This document shows, piece after piece, positions 1 to 64,000 of a DNA stretch of 64,000 nucleotides. The DNA is from Nocardioides hwasunensis (GTDB lineage Bacteria > Actinomycetota > Actinomycetes > Propionibacteriales > Nocardioidaceae), in the NCBI RefSeq assembly GCF_014779665.1, contig NZ_JACXYY010000007.1, positions 1 through 64,000 on the forward strand, written 5' to 3'. How positions within the stretch are numbered: the stretch's first letter is position 1; each line of letters begins with the position of its first letter. A program made the translations under genes and the position numbers. The notes under the pieces were generated by a model. The model saw nothing but the letters and a program-made list of their open reading frames with translations, searched no databases and was not told where the DNA came from.

Positions 1-1212
1 GTCATCGGGCCGGTGTTGCCGGCCGCATCCACCGCACGGATGTCGAGCGTGTACTCACCATCGACCAGGTCACCGAACGTCACCGGACTCGTGCACGTCG
101 ACCACCCGCCGGACGTCCCGGCAGGAGCCGGCGTGATCCGGCACTCGTACGACGCCGCGTCCTGCGGACCGGTCCACGAGAACGTCGGGCTCGTGTCCGA
201 CGTCGTCCCCGTCGGACCACTGCCAGGCGTCGCCGGGTCCAGCGCCGCGGGCGGCGCCGTGTCGACGGTGAACTCGTGGACCGTGGCCTCGCCACGGTTG
301 CCCGCAGCGTCGACCGCACGCACCCGCACCGTGTAGTCACCATCGGCGAGATCCTCGAAGCTCACCGGGCTCGTGCACGTCGTCCACCCGGCAACCCCAC
401 CAGCAGGCACCGGCGCGATGCGGCACTCGTAGGACACCGCATCGTCGATCCCGGGCCACGAGAAGGTCGCCGTGCTCTGGTTCACCGGACCCGACGTCCC
501 CGTCGACTCCACCCCACCAGGCGGCGTGGCATCCACCTCGAACGACCGCGAGGTCATCGGGCCGGTGTTGCCGGCCGCATCCACCGCACGGATGTCGAGC
601 GTGTACTCACCATCGACCAGGTCACCGAACGTCACCGGACTCGTGCACGTCGACCACCCGCCGGACGTCCCGGCAGGAGCCGGCGTGATCCGGCACTCGT
701 ACGACGCCGCGTCCTGCGGACCGGTCCACGAGAACGTCGGGCTCGTGTCCGACGTCGTCCCCGTCGGACCACTGCCAGGCGTCGCCGGGTCCAGCGCCGC
801 GGGCGGCGCCGTGTCGACGGTGAACTCGTGGACCGTGGCCTCGCCACGGTTGCCCGCAGCGTCGACCGCACGCACCCGCACCGTGTAGTCACCATCGGCG
901 AGATCCTCGAAGCTCACCGGGCTCGTGCACGTCGTCCACCCGGCAACCCCACCAGCAGGCACCGGCGCGATGCGGCACTCGTAGGACACCGCATCGTCGA
1001 TCCCGGGCCACGAGAAGGTCGCCGTGCTCTGGTTCACCGGACCCGACGTCCCCGTCGACTCCACCCCACCAGGCGGCGTGGCATCCACCTCGAACGACCG
1101 CGACGACATCGGGCCGGTGTTGCCGGCCGCATCCACCGCACGGATGTCGAGCGTGTACTCACCATCGACCAGGTCACCGAACGTCACCGGACTCGTGCAC
1201 GTCGACCACCCG
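1..1212. repeat. 552-bp tandem repeat, two full copies plus part of a third
   Basis: Copy 1 is 1-552 and copy 2 is 553-1104. I found no difference between them when comparing the sequence and its translations. A third copy starts at 1105 with a small change at its first codons (gtcatc becomes gacatc) and stays identical to about 1210, then diverges. The period equals 184 codons, so the repeat keeps frame and encodes two consecutive Ig-like modules of the secreted protein. Lack of silent differences means recent duplication or ongoing gene conversion. The array may continue beyond the left edge. Confidence -1.
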
Positions 1213-2444
1213 ACAGCTCCACCAGCAGGTGCCGGAGAGATCCGGCACTGGTGACCGGCGACGTCGGCGTCACCCGGCGAGGCGAAGGTGAACTGCGCCT
1301 GACGCTCGGTCAGCACCCCCGACGGGCCTGACACCTGCGTGCCGCCGGGCGCGGTCGTGTCGACCGTGAAGGTGGTGCTCGCCGGGGTCGGGTCGGTGAG
1401 CCCGTAGACGTCGGTGGCGCGCACGTCGACGGTGTAGGTGCCCTCGGGCAGGGTGCCGGTCTCGAAGCCGCCGGGCGGGCACGCCTGGAAGGATGCGGTG
1501 GCCGCACCCCGCGGCTGCAGCCGGCACTCGAAGGTCGTGCTCTCCGAGGCGGGGCGCGAGGTGTAGGTGATCGTCGGCGACGGGTTGTTGGTCGCGGTCG
1601 GCGGAGCCACCGAGATCACGACGTCCGGAGGCGTCACGCCTGCGACGCCACCGTCGCGGACGGGGTAGACGTGCCGGCCGACGACCGTCGAGTTCGTGCT
1701 GGTCCGGGCGAGCCCGTTCGCGTTGCTGTCGAGGAAGGCCCCGTTGACCCGGGAGCCGGGCCTGTCGTAGAAGTGGCCGGCGTCGCCGTCCCCGGCGCTG
1801 AAGCCCGCGCCGGCCGAGATCCCGCTGGAGGCGTCGCCGAACTCCCAGGTCACCCGGTTGTAGTTAAGGACGATGTCGAAGTCGCCGGGGGCGCCGACGT
1901 TGGAGCGGTCGACCAGCAGCAGCTGGAAGTCGTTGGTCCTGTCCGCCTTCTGCTTGTAGTAGCCGACATTGCGCCAGTTGGCACAGAACGTCGGGCGGCC
2001 GTCGAACGTCGTCGTCCCCCAGGCGGTGATCCCGGAGGCCGCGTTGGTGGTGTCGACGTCGGCGAGGAACGCCGCGATGATCGGAGGCGTGCTCGCGGTG
2101 ACCTGGAACGGCGTGTACGTGCTCATCCCGGCGTTGAAGGTGAGGTTTCCGTTGTTGTTCACGAACACGGTGCGGTAGCGGGTACCGAAGAAGTTGAGCT
2201 CGAACGGCAACGCCTGCCCGGGCGAGGACCCGTCGTCGTTGCGCCCGAGGGTGGAGGTGGTGCACCCGGCGTCGCTGATGACCGCCGCGCCCGGGTCCGC
2301 CGCCGCAGCGGGTCCGGCCACCGACGTGAGGGTGCCGAGCGCGACCAGACCCCCCAACAGGCCGGCACCGATCCGGTGGGTGCCACGAGCGCGGCTCGTC
2401 CGATCGCTGACCCGGCGCGAGCCGGGACGACGCAGAAAACTCAT
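1..2444 (-). CDS. Secreted NIDO-domain protein with Ig-like repeats (C-terminus off window)
   Basis: The minus-strand frame opens with ATG at 2444 (MSFLRRPGSRR) and runs off the left edge without a stop, so at least 814 residues are present and the C-terminus is missing. Residues 1-45 form a long Tat/Sec-like signal peptide with an arginine-rich n-region and an Ala/Gly/Leu core ending near GPAAAADPG. Residues about 75-250 look like a NIDO (nidogen extracellular) domain, with the pattern LNFFGTRYRTVFVNNNGNLTF and Asp-rich loops. After that come Ig-like modules of roughly 92 residues, each with the pattern ECRI...WSTCTSPV.F.DL.DG.YT..VRAVDAAGN. The modules form a 184-residue pair encoded by a near-identical tandem DNA repeat. 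NIDO and Ig-like modules suggest an exported surface or matrix protein. No enzymatic domain is visible and the anchoring mode cannot be judged because the end is outside the window. Confidence -1.
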   Translation of the reverse strand, partial: MSFLRRPGSRRVSDRTSRARGTHRIGAGLLGGLVALGTLTSVAGPAAAADPGAAVISDAGCTTSTLGRNDDGSSPGQALPFELNFFGTRYRTVFVNNNGNLTFNAGMSTYTPFQVTASTPPIIAAFLADVDTTNAASGITAWGTTTFDGRPTFCANWRNVGYYKQKADRTNDFQLLLVDRSNVGAPGDFDIVLNYNRVTWEFGDASSGISAGAGFSAGDGDAGHFYDRPGSRVNGAFLDSNANGLARTSTNSTVVGRHVYPVRDGGVAGVTPPDVVISVAPPTATNNPSPTITYTSRPASESTTFECRLQPRGAATASFQACPPGGFETGTLPEGTYTVDVRATDVYGLTDPTPASTTFTVDTTAPGGTQVSGPSGVLTERQAQFTFASPGDADVAGHQCRISPAPAGGAVGWSTCTSPVTFGDLVDGEYTLDIRAVDAAGNTGPMSSRSFEVDATPPGGVESTGTSGPVNQSTATFSWPGIDDAVSYECRIAPVPAGGVAGWTTCTSPVSFEDLADGDYTVRVRAVDAAGNRGEATVHEFTVDTAPPAALDPATPGSGPTGTTSDTSPTFSWTGPQDAASYECRITPAPAGTSGGWSTCTSPVTFGDLVDGEYTLDIRAVDAAGNTGPMTSRSFEVDATPPGGVESTGTSGPVNQSTATFSWPGIDDAVSYECRIAPVPAGGVAGWTTCTSPVSFEDLADGDYTVRVRAVDAAGNRGEATVHEFTVDTAPPAALDPATPGSGPTGTTSDTSPTFSWTGPQDAASYECRITPAPAGTSGGWSTCTSPVTFGDLVDGEYTLDIRAVDAAGNTGPM

Positions 2445-2699
2445 TGATCAACCTTGTGGAGAGAAGGGTCCGCCACACGTGCGGCGGCAGCCTGATTACC
2501 CAGGCGGGCAGAACTGTTACCGACCCGTGGAGATGTCGCACCGAAAACCGGGACACATTCGTCCAGAAGTACCGTCGACCTAGTCACTACGGACTACCGG
2601 GATGGGTCGTTGCGGGCCATCCGCGCCGCGTGCGAGACCGCCCGCCCCGGCACCGGTGCCCCACGCGGCGTCGTCGAGGCGTGCTCGTAGGCTTCTCCG
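2445..2699. other. Divergent intergenic region
   Basis: This 255-bp spacer separates the NIDO-protein gene (minus) from the zinc-ribbon SDR gene (plus) and must hold both promoters. It is locally less GC-rich than the flanking genes (for example around 2445-2560). An imperfect dyad around CTAGTCACTACGGACTAC lies at 2580-2597. I see no clear -35/-10 pair, RNA gene or ORF that I would support. Confidence -1.
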
Positions 2700-4223
2700 G
2701 TGACCGAACAGCAGCCTGAGCCGGCAGGCATCGACCCCGGCGACCTGGCGACGACCCTGCGCGTGCTGCAGACCCTCCACCACCTGCCGGGCGACCACCC
2801 CGACCACATCGCGGTCAAGCGGGCGGCCTCGCACATGTACAAGTCCATCAAGGCCGAGCGCAAGTCGGTGAAGCGCGCCGCGGAGCAGGCTCACGACCGC
2901 GAGATCATCGCGCGGACCGCGACCGGATCACCGATGCGGATCGACGACGAGACCGCCGGCATCCCGCTGACGTCCACCACTGCGGGCGCCTTCGCGGGCG
3001 AGCTGATCACCCCACGCGGGTGCTACATCTGCAAGCAGGACTTCACGCTCGTCGACGCGTTCTACCACTGGCTGTGCCCGACGTGCGCGGCGATGAGCCA
3101 CGCCAAGCGTGACCAGCGCACCGACCTCACCGGCAAGCGCGCGCTGCTCACCGGCGGCCGCGCGAAGATCGGGATGTACATCGCGCTGCGGCTCCTGCGC
3201 GACGGCGCCCACACCACGATCACGACCCGCTTCCCGAAGGACGCCGTGCGCCGGTTCGCGGCGATGGAGGACTCGGCCGACTGGCTGCACCGCCTCAAGG
3301 TCGTCGGCATCGACCTGCGCGACCCGACCCAGGTGATCTCCCTGACCGACGACGTCGCGGCCGACGGACCGCTCGACATCATCGTCAACAACGCCTGCCA
3401 GACCGTACGACGGCTGCCGGGGGCGTATGCACACCTGATCGACGGCGAGGACGCTCCGCTGCCGACCGCTGAGTCCTTGGGGGTCGCGGCTCTGCCGGAG
3501 ATGGTGACCTTCGACCGGATCTCCGAGGCGCACCCCGCCGCGATCGCCGGGGCGCTGTCCTCGACCGCGGTCGCCCACCACGACGGCGAGTCCGCCGAGC
3601 ACGCGGTCGCCGCCCACAACGCGGCGTCGCTGACTGCCCTCGCCCTCAAGGCGGGCAGCGCCTCGCTCGAGTCGCACCTGGCCGGCACCGCGATCGACGC
3701 CGGTGGCCTGATCCCCGACATCCAGGACAACAACTCGTGGACCCAGGTGCTCGACGAGGTCGACCCCCTGGAGCTGCTCGAGGTGCAGTTCTGCAACTCG
3801 ATCGCGCCGTTCCTCATCAACTCCCGGCTGCGGCCCGCGCTGCGCGCAGCCGTGCAGAACGGCGCACGACGTGCGTACGTCGTCAACGTCTCGGCGATGG
3901 AGGGCCAGTTCGGCGGCCGCCGCTACAAGGGCGCCGGCCACCCGCACACCAACATGGCCAAGGCCGCGCTCAACATGATGACGCGGACCTCGTCGGCGGA
4001 GATGTTCGAGACCGACCGCATCCTGATGACGGCCGTCGACACCGGCTGGATCACCGACGAGCGTCCGCACCACGAGAAGCTGCGGATCGCTGCCGAGGGC
4101 TGGCACGCACCGCTCGACCTGGTCGACGGCGCGGCGCGGGTCTACGACCCGATCGCCCTCGGCGAGCAGGGACAGGACCTCTACGGCTGCTTCCTGAAGG
4201 ACTACCGGCCCGCCGCCTGGTGA
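2700..4223 (+). CDS. SDR-like protein with N-terminal zinc-ribbon and missing catalytic Tyr
   Basis: This 507-residue protein starts with GTG at 2700. Residues 1-100 are a charged helical region. Residues 108-129 contain two CxxC pairs (CYIC at 108-111, CPTC at 126-129), a zinc-ribbon-like knuckle. From residue 140 a Rossmann fold follows, with the SDR nucleotide motif TGGRAKIG at 151 and NNA in DIIVNNACQTV. The C-terminal half keeps a Ser in VVNVSAMEGQFGG. The position expected for the YxxxK tyrosine is Thr in HTNMAKAAL, although the Lys is kept. Typical SDRs are about 250 residues, so this is twice the usual size. Similar long SDR-annotated proteins occur in actinobacteria. A dehydrogenase activity is doubtful without the tyrosine, and a structural or regulatory role is possible. 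Confidence -1.
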   Translation: MTEQQPEPAGIDPGDLATTLRVLQTLHHLPGDHPDHIAVKRAASHMYKSIKAERKSVKRAAEQAHDREIIARTATGSPMRIDDETAGIPLTSTTAGAFAGELITPRGCYICKQDFTLVDAFYHWLCPTCAAMSHAKRDQRTDLTGKRALLTGGRAKIGMYIALRLLRDGAHTTITTRFPKDAVRRFAAMEDSADWLHRLKVVGIDLRDPTQVISLTDDVAADGPLDIIVNNACQTVRRLPGAYAHLIDGEDAPLPTAESLGVAALPEMVTFDRISEAHPAAIAGALSSTAVAHHDGESAEHAVAAHNAASLTALALKAGSASLESHLAGTAIDAGGLIPDIQDNNSWTQVLDEVDPLELLEVQFCNSIAPFLINSRLRPALRAAVQNGARRAYVVNVSAMEGQFGGRRYKGAGHPHTNMAKAALNMMTRTSSAEMFETDRILMTAVDTGWITDERPHHEKLRIAAEGWHAPLDLVDGAARVYDPIALGEQGQDLYGCFLKDYRPAAW

Positions 4224-4245
4224 TCGCGGGACGGGCCGGGACGCG

Positions 4246-4710
4246 TCAGGACCCGGTGACCGCCTGGCTCAGGTTGTCGAGGGTCGACTCGAGCTGGGCC
4301 TCGCTCACGAGCGGGAAGCTGACCTTCGACAGCAGGTCGGGGTCGGTGACGTTGCTCCAGTCGTAGGTGTGGCGCACGAGGGTCGAGTCGGAGCCCTCCG
4401 ACTCCAGCTCCCACACCCACTGCCAGCCGGGGGGCTCCTGGCCGGCCGGCGCGGTCTGCCAGGCGAGGAGCTGGTTCGGCGAGTAGCCGGTGACGTGGTT
4501 CTCGGTCTGGTAGTCGCCTCCCATGTGGTCACCGGTCATGTTCATGGTGAACACGTCGCCGGTGCCCTGGATCCGGTTCGAGCGGTCGTCGCTGACGACG
4601 AAGCCCGAGCCGTCGAGCTCGACGTGTCGCTCAGGGTTGCTGAGCACGTCGAACACGTCCGCGCTGGAGGCCTGGATGGTCCGTTCCACAGTGATCTTGT
4701 TGTCGCTCAT
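4246..4710 (-). CDS. SRPBCC/polyketide cyclase-like protein
   Basis: A 154-residue protein of the START/SRPBCC (helix-grip) superfamily. The N-terminus KITVERTIQASSADVFDVLS is the standard first strand and helix of the family, and the Trp-rich strand PPGWQWVWELE follows the family pattern. I chose ATG at 4710 (MSDNKITV). A longer frame to 4785 would overlap the start of the divergent HIT-like gene and adds unstructured Pro/Arg-rich sequence. The family binds hydrophobic ligands in a deep cavity and includes cyclases and stress-related proteins, but the ligand cannot be told here. It converges with the SDR gene 22 bp away. Confidence -1.
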   Translation of the reverse strand: MSDNKITVERTIQASSADVFDVLSNPERHVELDGSGFVVSDDRSNRIQGTGDVFTMNMTGDHMGGDYQTENHVTGYSPNQLLAWQTAPAGQEPPGWQWVWELESEGSDSTLVRHTYDWSNVTDPDLLSKVSFPLVSEAQLESTLDNLSQAVTGS

Positions 4711-4783
4711 GTCCTCGACGTTCCCTCGCCGATCCGCCGCGGACAACCCCACAAGGGGTGTGGGCGGTGGAAGACTGCGGCTC

Positions 4784-5422
4784 ATGGGCGAGCCTGAGTC
4801 GATCGAGGACTTCTACGACCGGGTCGCCGCGGCGACCGACGCCGAGGGTCGCCTGGCGGTGGCGATCGAGTCGATGCCCGGCTGGGACATCTTCCCGTTC
4901 GAGCTCGACGGCCTGCGGATCAAGCCCCTCGAGCCGCTGGCCGACGTCGAGCCCGCGCGCCGGGGAGAGGACCCGGCCGACTGCGACTGCCTCCGGCCAC
5001 CGACGCCGGAGCAGGAGGCACGCGTCGTGTGGAGCAACGAGCGGTGGGTCGTCTCCGACGTCGGCATGCAGCTGCCGATCACGTTGATCCTCAAGCCGCG
5101 CGCCCACCACGACCTCGCCGACCTGCCCGACGACCTCGCCTCGGAGATGGGCCGGCTGATGGTGGCGATCACCGCCGCCGTCGAGGCCCTCCCGAGCGTG
5201 GGTCGGTGCCACGTGGGTCGCTACGGGGACGGGGGCGCGCACCTGCACCCGTTCTTCTTCGGTCGTCCCGCGCGGATGCCGCAGCTGCGCGGGTCGTGCG
5301 TGCTCGACTGGGAGGAGAACCTGCCCGCCGTGCCCGACGACGTACGCCGCACCAACGCCGGGTTCGTCGGCCGCAGGCTAGTGGAGCGACTCGGCGGCGC
5401 CGGTCCGGCCTGGGAGGCCTGA
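4784..5422 (+). CDS. HIT-like superfamily protein
   Basis: A 212-residue protein starting at ATG 4784 (MGEPESIEDFYDRV). The middle LPITLILKPRAHHDLADLPDDL followed by a helix and then GGAHLHPFFFGRP matches the HIT/GalT-like fold, where LHPF stands in the place of the HxHxH catalytic triad segment. The motif is degenerate: only two histidines (HLH) remain in this segment, so nucleotide hydrolase or transferase activity is uncertain. The acidic Cys-containing segment DCDCLRPPTPEQEARVVW is also notable. It is transcribed divergently from the SRPBCC gene with only 73 bp between the starts, so the two promoters overlap. Confidence -1.
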   Translation: MGEPESIEDFYDRVAAATDAEGRLAVAIESMPGWDIFPFELDGLRIKPLEPLADVEPARRGEDPADCDCLRPPTPEQEARVVWSNERWVVSDVGMQLPITLILKPRAHHDLADLPDDLASEMGRLMVAITAAVEALPSVGRCHVGRYGDGGAHLHPFFFGRPARMPQLRGSCVLDWEENLPAVPDDVRRTNAGFVGRRLVERLGGAGPAWEA

Positions 5423-5455
5423 CCCGTCCGGCGCGGCACGACACCGTCGCGCGGG

Positions 5456-5989
5456 TCACAGCAGCTCTCGCAGCTCCTCGAGGAGCGCGCGGTAGCCCAC
5501 CCCGCTCAGGTGCAGCCCGTCGGCTGCGAACGCAGCCGCACCCAGCGACATGACGACCAGGTCGGCGCGCAGCACGCGCACGCCCTGCTCCTCGCAGCCG
5601 CGCACGGCCGCGTCGCGGTAGGTGTCCATGAGGTCGTTGGTGCGGTCGTTCGCGCGCTCCAGCCGGTCCTCGACGACACCCGGCGGGGCGACGTACACCG
5701 CGGACCGCGGATCGGGCAGCGACGCGAGGCCGGCGGAGAGCAGTTCGGCGAACTCGGCCACCGGCACCTGCTTCCACGGTGCCGCGTCGTTGCTGCCCAC
5801 CGAGACGACCACGCGGTCGGTGGCGAGCACACCGGCGGCAGACACCTGAGCGAGCAGGTCCCGCGACGACGACCCGCCGACCGCGCGGTTCGCGACCTCG
5901 CCCGGGAGTCGCGACGCCTGCCGCCGCAGCCGGGCCAGGTGACTGTCGCCGAGCAGCACGGTGCGGACGGTGCCGGCGGCGACGGACAT
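5456..5989 (-). CDS. SGNH/GDSL hydrolase family protein
   Basis: A 177-residue protein with all four SGNH blocks: GDSHLARL (block I, nucleophile Ser), AVGGSSS (block II Gly), VVSVGSNDAA (block III, GxND) and DGLHLS (block V, DxxH). The enzyme class comprises esterases, lipases and acyl hydrolases. No signal peptide is evident from the chosen start ATG 5989 (MSVAAGTVRTVLLGDS), so it is probably cytoplasmic. An upstream extension to 6118 is Arg-rich and looks non-coding. The substrate is unknown. It converges with the HIT-like gene 33 bp away. Confidence -1.
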   Translation of the reverse strand: MSVAAGTVRTVLLGDSHLARLRRQASRLPGEVANRAVGGSSSRDLLAQVSAAGVLATDRVVVSVGSNDAAPWKQVPVAEFAELLSAGLASLPDPRSAVYVAPPGVVEDRLERANDRTNDLMDTYRDAAVRGCEEQGVRVLRADLVVMSLGAAAFAADGLHLSGVGYRALLEELRELL

Positions 5990-6077
5990 GGCCCCCACGC
6001 TAGCCACGACGGGCCGGCGCCGGCGTTGTCGACCGAGCCGGGTGGACGCCGATCTCGTGGGTTCCTGACGGGGTGTG

Positions 6078-6746
6078 TCAGGGAGCGTTGTCCCCGGCGT
6101 GCCCGCGCAGGAGCTCACCGAAGGGGGTCACGTCGGCCTCGACCTGCGTGCCGGACGTGCGCCGGGGCCGCGCGGCGAGGTCGGGCACGAACCCGCCGAC
6201 GCCGTAGCCGTCCTGGCTCAGCACCAGCGCCGCGAGCTCGGCGGCGGCGCGGCTGATGCGCTCGGAGAGACCGTGGCTGCCGAAGTCCTCCGTGGCCGCG
6301 AAGACCCCGGTGGGCACGACGACCGCGCGGAGGTAGGCGAAGAGCGGTCGCATCGCGTGGTCGAGGACCAACGAGTGCCGGGCCGACCCGGCCGTGGCGG
6401 CGACGAGGACCGGCGTACCGGTCAGCGAGTCCTTGTCGAGGGCGTCGAAGAACATCTTGAACAGACCGCTGTAGCCGCCGTTGAAGACCGGGGTCACCGC
6501 GACGAGCCCGTCGGCGGACGCAACCAGCTCCCGCAGCTCGGTCAGCCGCGGGGTGGGGACGCCACCGGTGACCATGAACGCGGCCAGCTCGGCGGCGACC
6601 TCGCGCAGCTCGACGAAGTCGACGGCGAGCGCCTCGCCGCGAGCGGTGGCCTGCGCCTGGGTGGCCTCGGCGAGCTGGTCGGCCAGCAGTCGGGTGGACG
6701 ACGGGACGGTGAGTCCCGCCGTCACCACGACGATGCGTCGGGTCAT
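6078..6746 (-). CDS. LLM-partnered FMN reductase, CE1759-type
   Basis: A 222-residue NADPH-dependent FMN reductase of the flavodoxin-like fold. MTRRIVVVTAGLTVPSSTRLLADQL is the N-terminal beta-strand and phosphate loop, and TPVFNGGYSGLFKMFFDALD is the flavin-binding segment typical of SsuE-like reductases. Its start overlaps the stop of the upstream LLM oxidoreductase (ATGA, 6743-6746), which indicates translational coupling. The pairing matches the known LLM-duo families CE1758/CE1759, where the reductase supplies reduced FMN to the monooxygenase. The C-terminus ends in a tail containing TPFGELLRGHAG, which resembles the N-terminus of the divergent TPR protein (see findings). Confidence -1.
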   Translation of the reverse strand: MTRRIVVVTAGLTVPSSTRLLADQLAEATQAQATARGEALAVDFVELREVAAELAAFMVTGGVPTPRLTELRELVASADGLVAVTPVFNGGYSGLFKMFFDALDKDSLTGTPVLVAATAGSARHSLVLDHAMRPLFAYLRAVVVPTGVFAATEDFGSHGLSERISRAAAELAALVLSQDGYGVGGFVPDLAARPRRTSGTQVEADVTPFGELLRGHAGDNAP

Positions 6747-7921
6747 GCCCGGACCTCGACCGGCTCCGCAGCGGACGCGGCGGCCTGCTCGGCCTGCATC
6801 TGCTTGACCCGCTCGAGCGCGGGCTCCACGAGGTGGAAGGGCGCGTCCGGACCGGCTGCGACGAGCGAGGCGTGGGTGGGCGGGTCGCTCGGCACGTGGG
6901 CCGGACGACGGCGCTCGAACTCCGCGCGCAGCACCGGCACGACCTCCGTGCCGAGCATCTCCAGCTGCTCCATCACCAGGGAGGCCGGGAGGCCGGCGTG
7001 GTCGATCAGGAAGAGCTGGCGCTGGTAGTCGCCGACGTAGTCGGCGAAGCCCAGTGTGCGCTCGATGACCTGCTCCGGGGTGCCGACGGTCAGCGGCGTC
7101 ATCTTCGTGAAGTCCTCCAGCGACGGTCCGTGGCCGTAGACCGGGGCGTTGTCGAAGTAGGGCCGGAACACGCGCTTGGCCTCCGCCTCGGTGGCACCCA
7201 TGAAGACCTGCCCGCCGAGCCCGACGTAGGCCTGGTCGGCCGCGCCGTGCCCGTAGAACTCGAAGCGACGGCGGTAGAGCGCCACCATCTGCTCGGTGTG
7301 CTCCTTGTTCCAGAAGATGTGGTTGTGGAAGAAGCCGTCGCCGTAGTAGGCGGCCTGCTCGGCGATCTCGGTGCTGCGGATCGAGCCGTGCCACACGAAC
7401 GGCGGCGTGCCGTCGAGCGGTGCCGGCGTCGAGGTGTAGCCCTGCAGCGGGGTGCGGAACTGGCCCTGCCAGTTGACGACCGGCTCGCGCCAGAGCTTGC
7501 GGAGCAGGTGGTAGTTCTCGACCGCGAGCTTGATGCCGTCGCGGATGTCCTTGCCGAACCACGGGTAGACCGGGCCGGTGTTGCCGCGCCCCATCATCAG
7601 GTCGACGCGGCCACCGGAGAGGTGCTGGAGGAAGGCGTAGTCCTCGGCGATCTTCACCGGGTCGTTGGTGGTGATCAGGGTGGTGCTCGTCGAGAGCAGC
7701 AGCTTGTCGGTCTTCGCGGCGATGTAGCCCAGGTGGGTCGTCGGCGAGGACACGACGAACGGAGGGTTGTGGTGCTCGCCGGTCGCGAAGACGTCGAGCC
7801 CGACCTCCTCGGCCTTGAGTGCCACGTCGGTCATGAGCGCGATCCGCTCGCCCTCCGACAGCACCGTGCCGGTGGTCGGGTCGGGCGTGACGTCGCCGAC
7901 GCTGAAGATGCCGAACTGCAT
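6743..7921 (-). CDS. LLM class flavin-dependent oxidoreductase, CE1758-type
   Basis: A 392-residue luciferase-like monooxygenase (TIM-barrel, FMNH2-dependent). The segment MQFGIFSVGDVTPDP begins the first strand, GEHHNPPFVVSSP is the typical LLM substrate/flavin loop, and LSGGRVDLMMGRGNTGPVYPWFGKD follows the family pattern. The start at ATG 7921 is preceded by a good ribosome binding site (AGGAGGACACC). Longer frames upstream run through the divergent promoter region. It forms a two-gene operon with the downstream FMN reductase. The substrate is unknown; relatives oxidise small organic compounds or participate in natural product metabolism. Confidence -1.
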   Translation of the reverse strand: MQFGIFSVGDVTPDPTTGTVLSEGERIALMTDVALKAEEVGLDVFATGEHHNPPFVVSSPTTHLGYIAAKTDKLLLSTSTTLITTNDPVKIAEDYAFLQHLSGGRVDLMMGRGNTGPVYPWFGKDIRDGIKLAVENYHLLRKLWREPVVNWQGQFRTPLQGYTSTPAPLDGTPPFVWHGSIRSTEIAEQAAYYGDGFFHNHIFWNKEHTEQMVALYRRRFEFYGHGAADQAYVGLGGQVFMGATEAEAKRVFRPYFDNAPVYGHGPSLEDFTKMTPLTVGTPEQVIERTLGFADYVGDYQRQLFLIDHAGLPASLVMEQLEMLGTEVVPVLRAEFERRRPAHVPSDPPTHASLVAAGPDAPFHLVEPALERVKQMQAEQAAASAAEPVEVRA

Positions 7922-8090
7922 GGTGTCCTCCTGCATAGATGACACGGTGTGGTTGAAGGTTGTACCACCTCCAACGAGCGTGCGACCTCCAGTATTCCTC
8001 CGAGGTGTCCGTGGAATCGCCGGGCACCCTCCCGCGTTGCACCGGCGTCCGGGCGCACGCTCGGAGGAGAACCACCCGAGAGGAGCGACG
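7922..8090. promoter_or_regulatory. Divergent promoter region, LLM duo / TPR-PPTase
   Basis: A 169-bp spacer separates the LLM oxidoreductase (minus) from the TPR gene (plus). It is less GC-rich near 7935-8000. It carries Shine-Dalgarno sequences for both flanking genes (AGGAGGACACC on minus, GAGGAGCGACG on plus). I could not pick out convincing -35/-10 hexamers or an operator. Confidence -1.
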
Positions 8091-8477
8091 ATGACCGACT
8101 TCACCCCCTTCGAGGACCTGCTGCGCGGACATGCGGGCCTGCTCGAGGACACCGTCCACGACCGCTGGGTGCGGGCCCAGGCGCTCTTCGAGGAGCGCGC
8201 CTACCGCGAGGCGGCCGTGCTGCTGGCCGAGCTGCTCGACGACCCCGGCGACGTGGTGCACGAGCTGACCGACGTACGCCTCCTGCTGGCGCGCTCGCTC
8301 TTCCACTCCGCCCAGCTCAACGGCACGATCCGCGTCGCCACCGAGCTGCTGGAGCACGACCCCAACGAGCCCTACGCCCACCTGCTCGTCGGTCGCGCCC
8401 TGCAGCGCCAGGGCCGCCAGGACGAGGCCCAGCCGCACCTGCGCCTGGCCGAGCTGCTCGGCGGCTACCGCAGCTGA
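8091..8477 (+). CDS. Tetratricopeptide repeat protein
   Basis: A 128-residue helical protein starting at ATG 8091. Helix pairs ALFEERAYREAAVLLAELLDD, LLLARSLFHSAQLNGTIRVATELLEHDP and PYAHLLVGRALQRQGRQDEAQ form about two and a half TPR units, with the typical Ala/Gly/Tyr positions. TPR proteins are docking scaffolds. The first residues TDFTPFEDLLRGHAG repeat the C-terminal tail of the neighbouring FMN reductase (TPFGELLRGHAG), which suggests that the two are linked functionally or by ancestry. It is 14 bp upstream of the phosphopantetheinyl transferase gene on the same strand. Confidence -1.
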   Translation: MTDFTPFEDLLRGHAGLLEDTVHDRWVRAQALFEERAYREAAVLLAELLDDPGDVVHELTDVRLLLARSLFHSAQLNGTIRVATELLEHDPNEPYAHLLVGRALQRQGRQDEAQPHLRLAELLGGYRS

Positions 8478-8491
8478 GCGCCGCGACCCCG

Positions 8492-8998
8492 GTGCCGTAC
8501 GACGTCCGCTGGCACGCCGCCGGCACCACCAGCAAGCGCGCCCTCGCGCTCCACGCCGCCGGCCACCTCGGGGTGACGCCGGACGTCGTGAACAGCGGGC
8601 GCCTGTGTCCTCGGTGCGGCTCGTCGAGGCACGGGCGCCCGTGGCTGCGCGCCTACGGCGTCGCCCACCACGTCTCCCTCTCGCGCTCGGGTCCGCACCT
8701 GCTCACCGTCCTCGCGGACGTGCCCGTCGGGATCGACGTGGAGTCAGTCGCCGACGTGGCCCGCGGCTGGGACGCCTCGCTCGTCCTCGCACCCGGTGAG
8801 TCGGCCGAGACCGACGTCGATCAAGCGCGGGCGTGGTCCCGCAAGGAGGCCGTGCTCAAGCAGCGCGGCACCGGGCTCCTCGCCCCCATGACCTCGGTCG
8901 TCCTGGCCGACCTCTCCGGTGAGCACTGGGCCGACCTCGACGCGCCCGTCGGCCACGTCGCCGCGGTCAGCTGGGCCTCCGCCACCGCCGGGGGGTAG
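8492..8998 (+). CDS. 4'-phosphopantetheinyl transferase superfamily protein
   Basis: A 168-residue protein with a GTG start at 8492. It carries the two diagnostic signatures of Sfp/AcpS-type transferases: VGIDVE (Mg-binding Asp and Glu) and the helix motif WSRKEAVLKQRGTG. HVSLSRSGPHLLTVL is the conserved preceding strand. The enzyme class moves the phosphopantetheine arm of coenzyme A to a serine of a carrier protein. At 168 residues it is shorter than Sfp-type enzymes (about 220). No carrier protein, PKS or NRPS gene is in the window. The TAG stop (8996-8998) lies inside the arm of a palindromic element. Confidence -1.
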   Translation: MPYDVRWHAAGTTSKRALALHAAGHLGVTPDVVNSGRLCPRCGSSRHGRPWLRAYGVAHHVSLSRSGPHLLTVLADVPVGIDVESVADVARGWDASLVLAPGESAETDVDQARAWSRKEAVLKQRGTGLLAPMTSVVLADLSGEHWADLDAPVGHVAAVSWASATAGG

Positions 8999-9058
8999 TC
9001 CAGTGGCAGATGGTCGTCGGACGGGCTCCGGGGCAGCCACGTGCCACTGGACTACCCC
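8992..9058. repeat. Palindromic element, GTAGTCC family (copy 1)
   Basis: A perfect 17-bp inverted repeat: GGGGTAGTCCAGTGGCA at 8992-9008 and its complement at 9042-9058, with a 33-bp centre. The left arm contains the stop codon of the phosphopantetheinyl transferase gene. The same arms and the following GRTGGTCGTCG recur at 37251-37315, with the same 65-bp length from the first G to CTACC, while most of the centre differs. It could act as a transcription terminator, but the long loop and lack of a T-tract are unusual. Confidence -1.
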
Positions 9059-9172
9059 GCCCGGCGACCGGCAGGTGAACGCCGTGTCGGCCCACGGACG
9101 CCGCGGAGAAGCCTGGATGAACACTCGCTGCACCGCGCCCTCCGAGCGCGACAGACCGGTCGCCAGCGGCTC

Positions 9173-9994
9173 ATGCTGGGGCGCGTGACCAGCTACGGCG
9201 ACCACACCGGACCGCTCGCCATCGCGCACCGCGGCGGCATGGCGCTCGCACCCGAGAACACCCTCGCCGCCTTCGGACGTGCCACGTCCCTGGGCCTGAC
9301 CTACCTCGAGACCGACGTGCACACCACCCGCGACGGGCACGTCGTCTGCTTCCACGACGCGACCCTCAAGCGGGTCACCGGCCACCCGGGCAGGGTCGCC
9401 GACCTCGACCTCGCCGACCTGCGCCGGCTGCGCGTCGGGGGCACCGACCAGATCCCCACGCTCATCGAGGCGATGGCGACCTTCCCCCAGGCCCGGTTCG
9501 CGATCGACCTCAAGGACGAGGCGTCGATCGGCGCCATGGCGCGGCTGCTGAGGGCCAACCCGGGCTGGGCCGAGCGCATCTGCGTGGCCGGCGCCTGGAG
9601 CCGCTGGCTGCGGCGCCTGCAGGACGAGGCACCCGGGGTGACGACGGCCCTCGGCTGGCGCTCGCTCACGGCGCTGGTCGCGTGCTCACGAGGCGGCGTA
9701 CGTCCTGTCGGCGTGCGGCCCGGCAGCGGCGTCTTCGCCCACGTGCCGATCAAGCTCGGCCGGATGCCGATCCACTCCGAGCGCGTCATCGCGCGCGCCC
9801 ACGAGATGGGCATCCGGGTCGTCGTGTGGACCGTCGACGAGCCCGCGACGATGCGGACGCTCCTGGACGCAGGCGTCGACGGGATCATCACCGACCGGCC
9901 CGACGTGCTGCGTGAGGTGCTGATCAGCCGGGCCGAGTGGACCCGCCCCGGCGGCGTACGACCGGTCCCGGCCGACGCGGTCAGCCCGTCGTGA
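9173..9994 (+). CDS. Glycerophosphodiester phosphodiesterase family protein
   Basis: A 273-residue GDPD TIM-barrel protein. The signature is clear: IAHRGGMALAPENTLAAF (catalytic His and metal-binding Glu), YLETDVHTTRDGHVVCFHD (ED metal ligands and second His), and a C-terminal VVVWTVDEPATMRTLLDAG with GIITDRPD. The class hydrolyses glycerophosphodiesters to glycerol-3-phosphate and an alcohol. No signal peptide is seen, so it is probably cytoplasmic. ATG 9173 was chosen; GTG 9185 four codons later is an alternative, and neither has a strong ribosome binding site. It overlaps the convergent LuxR gene by 14 bp at the 3' ends. Confidence -1.
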   Translation: MLGRVTSYGDHTGPLAIAHRGGMALAPENTLAAFGRATSLGLTYLETDVHTTRDGHVVCFHDATLKRVTGHPGRVADLDLADLRRLRVGGTDQIPTLIEAMATFPQARFAIDLKDEASIGAMARLLRANPGWAERICVAGAWSRWLRRLQDEAPGVTTALGWRSLTALVACSRGGVRPVGVRPGSGVFAHVPIKLGRMPIHSERVIARAHEMGIRVVVWTVDEPATMRTLLDAGVDGIITDRPDVLREVLISRAEWTRPGGVRPVPADAVSPS

Positions 9995-10649
9995 CCTGGG
10001 CCGGTCGGCTCGGCACCGTGGTCGGGACCGGGTCGACGCGCTTGAGCACGTCGGAGCCCAGACCGTGCTGGACAGCCCACAGGACGGCCTGGCTGCGGCT
10101 CTGCACGCCTGTCTTGCGGTAGGCGCTGCGGATGTAGGACTTCACCGAGTTGAGCGAGATCTCCATCGTGCTTGCGATGTCGGCGTTGCTCTTGCCGGTG
10201 GCGATCAGGCCGAGCGTCTCGCGCTCGCGAGTGGTCAGCATGTCGACCTCGCTCGGCTGCGCCGGATCGGCCACCTCGTGACCGAGGAGACCTGGCGCGA
10301 CCACCGTCTGCCCCGTGTGGATCGCGTGCAGCGCCCGACCGAGCTGGATCGCGGAGAGGCCCTTGCCGAGGTATCCGCTGACACCGGGGCGCAGCATCTC
10401 GTTGGCCAGGCCCGGGTGGTGGTTCCAGGTGTAGACCGCGACCCGGTGGATGTAGGGGTCGGCCAGGGCCTTGGCGAGCGTGCGGTCCTGCGGCGAGGTG
10501 CCGTACGTCTCGACGAGCGCGACGTCGATGGGCTGGCGCTGACGGTCCTTGACGGTGCCGAGCTCGAAGCCGCCGAGGGTGCGGAGCATGCCCTCCAGGC
10601 CGCGTCTGACGAGCTCGTCTCCGCCGAGCATGGCTACTCGGATGATCAT
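9981..10649 (-). CDS. LuxR-family regulator with degenerate receiver domain
   Basis: A 222-residue protein with a receiver-like domain (residues 1-110) and a LuxR-type helix-turn-helix (137-197, LTTRERETLGLIATGKSNADIA). The receiver lacks the phosphorylation pocket: the acidic pair after strand 1 is Gly-Gly (MLGGDE), and the phospho-acceptor position is Glu47 (DVALVETYG) instead of Asp. The switch Lys96 (GYLGKG) is kept. It may act independently of phosphorylation or mimic the phosphorylated state. No histidine kinase is adjacent. Start ATG 10649 follows GAGGA at a suitable distance; ATG 10667 is an alternative. Confidence -1.
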   Translation of the reverse strand: MIIRVAMLGGDELVRRGLEGMLRTLGGFELGTVKDRQRQPIDVALVETYGTSPQDRTLAKALADPYIHRVAVYTWNHHPGLANEMLRPGVSGYLGKGLSAIQLGRALHAIHTGQTVVAPGLLGHEVADPAQPSEVDMLTTRERETLGLIATGKSNADIASTMEISLNSVKSYIRSAYRKTGVQSRSQAVLWAVQHGLGSDVLKRVDPVPTTVPSRPAQVTTG

Positions 10650-10791
10650 GTGAGGTCCTCGAATCATGTGTTCCCACTCAGGTGCGGCCGTGCGCTTCTT
10701 ACGCCCTGAGGACCGTCCTTGCCACTGTAGGGGCGTGCGGAGGTAGTGCCAGCACCACCGTGCGCCGCACGCGGAAGAACGCGTCGAATTC

Positions 10792-10840
10792 CACCCCATG
10801 GGGTGACCGAAAAGGTGGACTTCATACCCCCTAGGGGTAT
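10792..10840. promoter_or_regulatory. Tandem CsoR-type operator sites
   Basis: Two G/C-tract dyads lie just upstream of csoR: CACCCCATGGGGTG (10792-10805, perfect palindrome) and ATACCCCCTAGGGGTAT (10824-10840, one base off symmetry). The second matches the known CsoR operator style (TA-flanked CCCC/GGGG tracts) and ends 10 bp before the csoR ATG, so a bound repressor would block transcription or the start site. Assignment to CsoR follows from family knowledge and position. Confidence -1.
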
Positions 10841-10850
10841 TGTTCTCGTC

Positions 10851-11153
10851 ATGAGCGAGCAGCACGGCCACCTCGAGGGCAACGACGCAGCGGTCCAGGC
10901 GCACCTCAAGAGACTGCGCCGGATCGAGGGCCAGGTGCGCGGGATCCAGCGGATGGTCGAGGAGGAGAAGTACTGCATCGACATCCTCACCCAGGTCTCC
11001 GCCGCCACGAAGGCCCTCCAAGCCCTCGCGCTGTCGCTGCTCGACGACCACATGGCCCACTGCGTCGTCGACGCCGCCCGCCAGGGCGGGGCCGAGCAGG
11101 AGCAGAAGCTCAAGGAGGCCTCCGAGGCGATCGCCCGCCTCGTGAGGTCATAG
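10851..11153 (+). CDS. csoR: Copper-sensing transcriptional repressor CsoR
   Basis: A 100-residue all-helical CsoR/RcnR-family protein. The Cu(I) ligands expected from Mycobacterium CsoR are present as Cys42 (EEKYCIDIL), His67 and Cys71 (DDHMAHC), and the DNA-binding Arg-rich stretch LKRLRRIEGQVRGIQRMV is intact. It should bind the operator immediately upstream and release it when it binds Cu(I), derepressing the downstream copZ-copA genes. ATG 10851 (MSEQHGHLEG) was chosen because it lies directly after the operator; upstream extension would run through both dyads. It is followed 13 bp later by the copper chaperone gene. Confidence -1.
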   Translation: MSEQHGHLEGNDAAVQAHLKRLRRIEGQVRGIQRMVEEEKYCIDILTQVSAATKALQALALSLLDDHMAHCVVDAARQGGAEQEQKLKEASEAIARLVRS

Positions 11154-11166
11154 GGAGGACACCTTC

Positions 11167-11370
11167 ATGACCACCGAGACCTACACCGTCACCGGCATGA
11201 CCTGCGGCCACTGCGCCGCCTCGGTCACCGAGGAGATCTCCGAGATCGCGGGCGTCGACAGCGTCGACGTCGTCGTCGAGACCGGAGCCGTCACCGTCAC
11301 CAGCGCCGCGCCCCTCGATCCCGCCGCTGTCCGGGCAGCCGTCGAGGAAGCCGGTTACGCCCTGTCATGA
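11167..11370 (+). CDS. copZ: Copper chaperone / heavy-metal-associated domain protein
   Basis: A 67-residue single HMA domain with the metal-binding loop GMTCGHC (Cys13 and Cys16) and a C-terminal VEEAGYALS, the standard ferredoxin-like chaperone. It carries cytosolic Cu(I) to CopA and can pass copper to CsoR. The ribosome binding site AGGGAGGACACC lies just upstream. The stop codon overlaps the start of the next gene (ATGA at 11367-11370), so the operon is translationally coupled. Confidence -1.
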   Translation: MTTETYTVTGMTCGHCAASVTEEISEIAGVDSVDVVVETGAVTVTSAAPLDPAAVRAAVEEAGYALS

Positions 11371-12273
11371 GTACGCCGTTGCGCGTCGCCGCGTTCGTCA
11401 CCGTCCTCGCCGCCGCCTTCGCGGTCGCGTGGGGCGGGGGCCGGCTCGTCGGACCGATCGAGGCCGCACCCGCCGCAGCCCACGCCGACGGTCACGCGAG
11501 CGAGGGCGGCCACGGTGCCCACACGTCCAAGGTCGCCGACGTCTCCGGGCTCACCGCGCAGGCGGACGGCTACACGCTCGCGCTGGCCGACCGGAGCATG
11601 CAGCCGGGCCGCGCACGGCTCGACTTCCAGGTCCTCACCTCCGGCGGCCGGCCGCTGCTCGACTACACCGAGACGCACACCAAGGACCTGCACCTCATCG
11701 TCGTACGCCGCGACCTGACCGGGTTCCAGCACGTGCACCCGACGCTCGACCGGGCGACCGGCACCTGGTCGGTCGACGTGCGGCTGACGCCCGGCGTGTG
11801 GCGCGTGATCGCCGACCTCACGCCCGCGGGCTGGGACGGCATCACGCTCGCCGACGACCTGTCGGTCACGGGTGACTTCGAGCCGGAAGAGCTCCCTGCA
11901 GACACCCGCACCGTGACGGTCGAGACCGACGAGGGCACCTACACCATGACCCTCGACGGCGACACCGCGCCCGGCGTGGGCACCGTCCTCACCACGACGA
12001 TCGAGCTCGACGGCGAGCCGGTCACCGACCTCGAGCCCTACCTCGGCGCCTTCGGCCACCTGGTCGCGATCCGCTCGGGCGACCTCGGCTACCTCCACGT
12101 CCACCCCGAGGAGGGCCAGCCCGGTCCGGGGATCGACTTCGCCACCGCGTTCCCGACCGCGGGGACGTACCGCCTCTTCCTCGACTTCCAGCACCGCAGC
12201 GAGGTCCGCACGGCGGCGTTCACCGTCGAGTCGGCCGGCGCGCCGTCGGGTGACCACGAGGAGGGCGGGACCC

Positions 12274-12284
<11 letters not shown>
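11367..12284 (+). CDS. Exported His-rich protein of the copper operon
   Basis: A 305-residue protein with an N-terminal membrane segment or signal (residues 8-30, [19 protein letters not shown]), a His-rich stretch at 39-52 ([14 protein letters not shown]) and a His-rich C-terminus ([11 protein letters not shown]). Two beta-rich domains follow, with paired histidine motifs FQHVHP and YLHVHP that look like copper ligands. Similar proteins sit in actinobacterial copper operons, but I know no settled function. It likely binds copper outside the membrane, in cooperation with CopA export. It is coupled to copZ upstream and overlaps the copA start downstream by 11 bp. Confidence -1.
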
Positions 12285-14580
<2,296 letters not shown>

Positions 14581-14592
14581 CCCGCCCGGACC

Positions 14593-15999
14593 TCACGGCG
14601 CGATGCCGATCCCCGGCACGTGCGACCAGGCTCGCTCGAGCCAGGCGGGCATCGTGGGCCAGTGGCGACCGAGAGGCCGCGCGTTCACCCGCGAGTCGTA
14701 CGACGACGGCGTGAAGGCCGGGTCGATGAAGCAGCCGGTGGCGTAGGTGGCGTCGTAGTCGGGGCAGGAGGCGGCGACCGAGGCGGGCGTCGGCTTCTCG
14801 CCCGTGGTGACCCACGTGTCGAGCGCGTGCATCGCGGCGGCGTACCCGCTGTTGCTCAGCGAGCTGTGCTCGGACTCGGCGGTGAAGACCTGCACGAGGT
14901 CGTCCGCGGTGCCGGCACCCTGGCGGGTGGCACGGTAGGCCGACTCGTGCTCGACGAACGCCGTCGGGTCGTCGATCGCGTGGAGCGTCACCGTGGGGAC
15001 CCGGACCGCGCCGGTGAGGTCGCTGTCCCAGGTGAGGTCCCGCTTCGCGCGCAGGTTCGGGACGAATCGCTCGACGCCGCGGTTGAGCGCCCGGTCGTCG
15101 TGGCTGCCGGAGTAGCGCACGCCCAGGTTGCCGAACGGGTTGCGACCACCGAGGCGCTTGGTCACGATGTCGCGGAAGGTGAACGTCGCGAAGCTCAGGT
15201 GCGACGACAGGGTCCGCTCGGGCACGTGGGTCACGGCGAGGATGTCGTCGAGGTTGCGCTGCTGCAGCGGGGTGCGATCAGCAGGCGCGGACTCGATGCC
15301 GGTGCACTCCTGGAGCCGCGCGCGGAGCCCGGTCGAGGTCATCGTCGAGTCGGCGCGCAGACCCTGCCAGAGCGGGTACTGCGGCTCGCTCGGTCGCGGG
15401 TGGTTGCCGCAGTAGTACTGGTAGACCACGCGAAGGTCGACGCGGTAGTCGTAGCCGCGCGACGCCCCGGCGAGCACGCCGTTGGTCAGCAGCACGCCGT
15501 CGTACGACGTCGGGTGCACCTCGACCAGCTTGGCCGCGACGTCGCCACCCCACGACTGCCCGTGCGCGAAGGTGCGCTCCGGCTCGCCGAAGGCCGCCTC
15601 GAAGGCGAGCCGCGCTCCCTCGGTGTCGGCGACCGCCATCCGGGTGCCGAAGCCACCACGGCGGTAGGCCGAGCCCACCCAGGCGTAGCCCTCGCGCGGC
15701 ATCACCGACCAGCGGTCGAGGTCGTCGAGGCTCCGCGACGCGTCGGTGGGGTCGGCGAGGTCGGGACCTCCGTGCGCGTGGACGACGAGGTCACCGTTCC
15801 ACTGGTGCGGGACGGCCATGGCGTAGAACGCGCCAGTGGCGTCCTGACCGGTCCAGCAGTCGGCGACCTCGGCGACCGAGGCGGGGCAGGCGGTCGGTGT
15901 CGGGCCGGTCGACGCCGAGGCCGGGACCGGCGCGAGCAGCCCGACGGTGAGCAGGGCCGCGACCGTGAGCCGTCGCAGGGGGCGGATGAGGTGGGACAT
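14593..15999 (-). CDS. Secreted alpha/beta hydrolase
   Basis: A 468-residue exported protein. Residues 1-30 are a signal peptide (RRLTVAALLTVGLLAPVPASAS). The alpha/beta hydrolase nucleophile elbow is seen in FAHGQSWGGDVA, and VVHAHGGPD is the oxyanion-hole segment. Four or more cysteines outside the signal (for example CPAS, DCWTG, YYCGN, CTGIE) suggest disulfide bonds as in exported enzymes. Candidate acid and His residues are LHAIDDPTAFVEH and the later SEHSSL. It resembles actinobacterial secreted hydrolases of unknown substrate. It converges with copA 12 bp away. Confidence -1.
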   Translation of the reverse strand: MSHLIRPLRRLTVAALLTVGLLAPVPASASTGPTPTACPASVAEVADCWTGQDATGAFYAMAVPHQWNGDLVVHAHGGPDLADPTDASRSLDDLDRWSVMPREGYAWVGSAYRRGGFGTRMAVADTEGARLAFEAAFGEPERTFAHGQSWGGDVAAKLVEVHPTSYDGVLLTNGVLAGASRGYDYRVDLRVVYQYYCGNHPRPSEPQYPLWQGLRADSTMTSTGLRARLQECTGIESAPADRTPLQQRNLDDILAVTHVPERTLSSHLSFATFTFRDIVTKRLGGRNPFGNLGVRYSGSHDDRALNRGVERFVPNLRAKRDLTWDSDLTGAVRVPTVTLHAIDDPTAFVEHESAYRATRQGAGTADDLVQVFTAESEHSSLSNSGYAAAMHALDTWVTTGEKPTPASVAASCPDYDATYATGCFIDPAFTPSSYDSRVNARPLGRHWPTMPAWLERAWSHVPGIGIAP

Positions 16000-16109
16000 G
16001 ACGATCCTCTCGAACCGGGACGCCGGCCGCCGAGTACGACCGGTCCCTCGACGCTACGAAGATGTGACGCCCGTCTCACCCTTGTGTGCGTTGAGTTCGC
16101 TCGCCCGGG

Positions 16110-17003
16110 TCACTCCGTGTAGGCGCCGGACGCGATGTCCTCGAGCAACGTCGGGTGCGTCGGCGTCCAGTCGAAGCGCTGGCGGGTGAGGGCGCTGGAG
16201 GCGGGGATGTCGAGGCCCCAGAAGCCGGCGATCCAGCCGAAGTGCGCCGGGGCGTCGGCCGGGTCGACCGACACGGTCGGTACGCCGAGCGCCTCGCCGA
16301 TGGCGGCCGCGACGTCGCGGGTGGCGAGGCCCTCCTCGCCGACGACGTGCAGGCGGGACCCGGCCGGCGCGGTGCTGATCGCCCTGGCGACGAGCCGGGC
16401 CGCGTCGGCCCGGTGGACGGCCGACCAGCGGTTGGCGCCGTCGCCGACGAAGCCGGCGGCGCCGTTGCGCCGGGCCGCGTCGACGACCTGCGGGATGAAG
16501 CCGTGCTCGCCGCCGGCGCCGTGGACGGTCGGGGCGAAGCGGAGCGAGATGCTGCGCACACCACGGTCGACGGCCTCGAGGGCGAGCGCCTCGGTCCCGC
16601 CGCGGGGTGCGTCGGGACCGGCGGCCGGGTTGGCGTCGTCCTCGGTGACGACCCGGCCCGGCGCGAACGCCGTGCCCGAGGCGAGGGCGAGGGCGCGGTC
16701 CGATCCGGCGAGCACGTCGAGCAGCGTCTCGACCGCGGCGCGCTCGGCGCGGTTGGACTCGGCCATGTCCGACCAGTCGTGCTTGTTGGCGAGGTGGACG
16801 ACGGCGTCGGCCCGCTCGGCGCCGGCGCGCAGCGAGGCGAGGTCGTCGAGCGAGCCGCGCAGGGGCTCGGCGCCCGCGGCGAAGACGGCAGCGGCCGCCT
16901 CGTCGGAGCGGACGAGTCCGATGACGTCGTGGCCCACGGCCAGCAGCTCGGGCACGACGGCCGAGCCGATCCACCCGGATGCGCCGGTGACGAAGACCTT
17001 CAT
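16110..17003 (-). CDS. NAD-dependent epimerase/dehydratase family protein (extended SDR)
   Basis: A 297-residue extended SDR. The NAD(P)-binding motif is MKVFVTGASGWIGSAVV (GxxGxxG type), followed by a Rossmann fold and VVHLANKHDWSD. The usual YxxxK is not obvious; GTEALALEA stands near the expected site, as in some atypical SDRs with a degenerate active site. I chose ATG 17003, which has a strong ribosome binding site (AGGAGGAGC). The gene is divergent from a TetR regulator 90 bp away, with operator-like dyads between, so it is the likely target of that regulator. Confidence -1.
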   Translation of the reverse strand: MKVFVTGASGWIGSAVVPELLAVGHDVIGLVRSDEAAAAVFAAGAEPLRGSLDDLASLRAGAERADAVVHLANKHDWSDMAESNRAERAAVETLLDVLAGSDRALALASGTAFAPGRVVTEDDANPAAGPDAPRGGTEALALEAVDRGVRSISLRFAPTVHGAGGEHGFIPQVVDAARRNGAAGFVGDGANRWSAVHRADAARLVARAISTAPAGSRLHVVGEEGLATRDVAAAIGEALGVPTVSVDPADAPAHFGWIAGFWGLDIPASSALTRQRFDWTPTHPTLLEDIASGAYTE

Positions 17004-17025
17004 GGTGCTCCTCCTCCTGATGAGT

Positions 17026-17076
17026 GATGTCATGTTCTGTCATCACCGTAGCACCAAGATGTCAGGGACTGACATC
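17026..17076. promoter_or_regulatory. Probable TetR operators between SDR and TetR genes
   Basis: Two dyads lie in the 90-bp divergent spacer. GATGTCAGGGACTGACATC (17058-17076) is a perfect 8-bp inverted repeat with a 3-bp centre. GATGTCATGTTCTGTCATC (17026-17044) is an imperfect relative with the same half-site TGTCA. Placement between divergent TetR and SDR genes fits autoregulation plus target repression. Confidence -1.
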
Positions 17077-17092
17077 ACGTAGGATCGACCAC

Positions 17093-17653
17093 ATGGCACG
17101 TTGGGAACCGGGCGCGAAGCAGCGGCTCCAGCTCGCCGCGCTCGACCTCTTCGTGGAGCAGGGCTTCGAGGCGACGACCGTCGCCGAGATCGCCGGCCGC
17201 GCCGACCTGACCGAGCGCACCTTCTACCGCCACTTCGCCGACAAGCGCGAGGTGCTCTTCGACGGCCAGGACGTGCTGCTGCACGCGTTCGTCGACGCGG
17301 TCGCCGAGGCACCCGACGGGGCAAGTCCCCGTGAGCTCGCCGAGGCCGCGGTCGCCGGATCGGGCGCCTTCTTCACCGACGAGCGCCGACCCTGGTCGCG
17401 CCGACGACAGCAGGCGATCGAGACCGAGGACGGCCTGCGCGAGCGCGAGTCGCTCAAGATGGGCGCGCTCGCGTCCGCGGTCGCCCAGGCACTGCGCGAC
17501 CGGGGGGTCACCGACCCGGCCGCCGAGCTCGCGGCCGACGCGGCGATCTCGGTCTTCCGGGTGTCCTTCGTGCAGTGGGTGGCCCCGGGCGAGACCCGCG
17601 GCATCAGGGACATCCAGGCCGACCTCTTCGCCGCGCAGCGCGCGCTCGCCTGA
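17093..17653 (+). CDS. TetR/AcrR family transcriptional regulator
   Basis: A 186-residue regulator. Residues 9-55 form the TetR helix-turn-helix (LQLAALDLFVEQGFEATTVA then IAGRADLTERTFYRHFADKREVL). The C-terminal ligand domain is all-helical and of normal length. ATG 17093 (MARWEPGAK) was chosen; the upstream extension covers the operator region. It is divergent from an SDR gene that it probably represses, with the ligand possibly being a substrate of that SDR. Confidence -1.
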   Translation: MARWEPGAKQRLQLAALDLFVEQGFEATTVAEIAGRADLTERTFYRHFADKREVLFDGQDVLLHAFVDAVAEAPDGASPRELAEAAVAGSGAFFTDERRPWSRRRQQAIETEDGLRERESLKMGALASAVAQALRDRGVTDPAAELAADAAISVFRVSFVQWVAPGETRGIRDIQADLFAAQRALA

Positions 17654-17685
17654 CCTCTTGTCCTGCCCCGCCTAGGCTGGAGCAC

Positions 17686-18396
17686 ATGGGCATCAAGGAC
17701 CTCGTCACCGGGGGCACCAAGGACAAGCGCTCGGCGCTCGAGGCGGCCGACGACCCCCGACCGGACCCGGGCACGGTCGACAAGCTCGTCGACCTGCTGG
17801 TCGACGTGGGGATCAAGGGCCGCGGCCCGCTGTCCCCCGTGACCGCAGTGGCCGACCAGGCCCTCGCCAAGGCGGACGGGGACCGCGAGAAGGCGATCGC
17901 CGCGCTGGCCCGTCGCTCCACCCTCACCGGCGGTGTCGGCGGTTTCGTCACCGGCCTCGGCGGGTTCGTCACGATGCCCGTCTCCCTCCCGGTCAACGTC
18001 GCCGAGTTCTACCTCCAGGCCGTGCGGTTGGTGGGCGCGATCGCCACGCTGCGCGGCTACGACGTCCACGAGCCTCGCGTGCGGACCGCGATCCTGCTCA
18101 CCCTCGTGGGCTCCGACGCCGACGACGTCCTCAAGAAGACCGGCATGTCGTCGGCCACCGGCGCCGTGACGTCGTACGCCCTCAAGGGCCTGCCGCCGGC
18201 TGCACTGATGGTCGTCAACAAGGCCGTCGGCTTCCGCCTCCTGCGCGGGGTCAGCGAGAAGGTGCTCGCCCGCTTCGGCCGCGGCATCCCGGTCGCCGGT
18301 GGCGTCATCGGCGGCGGTGTGGACGGCTGGATGATGAAGAAGATCGCCGACCACGCGATGGAGGAGTTCCCCCACGCGCCTGCGAGCGAGGGCTGA
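17686..18396 (+). CDS. EcsC family protein
   Basis: A 236-residue protein whose central part GGVGGFVTGLGGFVTMPVSLPVNVAEFYLQAVRLVGAIA is typical of the EcsC family, with a Gly-rich hydrophobic segment followed by amphipathic helices. Toward the C-terminus, RFGRGIPVAGGVIGGGVDGWMMKKIADHA is the conserved Gly-rich end. The first Bacillus member is linked to an ABC transporter, but the molecular role of the family is unknown. The start is ATG 17686, 33 bp after the TetR stop. Confidence -1.
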   Translation: MGIKDLVTGGTKDKRSALEAADDPRPDPGTVDKLVDLLVDVGIKGRGPLSPVTAVADQALAKADGDREKAIAALARRSTLTGGVGGFVTGLGGFVTMPVSLPVNVAEFYLQAVRLVGAIATLRGYDVHEPRVRTAILLTLVGSDADDVLKKTGMSSATGAVTSYALKGLPPAALMVVNKAVGFRLLRGVSEKVLARFGRGIPVAGGVIGGGVDGWMMKKIADHAMEEFPHAPASEG

Positions 18397-18436
18397 GGTC
18401 GGGCCGGACGCGGACCCTCTGCGAGAATCGACCCCT

Positions 18437-18796
18437 GTGGACGGCTGGTTCCCCCTTGCGCTGATCGTCGCCTCGCTCGCGTTCGCGGCGGTGGTGCTGG
18501 TCTACGTCGTGCTCGACCGCACGCCGGACTGGGGACTGCTCGGCTTCGCCGGCGCGATCGAGGCCGCGACCCTGGTGCTGCTGGTGATCGCGGCGGTGCA
18601 GGTGGGCGGGGTCGACCTGCACGGCGGTGCCCTGGTGACGCTCTTCGGCTATCTCGTCGCCGGGCTGGTGCTCCTGCCGATCGGCTTCGTCTGGTCGCTG
18701 GCCGAGCGCTCACGGGGCGCGACCGCGGTCCTGCTCGTCGCCGGCCTGGCGCAGGCCTTCGTCGTCGTCCGGGTCGAGCAGGTGTGGCCGACATGA
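18437..18796 (+). CDS. Integral membrane protein, hypothetical
   Basis: A 119-residue protein with a GTG start at 18437 and four predicted membrane helices (LALIVASLAFAAVVLVYVVL, an Ala/Leu/Val-rich second, LFGYLVAGLVLLPIGFVWSL and the final VLLVAGLAQAFVVV). No catalytic residues stand out. Its stop overlaps the start of the next membrane protein gene (ATGA at 18793-18796), which suggests a two-component membrane complex. I do not recognise a named family. Confidence -1.
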   Translation: MDGWFPLALIVASLAFAAVVLVYVVLDRTPDWGLLGFAGAIEAATLVLLVIAAVQVGGVDLHGGALVTLFGYLVAGLVLLPIGFVWSLAERSRGATAVLLVAGLAQAFVVVRVEQVWPT

Positions 18797-19185
18797 GCTC
18801 CACCCGCACCGGCGCCGGTCGGGTCCTGGTCGCGGTCTACGGCGTCTTCGCGCTCGCCGCGACCGCCCGCTCGCTCGTGCAGCTGCTGACCAAGGCCGAC
18901 GAGGCGCCGCTGGCGTACTCGCTCTCCGCGGTCGCCGGGCTGGTCTACATCGCCGCCACCCTCGGCCTCGCCGAGGTCGGTCCGTCCCCGCGACGGCTGG
19001 CGTGGATGGCCGTCGGGTTCGAGCTGGTGGGCGTGCTCACCGTCGGCACGCTGACCGTCTTCGACTCGGCGCTCTTCCCCGACGCGACCGTGTGGTCCGA
19101 CTACGGCAGCGGGTACGGCTGGCTGCCGCTGGTCCTGCCGTTCGTCGGGATCGCCTGGCTCTGGCGCACGCGTCCGCGCGGCTGA
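18793..19185 (+). CDS. Integral membrane protein, hypothetical
   Basis: A 130-residue protein with four hydrophobic segments (VLVAVYGVFALAATARSLVQ, SLSAVAGLVYIAATLGLA, LAWMAVGFELVGVLTVGTLT and LPLVLPFVGIAWLW), translationally coupled to the preceding membrane gene. The conserved-looking loop ALFPDATVWSDYGSGYGWLP precedes the last helix. Similar small membrane proteins are common in actinobacteria. The function is unknown. Confidence -1.
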   Translation: MSSTRTGAGRVLVAVYGVFALAATARSLVQLLTKADEAPLAYSLSAVAGLVYIAATLGLAEVGPSPRRLAWMAVGFELVGVLTVGTLTVFDSALFPDATVWSDYGSGYGWLPLVLPFVGIAWLWRTRPRG

Positions 19186-19206
19186 GGCGGATCGCCGAGC
19201 CGGACG

Positions 19207-20397
19207 TCAGGGGGTCTCGGGCGGCAGGTGCTTCTTCATCAGGCGCCGCACGCGCTTCTGCTTGCGGTCGGGGATCATCGAGCGCATCTCCTCGAGCTTG
19301 CCGAAGCACAGCAGCCGGTCCTCGCCCTCGAGCACGGTCTTGTTGCGCGGGTTGGGGATGACCTGCGGGCCGCGGTGGAGGGTCAGCACCGTGATGTCGC
19401 GCTCGTCGAGCCCGGAGTCACCGAGCTTCTTGCCCACCATGTCGGAGCCGGTGTGCACGACGATCTCGGCCACGCCGTAGCCGGTCGAGACGGTCAGCCG
19501 CTGGCGTACGTCGATCTCGGGGAAGGCGACCTGGTTGTCGATGTAGTCGATGATCGCGCCGGCGACGTCGAGCTTGGTCGCGGCCTCGATGCCCTCCAGG
19601 CCGGGCGAGGAGTTCACCTCCATCACCTGCGGGCCCTTGCGCCCCTCGAGCATGTCGACGCCGGCGACGCGCAGGCCCATGATCTGCGCGGACCGCACGG
19701 CCACGCGCTCGAACTCCTCGTCGAGCTCGACGGGCTCGACGCTGCCGCCCCGGTGCACGTTGGAGCGGAACTCATCGCCCTGCGCCACCCGCCGCATCGC
19801 CGCGACGACCCGGTCGCCGACGACCAGCGCGCGGATGTCGCGACCCTTGCTCTCCTTGACGAAGCGCTGGATGAGGACGTTCTGCCGGGTGCTCTGCAGC
19901 GTCTCGATGATCGCCTCGGCGACCTTGATCGTCGGCGCCAGGATCACGCCGATGCCCTGGGTGCCCTCGAGCAGCTTGATCACGACGGGCGCACCGCCGA
20001 CCCGCTCGATCGCCGGGATCACGTCGGCGCGGTCGCGCACGAAGGTGGTCGCCGGCATCGGGATCTCGTGGCGCGAAAGGATCTGCGTCGCGCGCAGCTT
20101 GTCGCGGCTGTTCGCGATGCCGTAGCTGGTGTTGGGCGTGTAGACGTCCATCTGCTCGAACTGGCGCACGACCGCGGTGCCGAAGTAGGTGACCGAGTTG
20201 CCGATGCGCGGCAGCACGGCGTCGTACGTCGAGAGCTGCTTGCCGCGGAAGAGCAGGTCGGGCTCCGGCCCGGAGAGGTCGATGCCGAACCGCAGCGTGT
20301 TGAGCACCTTCACGTCGTGGCCGCGGTCCACGGCGGCCGTCCGCAGGCGCTGGGTGCTGTAGGAGCGCGGGGCCCGAGACAGGATGGCGAGCTTCAT
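19207..20397 (-). CDS. RimK-type ATP-grasp ligase with C-terminal TrkA_C-like domain
   Basis: A 396-residue protein. Residues 1-290 are a RimK-like ATP-grasp ligase: MKLAILSRAPRSYSTQRL at the start, PVVIKLLEGTQGIGV (ATP-grasp lysine loop) and QVMEVNSSPGLEGIE (Mg-binding Glu/Asn). RimK adds glutamates to ribosomal protein S6. Residues about 300-385 (VHTGSDMVGKKLGDSGLDERDITVLTLHRG) resemble a TrkA_C/RCK_C ligand-binding domain, which is not in E. coli RimK. It is divergent from a RimB-like zinc protease gene 52 bp away, a partner seen with RimK genes in other bacteria. Start ATG 20397 was chosen over a longer N-terminus running into the divergent gene. Confidence -1.
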   Translation of the reverse strand: MKLAILSRAPRSYSTQRLRTAAVDRGHDVKVLNTLRFGIDLSGPEPDLLFRGKQLSTYDAVLPRIGNSVTYFGTAVVRQFEQMDVYTPNTSYGIANSRDKLRATQILSRHEIPMPATTFVRDRADVIPAIERVGGAPVVIKLLEGTQGIGVILAPTIKVAEAIIETLQSTRQNVLIQRFVKESKGRDIRALVVGDRVVAAMRRVAQGDEFRSNVHRGGSVEPVELDEEFERVAVRSAQIMGLRVAGVDMLEGRKGPQVMEVNSSPGLEGIEAATKLDVAGAIIDYIDNQVAFPEIDVRQRLTVSTGYGVAEIVVHTGSDMVGKKLGDSGLDERDITVLTLHRGPQVIPNPRNKTVLEGEDRLLCFGKLEEMRSMIPDRKQKRVRRLMKKHLPPETP

Positions 20398-20449
20398 GGT
20401 CACCCATCCAACCACCCGTCCCGTCGAGCCCACCTGAGAAGATGGGCCG

Positions 20450-20962
20450 GTGTCCACCACCCCGAGCGCGCCCGACGCACCGGAGCCGTCCGCGCCGGAC
20501 GGCCCGCCCACCGTCGTCGGCTGGCGCGAGTGGGTGGCGCTCCCGCAGGCCGACGTGGCGTGGGTGAAGGCCAAGATCGACACCGGCGCCCGCTCGTCGT
20601 CCATCCACGCCTTCGACCTCGAGGTGTTCGACCGCGACGGGCACGACTGGGTGCGCTTCTCGATCCACCCCTGGCAGAAGTCCGACGACGACCACGTGGA
20701 GCTCAGCCTGCCCGTCCTCGACGTGCGCGAGGTGCGATCGAGCAACGGCCAGGTCGAGAAGAGGTACGCCGTCGCGCTCGACGTCACGCTCGCCGGGCGC
20801 ACCGTCACCACGGTGATGACGCTCAGCAACCGCGACGAGATGGGCTTCCGGATGCTGATCGGCCGCGAGGCCCTCGAGCGCGGCTACCTCGTCGACTCGT
20901 CGAGGTCCTACGCCGGTGGACGACCCCGCCGGTCGGTGCGCAAGAAGAACTGGGGCCGGTAG
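20450..20962 (+). CDS. RimB-like ATP-dependent zinc protease family protein
   Basis: A 170-residue protein with a GTG start at 20450. WREWVALPQADVAWVKAKIDTGARSSSIHA matches the aspartic-protease-like fold of PF05618 (KIDTGA catalytic-type motif), and VMTLSNRDEMGFRMLIGRE is the conserved second part. In other bacteria this protein (RimB) removes glutamates added by RimK. Here it is divergent from a RimK-TrkA_C fusion, consistent with a modification and demodification pair. It converges with the giant surface-protein gene 13 bp away. Confidence -1.
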   Translation: MSTTPSAPDAPEPSAPDGPPTVVGWREWVALPQADVAWVKAKIDTGARSSSIHAFDLEVFDRDGHDWVRFSIHPWQKSDDDHVELSLPVLDVREVRSSNGQVEKRYAVALDVTLAGRTVTTVMTLSNRDEMGFRMLIGREALERGYLVDSSRSYAGGRPRRSVRKKNWGR

Positions 20963-20975
20963 TGGCCCGCCCGCC

Positions 20976-25961
<4,986 letters not shown>

Positions 25962-26171
25962 GCGTGATCCCCCCTGCGGCCCCCGTGGACCGACGACGAG
26001 ACGGTAGGACGTGGCACGGGCGGTCGCCGCGGGATCGAGGACAAGTAGTCATTTCGGGCCATGGGGGCTGGCCGATCGGGTGGTCCGGGGCCGGTCGGCA
26101 CGGAGACGGGCGACTACCCTGACGCTCGTGACCTCGACCGATGCCGCGCCCACTCGCCGAGGCCTCTCCTA

Positions 26172-27119
26172 GTGGCGCGCGAGTCCTTCGCGATCGGCGG
26201 CGTGCGCATCCGCGCCGGCTCGGTGCGCGCGCTCGAGCTGCCGATCACCCGTCTCGTGACCGGCGCCGACGTCACCCTTCCGGTGCGCGTGGTGCACGGT
26301 CGCGAGGACGGACCCTCGGTGTGGATCGACGCGGCGATCCACGGTGACGAGGTCGCCGGCGTCGAGGTCGTGCGGCAGGTGATGGCCGGGCTCGACCCGA
26401 AGACCTTCTGCGGCACCCTCGTCGCGGTGCCGGTCGTCAACGTGCTCGGCTTCATGACCGGCGACCGCTACCTGCCCGACCGCCGCGACCTCAACCGCTC
26501 CTTCCCCGGCTCGGCCCGCGGGTCGCTCGCGAGCCGGATCGCCCACCTGTTCATGCGCGAGATCGTGGCGGGGTGCGAGGTCGGCATCGACCTGCACACC
26601 GGCTCCGACCGGCGCAGCAACCTCCCGCAGATCCGTGCCGACCTCGACGACCCCGGCACGCGCGACCTGGCCGCCGCCTTCGGGGCGCCGGTCATGCTGC
26701 ACGCCAAGATCCGCGACGGGTCGCTGCGCCACGCGGCTCGCGAGCAGGGCGCGAAGGTGCTGCTCTACGAGGCCGGCGAGCCCCTCCGCTTCGACGCCTA
26801 CGCCGTCGACGCCGGCGTGATCGGCGTACGCCGGGTGCTGGCCGCGCTGGGCATGACCGAGCCGGTCGACGAGCCGTCCGTCGAGCCCAGCCTCGAGTGC
26901 CGGGCCAGCGGCTGGGTCCGTGCGCGACGCACCGGCATCCTGCACCTCGACGTCGCGCTCGGGCAGAAGGTCAGCGACGGCGAGCGGCTCGGCACCCTCT
27001 TCGACTCCTTCGGCAAGACCCTGCGCGCGGTCTACGCCAACCGCGACGGCATCGTGATCGGTCGCACCGAGGCCCCTCTGGTGAACTCCGGCGACGCGGT
27101 CGTGCACATCGCGAACTAG
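26172..27119 (+). CDS. Succinylglutamate desuccinylase/aspartoacylase family protein
   Basis: A 315-residue zinc carboxypeptidase-like protein. The metal-binding segment AAIHGDEVAGVEVVR (HxxE), DLHTGSDRRSN (later zinc His) and RDLNRSFPG (substrate Arg/Asn) are the family signatures, with the C-terminal LHLDVALGQKVSDGERLG barrel-like domain. The class deacylates N-acyl amino acids. The start is uncertain: GTG 26172 gives MARESFAIGG, which fits family N-termini, while an in-frame ATG at 26061 gives an implausible leader. The gene is followed 1 bp later by a cysteine-desulfurase-like gene, so they form an operon. Confidence -1.
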   Translation: MARESFAIGGVRIRAGSVRALELPITRLVTGADVTLPVRVVHGREDGPSVWIDAAIHGDEVAGVEVVRQVMAGLDPKTFCGTLVAVPVVNVLGFMTGDRYLPDRRDLNRSFPGSARGSLASRIAHLFMREIVAGCEVGIDLHTGSDRRSNLPQIRADLDDPGTRDLAAAFGAPVMLHAKIRDGSLRHAAREQGAKVLLYEAGEPLRFDAYAVDAGVIGVRRVLAALGMTEPVDEPSVEPSLECRASGWVRARRTGILHLDVALGQKVSDGERLGTLFDSFGKTLRAVYANRDGIVIGRTEAPLVNSGDAVVHIAN

Positions 27120-27120
27120 C

Positions 27121-28329
27121 GTGGCGGGCATGGTCTTCGACGTCGCCGTCTTCCGCTCCGGCTTTCCCTCCCTCGCCTCGGGCATCGCACACTTCGACAA
27201 CCCCGGCGGCACCCAGACGCCGGCCGTCGTGGGCGAGGCGATCGCCCAGACGTTGACCGCCCCGCTGTCGCAGCGCGGCGCTGCGACGGTGAGCCAGCGC
27301 AACGCCGAGGCCGTGGTCAGCGGCTTCCGCTCCGCCGTGGCCGACCTGCTCGGCGCCGACCCGGGCGGCGTGGTGCACGGCCGCAGTGCCACCGCGCTGA
27401 CGTACGACTTCTCCCGCACGCTCGCGAAGACTTGGCAGACCGGCGACGAGGTCGTCGTCTGCGAGCTCGACCACGACTCCGACGTCCGCCCGTGGGTGCA
27501 GGCCGCCGAGCGCGCCGGGATCGCGGTGAAGTGGCTGCGGCTCGACCCCGCGACCGGCGAGCTCGACCTGTCCTCGCTCGACGTGATCGGTCCCCGGACC
27601 CGGCTGGTCGCGTTGACCGCCGCCTCCAACCTGCTCGGCACCCGCCCGCCCGTCGCGACCGTCGCCGCACGGGCGCACGAGGTCGGCGCGCTGGTGTACG
27701 TCGACGCGGTGCACCACGCCGCCCACGCCGCCCCGGACATCACGGCGATGGGCGCGGACCTCGTCGTGTGCTCGCCCTACAAGTTCTTCGGCCCGCACTG
27801 CGGCGCACTGGTCGCCGACCCCGCGCTCCTGGAGACGCTGTGGCCGGACAAGCTGGTGCCCTCGTCGAACGCCGTGCCGGAGCGGTTCGAGCTCGGCACC
27901 CTGCCCTACGAGCTGCTGGCCGGCACGACCGCGGCCGTCGACTTCATCGCCTCGTGGTCCCCGGCCGAGGGCAACCGCCGCGAGCGGCTCGTCGCGGTGA
28001 CCGCCGAGATCGCCGAGCACGAGCTGCGCCTCCGGACCCGGATCGAGGACGGCCTGGCCGCGCTCGGTGACCACCTCACCCTGCACTCGCGCGCGGTCGA
28101 GCGGACCTCGACGCTGTTCCTGACGCTGCGCGACCGGGAGCCTGTCGAGGCGTACGAGCACCTCGCCGCGCGTGACGTGCTCGTCCCGGCCGGCACGTTC
28201 TACGCCGTCGAGACCTTCCGCGCGCTCGGCCTCCCCGTCGACTCGGGCCTGCGCATCGGGCTCGCTGCCTACAACGACGACCGGGACGTAGACCGGCTGC
28301 TCGAGGGGCTGGGCGACTTCCTGGCCTGA
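27121..28329 (+). CDS. Cysteine desulfurase-like (class V aminotransferase fold) protein
   Basis: A 402-residue PLP-dependent enzyme. The aminotransferase class V segments are visible: AHFDNPGGTQTP near the N-terminus, the PLP Lys in CSPYKFFGPHCG, and YVDAVHHAAHAAPDITAMGADL. It resembles the cysteine desulfurase-like (TIGR01976-type) branch rather than IscS or SufS: I see no Cys-containing active-site loop, so sulfur transfer is not assured. The GTG start at 27121 follows the upstream aspartoacylase-like stop by one base. The reaction could be a desulfurase, selenocysteine lyase or lyase-like conversion. Confidence -1.
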   Translation: MAGMVFDVAVFRSGFPSLASGIAHFDNPGGTQTPAVVGEAIAQTLTAPLSQRGAATVSQRNAEAVVSGFRSAVADLLGADPGGVVHGRSATALTYDFSRTLAKTWQTGDEVVVCELDHDSDVRPWVQAAERAGIAVKWLRLDPATGELDLSSLDVIGPRTRLVALTAASNLLGTRPPVATVAARAHEVGALVYVDAVHHAAHAAPDITAMGADLVVCSPYKFFGPHCGALVADPALLETLWPDKLVPSSNAVPERFELGTLPYELLAGTTAAVDFIASWSPAEGNRRERLVAVTAEIAEHELRLRTRIEDGLAALGDHLTLHSRAVERTSTLFLTLRDREPVEAYEHLAARDVLVPAGTFYAVETFRALGLPVDSGLRIGLAAYNDDRDVDRLLEGLGDFLA

Positions 28330-28330
28330 C

Positions 28331-28367
28331 TCGACGTTCACTCGTAACCCGTGTGAGTGAACGTCGA
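28331..28367. terminator. Stem-loop with 13-bp arms
   Basis: A perfect 13-bp inverted repeat (TCGACGTTCACTC at 28331-28343, complement at 28355-28367) with an 11-bp loop begins two bases after the stop of the cysteine-desulfurase-like gene. It sits between convergent genes, so a bidirectional transcription terminator is likely. No T-tract follows. Confidence -1.
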
Positions 28368-28377
28368 CAATGTGGCC

Positions 28378-28620
28378 TCAGTCCGGGCGGTAGGCGCCCC
28401 GCGCCTGGTCGGCGACCTCCTCGCCGGACGTCCCCTCCTCGGCGCTCGAGTCGACGTCGTCGGTGTCGACCGTGTCGCCGACGGTGGCGTTGCCACTGGG
28501 CTCGGCGTCGAGGGCGCGCTGCCGGTCGGCGTCGTCGACCCGTTCCCCCGCTCCGGGGAACGCGGACTCCTCCGGGTGCTCGGCGTAGGGGTCGGGCTCG
28601 GTCTGATCGCCGGTGGTCAT
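28378..28620 (-). CDS. Small acidic hypothetical protein
   Basis: An 80-residue protein rich in Asp, Glu, Ala and Gly (MTTGDQTEPDPYAEHPEESAFP then DTDDVDSSAEEG). It has no hydrophobic segment and is probably disordered. ATG 28620 was chosen. Codon usage in this frame is GC3-rich and the start is sensible, but there is no recognisable domain. Short acidic proteins like this are frequent in actinobacterial genomes. Confidence -1.
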   Translation of the reverse strand: MTTGDQTEPDPYAEHPEESAFPGAGERVDDADRQRALDAEPSGNATVGDTVDTDDVDSSAEEGTSGEEVADQARGAYRPD

Positions 28621-28664
28621 GCGCTCGACCGTACGCCGACGACGTACGGCCGGGTTCGCCCGCA

Positions 28665-28793
28665 AGGGTGGCGGCAGATCGCGCCGCGGGGGTCTCCAGC
28701 GTGCGATGTGCCGCCACCCTCGGCGGAGCTGCCGCGACCCTGGCGGCGTACGACAGCCGAAAGGCCACATCCGATGTCGTTCGCCGCCACCCT
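28665..28793. repeat. Triplicated AGGGTGGCGGC half-site cluster
   Basis: AGGGTGGCGGCA at 28665-28676 is inverted at 28709-28720 (perfect 12 bp, 32-bp centre), and the inverted half-site GCCGCCACCCT recurs at 28783-28793. Short flanks such as CGATGT also recur. It fills the spacer between the small acidic protein gene and the slipin gene, just 3' of the slipin stop. It is either a terminator cluster or another intergenic palindromic element. Confidence -1.
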
Positions 28794-28818
28794 GGGCAGG
28801 GAGAGTGCAAAGCCGGCG

Positions 28819-29523
28819 TCAGTCCGCCGCTCGCGGCTCGCGGCCGGGCTGCACCAGCTCGACGCGCGAGCCGGGCGGCAGCGCCTGGACCAGCCGCAGC
28901 TGCGCGAGCGAGGGGTGGTCGTCGAGCAGCTTGGCGCCGTTGGCCAGCGAGCGCAGCGCCGCGGTCTCGGCGCGCGCCGCCTCGAGCTGGGCCTGCGCCC
29001 GGTGCCGACCGACCACCAGCTCGGCGTAGGCCTCGCGCAGGTCGTGGGGCAGCACGACGTCCTTGACGACGACGTCGATCAGCCGGACACCGACCTGGGC
29101 AGCGGCAGCCGCGACGCGCTCGCGCACGCCGTCGGCCAGCCGCGTCCGCGGCGCCCGGACCAGCGCCTCCGCCTCGTGCTCGACGAGGACGTCGCGGAGG
29201 CCGAGCTGGACAGCGAGGTAGACCGCGCCGACCGGGTCCTGCACCCGCTCGGTGAACACGACCGGGTCCTCGACCGTCCAGGCGAACACGGCGGACACCT
29301 TCACCGTCACGCCGTCGGCGGTCAGCACCTCCTGCGCGGGCACCAGGTCGATCCGCTCGCGCAGGTCGACGGTCTGGTGCGTCGCCCGGCGCCGCGCGAG
29401 GTGGCGGCCCGGGGCGAGCACCCGTGTGGGCTCACCGTCGCGGCGCTCGAGGCAGGCCTCCCACGGCTGCACGGTGTGGCTGGGCAGGAAGCGGAGCTTG
29501 AGGCTCGTCGGATCGAGGGACAT
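28819..29523 (-). CDS. Slipin / SPFH-band 7 family protein
   Basis: A 234-residue protein of the SPFH (stomatin/prohibitin) superfamily. LRERIDLVPAQEVLTADGVTVKVSAVFAWTVEDPV matches the band 7 core, and DVVVKDVVLPHDLREAYAELVVGRHRAQAQLEAARAETAALRSL is the C-terminal coiled-coil. It lacks the usual N-terminal membrane helix, so it may be cytosolic or peripheral. ATG 29523 has a strong ribosome binding site (GAAGGAGG). Members organise membrane microdomains or protease complexes; the partner here is not evident. Confidence -1.
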   Translation of the reverse strand: MSLDPTSLKLRFLPSHTVQPWEACLERRDGEPTRVLAPGRHLARRRATHQTVDLRERIDLVPAQEVLTADGVTVKVSAVFAWTVEDPVVFTERVQDPVGAVYLAVQLGLRDVLVEHEAEALVRAPRTRLADGVRERVAAAAAQVGVRLIDVVVKDVVLPHDLREAYAELVVGRHRAQAQLEAARAETAALRSLANGAKLLDDHPSLAQLRLVQALPPGSRVELVQPGREPRAAD

Positions 29524-29857
29524 GGGCGGACCTCCTTCGAGGCACGTGGTGGATGGGTGCTGCGAGGTGGTGGCCGGCGACCACGACGGCACGCGGGGAC
29601 CGGAACCGTCGTGCTGACCGGATCCGCCTCAGGGCGCGCTGCCGTGCCTCGTCGCCGGCCACCACCGGTGGTGAGAGAGCAGCTCGGATGCTGTTTGCCT
29701 TCGCAGGGCAGTGGCGAGGTACGACACGCGGAACGAGGTCCAGAACTCCGGCCCCGCCGCTGATCTCGCCGGACCCGACAGTAGACGACCGACCGCGCTG
29801 GCCGCATCCGGTTTTCCACAGCCGCCCGCTGTCGGCGGGGCCGGTCACAATGGGCAG
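29524..29857. other. Intergenic region with a 101-bp inverted-repeat element
   Basis: A 334-bp spacer between slipin (minus) and DNA polymerase IV (plus). It contains a perfect 15-bp inverted repeat, GGTGGTGGCCGGCGA at 29566-29580 and its complement at 29652-29666, whose pairing extends inward imperfectly to about 30 bp per arm. This resembles a small terminal-inverted-repeat element. The right part (29760-29857) probably carries the dinB promoter. No ORF or RNA gene is supported. Confidence -1.
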
Positions 29858-30901
29858 GTGTCCCAGCCCTGGGTGCTCCACGTCGACATGGACCAGTTCC
29901 TCGTCGCGGTCGAGCTGCTGCGCCGACCCGAGCTGGTCGGCCTCCCCGTCGTGGTCGGTGGGCGGGGCGACCCGACCGAGCGGGCCGTCGTCTCGACGGC
30001 GTCCTACGAGGCGCGCGAGCACGGCGTACGCAGCGGGCTGGCGCTGAAGCTCGCGGTGCGACGGTGCCCCGACGCGGTCTTCCTCCCGGTCGACTTCCCG
30101 GTCTACGAGGCGGCGTCGGCGCAGGTGATGGAGACCCTGCGCGCGACGCCGGGTGCGGTGGTCGAGGTCCTGGGGTGGGACGAGGCGTTCGTCGGGGTCG
30201 AGACCGGCGACCCGCTCGCCGCGGCGCGAGGGATCCAGGCTGCCGTGCTCGAGGCGACCGGGCTGCACTGCTCGGTCGGGATCGGCGACACCCTGGTCCG
30301 CGCCAAGATCGCGACCGACTTCGGCAAGCCGCAGGGGACCTTCCTGCTCACCCGTGACAACTGGATGGAGGTCATGGGTGAGCGCCCGACCACCGCGTTG
30401 TGGGGCGTGGGCTCGAAGATCGGCGGGCGGCTCGATGCGATCGGCATCCGGACGGTCGCCGACCTCGCGGGCGCGGAGGAGTCCGAGCTCGTGGCGGCGT
30501 TCGGACCCACGAACGGCCCCCACCTCGGCCGTCTCGGCCGCGGAGGTGGTCGGTCCCGGCCCGACGACACGCCCTGGGTCGCCCGTGCCCACGGCCGCGA
30601 GACGACGTACCAGTCCGATCTCGTCACGCCCGAGGAGGTCCGTGCCGCGCTCGTCGAGCTGGCCACGCGGGTCGTCGACGACTGCCGTCGTGAGGACCGG
30701 CAGGTGGCGCGGGTGCACCTCAAGATCCGCTTCGCGCCGTTCTTCACGTTCACCAAGGTGCGCAAGCTCGCCGCGCCGACGTACGACGTCGAGGTGGTCG
30801 CGCAGACCGCCTTCGAGCTCTACCTCGCCCTGGACGACGCCCGACCGGTGCGGCTGCTCGGGGTGCGGGGGGAGATGGTGCCGCCCGAGGGCGGCTACTA
30901 G
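29858..30901 (+). CDS. dinB: DNA polymerase IV (Y-family)
   Basis: A 347-residue Y-family polymerase. VLHVDMDQFLVAVELLRRP is the first catalytic motif (Asp in DMD). WDEAFVGVE holds the two remaining acidic residues, in place of the usual SIDEAFLD. CSVGIGDTLVRAKIATDFGKPQGTF is the finger/palm motif and GVGSKIGGRLDAIGIRTVADLAG the HhH. It performs translesion synthesis. GTG 29858 was chosen as start; a longer frame from 29711 adds unstructured residues. It overlaps the convergent ZIP transporter stop by four bases. At 347 residues it is slightly short for the family. Confidence -1.
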   Translation: MSQPWVLHVDMDQFLVAVELLRRPELVGLPVVVGGRGDPTERAVVSTASYEAREHGVRSGLALKLAVRRCPDAVFLPVDFPVYEAASAQVMETLRATPGAVVEVLGWDEAFVGVETGDPLAAARGIQAAVLEATGLHCSVGIGDTLVRAKIATDFGKPQGTFLLTRDNWMEVMGERPTTALWGVGSKIGGRLDAIGIRTVADLAGAEESELVAAFGPTNGPHLGRLGRGGGRSRPDDTPWVARAHGRETTYQSDLVTPEEVRAALVELATRVVDDCRREDRQVARVHLKIRFAPFFTFTKVRKLAAPTYDVEVVAQTAFELYLALDDARPVRLLGVRGEMVPPEGGY

Positions 30902-31590
30902 CCCAGCAGCGAGAGCCCGGCGGCCAGGGCGAACCCGGCGACGGTCGCCAGCCCGGCGAGGTCCTTCGCCTTCTCCTTGGCCTCGGGGACCATCGAGTCG
31001 ATCAGCATCGTGAGCAGCGCGCCGGCAGCGAAGCCGTCGACCACGGCGCGACCCTCGGCGGGCACGGCGTCGGCGGCGAGGTAGCCGCCGACCGTGGCGA
31101 GCGCGCACGCGACGGCGACCCCGAACCAGAGCCGCAGCACCTGGCCCGAGTTGCGACCCGACGAGCGCATGTCGGCGGCCGACCCGATGCCCTCGGGCAG
31201 GTTGGAGACGAAGATCGCCACGAGCAGTGCGGCGCTGACGCCGTGCCCCTGGGCGAGACCGATGCCGAGCACGGCCTGCTCGGGGATGCCGTCGAGGAAC
31301 GCTCCGAGCGCCAGCGTCGCCCCGCCACCGGTGGAGCGCGACTCGACCCACCGGTTGGCGAGGTAGAAGGTGGCGGCGCCGATCGTCAGCCCGGCGGCGA
31401 CGGACCACGCGCTGCCGATCCTCAGGCCCTCCTCGGCGAGCTCGAAGGACACGCTGGCGATCAGTGCGCCGGCACCGAAGCCGAGCACCAGCCCGACGAC
31501 GCGGTCCGACCACGACCGCACCAGCGCCAGGGCGGCGCCGACCACAAGCGAGCCGGCGGCCAGCGCTCCCCAGCCCAGCGCCCCGATCAC
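30898..31590 (-). CDS. ZIP family metal transporter
   Basis: A 230-residue membrane protein with eight hydrophobic segments. The family signatures FLDGIPEQAVLGIGLAQG and SNLPEGIGSAADM place the metal-binding acidic residues (DGIPE and NLPEG) in the fourth and fifth helices, as in bacterial ZupT/ZIP proteins. The substrate is probably zinc or another divalent cation. No metal regulator is adjacent. It is followed 10 bp upstream on the same strand by the POT transporter gene. Confidence -1.
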   Translation of the reverse strand: MIGALGWGALAAGSLVVGAALALVRSWSDRVVGLVLGFGAGALIASVSFELAEEGLRIGSAWSVAAGLTIGAATFYLANRWVESRSTGGGATLALGAFLDGIPEQAVLGIGLAQGHGVSAALLVAIFVSNLPEGIGSAADMRSSGRNSGQVLRLWFGVAVACALATVGGYLAADAVPAEGRAVVDGFAAGALLTMLIDSMVPEAKEKAKDLAGLATVAGFALAAGLSLLG

Positions 31591-31600
31591 GTGCCCGTCC

Positions 31601-33079
31601 TCAGTCGACGCCCGCCATCAGCTTGTGGATCGGCTTCGACGCGGCCATCACGACGATGCCGGTGACCACCGAGGCGAGCCCGACCCAGACGAAGAACGGC
31701 GTCTCCGCGTTCTCGTCGTAGTAGCCGGCCAGCGTGCCGGCGAGGGCGGTGCCGAGGGCGATGGAGAGGAAGTAGAGCCCCACCATCTGCGTGGTGAACT
31801 TCTTGGGCGCCAGCTTGGTCGTCGCGCTCAGCCCCACCGGGGAGATCAGCAGCTCGGCGAGCGTGAAGAGCAGCAGGATGCCGACCAGGCCCAGGAGCGG
31901 CGCGGTGTTCTGGCCGCCGGGCATGGGCAGGAACGCGAAGAAGGCCACGCCCATCAGCGTCGTGCCGGCGCCGAACTTGAGCGGCGTCACCGGCTGCCGG
32001 TCGCCGAGCTTGGTCCACACCGCGGCGAAGACGCCGGCCAGCACGATGATGAAGATCGGGTTGATGCTGTTGACCCACGACACCGGCATCTCCCAGCCGA
32101 ACAGGTCGCGGTCCAGGCGCTTGTCGGCGTAGATCGTCACGACGGTGAACTGCTGCTGGTAGAGCGACCAGAACACCACGTTGCACACGAAGAGCGGCAT
32201 GAAGGCGAAGATCCTGCTGCGCTCGACGCCGGTGACCTCCTTGTCGGTGAGGATCACCGCGAAGTAGGCGATCGCCGCGACGAGGCTGATGCCGATGACG
32301 ATGTTGGACAGGCGGCCGGCGGTGATCACGCCGGCCAGCACGAGCACGAGGACGACGGCGAGCACCACGACCGCACCACCGGCGTACGCCTTGCCGCGTC
32401 CCGCGGGAAGCGGGTTGGCGACGTGGTGGGTCTCCTCGGGCAGCTTGCCGCGATAGATCGCGTACTGCGTCAGGCCGAGCGCCATGCCGACCGCGGCGGC
32501 GCCGAAGCCCCAGTGGAAGCCGACCTCCTTCTGCAGCAGGCCGGTCAGCAGCGGGCCGAAGAACGCGCCGATGTTGATGCCCATGTAGAACAGCGAGAAG
32601 CCCGCGTCGCGGCGAGCGTCGTGCTCGTCGTAGAGCGAGCCGACCAGTGAGGTCGCGTTGGCCTTCACGCCGCCGGAGCCCAGCGCGATCAGCACCAGGC
32701 CGACCCCGACGCCGCCGAGGCCGGGCAGCAGCGCGAGCGCGATGTGGCCGAGCATGACGCAGACGGCCGAGTAGAACAGCGTCCGCTCCGGACCGAGCAC
32801 CCGGTCGGCGAGCCACGCGCCGAGGATCGTGGAGAGGTAGACCGCACCGCCGTACGCGCCGACGATGCCGGTCGCCACGCCCTCGTCGATGCCGAGCCCA
32901 CCGCGGGCGGCGGAGTAGTAGAGGTAGATGAGCAGGATGCCCTGCATGCCGTAGAAGCTGAACCGCTCCCACAGCTCGACGCCGAAGAGGTTCGCCAGCA
33001 CACCGGGCTGGCCGAGGAAGCCGGTGTCGGATCGCGTGCCGTGCGTGTTCTGTGGTGTCTTCTGTTGTTGTTCACTCAC
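31601..33079 (-). CDS. Peptide MFS transporter (POT family)
   Basis: A 492-residue proton-dependent oligopeptide transporter. The family signature FGVELWERFSFYGMQGILLIYL (ExxERFxYY type) and FYMGINIGAFFGPLLTG (PTR2 signature) are both clear, and 14 hydrophobic segments can be seen. It imports di- and tripeptides with protons. The start is GTG 33079 (SEQQQKTPQN), as no ATG lies nearby; confidence in the exact start is moderate. It may share a transcript with the ZIP gene, whose start is 10 bp downstream. Confidence -1.
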   Translation of the reverse strand: MSEQQQKTPQNTHGTRSDTGFLGQPGVLANLFGVELWERFSFYGMQGILLIYLYYSAARGGLGIDEGVATGIVGAYGGAVYLSTILGAWLADRVLGPERTLFYSAVCVMLGHIALALLPGLGGVGVGLVLIALGSGGVKANATSLVGSLYDEHDARRDAGFSLFYMGINIGAFFGPLLTGLLQKEVGFHWGFGAAAVGMALGLTQYAIYRGKLPEETHHVANPLPAGRGKAYAGGAVVVLAVVLVLVLAGVITAGRLSNIVIGISLVAAIAYFAVILTDKEVTGVERSRIFAFMPLFVCNVVFWSLYQQQFTVVTIYADKRLDRDLFGWEMPVSWVNSINPIFIIVLAGVFAAVWTKLGDRQPVTPLKFGAGTTLMGVAFFAFLPMPGGQNTAPLLGLVGILLLFTLAELLISPVGLSATTKLAPKKFTTQMVGLYFLSIALGTALAGTLAGYYDENAETPFFVWVGLASVVTGIVVMAASKPIHKLMAGVD

Positions 33080-33141
33080 CGCTCCACGGTGCCACCGCGA
33101 CCCGCGGATGTCTCCCCCCGACCCTCCCGCGGGGTAGTCCG

Positions 33142-35697
33142 TCACTCCGTGGCGATCGCGTCGAGCACCTTCATCCGCGAGGCACGGATCGCCGGCACGA
33201 TGGCGGCCAGGACGCCGAAGATCACCGCGACCACCAAGAAGAGAGCCAGGTTGCCGAGCGGCAGGGAGAGCTCGGTGAGGTCGTCCTTCAGCGACTCGCG
33301 CAGCACGACCCCGATGACCAGGCCCAGGGCCATGCCGAGCACCGCGCCGAGGACGGCGATCGCCACCGACTCGAGCGTGATCATCCACCGCAGCTTGCGG
33401 CGCGAGAGACCGACCGCGCGCAGGAGCCCGATCTCACGGGTGCGCTCGAGGACGCTGAGTCCGAGGGTGTTGACGATGCCGATCACCGCGATCACGACCG
33501 CCAGGCCGAGCAGGCCGTAGATCATCCCGAGCAGCAGGTTGACCTGGCCGCTGATGAGCTCCTTGAACTCGACCTTGTCCTGCACGGCCAGCACCGGCAG
33601 GTCCTTCACCACGGCCTCGAGGTCCTTCTTGACCGCCGCCCGGTCGGCGCCGGGATCGATCGTGATGCTCAGCTGGGAGTCGCTGCGCTTGATCCCGGCC
33701 TGCTCGAGCACCGACAGCGGCACGGTAAGCCCGCTGGTGGTCGGGGTGCCCTCGAAGACGCCCCTCACCTCCAGCGGGATCGTCCTGCCACCCGGGAACT
33801 GGACGTCGATGGTGTCGCCCGGCCTCGCCCCCAGGTCCGCCGCGCGGCTGTCGCTCAGCACCGCCTGGTCACCCGAGATCTGGTCGGTGCCGTCGAGCAT
33901 CGTGAGGTCGTAGATCTGGAAGAAGGCCGGGTCGACGCCGGAGGCGAAGGTCTGGTCCGGCGAGCCGTCGACCTCCACGCTGACCGGGGTGCCCTGCTGG
34001 CGCGAGACCAGGTCGACGCCGGGGACGTCCTGCATCTGGTCGCCGAACTCGGGGTTGAAGCCCTGGAAGGTCGGGGTCTGCACGAGGAAGTCGCTCTTGA
34101 ACTGGTCGTCGACGATCGCGTCCTGGGTCGCGCTCAGCGACGAGGCCAGGACGCCGACGGCGGACACGACCGCGAGGCCGATCATCAGCGCGGAGGCAGT
34201 GGCGCCCGTACGCCGTGGGTTGCGCAGGGCGTTCTCGCCGGCGAGCCGGCCGGGCGTCCGGAAGACCGCACCGAAGACGGCGCGGCAGACGACGAGCACC
34301 GGGTAGCCGATGACCGGGGCGAGCACCGCGGTCGTGACGACCCAGATCACCGCGCCGGCGCCGATCCAGATGGCGTCGGTGCCGGGTGCGCCGACGAGGC
34401 CGAGCACCACCAGCGCCGTGCCGACGACCATGGCGACGGCGCCGAGCGCGAGGCGGCGCGCCATGCCCTTCTCCTGCACCACGAGGTCGTCGCGCATCGC
34501 CGCGACCGGCGGCACCTTCGCGGCCCGCCAGGCCGGCACGAAGCCCGCGACCATGGTGACGACGACACCGACGGCGAAGCCGGCAACGACCGTCCACGGA
34601 GTGAGGGTCAGCACCTCGCCGGAGACGTCGAGGCCGAAGAGCGTGCGGAAGACCCACGCCACGACCCGTGCCACGCCCAGCCCGAGCAGCACGCCGATCC
34701 CGCTGCCGATCACGCCCATGATGAAGGCCTCGACCAGCACAGAGCGGGTGACCTGGCCCTTGCTGGCTCCGAGCGCCCGCAGCAGCGCCGACTCGCGCAC
34801 GCGCTGCGAGACGAGGATCGAGAAGGTGTTGAAGATGATGAAGGCGCCGACCACGATCGCGATCACGGCGAAGGTGACGAGGAAGTAGGAGATGACGTCG
34901 AGGAACTGGCCGATCTGCTCTTGCGTCTCCTGGGCCACCTTGTCGCCGGTGACCGCCGTGAAGCCCTCGGGCACGACGGTGTCCGCCGCCGTGGCGAGCT
35001 GCGTCTGCGAGACGCCGTCCGCACCGGTCAGGGAGACGCTGGTGAAGGCGTCCTCGCCGTCGAGGAAGATCTTCTGCGCCTCCGGCGTGGTGAGCAGCAC
35101 CAGCGAGGCGCCCGCGGTGCCGCCGCCGTTGAAGTCCGCAGTGCCGACGAGGGTGAAGGTCTGACGGGGATCCCCCGTGGGGACGAACATGGTGACCGTG
35201 TCGCCCACTGTGTAGCCGCCGCGCTCGGCCGTGGAGGTGTCGAGCGTGATCTGGTCGGCCTGCTCGGGCCAGCGGCCCTGGTTGAGCTCCAGGATCTGCT
35301 CACCGGCCATGTTCTCGCTGGGCGCGTAGTTGAACGCCAGCGTCGGCGCGCCCGTGCCGGTGAGCGCCCTGCCGGACTTGGTGAGCAGGTAGGAGCCGAC
35401 GCCGTCGACCGAACCCACCGCGCTCTCCACCTCGGGCAGTGCGGCCAGCTTGTCGACGTCGGCAGGCGTGACGACCTGGTCCGTGCTCACTCCGGAGCTG
35501 GTGCCCTGCACGTCGCCCGCGGGACGTACGACGGCATCGGAGGTCGAGCCGTAGACGATGTTGTCGAACGTGGCGTTGAGGCCGGTGCTGAAGGTCATCA
35601 CCCCGGCCAGGAAGCCGATGCCGAGCACGATCGCGAGCGTGCTCATCAGCAGGCGCACCTTGCGGGCCAGCAGGTTGCGCCAGGTCAGGCGGAACAT
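33142..35697 (-). CDS. ABC transporter permease, FtsX-like, two permease domains
   Basis: An 851-residue permease of the MacB/FtsX type. Starting at ATG 35697 (MFRLTWRNLLARKVRLLMST), the first membrane helix is followed by a large extracellular domain. Two FtsX domains follow, of which the second ends in ALFLVVAVIFGVLAAIVPAIRASRMKVLDAIA. The two-FtsX arrangement is typical of LolE/MacB-like actinobacterial exporters. With the ATP-binding protein encoded immediately upstream on the same strand (start overlaps stop, TGATG) it forms a two-component exporter. The substrate is unknown; relatives export lipoproteins or antibiotics. Confidence -1.
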   Translation of the reverse strand: MFRLTWRNLLARKVRLLMSTLAIVLGIGFLAGVMTFSTGLNATFDNIVYGSTSDAVVRPAGDVQGTSSGVSTDQVVTPADVDKLAALPEVESAVGSVDGVGSYLLTKSGRALTGTGAPTLAFNYAPSENMAGEQILELNQGRWPEQADQITLDTSTAERGGYTVGDTVTMFVPTGDPRQTFTLVGTADFNGGGTAGASLVLLTTPEAQKIFLDGEDAFTSVSLTGADGVSQTQLATAADTVVPEGFTAVTGDKVAQETQEQIGQFLDVISYFLVTFAVIAIVVGAFIIFNTFSILVSQRVRESALLRALGASKGQVTRSVLVEAFIMGVIGSGIGVLLGLGVARVVAWVFRTLFGLDVSGEVLTLTPWTVVAGFAVGVVVTMVAGFVPAWRAAKVPPVAAMRDDLVVQEKGMARRLALGAVAMVVGTALVVLGLVGAPGTDAIWIGAGAVIWVVTTAVLAPVIGYPVLVVCRAVFGAVFRTPGRLAGENALRNPRRTGATASALMIGLAVVSAVGVLASSLSATQDAIVDDQFKSDFLVQTPTFQGFNPEFGDQMQDVPGVDLVSRQQGTPVSVEVDGSPDQTFASGVDPAFFQIYDLTMLDGTDQISGDQAVLSDSRAADLGARPGDTIDVQFPGGRTIPLEVRGVFEGTPTTSGLTVPLSVLEQAGIKRSDSQLSITIDPGADRAAVKKDLEAVVKDLPVLAVQDKVEFKELISGQVNLLLGMIYGLLGLAVVIAVIGIVNTLGLSVLERTREIGLLRAVGLSRRKLRWMITLESVAIAVLGAVLGMALGLVIGVVLRESLKDDLTELSLPLGNLALFLVVAVIFGVLAAIVPAIRASRMKVLDAIATE

Positions 35698-36476
35698 CAG
35701 CCGGCCGACCTGTTGGCGGCGATGTCCTGCAGGCTGGCCATCTTCTCGAGGATGGCGTCGCGGTCGGGGTTGCGGAGCTCGTCGACGATCGTGCCGTCGG
35801 CGAGGAACACGATGCGGTCGGTGTAGGACGCCGCGACCGGGTCGTGCGTCACCATCACCACGGTCTGGCCGAACTCGTCGACGCTGCGCCGCAGGAACCC
35901 GAGGACCTCCGCGGAGCTGGTCGAGTCGAGGTTGCCGGTGGGCTCGTCGGCGAAGACGATCGACGGCTTGCTGACCAGCGCGCGGGCGCACGCGACGCGC
36001 TGCTGCTGCCCGCCCGACATCTCGCTCGGCCGGTGGCCCAGCCGCGGGCGCAGGCCGACGGCGTCGACGACCTGGTCGAACCACGCACGGTCGGGCTTGC
36101 GGCCGGCGAGGCTCAGCGGCAGCAGGATGTTCTCCTCGGCGGTGAGGGTCGGCACCAGGTTGAACGACTGGAAGACGAAGCCGACGCGCTCGCGGCGCAG
36201 GGTGGTGAGGTCCTTGTCCTTGAGCCGGCCCAGCGACGTGCCGTCGACGACCGCCTCGCCGCCGCTCGGGGCGTCCAGCGCGGCCAGGCAGTGCATCAGC
36301 GTGGACTTGCCCGATCCCGAGGGACCCATCACGGCGGTGAACTCCCCCGCCATCAGGTCGACCGTGACGCCGTCGAGCGCGCGGACCTCGGCGTCGCCCT
36401 TGCCGTAGACCTTGACCAGGTCGTGTGCGCTCGCCGCGACGCCCGGCGTCGCCTCCCCGGAGGCCTCTTCAGTCAT
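35697..36476 (-). CDS. ABC transporter ATP-binding protein
   Basis: A 259-residue ATPase with Walker A GPSGSGKSTL, signature MSGGQQQRVACARAL, Walker B IVFADEPTGNLD and the H-loop MVTHDP. The spacing and LolD/MacB-like sequence fit the FtsX permease encoded next. ATG 36476 (MTEEASGEATPG) was chosen; an upstream extension to 36530 is Arg/Asp-rich without support. The gene overlaps the permease start by one base, so the two proteins are coupled. Operator-like dyads lie upstream at 36535. Confidence -1.
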   Translation of the reverse strand: MTEEASGEATPGVAASAHDLVKVYGKGDAEVRALDGVTVDLMAGEFTAVMGPSGSGKSTLMHCLAALDAPSGGEAVVDGTSLGRLKDKDLTTLRRERVGFVFQSFNLVPTLTAEENILLPLSLAGRKPDRAWFDQVVDAVGLRPRLGHRPSEMSGGQQQRVACARALVSKPSIVFADEPTGNLDSTSSAEVLGFLRRSVDEFGQTVVMVTHDPVAASYTDRIVFLADGTIVDELRNPDRDAILEKMASLQDIAANRSAG

Positions 36477-36534
36477 GTCGTCGAGTGTGTCAGGGCACGC
36501 GTCACGCCTGCCATGGGACATCACCCGCACCCGA

Positions 36535-36552
36535 CCCTGACATGTGTCAGGG
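36535..36552. promoter_or_regulatory. Palindrome CCCTGACATGTGTCAGGG in divergent spacer
   Basis: 8-bp arms with a 2-bp centre, in the 123-bp spacer between the ABC exporter (minus) and the LysE-like gene (plus). The half-site TGTCAGGG also occurs at 36487-36494 and GGTCAGGG near 36556. The same half-site TGTCAG appears in the TetR operator at 17058 in the opposite orientation. It is a likely binding site for a regulator not encoded here. Confidence -1.
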
Positions 36553-36599
36553 ATCGGTCAGGGTGCCGCGAGGGCGACGCAGCCTCCTAGGTTGTCGGC

Positions 36600-37201
36600 G
36601 TGGGAGACCTCGCGGCCGGGCTGGTGACCGGCCTGACGCTGATCGTCGCCATCGGCGCGCAGAACGCCTTCGTGCTCCGCCAGGGCCTCCGACGCAGCCA
36701 CGTCGCGCTCGTGGTGGCGATCTGCGCGCTCTCCGACGTGGTGCTGATCCTCGCGGGCGTCGCCGGCATCGGGGTGGTGGTCGATCGCGCCGCCTGGGCG
36801 GTCGAGGTGATCCGCTGGCTCGGCGTCGCGTTCCTGACGGCGTACGGCGTCAGCTCCCTGCTGCGCGCCCGACGGCCGCAGGCGCTGGCGGTCGGCGACG
36901 GCGTGGTCGAGTCGCGTGGCGGGTGGTCGCGAAGGCGGTCGCCCTGACCTGGCTCAACCCGCACGTCTACCTCGACACCGTCCTGCTGCTGGGCTCGATC
37001 GCCGGCACCCACGGCGACCCGGGTCGCTGGTGGTTCGCGCTGGGGGCCTGCGTGGCGAGCCTGCTGTGGTTCGCCGGCCTGGGGTACGGCGCCCGGCTGG
37101 CCGCCCCGCGCCTGGCCAGGCCCGGCGCGTGGCAGGTGCTCGACGTCCTCATCGGGCTCGTGATGCTCGCGATCGCCGTACGCCTGGCGCTCGGCGCCTG
37201 A
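36600..37201 (+). pseudogene. LysE/ArgO-family exporter with a frameshift
   Basis: The first frame from GTG 36600 encodes MGDLAAGLVTGLTLIVAIGA, the LysE signature, through to LRARRPQALAVGDGVVESR. It then ends at a stop near 36945. The rest of the protein (VALTWLNPHVYLDTVLLLGS, then four more helices to 37201) continues in the frame one base earlier. The 602-bp total equals 201 codons if one base is restored around 36905-36920, matching the usual 200-residue length of the family. A single-base deletion or a sequencing error is the simplest reading. The family exports amino acids such as lysine or arginine. No LysG-type regulator is adjacent. Confidence -1.
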
Positions 37202-37220
37202 CCTCCCGACTCCCGGCCGC

Positions 37221-37315
37221 GGTAGTCCAGTGGCAGGTGGCTGGCCTGTCGGGGTAGTCCGGTGGCAGGTGGTCGTCGCGAGGTCCGATGTACGACCGTT
37301 TGCCACTGGACTACC
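37221..37315. repeat. Palindromic element, GTAGTCC family (copy 2) with an extra half copy
   Basis: The full element is at 37251-37315 (65 bp). Its left arm GGGGTAGTCCGGTGGCA pairs with TGCCACTGGACTACC at 37301-37315 with one mismatch in the pairing. It keeps GGTGGTCGTCG next to the arm as at 8992, but the rest of the centre differs. A third half copy, GGTAGTCCAGTGGCAGGTGG, begins at 37221. The cluster starts 19 bp after the stop of the frameshifted LysE-like gene. Confidence -1.
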
Positions 37316-37348
37316 ACACGTCGGGGCCGGAGGCCGGCCTCGACATCC

Positions 37349-37534
37349 TCAGCCCTGGTCGCCGGGAGCGGTGGGAGTCTCGCGGGCGACGGCCTCGTCG
37401 TGCCGCTTGTGCAGCCGCTCGCGGATCTCGCCCGCGTCGTAGTGGCGGCGTACGCGCTCGTCGCGCGCGACCGCGGCGCCGGTGGCGACCCCGGCCAGGA
37501 TGCCGGCCAGTCCGAGCAGCTTCCACGCGCGCAT
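37349..37534 (-). CDS. Small membrane-anchored protein, hypothetical
   Basis: A 61-residue protein with one N-terminal hydrophobic helix (WKLLGLAGILAGVATGAAVA) followed by a charged helical tail (RDERVRRHYDAGEIRERLHKRHDEAVA). ATG 37534 was chosen. It is probably a membrane anchor with a cytoplasmic or extracytoplasmic charged domain. Proteins like this are widespread in Nocardioides-like genomes but have no known role. Confidence -1.
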   Translation of the reverse strand: MRAWKLLGLAGILAGVATGAAVARDERVRRHYDAGEIRERLHKRHDEAVARETPTAPGDQG

Positions 37535-37563
37535 GGGGGCGAGCCTAAGGCAGACTTCCGCCC

Positions 37564-38196
37564 ATGGCATCGGCGCTGAGCCTCGACGAGGCGGTGGACC
37601 TCACCCGCAGCGGGGACATCTGGCTCTTCCGTGGCCGCCGCGCGCCCGACCGGGCGATCCGGGCCGTCACCAACTCGCCGGTCAACCACGTCGGCATGGC
37701 GGTCGTCGTCGACGACCTGCCGCCGCTGATCTTCCACGCCGAGCTCGGCAAGAAGCAGGTCGACATGTGGACCGGCGACCACCACCGAGGGGTCCAGCTC
37801 CACGACCTGCGCGAGGCCGTCGCCCGCTGGCAGGGCGACTACAAGCAGGACGCGTGGCTGCGCCAGCTCGAGCCGGAGATCGGCCGCGACGAGGAGGACG
37901 GCATGCTCCGCGCGGTCGCCCGCCTCGACGGCGTGTCCTTCCCCAGCCTCACCAAGCTCGGTGCCCGGTGGCTGCGTGGCCGCGACGCCTACGTGCCCCG
38001 CAGGAAGCGCGGCAAGCGGGTCACCCCGGAGGCCGCGTTCTGCGCGGAGATCGTGGCCACCTGCTACATCGAGATGGGCATCCTGCGCGACGACCGCCGC
38101 GCGACGTGGTACGACCCGGGCAAGTTCTGGAGCGGCGACTACCTCCCCATCTCCGACGGGTGGACGCTCGGCAAGGAAGTCGGCATCGTCCGCTGA
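37564..38196 (+). CDS. YiiX/YebB-like permuted papain-like amidase
   Basis: A 210-residue protein of the NlpC/P60-related permuted group. SGDIWLFRGR, then TNSPVNHVGMAV (catalytic His first) and FCAEIVATCYIEMG (catalytic Cys later) is the circularly permuted order expected of YiiX/YaeF-like proteins. It has no signal peptide. The class cleaves amide bonds in lipid or peptide substrates, unknown here. It is divergent from the small membrane-anchored protein gene. Confidence -1.
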   Translation: MASALSLDEAVDLTRSGDIWLFRGRRAPDRAIRAVTNSPVNHVGMAVVVDDLPPLIFHAELGKKQVDMWTGDHHRGVQLHDLREAVARWQGDYKQDAWLRQLEPEIGRDEEDGMLRAVARLDGVSFPSLTKLGARWLRGRDAYVPRRKRGKRVTPEAAFCAEIVATCYIEMGILRDDRRATWYDPGKFWSGDYLPISDGWTLGKEVGIVR

Positions 38197-38218
38197 TCCG
38201 CGAGGCTCGGCACTCGAC

Positions 38219-39172
38219 TCACTCGACCGCGCGCAGCAGTCGCTCGCCGATCTCGCGCGTGGCCGCACGCAGCTCGTCGCCGCCCACCACGGTGAAGGGG
38301 AACGGCACGCCGGCCAGCCACTCCCCCGCGTACGCCGCTGCGTTGCTGGTGCTGCCCACCAGCTCGCAGCGATCGTCACCCCTCGCGCGGAGCTCGCCGA
38401 GCGTGGGGCGGATCCACGGTCGGACCTGCTCGAAGGGGGCGTCGAACACGACGTGGGTCTCGTGCTCCCAGCCCTTGCCGAGGTTGGCCTCGAGCGCGGC
38501 CGCCGGGTCGAGATCGGCCGGCACCTCGAACGTGCCGTCGAGCGCGGCGACCTCGCTGATCCGGTCGATGCGGAAGGTGCGCAGCTCGCCGGCGTGGTGG
38601 GAGAGGCAGAGCAGGTACCACCGGCCGTAGCGCACCACCACCGACCACGGGTCGACCTCGAACGTCCGGGCGTTGCCGGCCGCCGTGCGATAGCCGAGGC
38701 GCACCTGCTGCTGGGCAGCAACCGCCGCGACGAGCGCGCTGGTGACCTCCGGGTCCGGACGGGAGGGCGACCGCTCGGGCACGGTGCGAGCGGTCTCGCG
38801 CATCGTCGTCGCCTGGCGCGCGACGTTGGTCGGCAGCACGCGCAGGATCTTGCCGAGCGCGGAGCCCACGGGATCCGACGGGTCGGCGACCGCGTGCTGC
38901 GAGTCGAGGGCGGCCATCACCAGGCCGAGCGCCTCGGTCGCGGAGAAGACCAGCGGCGGCAGCCGGAGCCCGCGACCCAGCGTGTAGCCGCCGTAGGGGC
39001 CGCGGGTCGACTCGACGGGGATGTCGGCCTCGCGCAGGATCGCGACGTAGCGGCGCGCGGCGCGCTCGGTGACGCCCAGGCGCTCGGCCAGCTCGGTGGC
39101 GGTGATCCCCGGGCGTCCCTGCAGGATGTCCAGCGCGCGCAGGGCCCGCGCGGTGGGGCTGATCTCGCTCAT
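38219..39172 (-). CDS. WYL-domain transcriptional regulator (YafY-like)
   Basis: A 317-residue regulator with an N-terminal HTH (residues 8-60, GITATELAERLGVTERAARRYVAILREA), a WYL domain (about 140-215) with VRYGRWYLLCLSHHAGELRTFRIDRI, and a C-terminal WCX-type extension ending in ERLLRAVE. WYL regulators sense small ligands or nucleic acids and often control stress or defence genes, though nothing like that is adjacent. It is divergent from an alpha/beta hydrolase gene 94 bp away, a likely target. Confidence -1.
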   Translation of the reverse strand: MSEISPTARALRALDILQGRPGITATELAERLGVTERAARRYVAILREADIPVESTRGPYGGYTLGRGLRLPPLVFSATEALGLVMAALDSQHAVADPSDPVGSALGKILRVLPTNVARQATTMRETARTVPERSPSRPDPEVTSALVAAVAAQQQVRLGYRTAAGNARTFEVDPWSVVVRYGRWYLLCLSHHAGELRTFRIDRISEVAALDGTFEVPADLDPAAALEANLGKGWEHETHVVFDAPFEQVRPWIRPTLGELRARGDDRCELVGSTSNAAAYAGEWLAGVPFPFTVVGGDELRAATREIGERLLRAVE

Positions 39173-39266
39173 CCGCCGATCGTCCCACCAGAACCGGTCG
39201 TGGAGCGTCCGGAATGCTCGTTAGCGTGGGGACAGCCCCTCCACCGACCCTCCGAGGAGACCCCTG

Positions 39267-39950
39267 ATGGACATCGTGCTGATCGCCGGACTCTGGCTCG
39301 ACGGCTCGGCCTGGGACGACGTGCTCCCCGAGCTGGAGACGCTCGGCCACCGCGGCATCCCGGTGACGCTGCCCGGGCAGGGCGACGGCGCCACCTCGGC
39401 GACGTACGACGACCAGGTGGCGGCCGTGCTCGCCGCGGTCGACGGCGCCGACGGCTCGCCGCTCGTGGTCGGCCACTCGGCTGCGTGCACGCTGGCGTGG
39501 GTCGCGGCGGACCAGCGTCCCGACGCGGTCACGGGCGTCGCGCTGATCGGCGGCTTCCCCTCCACCGAGGGCGAGGCGTACGCCGACTTCTTCGAGCCGG
39601 TCGACGGCGTCATGCCCTTCCCGGGGTGGGAGAAGTTCGAGGGCCCGGACTCGGACGACATGTCCGACGAGCTCAAGGAGTCGCTGCTCGCGAGGATGCT
39701 CCCGGTGCCGGTCGGGGTCACCCGCGGCGTCGTGCACTGGACCAGCGAGCGTCGCCACGGCGTACCGCTGACGCTGATCTGCCCCGAGTTCAGCCCCGCC
39801 GAGGCCCAGGAGTGGATCGACGCCGGCGACGTGCCCGAGCTCTCCGCGGCGACGGCGCTCGAGCTCGCCGACATCGACTCCGGGCACTGGCCGATGTTCA
39901 CCCAGCCCGCCGCGCTCGCCGCGCTGATCGACGAGGCCAGCGGCCGCTGA
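39267..39950 (+). CDS. Alpha/beta hydrolase
   Basis: A 227-residue small alpha/beta hydrolase. VLIAGLWLDGSAWDDV is the oxyanion segment, VVGHSAACTLAW the nucleophile Ser elbow, and the C-terminal SGHWPMFTQPAALAALID contains the catalytic His. No signal peptide. The substrate is unknown; the fold covers esterases and epoxide hydrolases. The gene is divergent from the WYL regulator and has the ribosome binding site CCGAGGAGACC. A 42-bp palindromic element starts 17 bp after its stop. Confidence -1.
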   Translation: MDIVLIAGLWLDGSAWDDVLPELETLGHRGIPVTLPGQGDGATSATYDDQVAAVLAAVDGADGSPLVVGHSAACTLAWVAADQRPDAVTGVALIGGFPSTEGEAYADFFEPVDGVMPFPGWEKFEGPDSDDMSDELKESLLARMLPVPVGVTRGVVHWTSERRHGVPLTLICPEFSPAEAQEWIDAGDVPELSAATALELADIDSGHWPMFTQPAALAALIDEASGR

Positions 39951-39967
39951 CCTCCAGCCGTCTCGAC

Positions 39968-40009
39968 GTAGTCCCCTGCGAAATGGTGCGCCACTTCGTA
40001 GGGGACTAC
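39968..40009. repeat. 42-bp palindromic element (copy 1)
   Basis: GTAGTCCCCTGCGAA (39968-39982) pairs with TTCGTAGGGGACTAC (39995-40009) with one mismatch, giving a 42-bp element with a 12-bp loop. The arms and exact length match the element at 45193-45234, but the loop differs. It sits between a hydrolase gene and the ArsR promoter on the same strand. Confidence -1.
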
Positions 40010-40028
40010 CTCTGTCTCCGCAGGTCCC

Positions 40029-40059
40029 TTGACAACGTACAACCACATGGTTGTACGTT
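40029..40059 (+). promoter_or_regulatory. ArsR-family operator overlapping a promoter
   Basis: TTGACA (40029-40034) is a consensus -35 box. It is followed immediately by ACGTACAACCA-CA-TGGTTGTACGT (40035-40058), a perfect 11-bp inverted repeat with a 2-bp centre. The repeat fills the -35 to -10 spacer of the ArsR gene, whose start is at 40066, so binding would block RNA polymerase. A -10-like TACGTT lies at 40054-40059. Confidence -1.
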
Positions 40060-40065
40060 AGGGCC

Positions 40066-40428
40066 ATGAACGAGACCGAGGACGAGGACCGGGCGGATGC
40101 CTGGTTCCACGCGCTCGCCGACCGGACCCGGCGCGACATCCTGCGTCGCGTGCTGGCCGGCGAGCACTCGGTCTCGACCCTGGCGCAGAGCTACGACATG
40201 AGCTTCGCCGCCGTCCAGAAGCACGTCGCCGTGCTGGAGCGCGCTGGCCTGCTGACCAAGCGTCGGCAGGGTCGCGAGGCCCTGGCCAGCGGCGACGTGG
40301 CCGCGGTCCGCTCGGTGGGCGCGATGCTCACCGACCTCGAGGCGCTCTGGCGCGGTCGCATCTCACGCATGGACGAGCTCTTCGCCGAGGAAGCCACCGC
40401 CACCCACACCGACAACCAGAAGGACTGA
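40066..40428 (+). CDS. ArsR/SmtB-family transcriptional regulator
   Basis: A 120-residue winged-helix regulator (WFHALADRTRRDILRRVLAGEHSVSTLAQSYDMSFAAVQKHVAVLERAGLLTKRRQG). There is no Cys-rich metal site, as in the subgroup that controls adjacent SRPBCC genes. ATG 40066 follows the operator. It is 5 bp upstream of the SRPBCC gene and probably regulates the whole operon, including the RibD-like gene. The inducing signal is unknown. Confidence -1.
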   Translation: MNETEDEDRADAWFHALADRTRRDILRRVLAGEHSVSTLAQSYDMSFAAVQKHVAVLERAGLLTKRRQGREALASGDVAAVRSVGAMLTDLEALWRGRISRMDELFAEEATATHTDNQKD

Positions 40429-40433
40429 TCGAC

Positions 40434-40922
40434 ATGCCCGTCACCCACGTCACCCACGACCTCGACGCCCGCACCCTCACCATCCACGCGGAGTTCGCCG
40501 CCCCGATCGAGCGTGTCTGGGCGGTGTACGCCGACCCGCGCCAGCTCGAGCGGGTCTGGGGCCCGCCCGGCTACCCCTCGACGTTCGTCGACCACGACCT
40601 CAGCGAGGGCGGCCGGATGAACTACTACATGACCAGTCCCGAGGGCGAGCGCTTCTACGCCTACTGGACCGTCACCGGCGTCGACGGCCCGGCCGGCTTC
40701 ACCTTCGACGACGGCTTCGCCCTCGACGAGGACTTCACCCCCAACCCCGACATGCCGGTCTCGTCCAACGCGTTCTCCTTCACCGAGGCCGACGGACGCA
40801 CCCGCGCCACCTACGTCGGGACCTACGCCGACACCGAGTCGCTGCAGAAGGTGCTCGACATGGGCGCCGTCGAGGGCTCGACGCAGGCCATCAACCAGAT
40901 CGACGACCTCGTCGCCGCCTGA
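40434..40922 (+). CDS. SRPBCC (AHSA1-type) domain protein
   Basis: A 162-residue protein with the AHSA1-like pattern IHAEFAAPIERVWAVYADPRQLERVWGPPGYP near the N-terminus, followed by alternating strands and a long C-terminal helix. It belongs to the helix-grip fold and is the usual partner of ArsR-type regulators in this arrangement. A role in ligand binding or stress adaptation is likely; no catalytic residue is clear. The start is ATG 40434, five bases after the regulator's stop. Confidence -1.
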   Translation: MPVTHVTHDLDARTLTIHAEFAAPIERVWAVYADPRQLERVWGPPGYPSTFVDHDLSEGGRMNYYMTSPEGERFYAYWTVTGVDGPAGFTFDDGFALDEDFTPNPDMPVSSNAFSFTEADGRTRATYVGTYADTESLQKVLDMGAVEGSTQAINQIDDLVAA

Positions 40923-40958
40923 GCGGCCACCACACCCCACAGAGAAGAGACCCGACCC

Positions 40959-41522
40959 GTGCGACCCATCGTCGTCACCACCTTCCTCTCCCTCGACGGC
41001 GTCATGGAGGCACCCGGCGGGGGCGAGCACCCCCACGCCGGCTGGACCTTCAAGGACGTCGAGTTCGACCCCGCGGCCTACGACGTCAAGGGCCGCGAGA
41101 CCCAGGAGGCCAGCGCCCTGCTGCTGGGTCGCCGGTCCTACGACGAGTTCGCCCCGGTGTGGCCGTCGATGGAGGAGTTCGCGACCTACAACGCGATGCC
41201 GAAGTACGTCGTGTCCACCACCATCGAGGGCGACACCGCACCCTGGGGCGAGGGACAGGTGCAGGTGCTGCGCGACCTCGACGCGGTCGCCGCGCTGAAG
41301 GAGACCGAGGGCGGGGAGATCCACGTCCACGGAAGCGCCGACCTGGCCCAGGGCCTCGCCTCGGCCGGTCTCGTCGACCGCTACACGCTGCTCGTCTTCC
41401 CGCTCCTGCTCGGCACCGGCAAGCGGCTCTTCGGCGAGTCCGACAAGACCAGGCTCCGCCTCGTCGAGCACGCGGCGTACGACAACGGGATCACCCTGCA
41501 GCGCTACGACGTCGTGCGCTGA
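40959..41522 (+). CDS. Dihydrofolate reductase-like / RibD C-terminal domain protein
   Basis: A 187-residue protein of the RibD_C/DHFR-like family. VVTTFLSLDGVMEAPGG is the N-terminal strand with the family DG motif, LLLGRRSYDEFAPVWP is the nucleotide-binding segment, and GEIHVHGSADLAQGLASAGLVDRYTLLVFPLLLGTGKRLF is the conserved C-terminal half. It is a probable NADPH-dependent reductase. GTG 40959 is the start. It is the third gene of the ArsR operon and its stop is followed by an imperfect inverted repeat. Confidence -1.
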   Translation: MRPIVVTTFLSLDGVMEAPGGGEHPHAGWTFKDVEFDPAAYDVKGRETQEASALLLGRRSYDEFAPVWPSMEEFATYNAMPKYVVSTTIEGDTAPWGEGQVQVLRDLDAVAALKETEGGEIHVHGSADLAQGLASAGLVDRYTLLVFPLLLGTGKRLFGESDKTRLRLVEHAAYDNGITLQRYDVVR

Positions 41523-41527
41523 CCACC

Positions 41528-41572
41528 CGCACGTCGAGGTGCGAGAGCACCAGCGACGAGCCTCGAGGCGCG
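41528..41572. repeat. Imperfect inverted repeat after the RibD-like gene
   Basis: CGCACGTCGAGG (41528-41539) and CCTCGAGGCGCG (41561-41572) match as inverted arms at 10 of 12 positions. The segment between contains GTGCGAGAGCACCAGCGACGAG. It follows the gene's stop by six bases and lies 20 bp before the antiporter start. Confidence -1.
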
Positions 41573-41592
41573 GTTAGTGCCAGACTCGGCAG

Positions 41593-43437
41593 GTGGAGCT
41601 CGCCCTGCTGCTGGTCTCGATGGCGGCCGTCGTCCTGGTCGCGACCGCCGTCAGTGACCGCCTGCACGTCCCCGCGCCGCTGCTGCTCATCGCGGTCGGC
41701 GCGCTGGCGTCGTACGTCCCGCACGTGCCGACGATCCACCTCTCCTCCGAGGTGGTGCTGCTCGGACTGCTGCCACCGCTGCTCTACGCGGCGGCCATCC
41801 AGACCTCGCTGGTCGACTTCAACGCCAACCGCGGCTCCATCCTGCGGCTCTCGGTGGTGCTGGTCGTGCTCACCACGTTCGCCGTCGGCGCGGTCGTGCA
41901 GTGGCTGGTGCCGGGCATCGGCTGGGCGGCCGCCATCGCGATCGGTGCGGTCGTCGCCCCGCCGGACGCCGTCGCGGCCACCGCGGTCGCCAAGCGCATC
42001 GGGCTGCCCCGACGGGTGGTGACGATCCTCGAGGGCGAGTCGCTGCTCAACGACGCCACCGCCCTCGTGGCGCTCCGCACCGCCGTCGCAGCGCTGTCGG
42101 GCGGGGTGGCGCTCGCGCACGTGGGGCTCGACTTCGTCCGGGCCGCCGGCGGCGGGGCCCTCATCGGGTTCGTCCTCTTCGTCCTGGTGGCACGGCTGCG
42201 CAAGCGGATCACCGACCCGCTGATGGACACCGCCATCTCGTTCCTCATCCCCTTCGCCGCCTTCGTCGCCGCCGAGGAGATCGAGGCGTCGGGCGTCATC
42301 TCGGTCGTGGTCGTCGGGCTGCTGCTCGGCCACAAGGCGCCGATCATCCAGACCGCGCAGTCGCGGATCACCGAGCGGATCACCTGGCGCACCATCGCCT
42401 TCGTCCTGGAGAACACCGTCTTCCTGCTCATCGGCCTCCAGCTCCACTGGATCCTCACCGACGTGGCCGAGTCGTCGCTGTCGCCGGGCCGGATCGCGCT
42501 GGTGTGCGGGGCGACCCTCGCGACCGTGATCGCCGTGCGGCTGGCGTGGATCTACGCCACCTGGCTCTTCCGCCGCCTCGGCGAGGACCCGCTCCCGGCG
42601 TCGTGGACCTTCCTCATCGGCTGGGCCGGCATGCGCGGCGTGGTCACCCTGGCCGCGGCGTTCGTCATCCCCTCCGACGCGCCCCACCGAGAGGTGCTGC
42701 TGCTGGTGGCCTTCACCGTCGTGGCCGGCACGCTGTTCCTGCAGGGACTGACGCTGCCGCTGCTCACCCGCCTGCTCGGCGTACCGTCCCCCGACCCGGC
42801 CGAGGACGCGCTCGCCCGGGCCGCACTCCTGCAGCAGGCGGCCGACGCCGGGCTGAGGAAGCTCGAGGAGCTGGAGTACGACGACCACCACGGCGTCGGC
42901 GAGCAGATCCGGGCGCGTCTCGACCAGCGCTCGTTCGCCGCCTGGGAGCAGCTCTCCACCGCGAGCGGCGAGGAGACGCCGTCCGAGCTCTACGCCCGGA
43001 TCCGCGGGGAGATGATCGACGCCGAGCGCGCCAAGGTGCTGCTGGTGCGGAGCAAGGGCAAGATCCCCTCCGACGTGGTCACCCGGGTGCTCGGGATGCT
43101 CGACATCGAGGAGTCGATGCTCGACGCGGGCGTCGAGGCCAACGACGGCATCCGCAGCGGCACGCTCGCCTTCACCGCCGGCCGGCAGTGCGACGACCTC
43201 GGCTCCTTCCCGGCCGTGGAGACCGTGCCCGACCCGGTCTGCGCCACCTGCGTCGAGGACGGCACCCGCTGGGTCTCCCTGCGCCAGTGCCTCCAGTGCG
43301 GGCACGTCGGCTGCTGCGACTCCTCGATCGGCAAGCACGCCACCGCGCACTTCCACCAGACCCTGCACCCGGTCATGCAGTCGGCCGAGCCTGACGAGTC
43401 CTGGCGATGGTGCTTCGTGCACAACCTCACCGGCTGA
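41593..43437 (+). CDS. Na+/H+ antiporter (CPA1) with C-terminal zinc-finger UBP domain
   Basis: A 614-residue fusion. Residues 1-410 are a CPA1/NhaP-like antiporter with about 12 membrane helices; VVAPPDAVAATAVAKRIGLPRRVVTILEGESLLNDATALV is the family's ion-binding core. A cytoplasmic helical linker follows. Residues 533-612 are a ZnF-UBP domain with CATC, CLQCGHVGCC and HATAHFHQTLHP, giving the Cys/His cluster of the ubiquitin-specific protease type zinc finger. The start is GTG 41593. The neighbour is a fused response regulator/thioredoxin-reductase-like protein, so the pair may couple ion exchange with redox or signalling. Function of the UBP-type finger in bacteria is unclear. Confidence -1.
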   Translation: MELALLLVSMAAVVLVATAVSDRLHVPAPLLLIAVGALASYVPHVPTIHLSSEVVLLGLLPPLLYAAAIQTSLVDFNANRGSILRLSVVLVVLTTFAVGAVVQWLVPGIGWAAAIAIGAVVAPPDAVAATAVAKRIGLPRRVVTILEGESLLNDATALVALRTAVAALSGGVALAHVGLDFVRAAGGGALIGFVLFVLVARLRKRITDPLMDTAISFLIPFAAFVAAEEIEASGVISVVVVGLLLGHKAPIIQTAQSRITERITWRTIAFVLENTVFLLIGLQLHWILTDVAESSLSPGRIALVCGATLATVIAVRLAWIYATWLFRRLGEDPLPASWTFLIGWAGMRGVVTLAAAFVIPSDAPHREVLLLVAFTVVAGTLFLQGLTLPLLTRLLGVPSPDPAEDALARAALLQQAADAGLRKLEELEYDDHHGVGEQIRARLDQRSFAAWEQLSTASGEETPSELYARIRGEMIDAERAKVLLVRSKGKIPSDVVTRVLGMLDIEESMLDAGVEANDGIRSGTLAFTAGRQCDDLGSFPAVETVPDPVCATCVEDGTRWVSLRQCLQCGHVGCCDSSIGKHATAHFHQTLHPVMQSAEPDESWRWCFVHNLTG

Positions 43438-43451
43438 CCACCTCGCCCGTC

Positions 43452-43516
43452 CGATATCTGAGGACGTGGCGTACGTCTGGACCGCCGGATCTCGTCCGTG
43501 ACGTCCCCAGATATCG
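43452..43516. repeat. 65-bp palindromic element, CGATAYCTGAGGACG family (intergenic copy)
   Basis: CGATATCTGAGGACGT (43452-43467) pairs with ACGTCCCCAGATATCG (43501-43516) with one mismatch. The total is 65 bp, the same as the copy in copA. Arms and the next eight bases are shared with that copy while the centre is different. It lies 14 bp after the antiporter stop and 18 bp before the next gene on the same strand. Confidence -1.
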
Positions 43517-43534
43517 AGAACTAGGCTGGAAAGC

Positions 43535-45196
43535 ATGGGAGCACCCGCCATCGTCATCGCCTCGGCGAACCACGGCCCGGAGCTGTCGGAGGCCTTCGCC
43601 CGCTACGAGCGGGAGTACGACGTCCGGCTGGTCGGCGACGAGATCAGCGCGAAGGTGACGGCCAAGGAGCTGATCTCCTCGGGCCACCAGGTCGCGCTGT
43701 TCGTCATCGACAGCGACCACGACCGGGAGAAGCTCTACATGCTCATCGGCGGCACCCGGAAGGTCGTGCCGACCGCGCGGCGGCTGATCGTGTCGCACAT
43801 CAGCCGCTTCCGCGCCGACAACGCCGACTTCCGCCATGCGGTCGCCGCCGGCAAGGTCGACGCTCTGCTGCTGATGCCGCAGGGGCCGCGCGACGAGGAG
43901 TTCCACGGTGCGGTGGGCGAGCTGCTCAACGAGTGGAACGCCACCGTCGCGACGCCGGTCGTGGAGAACGTGCGGATCATCACGCCGGAGAAGGACGCCC
44001 TCACCCGCGAGCTGCTCGACTACCTCAGCCGGGTCGGCATGCCCACCGGCGTGCACCACCCCGACAGCGAGATCGGCCGGGAGGTGATGGCCACCTGCCC
44101 CGAGGACGTCGGCCGCTGGCCGGTCGTGAGCTCGCTCGCCGGCTGGTCCGGGCACTGCCCGAGCGTGCGGTCGCTGGCCAACCAGCTCTACGGACGTCCC
44201 GACGAGATCGACGTCGACGAGGTGGTCGACCTCGTCGTGGTCGGCGCAGGCCCCGCCGGGCTGGCCGCGAGCGTGTACGCCTCGAGCGAGGGCCTCTCGA
44301 CGGTCTGTCTCGAGGCCGAGGCCATCGGCGGGCAGGCCGGCACCAGCTCGATGATCCGCAACTACCTCGGCTTCCCGCGCGGCATCTCCGGCATGCGGCT
44401 CGCCCAGCGCGCCCGCGGTCAGGCCCTCCGGTTCGGCACCCGCTTCTTCACCGGCTGGCCGGCGACCGGGATCTCGCCGTGCGACGACGGCGGCCACCAC
44501 GTCGTGCACACCGAGGGCGGCGACGTGCACACCCGGTCGGTCCTCGTCTCGACCGGCGTGAACTACCGCCGGCTCGGCGTCGACTCGCTCGAGGAGCTCG
44601 TCGGCCGCGGCGTCTACTACGGAGCGGCGATGGCCGCCGCGCGCGAGCTCGCCGGCGACCACGTGGTCATCGTGGGCGGCGGCAACTCCGCGGGGCAGGC
44701 CGCGATCCACGCCGCCCGGTTCGCCAAGGAGGTCACGATCGTCGTACGCCGTCCCGACCTGGCCGCCACCATGTCGTCGTACCTCATCGACGAGATCCAG
44801 TGGAACCCGCGCATCAGCGTGCGCGGCTGCACCCGGGTCGTCGACGGAGGCGCCGACGACATCGGCCACCTCGACTGGCTGACCGTCGAGGACGTCGACT
44901 CCGGCGCGCGGGAGAACGTCGACGCGCGCGGGCTGTTCCTCCTCCTGGGCGCGGCCCCGGAGTGCGGGTGGCTGCCTCCCGAGGTGCTGCGCGACGAGCG
45001 CGGCTTCGTGCTCACCGGCCGCGACATCCCGCCCGAGCAGTGGGTCGGCGACGTGCCGCCGGAGGAGCTCGCCACCACCGTCCCGGGCATCTTCGCCGGC
45101 GGGGACATCCGGTCGGGATCGATGAAGCGGGTCGCCTCCGCCACCGGCGAGGGCGCCTCGGTCGTGTCGTCGGTGCACACCTGGCTGGCCGGGTAG
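43535..45196 (+). CDS. Fused response regulator/thioredoxin-disulfide reductase-like flavoprotein
   Basis: A 553-residue fusion. Residues 1-130 are a receiver-like domain (VIASANHGPELSEAFARYE). Residues 140-215 look thioredoxin-like. The rest is a thioredoxin-reductase-type flavoprotein: FAD motif GAGPAGLAASVYASSEGL at 239, IGGQAGTSSMIRNYLGFP, NADP-binding GGGNSAGQAA at 379 and FAGGDIRSGSMKRVASATGEG. The redox CxxC of ordinary TrxR is replaced by YYGAAM near residue 360, so it cannot use the normal dithiol relay. Such fused proteins are a known NCBI class. It is next to the antiporter-UBP gene. Its TAG stop lies inside a palindromic arm. Confidence -1.
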   Translation: MGAPAIVIASANHGPELSEAFARYEREYDVRLVGDEISAKVTAKELISSGHQVALFVIDSDHDREKLYMLIGGTRKVVPTARRLIVSHISRFRADNADFRHAVAAGKVDALLLMPQGPRDEEFHGAVGELLNEWNATVATPVVENVRIITPEKDALTRELLDYLSRVGMPTGVHHPDSEIGREVMATCPEDVGRWPVVSSLAGWSGHCPSVRSLANQLYGRPDEIDVDEVVDLVVVGAGPAGLAASVYASSEGLSTVCLEAEAIGGQAGTSSMIRNYLGFPRGISGMRLAQRARGQALRFGTRFFTGWPATGISPCDDGGHHVVHTEGGDVHTRSVLVSTGVNYRRLGVDSLEELVGRGVYYGAAMAAARELAGDHVVIVGGGNSAGQAAIHAARFAKEVTIVVRRPDLAATMSSYLIDEIQWNPRISVRGCTRVVDGGADDIGHLDWLTVEDVDSGARENVDARGLFLLLGAAPECGWLPPEVLRDERGFVLTGRDIPPEQWVGDVPPEELATTVPGIFAGGDIRSGSMKRVASATGEGASVVSSVHTWLAG

Positions 45197-45234
45197 TCCC
45201 CTACGTTCTCGCCGACCGGATCGTCGGGGACTAC
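45193..45234. repeat. 42-bp palindromic element (copy 2)
   Basis: GTAGTCCCCTACG (45193-45205) pairs with CGTCGGGGACTAC (45222-45234) with one mismatch. Length and arms match the 39968-40009 copy. The TAG stop of the flavoprotein gene (45194-45196) is within the left arm. It separates convergent genes, so a terminator role is possible. Confidence -1.
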
Positions 45235-45243
45235 GACACGGGG

Positions 45244-45621
45244 TCAGAGCTGGATCAGCAGGAAGACCACCGCGAGCGCGGGGAACAGCCCCTGGGTGAC
45301 GGCGGCGCGCGCCTTGGAGCGGTCGTGGGTGACGAGGACGAGCGCGGCGGCCAGCATCGACGCGGTGCCAGCGAGGGCGAGGGCCGTGCCCACGTCGTGG
45401 TTGCCGCCGAGCAGCAGCAGTCCGACGGCGGTGACGATCGCCAGGAAGAGGTTGTAGAAGCCCTGGTTGTAGGCCAGCGGCCGGGTGATCTCGGCGTCCG
45501 CCTCGGAGATCCCGAACGTCTTGCGCGTCGCGGGCTCGGTCCAGCGGTAGGACTCGAGGACCCAGATGTAGACGTGGAGCAGGGCCGCCAGGGCCGCGAG
45601 CACCACCGCGATGATCGTCAT
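45244..45621 (-). CDS. DUF1304 family membrane protein
   Basis: A 125-residue membrane protein with four hydrophobic segments. The N-terminal VLAALAALLHVYIWVLESYRW, the NQGFYNLFLAIVTAVGLLLLGG segment and the FALFP-like C-terminal LFPALAVVFLLIQL are the DUF1304 pattern. The function is unknown. It converges with the flavoprotein gene, with the 42-bp palindrome between them. Confidence -1.
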   Translation of the reverse strand: MTIIAVVLAALAALLHVYIWVLESYRWTEPATRKTFGISEADAEITRPLAYNQGFYNLFLAIVTAVGLLLLGGNHDVGTALALAGTASMLAAALVLVTHDRSKARAAVTQGLFPALAVVFLLIQL

Positions 45622-45627
45622 GCCCGC

Positions 45628-45656
45628 ACCCTAGGGGTGTGACGCACCCCTGGGTA
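45628..45656. promoter_or_regulatory. Dyad CACCCTAGGGGTG / CACCCCTGGGT in divergent spacer
   Basis: The imperfect inverted repeat ACCCTAGGGGTG...CACCCCTGGGT lies immediately upstream of the DUF1304 start and before the small membrane protein gene. The G/C-tract core CCCTAGGGG resembles the CsoR-type operator at 10824, but flanks differ, so it may just be another divergent operator. No regulator is adjacent. Confidence -1.
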
Positions 45657-45730
45657 GGTGACGCGAGCGCGCCGATGGGCGCATAGTCGACGCGAGCGGC
45701 ACCCGCCGCGCGTATCGAGGAGGAACCCTG

Positions 45731-45940
45731 ATGGGACGACTGATCGGCATCCTGCTCGTCATCTGGCTCGTGATCGGGGCCTTCGCCGCCTACCAGCGCG
45801 GGTACTTCGAGGGCGGGGACAAGAACTGCTCCGAGACCAGCGACATCGTCCTCAACATCGTCGCCGGGCCGCTCAACTACACCGGCGTCAACCCCAAGAC
45901 CGACTGCTCGAAGATCGACGTCCCGGAGCCCTCGCAGTAG
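45731..45940 (+). CDS. Small membrane protein, hypothetical
   Basis: A 69-residue protein with one hydrophobic helix (LIGILLVIWLVIGAFAAYQ), then a short extracytoplasmic-like segment with two cysteines (KNCSETSD, KTDCSK) that could form a disulfide. The ribosome binding site is GAGGAGGAACC. Such small proteins are common in actinobacteria and have no known role. Confidence -1.
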   Translation: MGRLIGILLVIWLVIGAFAAYQRGYFEGGDKNCSETSDIVLNIVAGPLNYTGVNPKTDCSKIDVPEPSQ

Positions 45941-45958
45941 GACTCCCGGCCCGGACGG

Positions 45959-46183
45959 TCAGCGGCCGCGGTTGCGCGGGTGGTCCTTCGCGGTGCGCTC
46001 GTTGCCGCGGCGGTAGTTGCCCGTGACGCGGGCCATCAGCTCCTGCTCGTCGTCGCCGTCCGCGACGTCGGCGAGGAAGCGGGAGGCCGCGCCGCCCCGC
46101 AGCACGGTGGCGCGGCGGCCGTGGTGGGTGATGACGACCTCGCCGCCGCGGACGTCGTAGTCGAATCCCTCGGGACCTGGCAC
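45959..46183 (-). CDS. Small conserved hypothetical protein
   Basis: A 74-residue protein starting at GTG 46183 (PGPEGFDYDVRGGEVVITHHGRRATVLRGG) and ending with MARVTGNYRRGNERTAKDHPRNRGR. The pattern is familiar from actinobacterial hypothetical proteins (basic tail with RGNERTA). There is no membrane segment. No function is known. It is 19 bp downstream of the DinB-like gene on the same strand and may form an operon with it. Confidence -1.
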   Translation of the reverse strand: MPGPEGFDYDVRGGEVVITHHGRRATVLRGGAASRFLADVADGDDEQELMARVTGNYRRGNERTAKDHPRNRGR

Positions 46184-46202
46184 GGAGCCAGCCTGCCACG
46201 GC

Positions 46203-46781
46203 TCAGAGCCAGGTCGGCGTCCAGTCGTCCGGCGGGTCCTCCCCCACGCGCCCGTCGACCGCCTCGCGCAGGAGGTCGGCGTGACCGGTGTGGCGGCTGT
46301 ACTCCTCGACCATGTCGAACAGGAGCCGCCGCAACCTGGGGTGGTTGCCGTTGCCGTCGTCGACATGCGCGACGAGGTCGAGACCGCCGTCGGCGAGGGC
46401 GTCCGCGACCAGATCGTCCGCGCGCAGGACCGCCTCGTCGTACGCCGTGTAGAGCTCGGCGGCGGACAGCGCGTCGGCCCGGGCGAACTCCCACTCGTTG
46501 GTCCCGTCGTGACCCATCGAGCTCCAGGGCTCGTCGAGCGGGATCCCCCGCAGCTTGGTCAGGAGGAGGTAGTCCTCGGCGACGGCGAGGTGGAGCAGCA
46601 GCCCACCGAGCGACATGGCCGACGACGCGAGCCGCTGCCGCAGACCCGCCTCGTCGAGCCCGTCGGCCTTCCAGCGGAACGTGGCCCTCATCCGACCCAG
46701 TGAGCCGAGGAGGTGCTCGACCTCGGTGCCGGCCAGCGGCGGCTCCCACGGTGGCGGGACCCAGATGTCGTCAGTGCTCAT
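46203..46781 (-). CDS. DinB/DUF664 family protein (mycothiol-dependent type)
   Basis: A 192-residue four-helix protein of the DinB-like superfamily. LLHLAVAEDYLLLTKLRG is the metal-binding helix with its His, and MVEEYSRHTGHADLLREAVDG is the conserved HxxH-type region of the DUF664/mycothiol-dependent maleylpyruvate isomerase-like group. It probably acts in thiol transfer or detoxification with mycothiol. A related protein is encoded at 56116. Confidence -1.
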   Translation of the reverse strand: MSTDDIWVPPPWEPPLAGTEVEHLLGSLGRMRATFRWKADGLDEAGLRQRLASSAMSLGGLLLHLAVAEDYLLLTKLRGIPLDEPWSSMGHDGTNEWEFARADALSAAELYTAYDEAVLRADDLVADALADGGLDLVAHVDDGNGNHPRLRRLLFDMVEEYSRHTGHADLLREAVDGRVGEDPPDDWTPTWL

Positions 46782-46878
46782 GGCTCGACGCTAGACCCGG
46801 TTCCGGACGTTCGGCGACCGCCTGCTCCGACGCACAGGGGTCTGGACACCGTCGCCCCTCCGGGAGGATCGTGACCCG

Positions 46879-47970
46879 ATGCGACGACTCGGAGTCCTCC
46901 TCACCCCCGCCCTGGCTGTCCTCCTCTCCCTGCCGCCGGCCCCGTCCACCGCCGTCCCCGGCGAGGCGGACGCCACGGCCCAGGGACCCAACCCGTTCCG
47001 CGACGGCTGGCACGAGTCGGTCCTCGACGCCGACCAGAACTTCCGCGGCCTCGAGGCGGTCAGCCGCACCGAGGCCTGGGTCACCGGTGAGAGCCTCACC
47101 GACGGCGGCGTGGCCCGTGTCTTCCGCACGACGGACCGCGGCAGGACCTGGGCCGACGTCAGCCCCGCCGACAGTGCTGGCCTGTCGTTCCGCGACGTCG
47201 AGGTGCACGGGAAGGTCGCGCACGTGCTGGCCATCGGACCGGGTGAGGCCTCCCGCATCTACCGCTCGACCGACGGCGGTGCCACGTGGACGGAGGCCTT
47301 CCGCAACACCGACGAGAAGGCGTTCTACGACTGCATGGCGTTCTACGGCAACGGCCGGCGCGGCCTCGCGGTGAGCGACCCGGTCGAGGGCAAGCTCCGG
47401 ATCCTCTCCACCGACGACCGCGGCAGGTCGTGGTCGGTGCTCCCCAGCAGGGGCATGCCCGCCACGGCCGACGAGTTCGGCTTCGCGGCGAGCGGGGACT
47501 GCCTCGTCACCTCGGGCACGTCCGCCTTCATCATCACCGGCGGCGCGAAGTCGCGGGTGCTGCGGTCGGACGACCGTGGGCTCACGTGGAAGGCCACCGC
47601 CTCCGGCATCCCGGCCGGTGAGTCCGCCGGCGGCTTCGCCGGCGCCTTCGCCTCCCCGCGCCACGGCATCGTCGTCGGCGGCGACTTCGCCGACGCGGGC
47701 AACACCGAGGACACGACGGCGTACACCCGCGACGGACGGACGTGGACCTCCGGCGGGGACCTGCGCCACGTCGGCGAGGACGTCACCGTCCTGCGCGGCT
47801 GGAGGTACGCCCTGGCGACCGGTGACTACGACGGCTCGGCGGGCACCAGCCTGACCTCCGACGGCGGGCGCACGTGGACGCGCGTCTCGAAGAAGGGCTA
47901 CCACGTCATCGACTGCGTCGCGACGACCTGCTGGGCGGCCGGGAGCACAGGCCGCGTCGGGCGCGGCTGA
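46879..47970 (+). CDS. Secreted YCF48/BNR-type beta-propeller protein
   Basis: A 363-residue protein with a signal peptide (residues 1-25, LGVLLTPALAVLLSLPPAPSTAV). BNR/Asp-box repeats are repeated: TTDRGRTWADVSPA, STDGGATWTEAF, STDDRGRSWSVL, SDDRGLTWKATA and SDGGRTWTRVSK. Several such propellers are sialidase-like or photosystem-assembly-factor (Ycf48) type. No catalytic sialidase Arg triad or Asp is visible, so it is likely a binding propeller. It has Cys residues (CMAF, DCLVTSG, DCVATTCW) compatible with disulfides. It begins the plus-strand stretch after the DinB gene. Confidence -1.
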   Translation: MRRLGVLLTPALAVLLSLPPAPSTAVPGEADATAQGPNPFRDGWHESVLDADQNFRGLEAVSRTEAWVTGESLTDGGVARVFRTTDRGRTWADVSPADSAGLSFRDVEVHGKVAHVLAIGPGEASRIYRSTDGGATWTEAFRNTDEKAFYDCMAFYGNGRRGLAVSDPVEGKLRILSTDDRGRSWSVLPSRGMPATADEFGFAASGDCLVTSGTSAFIITGGAKSRVLRSDDRGLTWKATASGIPAGESAGGFAGAFASPRHGIVVGGDFADAGNTEDTTAYTRDGRTWTSGGDLRHVGEDVTVLRGWRYALATGDYDGSAGTSLTSDGGRTWTRVSKKGYHVIDCVATTCWAAGSTGRVGRG

Positions 47971-48006
47971 CCCATCCGCGCCGTCAGCACGCGCCGAACA
48001 GCACGT

Positions 48007-48255
48007 GTGAGCCAGCCCGACCCCGTCCTCGCCATGTTCGCCAGCCGCAGCGTGCCCCGCCACCTGGTGCGGGGCGCGCTGGGACTGCCGATGCTGGTGG
48101 CGGCCTTCGCGCTGGTGCCGTGGCTCGGCCCGCTCGCGCTGCTGCTCGTCGTGCCGGCGGTGGTGCTGCTGCGCGGCTGCCCGACGTGCTGGGCGCTCGG
48201 GCTCGCGCAGACCTGCGCGGTCCCGCGCCCGGCGAGGCCGTCGACGGGCGACTGA
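48007..48255 (+). CDS. Small membrane protein, hypothetical
   Basis: An 82-residue protein with a GTG start at 48007 and two hydrophobic segments (LGLPMLVAAFALVPWL and LALLLVVPAVVLLRG). A C-terminal CPTCWALGLAQTC cluster has a CxxC pair. Its function is unknown; the CxxC could bind metal or form a disulfide. It converges with the monooxygenase gene at 48269. Confidence -1.
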   Translation: MSQPDPVLAMFASRSVPRHLVRGALGLPMLVAAFALVPWLGPLALLLVVPAVVLLRGCPTCWALGLAQTCAVPRPARPSTGD

Positions 48256-48268
48256 CCTCGTCCCCGCC

Positions 48269-48562
48269 TCAGCCGACGGGCTGCAGCGGGTGGATCGCCA
48301 CCTCACCGCTCAGCGCGCCGTCGGCAGCAGCGAAGGCGTCGGCCACGTGGGGCATGCCCATGTGGGCGTCGAGCGCCTCGGCGTCGGTCCAGCGCTCGAC
48401 CGTGACGAAGGTGCCCGGCGCACTCGTCGACTCGAAGAGGTCGTAGGCCAGGCATCCCTCCTCGCCACGGGTCGCCTCGACCAGGGTCTGCAACGCCTGC
48501 CGGACCTGGTCGGCGGCCTCGGGCTTGGCGGGGATGGTGGCGACGACCTGGAGCTCACTCAT
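48269..48562 (-). CDS. Putative quinol monooxygenase (ABM family)
   Basis: A 97-residue ABM-domain protein (dimeric alpha-beta barrel). LQVVATIPAKPEAADQVRQALQTLVEATRGEEGCLAYDLFES is the family pattern; the C-terminal VTVERWTDAEALDAHM follows the YgiN-like consensus. It probably oxidises quinol-type substrates or protects against them. The start is ATG 48562, divergent from a membrane protein gene 58 bp away. Confidence -1.
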   Translation of the reverse strand: MSELQVVATIPAKPEAADQVRQALQTLVEATRGEEGCLAYDLFESTSAPGTFVTVERWTDAEALDAHMGMPHVADAFAAADGALSGEVAIHPLQPVG

Positions 48563-48620
48563 GGCGGAGTCCTTTTCAGAGGTGGACCCCCAGTGTGCGC
48601 CGCTGGCTACGCTCTGTCAG

Positions 48621-48932
48621 GTGCCTGACCTCTCCCGCCTCCCCACCGCTCCCCTGCTCGCCGCCGGCCTCGTCGGCGGGTTCGCCGTCGCGCAGCAGAC
48701 CGGCGTACGTCCTCTCGGCGCAGCCGCGATGCTCGGCGCCAACGTGGTCGCCGCCCGGCAGTGGTACGCCGTCGGCGGGACCCCGCTGACGCTCGGCCTC
48801 ACCGCCGCCTACTGGACCGCGATGGGTGCCGCCCACCCGCTGGCGAGGAGGGTCGGCACCTGGCCGTCGGTGCTCGGCGTCACGGCGTCCGCCGCGGGCG
48901 CGGCGTGGGCCTTGGCCGACCGCCGCCGCTGA
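48621..48932 (+). CDS. Small membrane protein, hypothetical
   Basis: A 103-residue protein from GTG 48621 with about four hydrophobic stretches (LLAAGLVGGFAVAQQTG, GAAAMLGANVVAARQWYAVGG, LTLGLTAAYWTAMGAAHPLA and SVLGVTASAAGAAWALADRRR). No known family is recognised. A longer frame to 48525 overlaps the monooxygenase start and was not chosen. Confidence -1.
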   Translation: MPDLSRLPTAPLLAAGLVGGFAVAQQTGVRPLGAAAMLGANVVAARQWYAVGGTPLTLGLTAAYWTAMGAAHPLARRVGTWPSVLGVTASAAGAAWALADRRR

Positions 48933-48984
48933 GCGGCGGTCCTCCCACGAGCCGGTCCTCGCACGGGCCGGTCCTCGAAAAGGA

Positions 48985-49221
48985 TCAGTCCTCGGGCAGG
49001 TCGGCGAAGGCCTGCTTCACGTCGCGGTACCACCCCAACGACCTCTTCGGGTGACGCCAGCGACTCTTCATCTCCTCGCGCGCCGGCTGGTGGGCGGCGT
49101 CGCCGTCCTTCTCGGCCTGCTTGAGGTGCTGGTCCTGCGCGTTGATCACGTCGTCGTGGGTCTCGCCGTGGTGGGCCAGGTCGCACGGGCCGCCGAGCTG
49201 GCGGCAGGTCATAGTCTTCAT
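48985..49221 (-). CDS. DUF1059 family protein
   Basis: A 78-residue protein with MKTMTCRQLGGPCDLAHHGE and HDDVINAQDQHLKQAEKDGDAAH. The cysteine-containing CRxLGG.CD motif and the HDDVI helix are the DUF1059 family features, likely metal-binding. The C-terminal tail SRWRHPKRSLGWYRDVKQAF is charged. ATG 49221 follows the ribosome binding site GAGGAGACG. The function is unknown. Confidence -1.
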   Translation of the reverse strand: MKTMTCRQLGGPCDLAHHGETHDDVINAQDQHLKQAEKDGDAAHQPAREEMKSRWRHPKRSLGWYRDVKQAFADLPED

Positions 49222-49289
49222 CGTCTCCTCCTCGTGGGGTTGCTTCTGACGGTCTGACGGTCTGACGACCTCTGGGCCGCGGACGTGAC

Positions 49290-50156
49290 TCAGCGGGCGT
49301 CCGCGCCGCGGCGCCGCACGACCTGGGCGAGCACGGCCGGCTCGGCCCGGCAGATGATGCTCTGGACGTGCCCCTCGGCGATCGTGAAGTCGAAGACCAC
49401 CCGCGCCTCGCCTCGGTGGTACCAGGCGAAGGCCGGCCGGTCGCCGACGTAGATGGGGAGGGCGGCGTGCGCGCTGCCGTTGAAGAAGGTCGCCACCGAG
49501 TCCCGGCCCTCGATGGCCGTCGGCGTGCCGGCCAGTGCGGCCACCTCGTCGGCACCGATGTGGGCGTCGGGAGCGAGGAGCTGGAGGAGCCGTTCGAGGT
49601 CTCCGCCGCGGGCGGCGGCCATGAAGGCGTCGACCACCTCCCAGTCGGCGAGCGCGTCCTCGGCGGCAGGCTGGGCGACCTTCGACCGGGCACGCGAGGC
49701 GAGCTTGCGAGCGGCTGCCGGCGAGGTGTCGAGGACCGCCGCGATCGTGGCGAACTCGAAGCCGAAGCTGTCGTGCAGCACGAAGGCCACGCGCTCGCGC
49801 GGGGACAGGCGGTCGATCACCGCCTGCAGCGCGATGCCCACGGTGTCGGCGAGCGCGACGTCGTCGGCCGGATCGGCGGCGGTGGTGTGCGTGCCGGCGA
49901 GCTCGGCGTCCAGGTCGGCGTCCGCGAGCGGCATCGGCGTGCGCGCGCGCAGCCGGTCCAGGCAGAGCCGGGTGGTGACGGTGGTCAGCCAGGCCGGGAG
50001 GTTCTCGATCTCGGTGCGGTCGCGGGTGACCGCGCGCTCGAGCCGGAGCCACGCCTGCTGGACGACGTCCTCGGCCTCCGCGTGGTCGGCGAGCACCCGG
50101 CTCGCGATGCCGACCAACCGCGGCCGCTCGGCCTCGAAGATCTCCGTACGCTCCAT
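49290..50156 (-). CDS. sigJ: ECF RNA polymerase sigma factor, SigJ-like
   Basis: A 288-residue extracytoplasmic-function sigma factor of the ECF41/SigJ type. Region 2 is visible at residues 10-75 (RLVGIASRVLADHAEAEDVVQQAWLRLERA) and region 4 at 105-165 (IDRLSPRERVAFVLHDSFGFEFATIAAVLDTSPAAARKLASRARSK). A C-terminal SnoaL-like domain (about 170-285) replaces an anti-sigma factor. These sigmas control their own operon and neighbouring genes. The gene is divergent from the lipoprotein hydrolase, 99 bp between starts, a possible target. ATG 50156 was chosen; longer antisense-like frames are not used. Confidence -1.
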   Translation of the reverse strand: MERTEIFEAERPRLVGIASRVLADHAEAEDVVQQAWLRLERAVTRDRTEIENLPAWLTTVTTRLCLDRLRARTPMPLADADLDAELAGTHTTAADPADDVALADTVGIALQAVIDRLSPRERVAFVLHDSFGFEFATIAAVLDTSPAAARKLASRARSKVAQPAAEDALADWEVVDAFMAAARGGDLERLLQLLAPDAHIGADEVAALAGTPTAIEGRDSVATFFNGSAHAALPIYVGDRPAFAWYHRGEARVVFDFTIAEGHVQSIICRAEPAVLAQVVRRRGADAR

Positions 50157-50255
50157 GCCTGCCTGCCCTCGTCCGTCCTGCTCGTTCCCATTGTTCCAAT
50201 CCCTCGACGCGTGAGGGGGTACGGATGTGACCGGCCCTGCCGCACACTGGAGGAC

Positions 50256-51383
50256 ATGGCAGCCCTTCGGCTCCGCGCCGCCGGCCCGATCACCACCGTC
50301 ACCGCGAGCCTCGTGCTGCTCGCCGGCTGCTCGAGCGAGCACGACGCGGCCCCGGCCCCGTCCGACGAGTCGAGCTCCTCGTCGCCGGCGACCGACCCCA
50401 GGCAGACGCCGGTCGAGGAACCGTCGGAGGACCCGACCGAGTCCCCCACCGAGACGCCGACCACCGAGCCGCCGCACCCGATCTCCGTCGCCGCGCTCGC
50501 TGGCGTCGAGCTCACCGGCGGCGACCTCCGCCTCGGCGCGGTCCGCGAGCGCACGCCCGCCTACACGTCGTACGACGTCACCTTCGCCTCCACCACCGCG
50601 GGCGAGGGCAGCAACCCGCTGCGCATCAGCGGGGTGCTCAACGTGCCGACCGGTCCCGAGCCGCAGGGTGACCAGGGGTGGCCCGCGGTGGTGCTGGCCC
50701 ACGGCTACATCGACCCCTCCTCCTACGTCCGCGGCCAGGGCATGACGCGCGAGCGCGGGTTCCTGGCCGAGCGCGGGTTCGTGGCGCTGCACGTCGACTA
50801 CCGCAACCACGCCGAGTCGAGCGACGACCCGCGGATCGAGACCGCCGTCCGGCTCGGCTACGCCAGCGACGTCATCGCCGCGGCGAAGGCGCTGCAGGAC
50901 TCCACCGACGTACGCGTCGACCCCGGGCGCGTCGGGCTCTTCGGCCGCTCGATGGGTGGCGGGGTGATGCTCAAGGCGCTCGCGATCGAGCCCGACCTCT
51001 TCGCCGCCGGCGTCGGCTGGGCGTCGGTGTCGAGCCTGGAGGCGGAGAACTTCGACCAGTTCCAGCGACCCGACGCACCGGCGGCCGAGCTGGAGGCCGG
51101 CTTCCGTGGTCGACACGGCCTGCCCGGCGAGGACCCGGAGTTCTGGCGCGGGGTGTCCTCGCGGCCGGTGTTCGGCGACATCACCGCGCCGGTGCTGCTC
51201 GCCCACGGTCGCTACGACGACACCTGCCCGCCGCCGTGGGCGCGCGCCAGCCAGCGGGCGCTGACCGCGGCAGGTGTCGACTCCACGCTGGAGTGGTACG
51301 ACGACGGGCACGCGTTCGGTCCGGCGTTCGTGGCCGCGATGGAGCGCACCGTGCGGTTCCTCCGCAACCGGATGCCCGCCTGA
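50256..51383 (+). CDS. Lipoprotein, alpha/beta hydrolase (prolyl oligopeptidase-like)
   Basis: A 375-residue lipoprotein. The signal ends in a lipobox LLAGCS, so it should be anchored to the outer face of the membrane; a Ser/Pro/Glu-rich linker follows. The hydrolase core shows VVLAHGYIDPSSYVRG, LFGRSMGGGVMLK (nucleophile Ser in GRSMGG), the acid region LLAHGRYDDTCPP and the His in DDGHAFGPAF. The substrate is unknown; family members cleave esters or peptides. ATG 50256 with the GGAGGACAT ribosome binding site. It is followed 35 bp later by another lipoprotein gene. Confidence -1.
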   Translation: MAALRLRAAGPITTVTASLVLLAGCSSEHDAAPAPSDESSSSSPATDPRQTPVEEPSEDPTESPTETPTTEPPHPISVAALAGVELTGGDLRLGAVRERTPAYTSYDVTFASTTAGEGSNPLRISGVLNVPTGPEPQGDQGWPAVVLAHGYIDPSSYVRGQGMTRERGFLAERGFVALHVDYRNHAESSDDPRIETAVRLGYASDVIAAAKALQDSTDVRVDPGRVGLFGRSMGGGVMLKALAIEPDLFAAGVGWASVSSLEAENFDQFQRPDAPAAELEAGFRGRHGLPGEDPEFWRGVSSRPVFGDITAPVLLAHGRYDDTCPPPWARASQRALTAAGVDSTLEWYDDGHAFGPAFVAAMERTVRFLRNRMPA

Positions 51384-51418
51384 CGGAGCCGCGAGGCCAC
51401 CGAGCGCGTCCCACCTCC

Positions 51419-51829
51419 ATGAGCCTGCGGCGCACGAGCACACTGGTGGCGACAGCGCTCCTCGTCGTCCTCGCGGCCGGGTGCGGCGACCAGAGCGGGA
51501 CCGCCACGGACCCGCCCGCGAGTCCCCCGACAGCGACGGAGTCGACGATGACCACCGATCCGCCCACCGCCTCGCCCTCGGCCGGGGCCACCACGCCACC
51601 CAGCGAGGGCCTGCAGAAGATCCGCGTGGTCGGCGAGGTCGTGCAGACCGGCGACTGTGTCGTCGTACGCGACGACAACGCGACCACCTGGACCATCGAG
51701 GGCGAGGGCGCGGACGGCCTGAGCCCCGGTGACCGAGTGTCGGTCACCGGGGCTCCGGACCTGACCGCCACGGGCTGTGGCGGACCGTTGGTGCGTGCCA
51801 GGACGATCAGCGTCCTGCCGTCGGGCTAG
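51419..51829 (+). CDS. Lipoprotein with OB-like beta domain, hypothetical
   Basis: A 136-residue lipoprotein: LVATALLVVLAAGCGDQSG contains a lipobox (AAGC). A Thr/Pro/Ser-rich linker leads to a small beta-rich domain (VVGEVVQTGDCVVVRDDNATTWTIEGEG.. and ..GDRVSVTGAPDLTATGCGGPLV), in which two cysteines may be bridged. I do not recognise a specific family. It probably shares a transcript with the upstream hydrolase and is exported to the cell surface. The M6 protease gene converges 4 bp away. Confidence -1.
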   Translation: MSLRRTSTLVATALLVVLAAGCGDQSGTATDPPASPPTATESTMTTDPPTASPSAGATTPPSEGLQKIRVVGEVVQTGDCVVVRDDNATTWTIEGEGADGLSPGDRVSVTGAPDLTATGCGGPLVRARTISVLPSG

Positions 51830-51833
51830 CGGG

Positions 51834-54275
51834 TCACCGGACCCGGATCCGCATGCTGGTGCCGTCCTGCGAGAGCACCTCGATCTTGACGCCGACCCCG
51901 GCCACCTTCACCCCGACCCGGGGCAGACCCGCGTCGGCGAACGGCTGGAAGTAGCGGTTCACGTCACTGTCGTCGAACAGCGGGTTGGCCGCCCGGCCCC
52001 GGATGTAGCTCTTCCGGCCACCGGCCGTCAGGTAGAACGAGTCGGACGTCTGCAGGCCGAAGGGCGCGTCGTAGTTCTGGATGCGCCCACGCCACGCCTG
52101 GCCCTGCAGGTTGTAGTGAACGTAGGGGTTGGCGTCGACCGGCAGCACCAGACCGCCACCGGGGTGCTGGCTGGTGTTGTTGTCGCTGTAGGACGAGTCC
52201 CAGTAGTTGACGAGCAGGCCGTCCTGGTAGGGGAACTTCTCCACGAAGTCGGGCCGGTCCGGGAAGCTGAAGTTGTAGGGACCGGTCTGGAGGTACTTGT
52301 CGTAGGAGACGTAGGAGCGGTTGCTGGCCAGGTAGAACTGGTCGTTCGTGGTGTCGAAGCTGGCACCCACCGACGAGAAGCCGTCGAGCGTCCAGCCGTT
52401 GGGCGAGGTCTCCGCGCCGTCGGCGAAGGCCGTGGCCCCACCGTTGGTCACCGAGATGTCGTCCACGAGCAGACCCGACCAGCCGAGGTCGGGGTCCTGT
52501 CCCTGCACGGCACCGTCGGTGACGTAGCGGGCCCGGAAGCCGACGGTCTGACCGGCGTAGGCCGACAGGTCGAAGGTGGCGTCGACGTAGCCGTCGCTCA
52601 CGCCGTCGATCGCCGGCTCGGCCGCAGCGTCGGTGTCGGGGTCGATGGCGGACGTGTCGAGCGCCGTCCAGGTGCCGGAGCCCGCAGGCGCCTCCACCTC
52701 GAGGAACCCGAAGTCGTAGTCCTCCTCGATGTTCCACGCCGCCTTCAGCGACAGGGTCGTGGTGCCGGTGGCCGGCACGGCCAGGTCGGCCCGGGACATG
52801 GAGGCGGAGTAGCCGTCACCCGCGCCGGAGTACCACTGCTTGGTGCCCTCGGGCGGAGTCGGCAGGGTCGTGGTCGTCACCTTGTCGGGCAGCACCACCG
52901 CGACGCCCTGGGCCTTGCTGGTGTTGTACTCGTGGGGGCCGAGGTCGATCGTGCGGTCCTGACCCGCGACCACGGTCTCGTAGTCGAGCCAGCCGAGCTG
53001 CAGCTTGTCCCACACGCCGAGGTCGGCGGCACGGGTGCCGATGCCCTGGTCGCCGGTGGCCGACACGCGGCTCTGCGCCATCAGCGTCCACCAGCTGACC
53101 GGGTTGTCACCCGAGGCGGCGGTGTCGTAGTGGTCGGGCAGGCCGAGGTCGTGGCCGTACTCGTGCGCGACGACCGAGATGCCGCCGTTCTCCGGCTGGA
53201 TCGTGTAGTCGGCGACCCAGATGCCGGTGCTGCCGATCTGCGTGCCGCCGTCGAGGTTGTTGGCCGGACCCTGGGTGCCGATCCGGTCCTGGAAGGCCTT
53301 CCAGCGGTGGCTCCAGATGGCGTCCTCGCCGTAGATCGGGTCACCGTCGGCCTGGTCGCCGCCGGCGTGGATGATCTGGAAGCGGTCGATGTAGCCGTCG
53401 GGCTCGTTGAAGTTGCCGTCACCGTCGAAGTCGTAGCGGTCGACGAGGTCGTACTTGGAGACGATCTTCTTGATCTGCGCGTCGGTCTTGCCGGCCGCCT
53501 TCTGGTCGGCGACCCACTGCGTCATGGCGTCCTCGACGAGGTTCCACGTGTTCGAGCAGACGTTGCTGGCGCACGGGTAGCCGTCGCTGCGGCCGTAGCG
53601 CGCCTGGTTGTAGGGGACGGTCACGACGTTGGTGACCATGCCGTCGACGCTGTAGCGGCCCGAGGACTGGCGCTCGTAGTAGCTCTTCAGGGAGTCCTTG
53701 AGCTCGCCGTCACCGAAGTAGAGGTCCTGGTAGTACTTCTTGTTGAAGTTCTTGCGCCACTGCGTCGAGTTGTCGTCGGGACCCGGCTTCGGGATCTCGT
53801 TGAACCCCGGCCCGTCGAACTTCACCGGGCCCGGGGTCGCGGGACTGGTGTCGCGGTCGGGGTAGTCGGGGTGGCGCTGGGTGCCGAAGTCGACGAGCAG
53901 CACGAAGACCTCGTCGGTGCGCTCGTTGCCGAGCTCGACGTACTGGTCCTGCGTGCCGGTCTTCTTGCCGGCCTTGCCCCGGGCGTTCGCGGTGGCGCGC
54001 GTGGCCGCCTTCGGCTTCTTGCCGGTCTTGAGCACCGTCGTGCCGTTGATGGTCTGCGGCGTCGCCTCGCCGCTCAGCACTTCGGCCCACGCCTGCTGAC
54101 GCAGGGCCTGCTGCTTCTCCGCCTGCGGGTTGGGCAGCACGTGCTCGACGTTGGTCGTCTGCGCCTCCCCGGCGCTGCGGTTGTCGGCCGCGGGTGCGGC
54201 GGCTGAGGGAGCGAGGGTGAATGCTCCTGCTCCGGCGATCAGGGCCAGCGAAAGCCCAAGGGTCGTGGATCTCAC
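51834..54275 (-). CDS. Immune inhibitor A-like M6 metallopeptidase
   Basis: An 813-residue secreted zinc protease. The signal is MRSTTLGLSLALIAGAGAFTLAPSAAA, followed by a propeptide-like segment. The metzincin-type motif is HEYGHDLGLPD (His371, Glu372, His375, then the third ligand), and WWTLMAQSRVSATGDQGIGTR is the typical Met-turn segment. The C-terminal half contains immune-inhibitor-A beta domains (VDDISVTNGG..., FSFPDRPDFVEKFPYQDGLLVNYWDSSYSDNNTSQHPGGG). It degrades proteins outside the cell. No related inhibitor or export gene is adjacent. Confidence -1.
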   Translation of the reverse strand: MRSTTLGLSLALIAGAGAFTLAPSAAAPAADNRSAGEAQTTNVEHVLPNPQAEKQQALRQQAWAEVLSGEATPQTINGTTVLKTGKKPKAATRATANARGKAGKKTGTQDQYVELGNERTDEVFVLLVDFGTQRHPDYPDRDTSPATPGPVKFDGPGFNEIPKPGPDDNSTQWRKNFNKKYYQDLYFGDGELKDSLKSYYERQSSGRYSVDGMVTNVVTVPYNQARYGRSDGYPCASNVCSNTWNLVEDAMTQWVADQKAAGKTDAQIKKIVSKYDLVDRYDFDGDGNFNEPDGYIDRFQIIHAGGDQADGDPIYGEDAIWSHRWKAFQDRIGTQGPANNLDGGTQIGSTGIWVADYTIQPENGGISVVAHEYGHDLGLPDHYDTAASGDNPVSWWTLMAQSRVSATGDQGIGTRAADLGVWDKLQLGWLDYETVVAGQDRTIDLGPHEYNTSKAQGVAVVLPDKVTTTTLPTPPEGTKQWYSGAGDGYSASMSRADLAVPATGTTTLSLKAAWNIEEDYDFGFLEVEAPAGSGTWTALDTSAIDPDTDAAAEPAIDGVSDGYVDATFDLSAYAGQTVGFRARYVTDGAVQGQDPDLGWSGLLVDDISVTNGGATAFADGAETSPNGWTLDGFSSVGASFDTTNDQFYLASNRSYVSYDKYLQTGPYNFSFPDRPDFVEKFPYQDGLLVNYWDSSYSDNNTSQHPGGGLVLPVDANPYVHYNLQGQAWRGRIQNYDAPFGLQTSDSFYLTAGGRKSYIRGRAANPLFDDSDVNRYFQPFADAGLPRVGVKVAGVGVKIEVLSQDGTSMRIRVR

Positions 54276-54456
54276 GAGGTCTTCCTTTCCGAGAGACAGG
54301 AAGGCGGGCTGGATCAGCCACGACGACTCCCTGCCCTGTGGACACTAGGCGGACCTTGCGCGGCTTGACCAGACCCCCCGACTGGGTAAATCAGGGAAGG
54401 CCTGACGAGGCGACACTGCGACCCGCGGTCCCCGGCGACACCCCGGTGCGGCCCGA

Positions 54457-56018
54457 TCAGGTGGTGGAGCGCTCGTCGACCGGTACCTCCTGGATCGTGC
54501 CGTTGCGGCGGCCTTCGCGGAACGACCGCAGCTCGTCGCGGACCTTCGGCAGGAGGATGTAGCACGCCAGCAGGTTGACGATGGCGCAGACGAAGAGCAT
54601 CGCGTCGGCGAAGTCGATGACCGAGGTGAAGGTGATGACGCAGCCGAGCACGGTGAAGAGGCAGAAGACGACCTTGAAGACCGCCTCGCTCCTGGGTGAG
54701 CGGCCGAACAGCTCGGTCCAGGCCTTCATCGTGTAGTAGGACCAGGTGATCAACGTCGAGAACGCGAAGAGGGCGACCGCCACGGCGAGCAGCACCGGGA
54801 ACTGCGGCAGGAAGGTCTCGAAGGCCCGAGACGTCACCACCACGCCGTCCGGCGTGGGTCCGCCGCCGGCCACGACCTCACGCTGCTCGGCGTAGTAGGG
54901 CGCGTCCGCGATGACGATGGTCAGTGCGGTGAGCGTGCAGATGATGACCGTGTCGATGAAGGGCTCGAGCAGGGCCACGAAGCCTTCGCTGACGGGGTGC
55001 TTGGTCTTGACCGCGGCATGGGCGATGGGAGCCGACCCCACGCCCGCCTCGTTGGAGAACGCGGCACGCTGGAAGCCGATGATGAGCACCCCGAGCGCGC
55101 CACCAGCGACTCCTTCGGGAGCGAAGGCTCCGGAGACGATCTCCCCGAACGCCGCAGGGACGTTGACGATGTTGCCGACGATCACCAGCAGGCAGGTGGC
55201 GAGGTAGAGGAACGCCATGACCGGCACCAGCCGGACGTCACCTGGGCGATCGAGGTGATCCCACCGAGGATGACCGCGCCGACCAGTGCGGCCAGGACGA
55301 TGCCGAAGACGAGCGCCGATCCGGACGAGCCGAGGAACCCGTCGTCCCCACCGGTCACCTCCCGCGCCTGGGCGAAGGTCTGGTTGGCCTGGAACATGTT
55401 GCCGCCGACGGCACCGAACAAGAACAGCGCGACCGCGAAGACCAGCGTCAGCACGCGCGACACGCCCCCTCCGAAGCGCTCGAACGCGATCGGGAGGTAG
55501 CGGAACGGACCACCCGTCACGCTGCCGTCCTCGTGGACCTCGCGGTACTTCACACCGAGCGTGCACTCGACGAACTTGGTGCACATGCCGAAGAGACCGG
55601 CGACGATCATCCAGAACGTCGCACCGGGTCCACCGATCGTCACGGCCGCGCCGACGCCGGCGATGTTGCCGAGGCCCACCGTGCCGGAGACCGCCGACGA
55701 CAGCGCCTGGAAGTGGGTCACCTCACCTGGGTCGCTCGCTCGGGAGAACTTGCCCCGGACCAGGTCCAGGCTCGTGCGCCACGAGACGAACTGGATGCCC
55801 TTGAAGTAGATCGTGAAGATGATCGCCGCCGCCACGAGCCAGAGCACGATCAGCGGGAACTCGGTGCCAGCGATGGACGGCGCGAAGAAGATCACGGAGG
55901 TGACGGCCGCGGCGACCGGGTCGAAGGCGGAGTTGATCGCGTCCTCGATCCTGGCCAGCCACCCCCACTCGCCGTCCGTGGCCTTCGGCGTCAGCAGGGC
56001 GGCGGCGCGGTGAGGCAT
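54457..56018 (-). pseudogene. Alanine/glycine:cation symporter (AGCS) with a frameshift
   Basis: The N-terminal part from ATG 56018 (MPHRAAALLTPKATDGEWGW) reads SVIFFAPSIAGTEFPLIVLW, GLGNIAGVGAAVTIGGPG and QANQTFAQAREVTGG, and ends in GGITSIAQVTSGWCRSW, where the frame goes wrong. The remainder (PVMAFLYLATCLLVIVGNIVN through to NGTIQEVPVDERSTT) lies in the next frame from about 55235. The 1562-bp span is one base short of 521 codons. Restoring one C near 55228-55238 gives TSRLVPVMAFLYLATC, matching family sequences. The AGCS family couples Na+ or H+ to alanine or glycine uptake. Pseudogene or assembly indel. Confidence -1.
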
Positions 56019-56040
56019 CGACAGATGCAATCAACGATCG

Positions 56041-56077
56041 GGTCGGGTCTCAACCCGACCAAAGTCGGGTGCACGGG
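56041..56077 (-). promoter_or_regulatory. Mutually exclusive hairpins upstream of the AGCS gene
   Basis: On the minus strand the order is ACCCGAC, then GGTCGGGT, then ACCCGACC (56077 to 56041). The middle segment can pair with either neighbour (loops TTTG and TGAG), so two exclusive hairpins form 20-60 bases before the AGCS start. This could be a terminator or attenuator for the upstream DinB gene or the transporter. Confidence -1.
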
Positions 56078-56115
56078 GTCCGTTGGTCCCGGGTCGCCAG
56101 CCTGCTCAGCCCAGC

Positions 56116-56706
56116 TCAGAACCGCTCGGCGACCTGCCGCAGCCGCTCGACGTACGCCGCCCAGTCGACGGGGGGCATGTTGGTCGCCGACACCTTCATG
56201 CCGGCGGCGCCGTCGATGCCCTCGCGCAGGATGTCGGCGTGGCCGGCGTGCCGCGTCGTGTCGGACACGACGTGCACGATGATCCGGGCGAGCGAGACCT
56301 CCCGTCGCTCCGCGGGCCACCACGGCACCGAGCCGACGGCCTCGAGCGGCAGGGCGTCGATGGTCTCGTCGCTGAACGCGGCGACGTCACGGTAGAAGTC
56401 GGCCACCTCCGCCGCCGAGACCTCCGCCGGCACCCACCAGTCGGCCTGCGGGTCGGCGTCGTAGTCGGCGTCGTCGACCACGAGCGGGTGGTCCGGCGCG
56501 GTCCACTCCCGGCCGAAGGTCACCCCGAAGTAGCTGATCTCCACGTTGGCGACGTGGCGCACGATGCCGAGCAGGTTGGTGCCCGTCGGCGTGCGCGGCA
56601 GCCGCAGGTCGCGCTCGCCGAGCCCCTCGAGCTTCCACAGCAGCGCGTCCCGCGCCTCCTGGAGGTAGACGTGGAGCGCGGTCTTGGTGTCGCGGAGATC
56701 GGTCAT
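56116..56706 (-). CDS. DinB/DUF664 family protein
   Basis: A 196-residue DinB-like four-helix protein. RHVANVEISYFGVTFGREW and IIVHVVSDTTRHAGHADILREGIDGAAG are the His-containing helices of the DUF664/mycothiol-dependent group. ATG 56706 (MTDLRDTKTALH) was chosen; the frame continues to 56772 with weak support. It resembles the protein encoded at 46203 in motif but is not an obvious recent duplicate. Probable detoxification or thiol transfer. Confidence -1.
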   Translation of the reverse strand: MTDLRDTKTALHVYLQEARDALLWKLEGLGERDLRLPRTPTGTNLLGIVRHVANVEISYFGVTFGREWTAPDHPLVVDDADYDADPQADWWVPAEVSAAEVADFYRDVAAFSDETIDALPLEAVGSVPWWPAERREVSLARIIVHVVSDTTRHAGHADILREGIDGAAGMKVSATNMPPVDWAAYVERLRQVAERF

Positions 56707-56737
56707 CGCTCGATCATGGCCCTCGGGCCGGGCTGGA

Positions 56738-56812
56738 GTCACCGGATATCCGGTGACCACCCCGCTTCGCACCCGAGATCTGGGGGGCGAAGCGGGAGTT
56801 CCGGGTGCGAAG
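56738..56812. repeat. Palindrome cluster in the DinB/MOSC divergent spacer
   Basis: GTCACCGGATATCCGGTGAC (56738-56757) is a perfect 20-bp palindrome. Next to it, CCCGCTTCGC (56761-56770) pairs with GCGAAGCGGG (56787-56796), while CTTCGCACCC (56765-56774) pairs with GGGTGCGAAG (56803-56812), so the two stems compete. The cluster ends 13 bp before the MOSC start and may be an operator with attenuator-like structure. Confidence -1.
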
Positions 56813-56825
56813 TACGGTCGGCGGC

Positions 56826-57275
56826 GTGAACTCCCGCGTGCTCTCGATCCACGTCGCTCCCGGGCGGCGGCTCCCGACGAAGTCGGTGGAGCAGGTCGAG
56901 GCGGAGGCGGGCGTCGGGCTGGTCGGCGACCGCTACCACGGCTCGAAGCACCGGCACGTCACCGTGCAGGTGCGCGACGACCTCGAGGCCGCGGCCGAGG
57001 TCTTGGGGCGACCGGTCGACCCGGGCCTCACCCGGCGCAACATCACCCTCGACCACGGACCGCTCCCCACCCGCCCCGGCGAGCGCCTGCGGATCGCCGA
57101 CGTCGAGCTGGAGGTCGTTCGCATCGCGGCGCCCTGTCGGCTGCTCGACGACGACCTCGGCCCGGGGGCGATGCAGGCGCTGAGGTCCCCCCGCGGCGGC
57201 ACCGTCTTCCGGCTGCTGTCCTCGGGCACCATCCGGGTCGGCGACGAGGCCGTCGTCCCGCCCGCGACGTCATGA
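56826..57275 (+). CDS. MOSC domain-containing protein
   Basis: A 149-residue protein with the MOSC pattern: GLVGDRYHGSKHRHVTVQ (conserved GDRYHG), TRRNITLDHGPL and APCRLLDDDLGPGAM with the sulfur-binding Cys. MOSC domains bind or transfer the molybdenum cofactor or activated sulfur; a small single-domain protein like this is seen in bacteria. GTG 56826 was chosen. It converges with the VOC gene, with an inverted repeat between. Confidence -1.
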   Translation: MNSRVLSIHVAPGRRLPTKSVEQVEAEAGVGLVGDRYHGSKHRHVTVQVRDDLEAAAEVLGRPVDPGLTRRNITLDHGPLPTRPGERLRIADVELEVVRIAAPCRLLDDDLGPGAMQALRSPRGGTVFRLLSSGTIRVGDEAVVPPATS

Positions 57276-57319
57276 GCCCTGGCTGCGTGGACAGCCGGAC
57301 GCCAGGACGTCCGACGGGG

Positions 57320-57363
57320 ACGTCATGGCCGACGGCGGCCCGAACGACCGGTCGCCATGACGT
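57320..57363. terminator. Inverted repeat after the MOSC gene
   Basis: ACGTCATGGC (57320-57329) and GCCATGACGT (57354-57363) form a perfect 10-bp stem with a 24-bp loop, extendable inward through GAC with one bulge. It separates the convergent MOSC and VOC genes and starts 45 bp after the MOSC stop. A terminator is likely; no T-tract. Confidence -1.
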
Positions 57364-57375
57364 TCGCGCGCAGGC

Positions 57376-57738
57376 TCAGGGGTTCTGCACGAGCCGCAGC
57401 AGATTGCCGTCGAGGTCGATGAGGTAGCCGATCCGCATCCCGGAGTCCTCGACCCGCGGCGGGTGGAGGCGCGGCCAGCCGAGGTGCGTCTCGGGGAGGC
57501 CGGCGGCCACGCAGGCGGCGTACAGCGCGTCCAGGTCGTCGACGCGCAGGCAGCAGCTCGCGGCCGTGGACGCGGGGTCCGTGGACGGGTCCGCGAAGAA
57601 CTCCATCACCAGCGAGCCGCGCTGGAGGATGAGCCAGCCCGGGTCGCGGTACGTCGCCTCGAACCCGAGCGCGGCGTAGAAGTCGACCGTCGCGTCGTAG
57701 TCGCGCGACGGCAGGTTGGGGGTGGCGTGGTCGACCAT
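57376..57738 (-). CDS. VOC family / bleomycin resistance-like protein
   Basis: A 120-residue vicinal oxygen chelate protein. MVDHATPNLPSRDYDATVDFYAALGFEATYRDPGWLIL shows the betaalphabetabetabeta module and the SRDxxxTxxFYxxLGF pattern. The C-terminal MRIGYLIDLDGNLLRLVQ is the second module. Metal ligands could be His4, Glu and Glu. Family members include glyoxalases, dioxygenases and antibiotic-binding proteins; the substrate is unknown. It is encoded between katG and MOSC. Confidence -1.
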   Translation of the reverse strand: MVDHATPNLPSRDYDATVDFYAALGFEATYRDPGWLILQRGSLVMEFFADPSTDPASTAASCCLRVDDLDALYAACVAAGLPETHLGWPRLHPPRVEDSGMRIGYLIDLDGNLLRLVQNP

Positions 57739-57757
57739 GTCCCCACGGTAGGACGCA

Positions 57758-57792
57758 CGGCGGCCCGGACCCACGAGGGATCCGGGCCGCCG
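57758..57792 (-). terminator. Stem-loop after katG
   Basis: CGGCGGCCCGGA (57758-57769) and TCCGGGCCGCCG (57781-57792) form a perfect 12-bp stem with an 11-bp loop between katG (stop 57809) and the VOC gene. No T-tract follows, but the placement fits a terminator for the furA-katG transcript. Confidence -1.
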
Positions 57793-57808
57793 CAGGGACG
57801 GGCGGGCG

Positions 57809-60525
<2,717 letters not shown>

Positions 60526-60546
60526 TCCCACCACCCTGCACCCCAG

Positions 60547-60563
60547 ACTTGAACGAGTCAAGT
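60547..60563. promoter_or_regulatory. Probable FurA autoregulatory operator
   Basis: ACTTGA (60547-60552) and TCAAGT (60558-60563) form a 6-bp inverted repeat with a 5-bp centre, 22 bp upstream of the furA start and in the divergent spacer with the BCCT gene. Position and AT-rich arms fit a FurA box. Assignment is inferential. Confidence -1.
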
Positions 60564-60636
60564 TAGAAGTCCCGGTCGTCCTGTGGAAGGGTCGTCGACT
60601 CCTCGGACCCCTCGATCCACCCGACGAAAGGGAGCT

Positions 60637-62355
60637 GTGACCACTTCGACCGACCAACCGCCCGCACCGCCACTCGAGGCCGACGACCCCGTGCAGCTGG
60701 GGTTGCGCCCCGACTCCGCCATCACCGCACCCCGGGTGTTCTGGCCGGCGGCGGGGATCCTGCTCGTGTTCGTCGCGCTGGCCGTGGCCCTGCCCAAGCG
60801 TCTCGGTGACACGCTGGACTCGCTCAACGGGACGATCATCGGCGACCTCGGCTGGTTCTACGTGCTGCTGGTGAGCGCCTGCATCGGCTTCTCGCTGTGG
60901 ATCGCCTTCTCGCCGATGGGCAACGTGGTGCTCGGCAAGGACGACGAGGACGCCGACTTCGGGCTCAAGACCTGGTTCTCGATGCTCTTCGCCGCCGGGA
61001 TGGGCATCGGGCTGGTGTTCTGGGGCGTCGCCGAGCCGCTCAACCACTACGCCTCGCCGCCGCCCGGCACCGCCGACGGGGACGCCGCGGCCGCCCGTGC
61101 GGCGATGGACACGACCTTCCTGCACTGGGGCTTGCACGCCTGGGGCATCTACGTCGTCGTGGGGCTCGCCGTGGCGTACGCCGTGCACCGCAAGGGCCGG
61201 CCGGTCTCGATCCGGTGGGCACTCGAGCCGATCTTCGGCGACCGCGTCCGGGGACGCCTCGGCGACGTCATCGACGTGATCGCCGTCGTGGGCACGCTGT
61301 TCGGCGTGGCCACCTCGCTCGGCTTCGGGGTCAGCCAGATCGGCGCCGGCCTGGCCTACCTCGGTGTCGTCGACGAGGCCAGCACCACCTTGAAGGTCGC
61401 CCTGATCATCGGCATCACCGCGATCGCCATCGTCTCGGTGGTCTCCGGCATCGACAAGGGCATCAAGTGGCTCTCCAACATCAACATGGGCATGGCCGCC
61501 GTCTTCCTACTCGTCGTCGCGGTGGTCGGCCCCACGGTGTTCATCCTCGGCGACTTCGTGCAGCAGCTCGGCTCCTACCTGCGCAACTTCTTCGACCTGT
61601 CGTTCCGCACGATGACCTTCCAGGGCGACGAGGGCAGCACCTGGCTGGCCGGCTGGACGACGTTCTACTGGGGCTGGTGGATGAGCTGGGCGCCCTTCGT
61701 CGGCGTCTTCATCGCCCGGATCTCCCGTGGTCGCACGGTGCGCGAGTTCGTCACCGGCGTGCTGCTCGTGCCCACCCTCGTCACCTTCCTGTGGTTCTCG
61801 GTGATGGGCGGCTCCGCGATCTACCGCGAGATGTTCGGCTCGGGCGGGCTCGTCGGCGAGGACGGCGCGGTGTCCACGGACGCCGCGCTCTTCCAGCTGA
61901 TCGACGGCCTGCCCGCCTCGGGCCTGCTCAGCGTCGTCGCGATGTTGCTGGTGGTCATCTTCTTCGTCACCAGCTCCGACTCGGGCTCGTTCGTCGTCGA
62001 CATGCTCGCCAGCGGCGGCGACCCGGAGCCGCCGGTGTGGAGCCGCGTCTTCTGGGGTGTCCTCGAGGGTGTCATCGCCGCGACCCTGCTGGTCGCCGGT
62101 GCGGTGAGTGGGGGCGACGCGCTCGGTGCGCTGCAGACGATGGCGATCCTGCTGGCGCTGCCGTTCAGCCTGGTGATGATCGGGATGATGGTCGCCACCG
62201 CCAAGGCGCTGATGCACGAGAACTGGCTCAACCAGCGCGCCGAACGCCGGCTGCTCGCCGCCGAGGTCGCAGGCGAGATCGCCCGCGTCAGCGGCACCGT
62301 CCCCGAGCCGATCCGCGACGACCGCCGTCGGAAGCGACCGTCCAGCGGGACCTGA
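60637..62355 (+). CDS. BCCT family betaine/carnitine/choline transporter
   Basis: A 572-residue transporter with 12 hydrophobic helices. GMGIGLVFWGVAEPLNHYASPPPG is the family signature (Trp and Glu in the substrate site). The second signature region is GWTTFYWGWWMSWAPFVGVFIARISRGRT, with the betaine-binding Trp box. The substrate is likely glycine betaine or another quaternary ammonium compound. GTG 60637 is the start, with AAGGGAGCT as ribosome binding site. No choline-oxidising genes are adjacent. It converges with the SDR gene 4 bp away. Confidence -1.
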   Translation: MTTSTDQPPAPPLEADDPVQLGLRPDSAITAPRVFWPAAGILLVFVALAVALPKRLGDTLDSLNGTIIGDLGWFYVLLVSACIGFSLWIAFSPMGNVVLGKDDEDADFGLKTWFSMLFAAGMGIGLVFWGVAEPLNHYASPPPGTADGDAAAARAAMDTTFLHWGLHAWGIYVVVGLAVAYAVHRKGRPVSIRWALEPIFGDRVRGRLGDVIDVIAVVGTLFGVATSLGFGVSQIGAGLAYLGVVDEASTTLKVALIIGITAIAIVSVVSGIDKGIKWLSNINMGMAAVFLLVVAVVGPTVFILGDFVQQLGSYLRNFFDLSFRTMTFQGDEGSTWLAGWTTFYWGWWMSWAPFVGVFIARISRGRTVREFVTGVLLVPTLVTFLWFSVMGGSAIYREMFGSGGLVGEDGAVSTDAALFQLIDGLPASGLLSVVAMLLVVIFFVTSSDSGSFVVDMLASGGDPEPPVWSRVFWGVLEGVIAATLLVAGAVSGGDALGALQTMAILLALPFSLVMIGMMVATAKALMHENWLNQRAERRLLAAEVAGEIARVSGTVPEPIRDDRRRKRPSSGT

Positions 62356-62359
62356 GCCG

Positions 62360-63322
62360 TCAGGTGAGGTCGGCCGCGTCCCGGAGCCACGTCCAGGCCC
62401 GGGACCGGTCGCCCTCGCTGGCCCGCGTCGTCGGCAGGAGGGACGTCGGCCGCTCGGCGCGGTCGTGCCAGAAGCGGCCGGTCGGCGGCGCTGGCTCGAC
62501 CGCCGCCAGCCAGACGCTGGTGTCGGCGCCCTGGGCGTCGTCGCGCAGCACCGGTCGGGTGATCCTGCGGAATGTCGGCAGCGACTCCTGCACGCCGGGG
62601 GTGTCGGCCCATCCGGGGTGCATCGTCGCCACGGTGATGCCGTCCGCGCCCCAGCGCTCGCCGAGCACCGGTGCCATCTCGACCTGCCACCGCTTGGAGC
62701 GGGCGTACGACGTCGTCGGCGAGTAGTCGCCGGTCGTGTAACCCGGGTCGTCGGCCCGCAGCGGCTGGCCGTACATCCCGCCGCTGCTGACCAGCACCAC
62801 CCGCCCACCGGCCAACGGCCCGCGCAGCGCCTCGGTCATCACGACCGGACCGACGAGGTGGACGGCCATGCTGAGCTCGAGGCCCTGCGGGGACTCAGTC
62901 CGTTCGGGCGGCATCACGCCCGCGTTGTGCACCACCGCGTGGAGATCAGGGACCTCGGCCGCGAAGTCGGACGCGAAGCGGCGTACGTCGTCGAGGTCGG
63001 CCACGTCGCAGCGCCAGAGCCGCAGCTCGGTGCCGGGGTGCGCGGCCCACAGCCGGTCGGCGACCCCGGCTCCCTTGGCCTCGTCGCGCACCAGCATGTG
63101 CACGGTCGCGCCCAGTCCGGCGAGGCCCTCGACGGTTGCGACGCCCAGCCCGGAGCTGGCGCCGGTGACGAGGACGTGGCGACCCTCGAGCGAGCGCGGC
63201 AGGGGGTCGGGCGGCCAGCCCGGCAGCGCGCGCCGCACCGCCAGGCCGATCGTCGTGTAGCCGAGGACCAGCGACCGGTCCATGGCGGCGTCGACCAGCC
63301 TGACGGGCAGCGGACGGCTCAT
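62360..63322 (-). CDS. Short-chain dehydrogenase/reductase
   Basis: A 320-residue classical SDR with LEGRHVLVTGASSGLGVATVEG (TGxxxGxG), DVADLDD, VVHNAGVMPPERTES (NAG) and YARSKRWQVEM, the catalytic YxxxK. A short N-terminal extension (DAAMDRSLVLGYTTIGLAVRRALPGW) is partly hydrophobic and might be membrane-associated. The resemblance is to retinol-dehydrogenase-like SDRs. The start at ATG 63322 is 4 bp from the aldo/keto reductase stop, so they form an operon on the minus strand. Confidence -1.
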   Translation of the reverse strand: MSRPLPVRLVDAAMDRSLVLGYTTIGLAVRRALPGWPPDPLPRSLEGRHVLVTGASSGLGVATVEGLAGLGATVHMLVRDEAKGAGVADRLWAAHPGTELRLWRCDVADLDDVRRFASDFAAEVPDLHAVVHNAGVMPPERTESPQGLELSMAVHLVGPVVMTEALRGPLAGGRVVLVSSGGMYGQPLRADDPGYTTGDYSPTTSYARSKRWQVEMAPVLGERWGADGITVATMHPGWADTPGVQESLPTFRRITRPVLRDDAQGADTSVWLAAVEPAPPTGRFWHDRAERPTSLLPTTRASEGDRSRAWTWLRDAADLT

Positions 63323-63326
63323 CGGA

Positions 63327-64000
63327 TCAGCTCGCGTCGAGTCGCTCGACCTCGTCGGCGCTCAGCTCGATCTCTGCCGCCGCCGCGGAGTCGGTGATCG
63401 AGGAGGGCCGCTTGGCGCCGGGGATCGGGATGACCACGGGCGACTGGGCGAGCTCCCAGGCCAGCGCCACCTGCTGGGCGCTGACCCCGCGGGCCGCGGC
63501 GATCTCGGCGAAGGCGGGGTGCTTGTGGGCGAGCTCCTTGGCGTCGGACAGGCCACCGAGCGGGCTCCACGGGAGGAAGGCCAGGCCGAGCTCCTCGCAG
63601 ACGTCGATCTCCGGCTTGCTGGAGCGGAACTTCGGGCTGAACTGGTTCTGCACGCTGACCAGCTTCTCGCCCAGCACCGCGTGGGCGGCGCGGATCTGCT
63701 CGGGGTTCGCGTTGGACAGCCCGACGTGCGCGACCTTGCCGCTGTCGGCGATCTCCTTGATGGTGCCGATGACCTCGTCGTAGGGCACCTTCGGGTCGGG
63801 ACGGTGGTGCTGCCACAGCGAGAGCTGGTCGACGCCGATCCGCCGGAGGCTGTCGTCGACGGCCGCGCGGAGGTGGTCGGCCGAGCTGTCGGTGTCCCAC
63901 CCGCCGCCGTCGGTGCGGACGTGGCCGCCCTTGGTGGCGAGGAAGACCTGGTCGCGGACGCCGAGCTCGTCGAGGATCGAGACGATCAGTCGCTCGTTCT
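63327..64000 (-). CDS. Aldo/keto reductase (N-terminal part off window)
   Basis: The minus-strand frame is open from the right edge to TGA at 63327, so at least 224 codons of a protein that should total about 310 are here. It reads RDQVFLATKGGHVRTDGGGWD (catalytic Lys in the ATKGG strand), HLRAAVDDSLRRIGVDQLSLWQHH (AKR His), GKVAHVGLSNANPEQIRA and LPWSPLGG, then IPIPGAKRPSSITDS, the NADPH-binding C-terminal motif. It is a TIM-barrel AKR reducing carbonyls with NADPH. The start lies beyond 64000. Confidence -1.
   Translation of the reverse strand, partial: NERLIVSILDELGVRDQVFLATKGGHVRTDGGGWDTDSSADHLRAAVDDSLRRIGVDQLSLWQHHRPDPKVPYDEVIGTIKEIADSGKVAHVGLSNANPEQIRAAHAVLGEKLVSVQNQFSPKFRSSKPEIDVCEELGLAFLPWSPLGGLSDAKELAHKHPAFAEIAAARGVSAQQVALAWELAQSPVVIPIPGAKRPSSITDSAAAAEIELSADEVERLDAS

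Follow-up and report, generated by a model that had tools for sequence, protein, structure and literature searches.

The window, i.e., the whole stretch of 64,000 nucleotides from Nocardioides hwasunensis that was analysed, contains two neighbouring genes whose products share a short peptide, located at the C-terminus of one protein and at the N-terminus of the other; the question raised by the locus is what this peptide does in each of them and to which partner it might bind. The first protein is an FMN reductase (FMNR) of the CE1759 family, composed of 222 amino acids (6078..6746, minus strand), which matches TIGR04037 with 269.1 bits at a curated cut-off of 175.9 and for which the nearest solved structure is 3k1y. 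Its gene overlaps by four bases with that of a luciferase-like monooxygenase (LLM) of the CE1758 family (6743..7921, minus strand; TIGR04036, 672.7 bits, curated cut-off 479.1), which is proposed below as the putative receptor of both motifs. With cut-offs far exceeded and adjacent overlapping genes, the pair resembles the CE1758/CE1759 duo described by these models, to neither of which the other motif-bearing protein belongs. The latter is a TPR protein of 128 amino acids (8091..8477, plus strand), which is encoded divergently from the LLM across an intergenic region (7922..8090), matches PF14559 (E 5.4e-7) and has three predicted TPR repeats. Its identification as the type III secretion chaperone SctY (NF052415) was rejected, the score being 27.8 bits against a cut-off of 70. 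The TPR gene is followed by a phosphopantetheinyl transferase gene (8492..8998, plus strand), and the earlier note had seen in the peptide a link to a pair formed by these two; since the transferase is present in just 6 of the 29 loci compared, it was regarded as incidental and the idea of such a unit was given up.

The reductase ends in TPFGELLRGHAG followed by DNAP, the motif occupying residues 207-218 (6093..6128, minus strand), and the TPR protein begins with MTDF followed by TPFEDLLRGHAG, at residues 5-16 (8103..8138, plus strand). Both assignments draw on sequence, dN/dS and a predicted helix, together with conservation across the family for the FMNR and among orthologues for the TPR protein. 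The folded core of the reductase is joined to its motif by a linker of residues 180-206 (6129..6209, minus strand), which is predicted to be disordered on the basis of pLDDT and dN/dS. The two peptides are identical at 10 of 12 residues, while the best 12-residue match between shuffled FMNR sequences (n = 300) and the TPR protein was 8. A degenerate DNA pattern for PF..LLRGH was found twice in the genome of 4.4 Mb, in the FMNR and TPR genes, and gave no match in a reversed-genome control; a looser TPF-type pattern gave one extra match, inside another protein, which we take from its sequence to be ribosomal protein uL13. The motif is short and leucine-rich, as would suit a chance or convergent similarity of low information content, but the shuffling result and the confinement of the pattern to two neighbouring genes, in which orthologues conserve it, make this explanation very improbable. 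The shared peptide reported in the earlier note is thus confirmed at both ends, as a genome-unique pair that is kept in orthologous loci.

Conservation was assessed in a lineage set composed of the window and 27 Nocardioides-lineage loci, the latter taken from 29 loci of which the other two are from Streptomyces. All 28 TPR orthologues retain the core F[ED]x[LM]L[RA], two of them (L073 and L080) with small insertions ahead of it, and GHAG follows the core in 26, the remaining two having SPRG (L078) and SSRG (L086). On the reductase side, the tail F..LLRGH[AST]G was found in each of the 25 readable full partner FMNRs (the window and 24 loci), a set that leaves aside two FMNRs cut by the contig end (L075 and L084) and one lying in two frames (L083). 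Joint conservation in orthologous loci, which had been proposed as a check on the shared peptide, was therefore observed within the lineage. The second FMNR frame of L083 retains the ending DFADLLRGHAG; in this locus (Nocardioides sp. B-3, 5054-5702) the split over two reading frames represents either a pseudogene or a sequencing error. In L078 and L086, where GHAG is gone from the TPR protein, the genome's own FMNR retains it. A common variant block, LLRS[PS]RG...APFDRWLHAQEL, stands in place of GHAG in both TPR genes (3001-3384 in L078 and 3001-3384 in L086), which hints at recombination within the TPR gene or common descent.

The selection acting on the two copies was estimated by simple Nei-Gojobori counts, and in FMNR and TPR alike the motif had the lowest dN/dS among the regions compared. 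In the TPR protein, the value was 0.184 at residues 4-16 against 0.330 in the core; in the FMNR, it was 0.185 for the motif, 0.274 for the core and 0.352 for the linker (residues 179-205), which is itself fairly conserved inside the lineage, with an amino-acid identity of 0.797. For the narrower range of residues 7-13 of the TPR protein, the value rose to 0.316 and the advantage over the core was nearly gone, so that the strength of the TPR signal varies with the range chosen. Both motifs are under purifying selection. Codon identity at same-residue positions was 0.663 within genomes vs 0.677 between genomes, and the within-genome value was reached by 80% of 2000 permutations; a recent exchange of sequence between the FMNR and TPR genes, by transfer or gene conversion, was accordingly rejected, and the earlier suggestion that the sequence had passed from one gene to the other is unsupported as far as a recent event is concerned. 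It was also considered that the TPR N-terminus might be left over from an ancient copying of the 3' end of the FMNR gene, e.g., when the cluster was duplicated in tandem, and might do little today. Gene order varies between lineages, which indicates that rearrangements occurred, and saturated codons are what an old copy is expected to have; yet residues 4-16 of the TPR protein are under stronger purifying selection than its core, and the codon identities speak against recent copying or conversion. A functionless relic was hence judged quite improbable.

AlphaFold2 models were built on the lineage alignments, the FMNR being modelled as a monomer. The model of the TPR protein showed the three repeats at residues 22-124, mostly with high confidence, with six core helices and a pLDDT of at least 90 for 88 of the 128 residues; residues 1-20 had a pLDDT of about 50, with the motif as a predicted helix at 7-15. 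In the FMNR model, the core (residues 1-178) was folded, with weaker blocks within 121-160, and residues 180-222 had a pLDDT below 50, with the motif as a short predicted helix at 209-214. At low confidence, the models place each motif as a short helix in a flexible terminus that lies clear of the folded part of the protein. The chain of 3k1y, the nearest solved reductase, from C. diphtheriae, stops at the core and no tail is visible. The neighbours of the TPR protein found in the PDB by Foldseek included MamA, consensus TPRs, STUB1 and a designed TPR with an Hsp90 peptide (3kd7).

The occurrence of the tail across the reductase family was studied in 110 distinct FMNRs, which were collected ahead of the control set and are weighted towards the genus of the window. 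The pattern F..[LQYM][LM] was present in the last 40 residues of 105 of them, the strict [PS]F..LL tail in 80 and the LL.GH.G tail in 32. The five without the loose pattern are L083, with its broken reading, L055, L166, L172 and L151; though outside the pattern, L055 and L166 retain PFEERL and PFAERL, respectively. An LLM is encoded in the locus for 108 of the 110 FMNRs, the exceptions being L127, which starts at a contig end, and L126, with none within its 3.6 kb. Three FMNR-like paralogues (L192-L194) have no LLM in a stretch of 4.5-5 kb and no tail, and the tail is also absent from two FMNR-like paralogues next to which the LLM match is weaker or cut off (L195 and L209). Six further FMNRs stand by an LLM of the CE1758 type; four of these (L196, L197, L200 and L201) carry a version of the tail and two (L198 and L199) a different one. 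The latter two have the tail DLMRLATGGS in common, which is possibly a second docking peptide.

The co-occurrence of the two proteins was examined in a class sample of 394 genomes, 170 of which had an FMNR match (E ≤1e-40) and 114 a TPR-family match (E ≤1e-15). No TPR-family match at E 1e-15 was found in 73 of the 170 FMNR-positive genomes, in searches that scored the best candidates per genome and may thus have missed some TPRs. The TPR copy of the motif was seen solely beside the LLM-FMNR pair. By these distributions, the FMNR tail is family-wide, older and independent of the TPR protein, and it accompanies the LLM more closely than it does the TPR protein. The common docking motif suggested in the earlier note is hence borne out in part: within the Nocardioides lineage, both copies are conserved, lie on ends predicted to be flexible and are under purifying selection, but the two are asymmetric and the FMNR tail does without the TPR protein. 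Absence of the motif once the genes are apart, which the earlier note gave as a ground for refutation, does not hold for the FMNR, since 73 of the 170 FMNR-positive genomes gave no TPR relative; as stated above, the TPR copy was seen solely next to the pair.

Since so many FMNR-positive genomes are without a TPR match, the TPR protein is unlikely as the first receptor of the tail; and because it is the LLM rather than the TPR protein that the tail mostly accompanies, the LLM is the simplest first receptor. We infer that it would be the receptor of both motifs. Two other receptors were weighed. The groove of the TPR protein could receive the C-terminal tail of the FMNR, its own N-terminal copy acting as a pseudo-ligand that closes the groove until the reductase arrives. 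The TPR fold has peptide-binding relatives, including the designed TPR with bound Hsp90 peptide, and the FMNR motif sits C-terminally; on the other hand, the tail is kept in nearly all FMNRs while many FMNR-positive genomes gave no TPR match, which makes the groove unlikely as the original receptor, and the low pLDDT of the N-terminal helix gives no sign of a stable closed form. Binding to the TPR groove was considered unlikely. The other candidate is the core of the FMN reductase itself, the motif binding to the dimer partner or serving as an active-site lid, in which case the TPR copy would act on the reductase and not on the LLM. The absence of the tail from the three FMNR-like paralogues without LLM argues against this, as does its low confidence in the monomer model, even though the tail belongs to the reductase family as such, every genome of this kind offers the reductase's own core as a partner, and the 3k1y chain, stopping at the core, leaves room for tail contacts; there is little probability that this reading is the right one.

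The GHxG part of the peptide has a narrower distribution. It was found in none of the 16 same-genus FMNRs from genomes whose best TPR match had an E value of 5e-10 or weaker. This pointed at first to co-evolution. Strict co-occurrence of GHxG and the TPR protein was nevertheless rejected: beyond the genus, LL.GH.G is carried by six FMNRs that belong to two further families of the class (G164, G415, G368, G328, G138 and G235), and their genomes yielded no TPR protein with the motif. None was found in G138, G415 and G368; G164 has one weak TPR match (E 0.0015), which was unflagged by the motif search; and in G328 and G235 there are TPR relatives distant from the LLM, with N-termini that are without the motif. 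Hence, the GHxG extension is a trait of an FMNR subfamily, and it is the tail of this subfamily that the TPR copy resembles. The joint presence of the motif-bearing TPR and the GHxG tail within one lineage may reflect a single event.

The TPR gene itself keeps company with the monooxygenase. In all 27 Nocardioides-lineage loci, TPR and LLM are separated by 78-996 bases; TPR and LLM-FMNR are transcribed divergently in 23 of the 27, and the order TPR-LLM(-FMNR) is codirectional in the other four (L081-L084). Across lineages, the gene orders LLM-FMNR-TPR, TPR-LLM-FMNR and divergent were all seen, so that the linkage has outlasted rearrangement, in support of a functional tie that joins the TPR protein to the LLM-FMNR pair. 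Outside the lineage, 18 members of the TPR family scoring at least 100 bits were followed up. An LLM lies within 2 kb in 10 of these and at about 3.6, 8.5 and 10 kb in three more, while no LLM was found within 3-5 kb on either side of the remaining five. The LLMs concerned are of three kinds, namely CE1758, the Atu2307 family (L208 and L206) and an F420-type fusion of LLM and hemerythrin (L202), and in four loci (L087, L208, L206 and L202) the TPR relative stands near an LLM and no FMNR of this kind was found there. In L087 (1754-3327), from Streptomyces humi, a CE1758 LLM is followed by the TPR gene, and no FMNR was detected in the 6.3 kb locus. In L202 (3354-5228), the TPR relative is directly upstream of the F420-type luciferase-like domain that is fused to a hemerythrin domain.

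A rule by which the TPR family always stands by an LLM was rejected. When the best-scoring 30 loci from the 114 class-sample genomes with a TPR match were inspected with flanks of 1.5 kb, an LLM was present within 1.5 kb in 2 of the 26 that are outside the lineage, two of these 26 coming from genomes already among the 18 described above. The TPR-LLM association is recurrent, not general. Among the N-termini compared, the motif was seen only in TPR proteins of the Nocardioides lineage, and it is absent from the other LLM-linked TPRs. The N-termini of six TPR proteins from other genera (L087, L088, L010, L014, L213 and L214) share DRWA.[AT]LHLFD instead of the TPF motif.

The reading preferred here is that the LLM is the docking site of the FMNR tail and that the TPR N-terminus mimics the tail, competing for the site or sharing it, to which about an even chance is given. 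The shared peptide would then be a short helical docking motif. In the FMNR, it would be an ancient C-terminal anchor that keeps the reductase on its partner LLM and lets reduced FMN pass over a short distance. The TPR protein of one Nocardioides lineage bears the motif on its flexible N-terminus and may use it to bind to the same pocket, for which the LLM is the likeliest place. The TPR protein could thereby displace the reductase, or an LLM dimer could take up both, one at each of its two sites, and in this way the TPR protein would regulate or scaffold the monooxygenase; a further option is that it brings the LLM elsewhere. The more specific proposal, in which the TPR protein evolved a mimic of the CE1759 docking helix, is a rival for the LLM socket and so acts as a peptide-mimicry switch on flavin hand-over, is a tentative one, with rather less than an even chance of being correct.

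The passage of reduced flavin from reductase to monooxygenase occurs freely or by direct contact, depending on the system (as outlined in passages of PMC6165268). The SsuD/SsuE and MsuD/MsuE alkanesulfonate systems are similar in that a monooxygenase is likewise supplied by a separate NAD(P)H:FMN reductase (PMC8234197), and MsuE and SsuE are relatives of the FMNR in sequence and fold. They differ in that passages of this source describe a role for the C-terminus of the monooxygenase itself, not for a reductase tail, and no TPR mimic. The three TPR repeats recall TPR domains of the Hsp90-type and designed CTPR kinds, which bind terminal peptides; unlike these, the TPR protein described here carries the motif on its own N-terminus, where it matches the tail of another protein. 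In the open-licence literature, no paper was found on the role of the FMNR tail or on the link between LLM and TPR. The duo is already known, and the tail sequence lies within the curated family model, the last position of the TIGR04037 profile (199) being reached at FMNR residue 214, in the LLR of the motif. What the locus adds is a two-component flavin monooxygenase in which the reductase has a probable docking tail, imitated by a protein encoded next door. A terminal peptide that is family-wide in the reductases, together with a natural mimic next door, amounts to a concrete contact hypothesis with a ready-made competitor.
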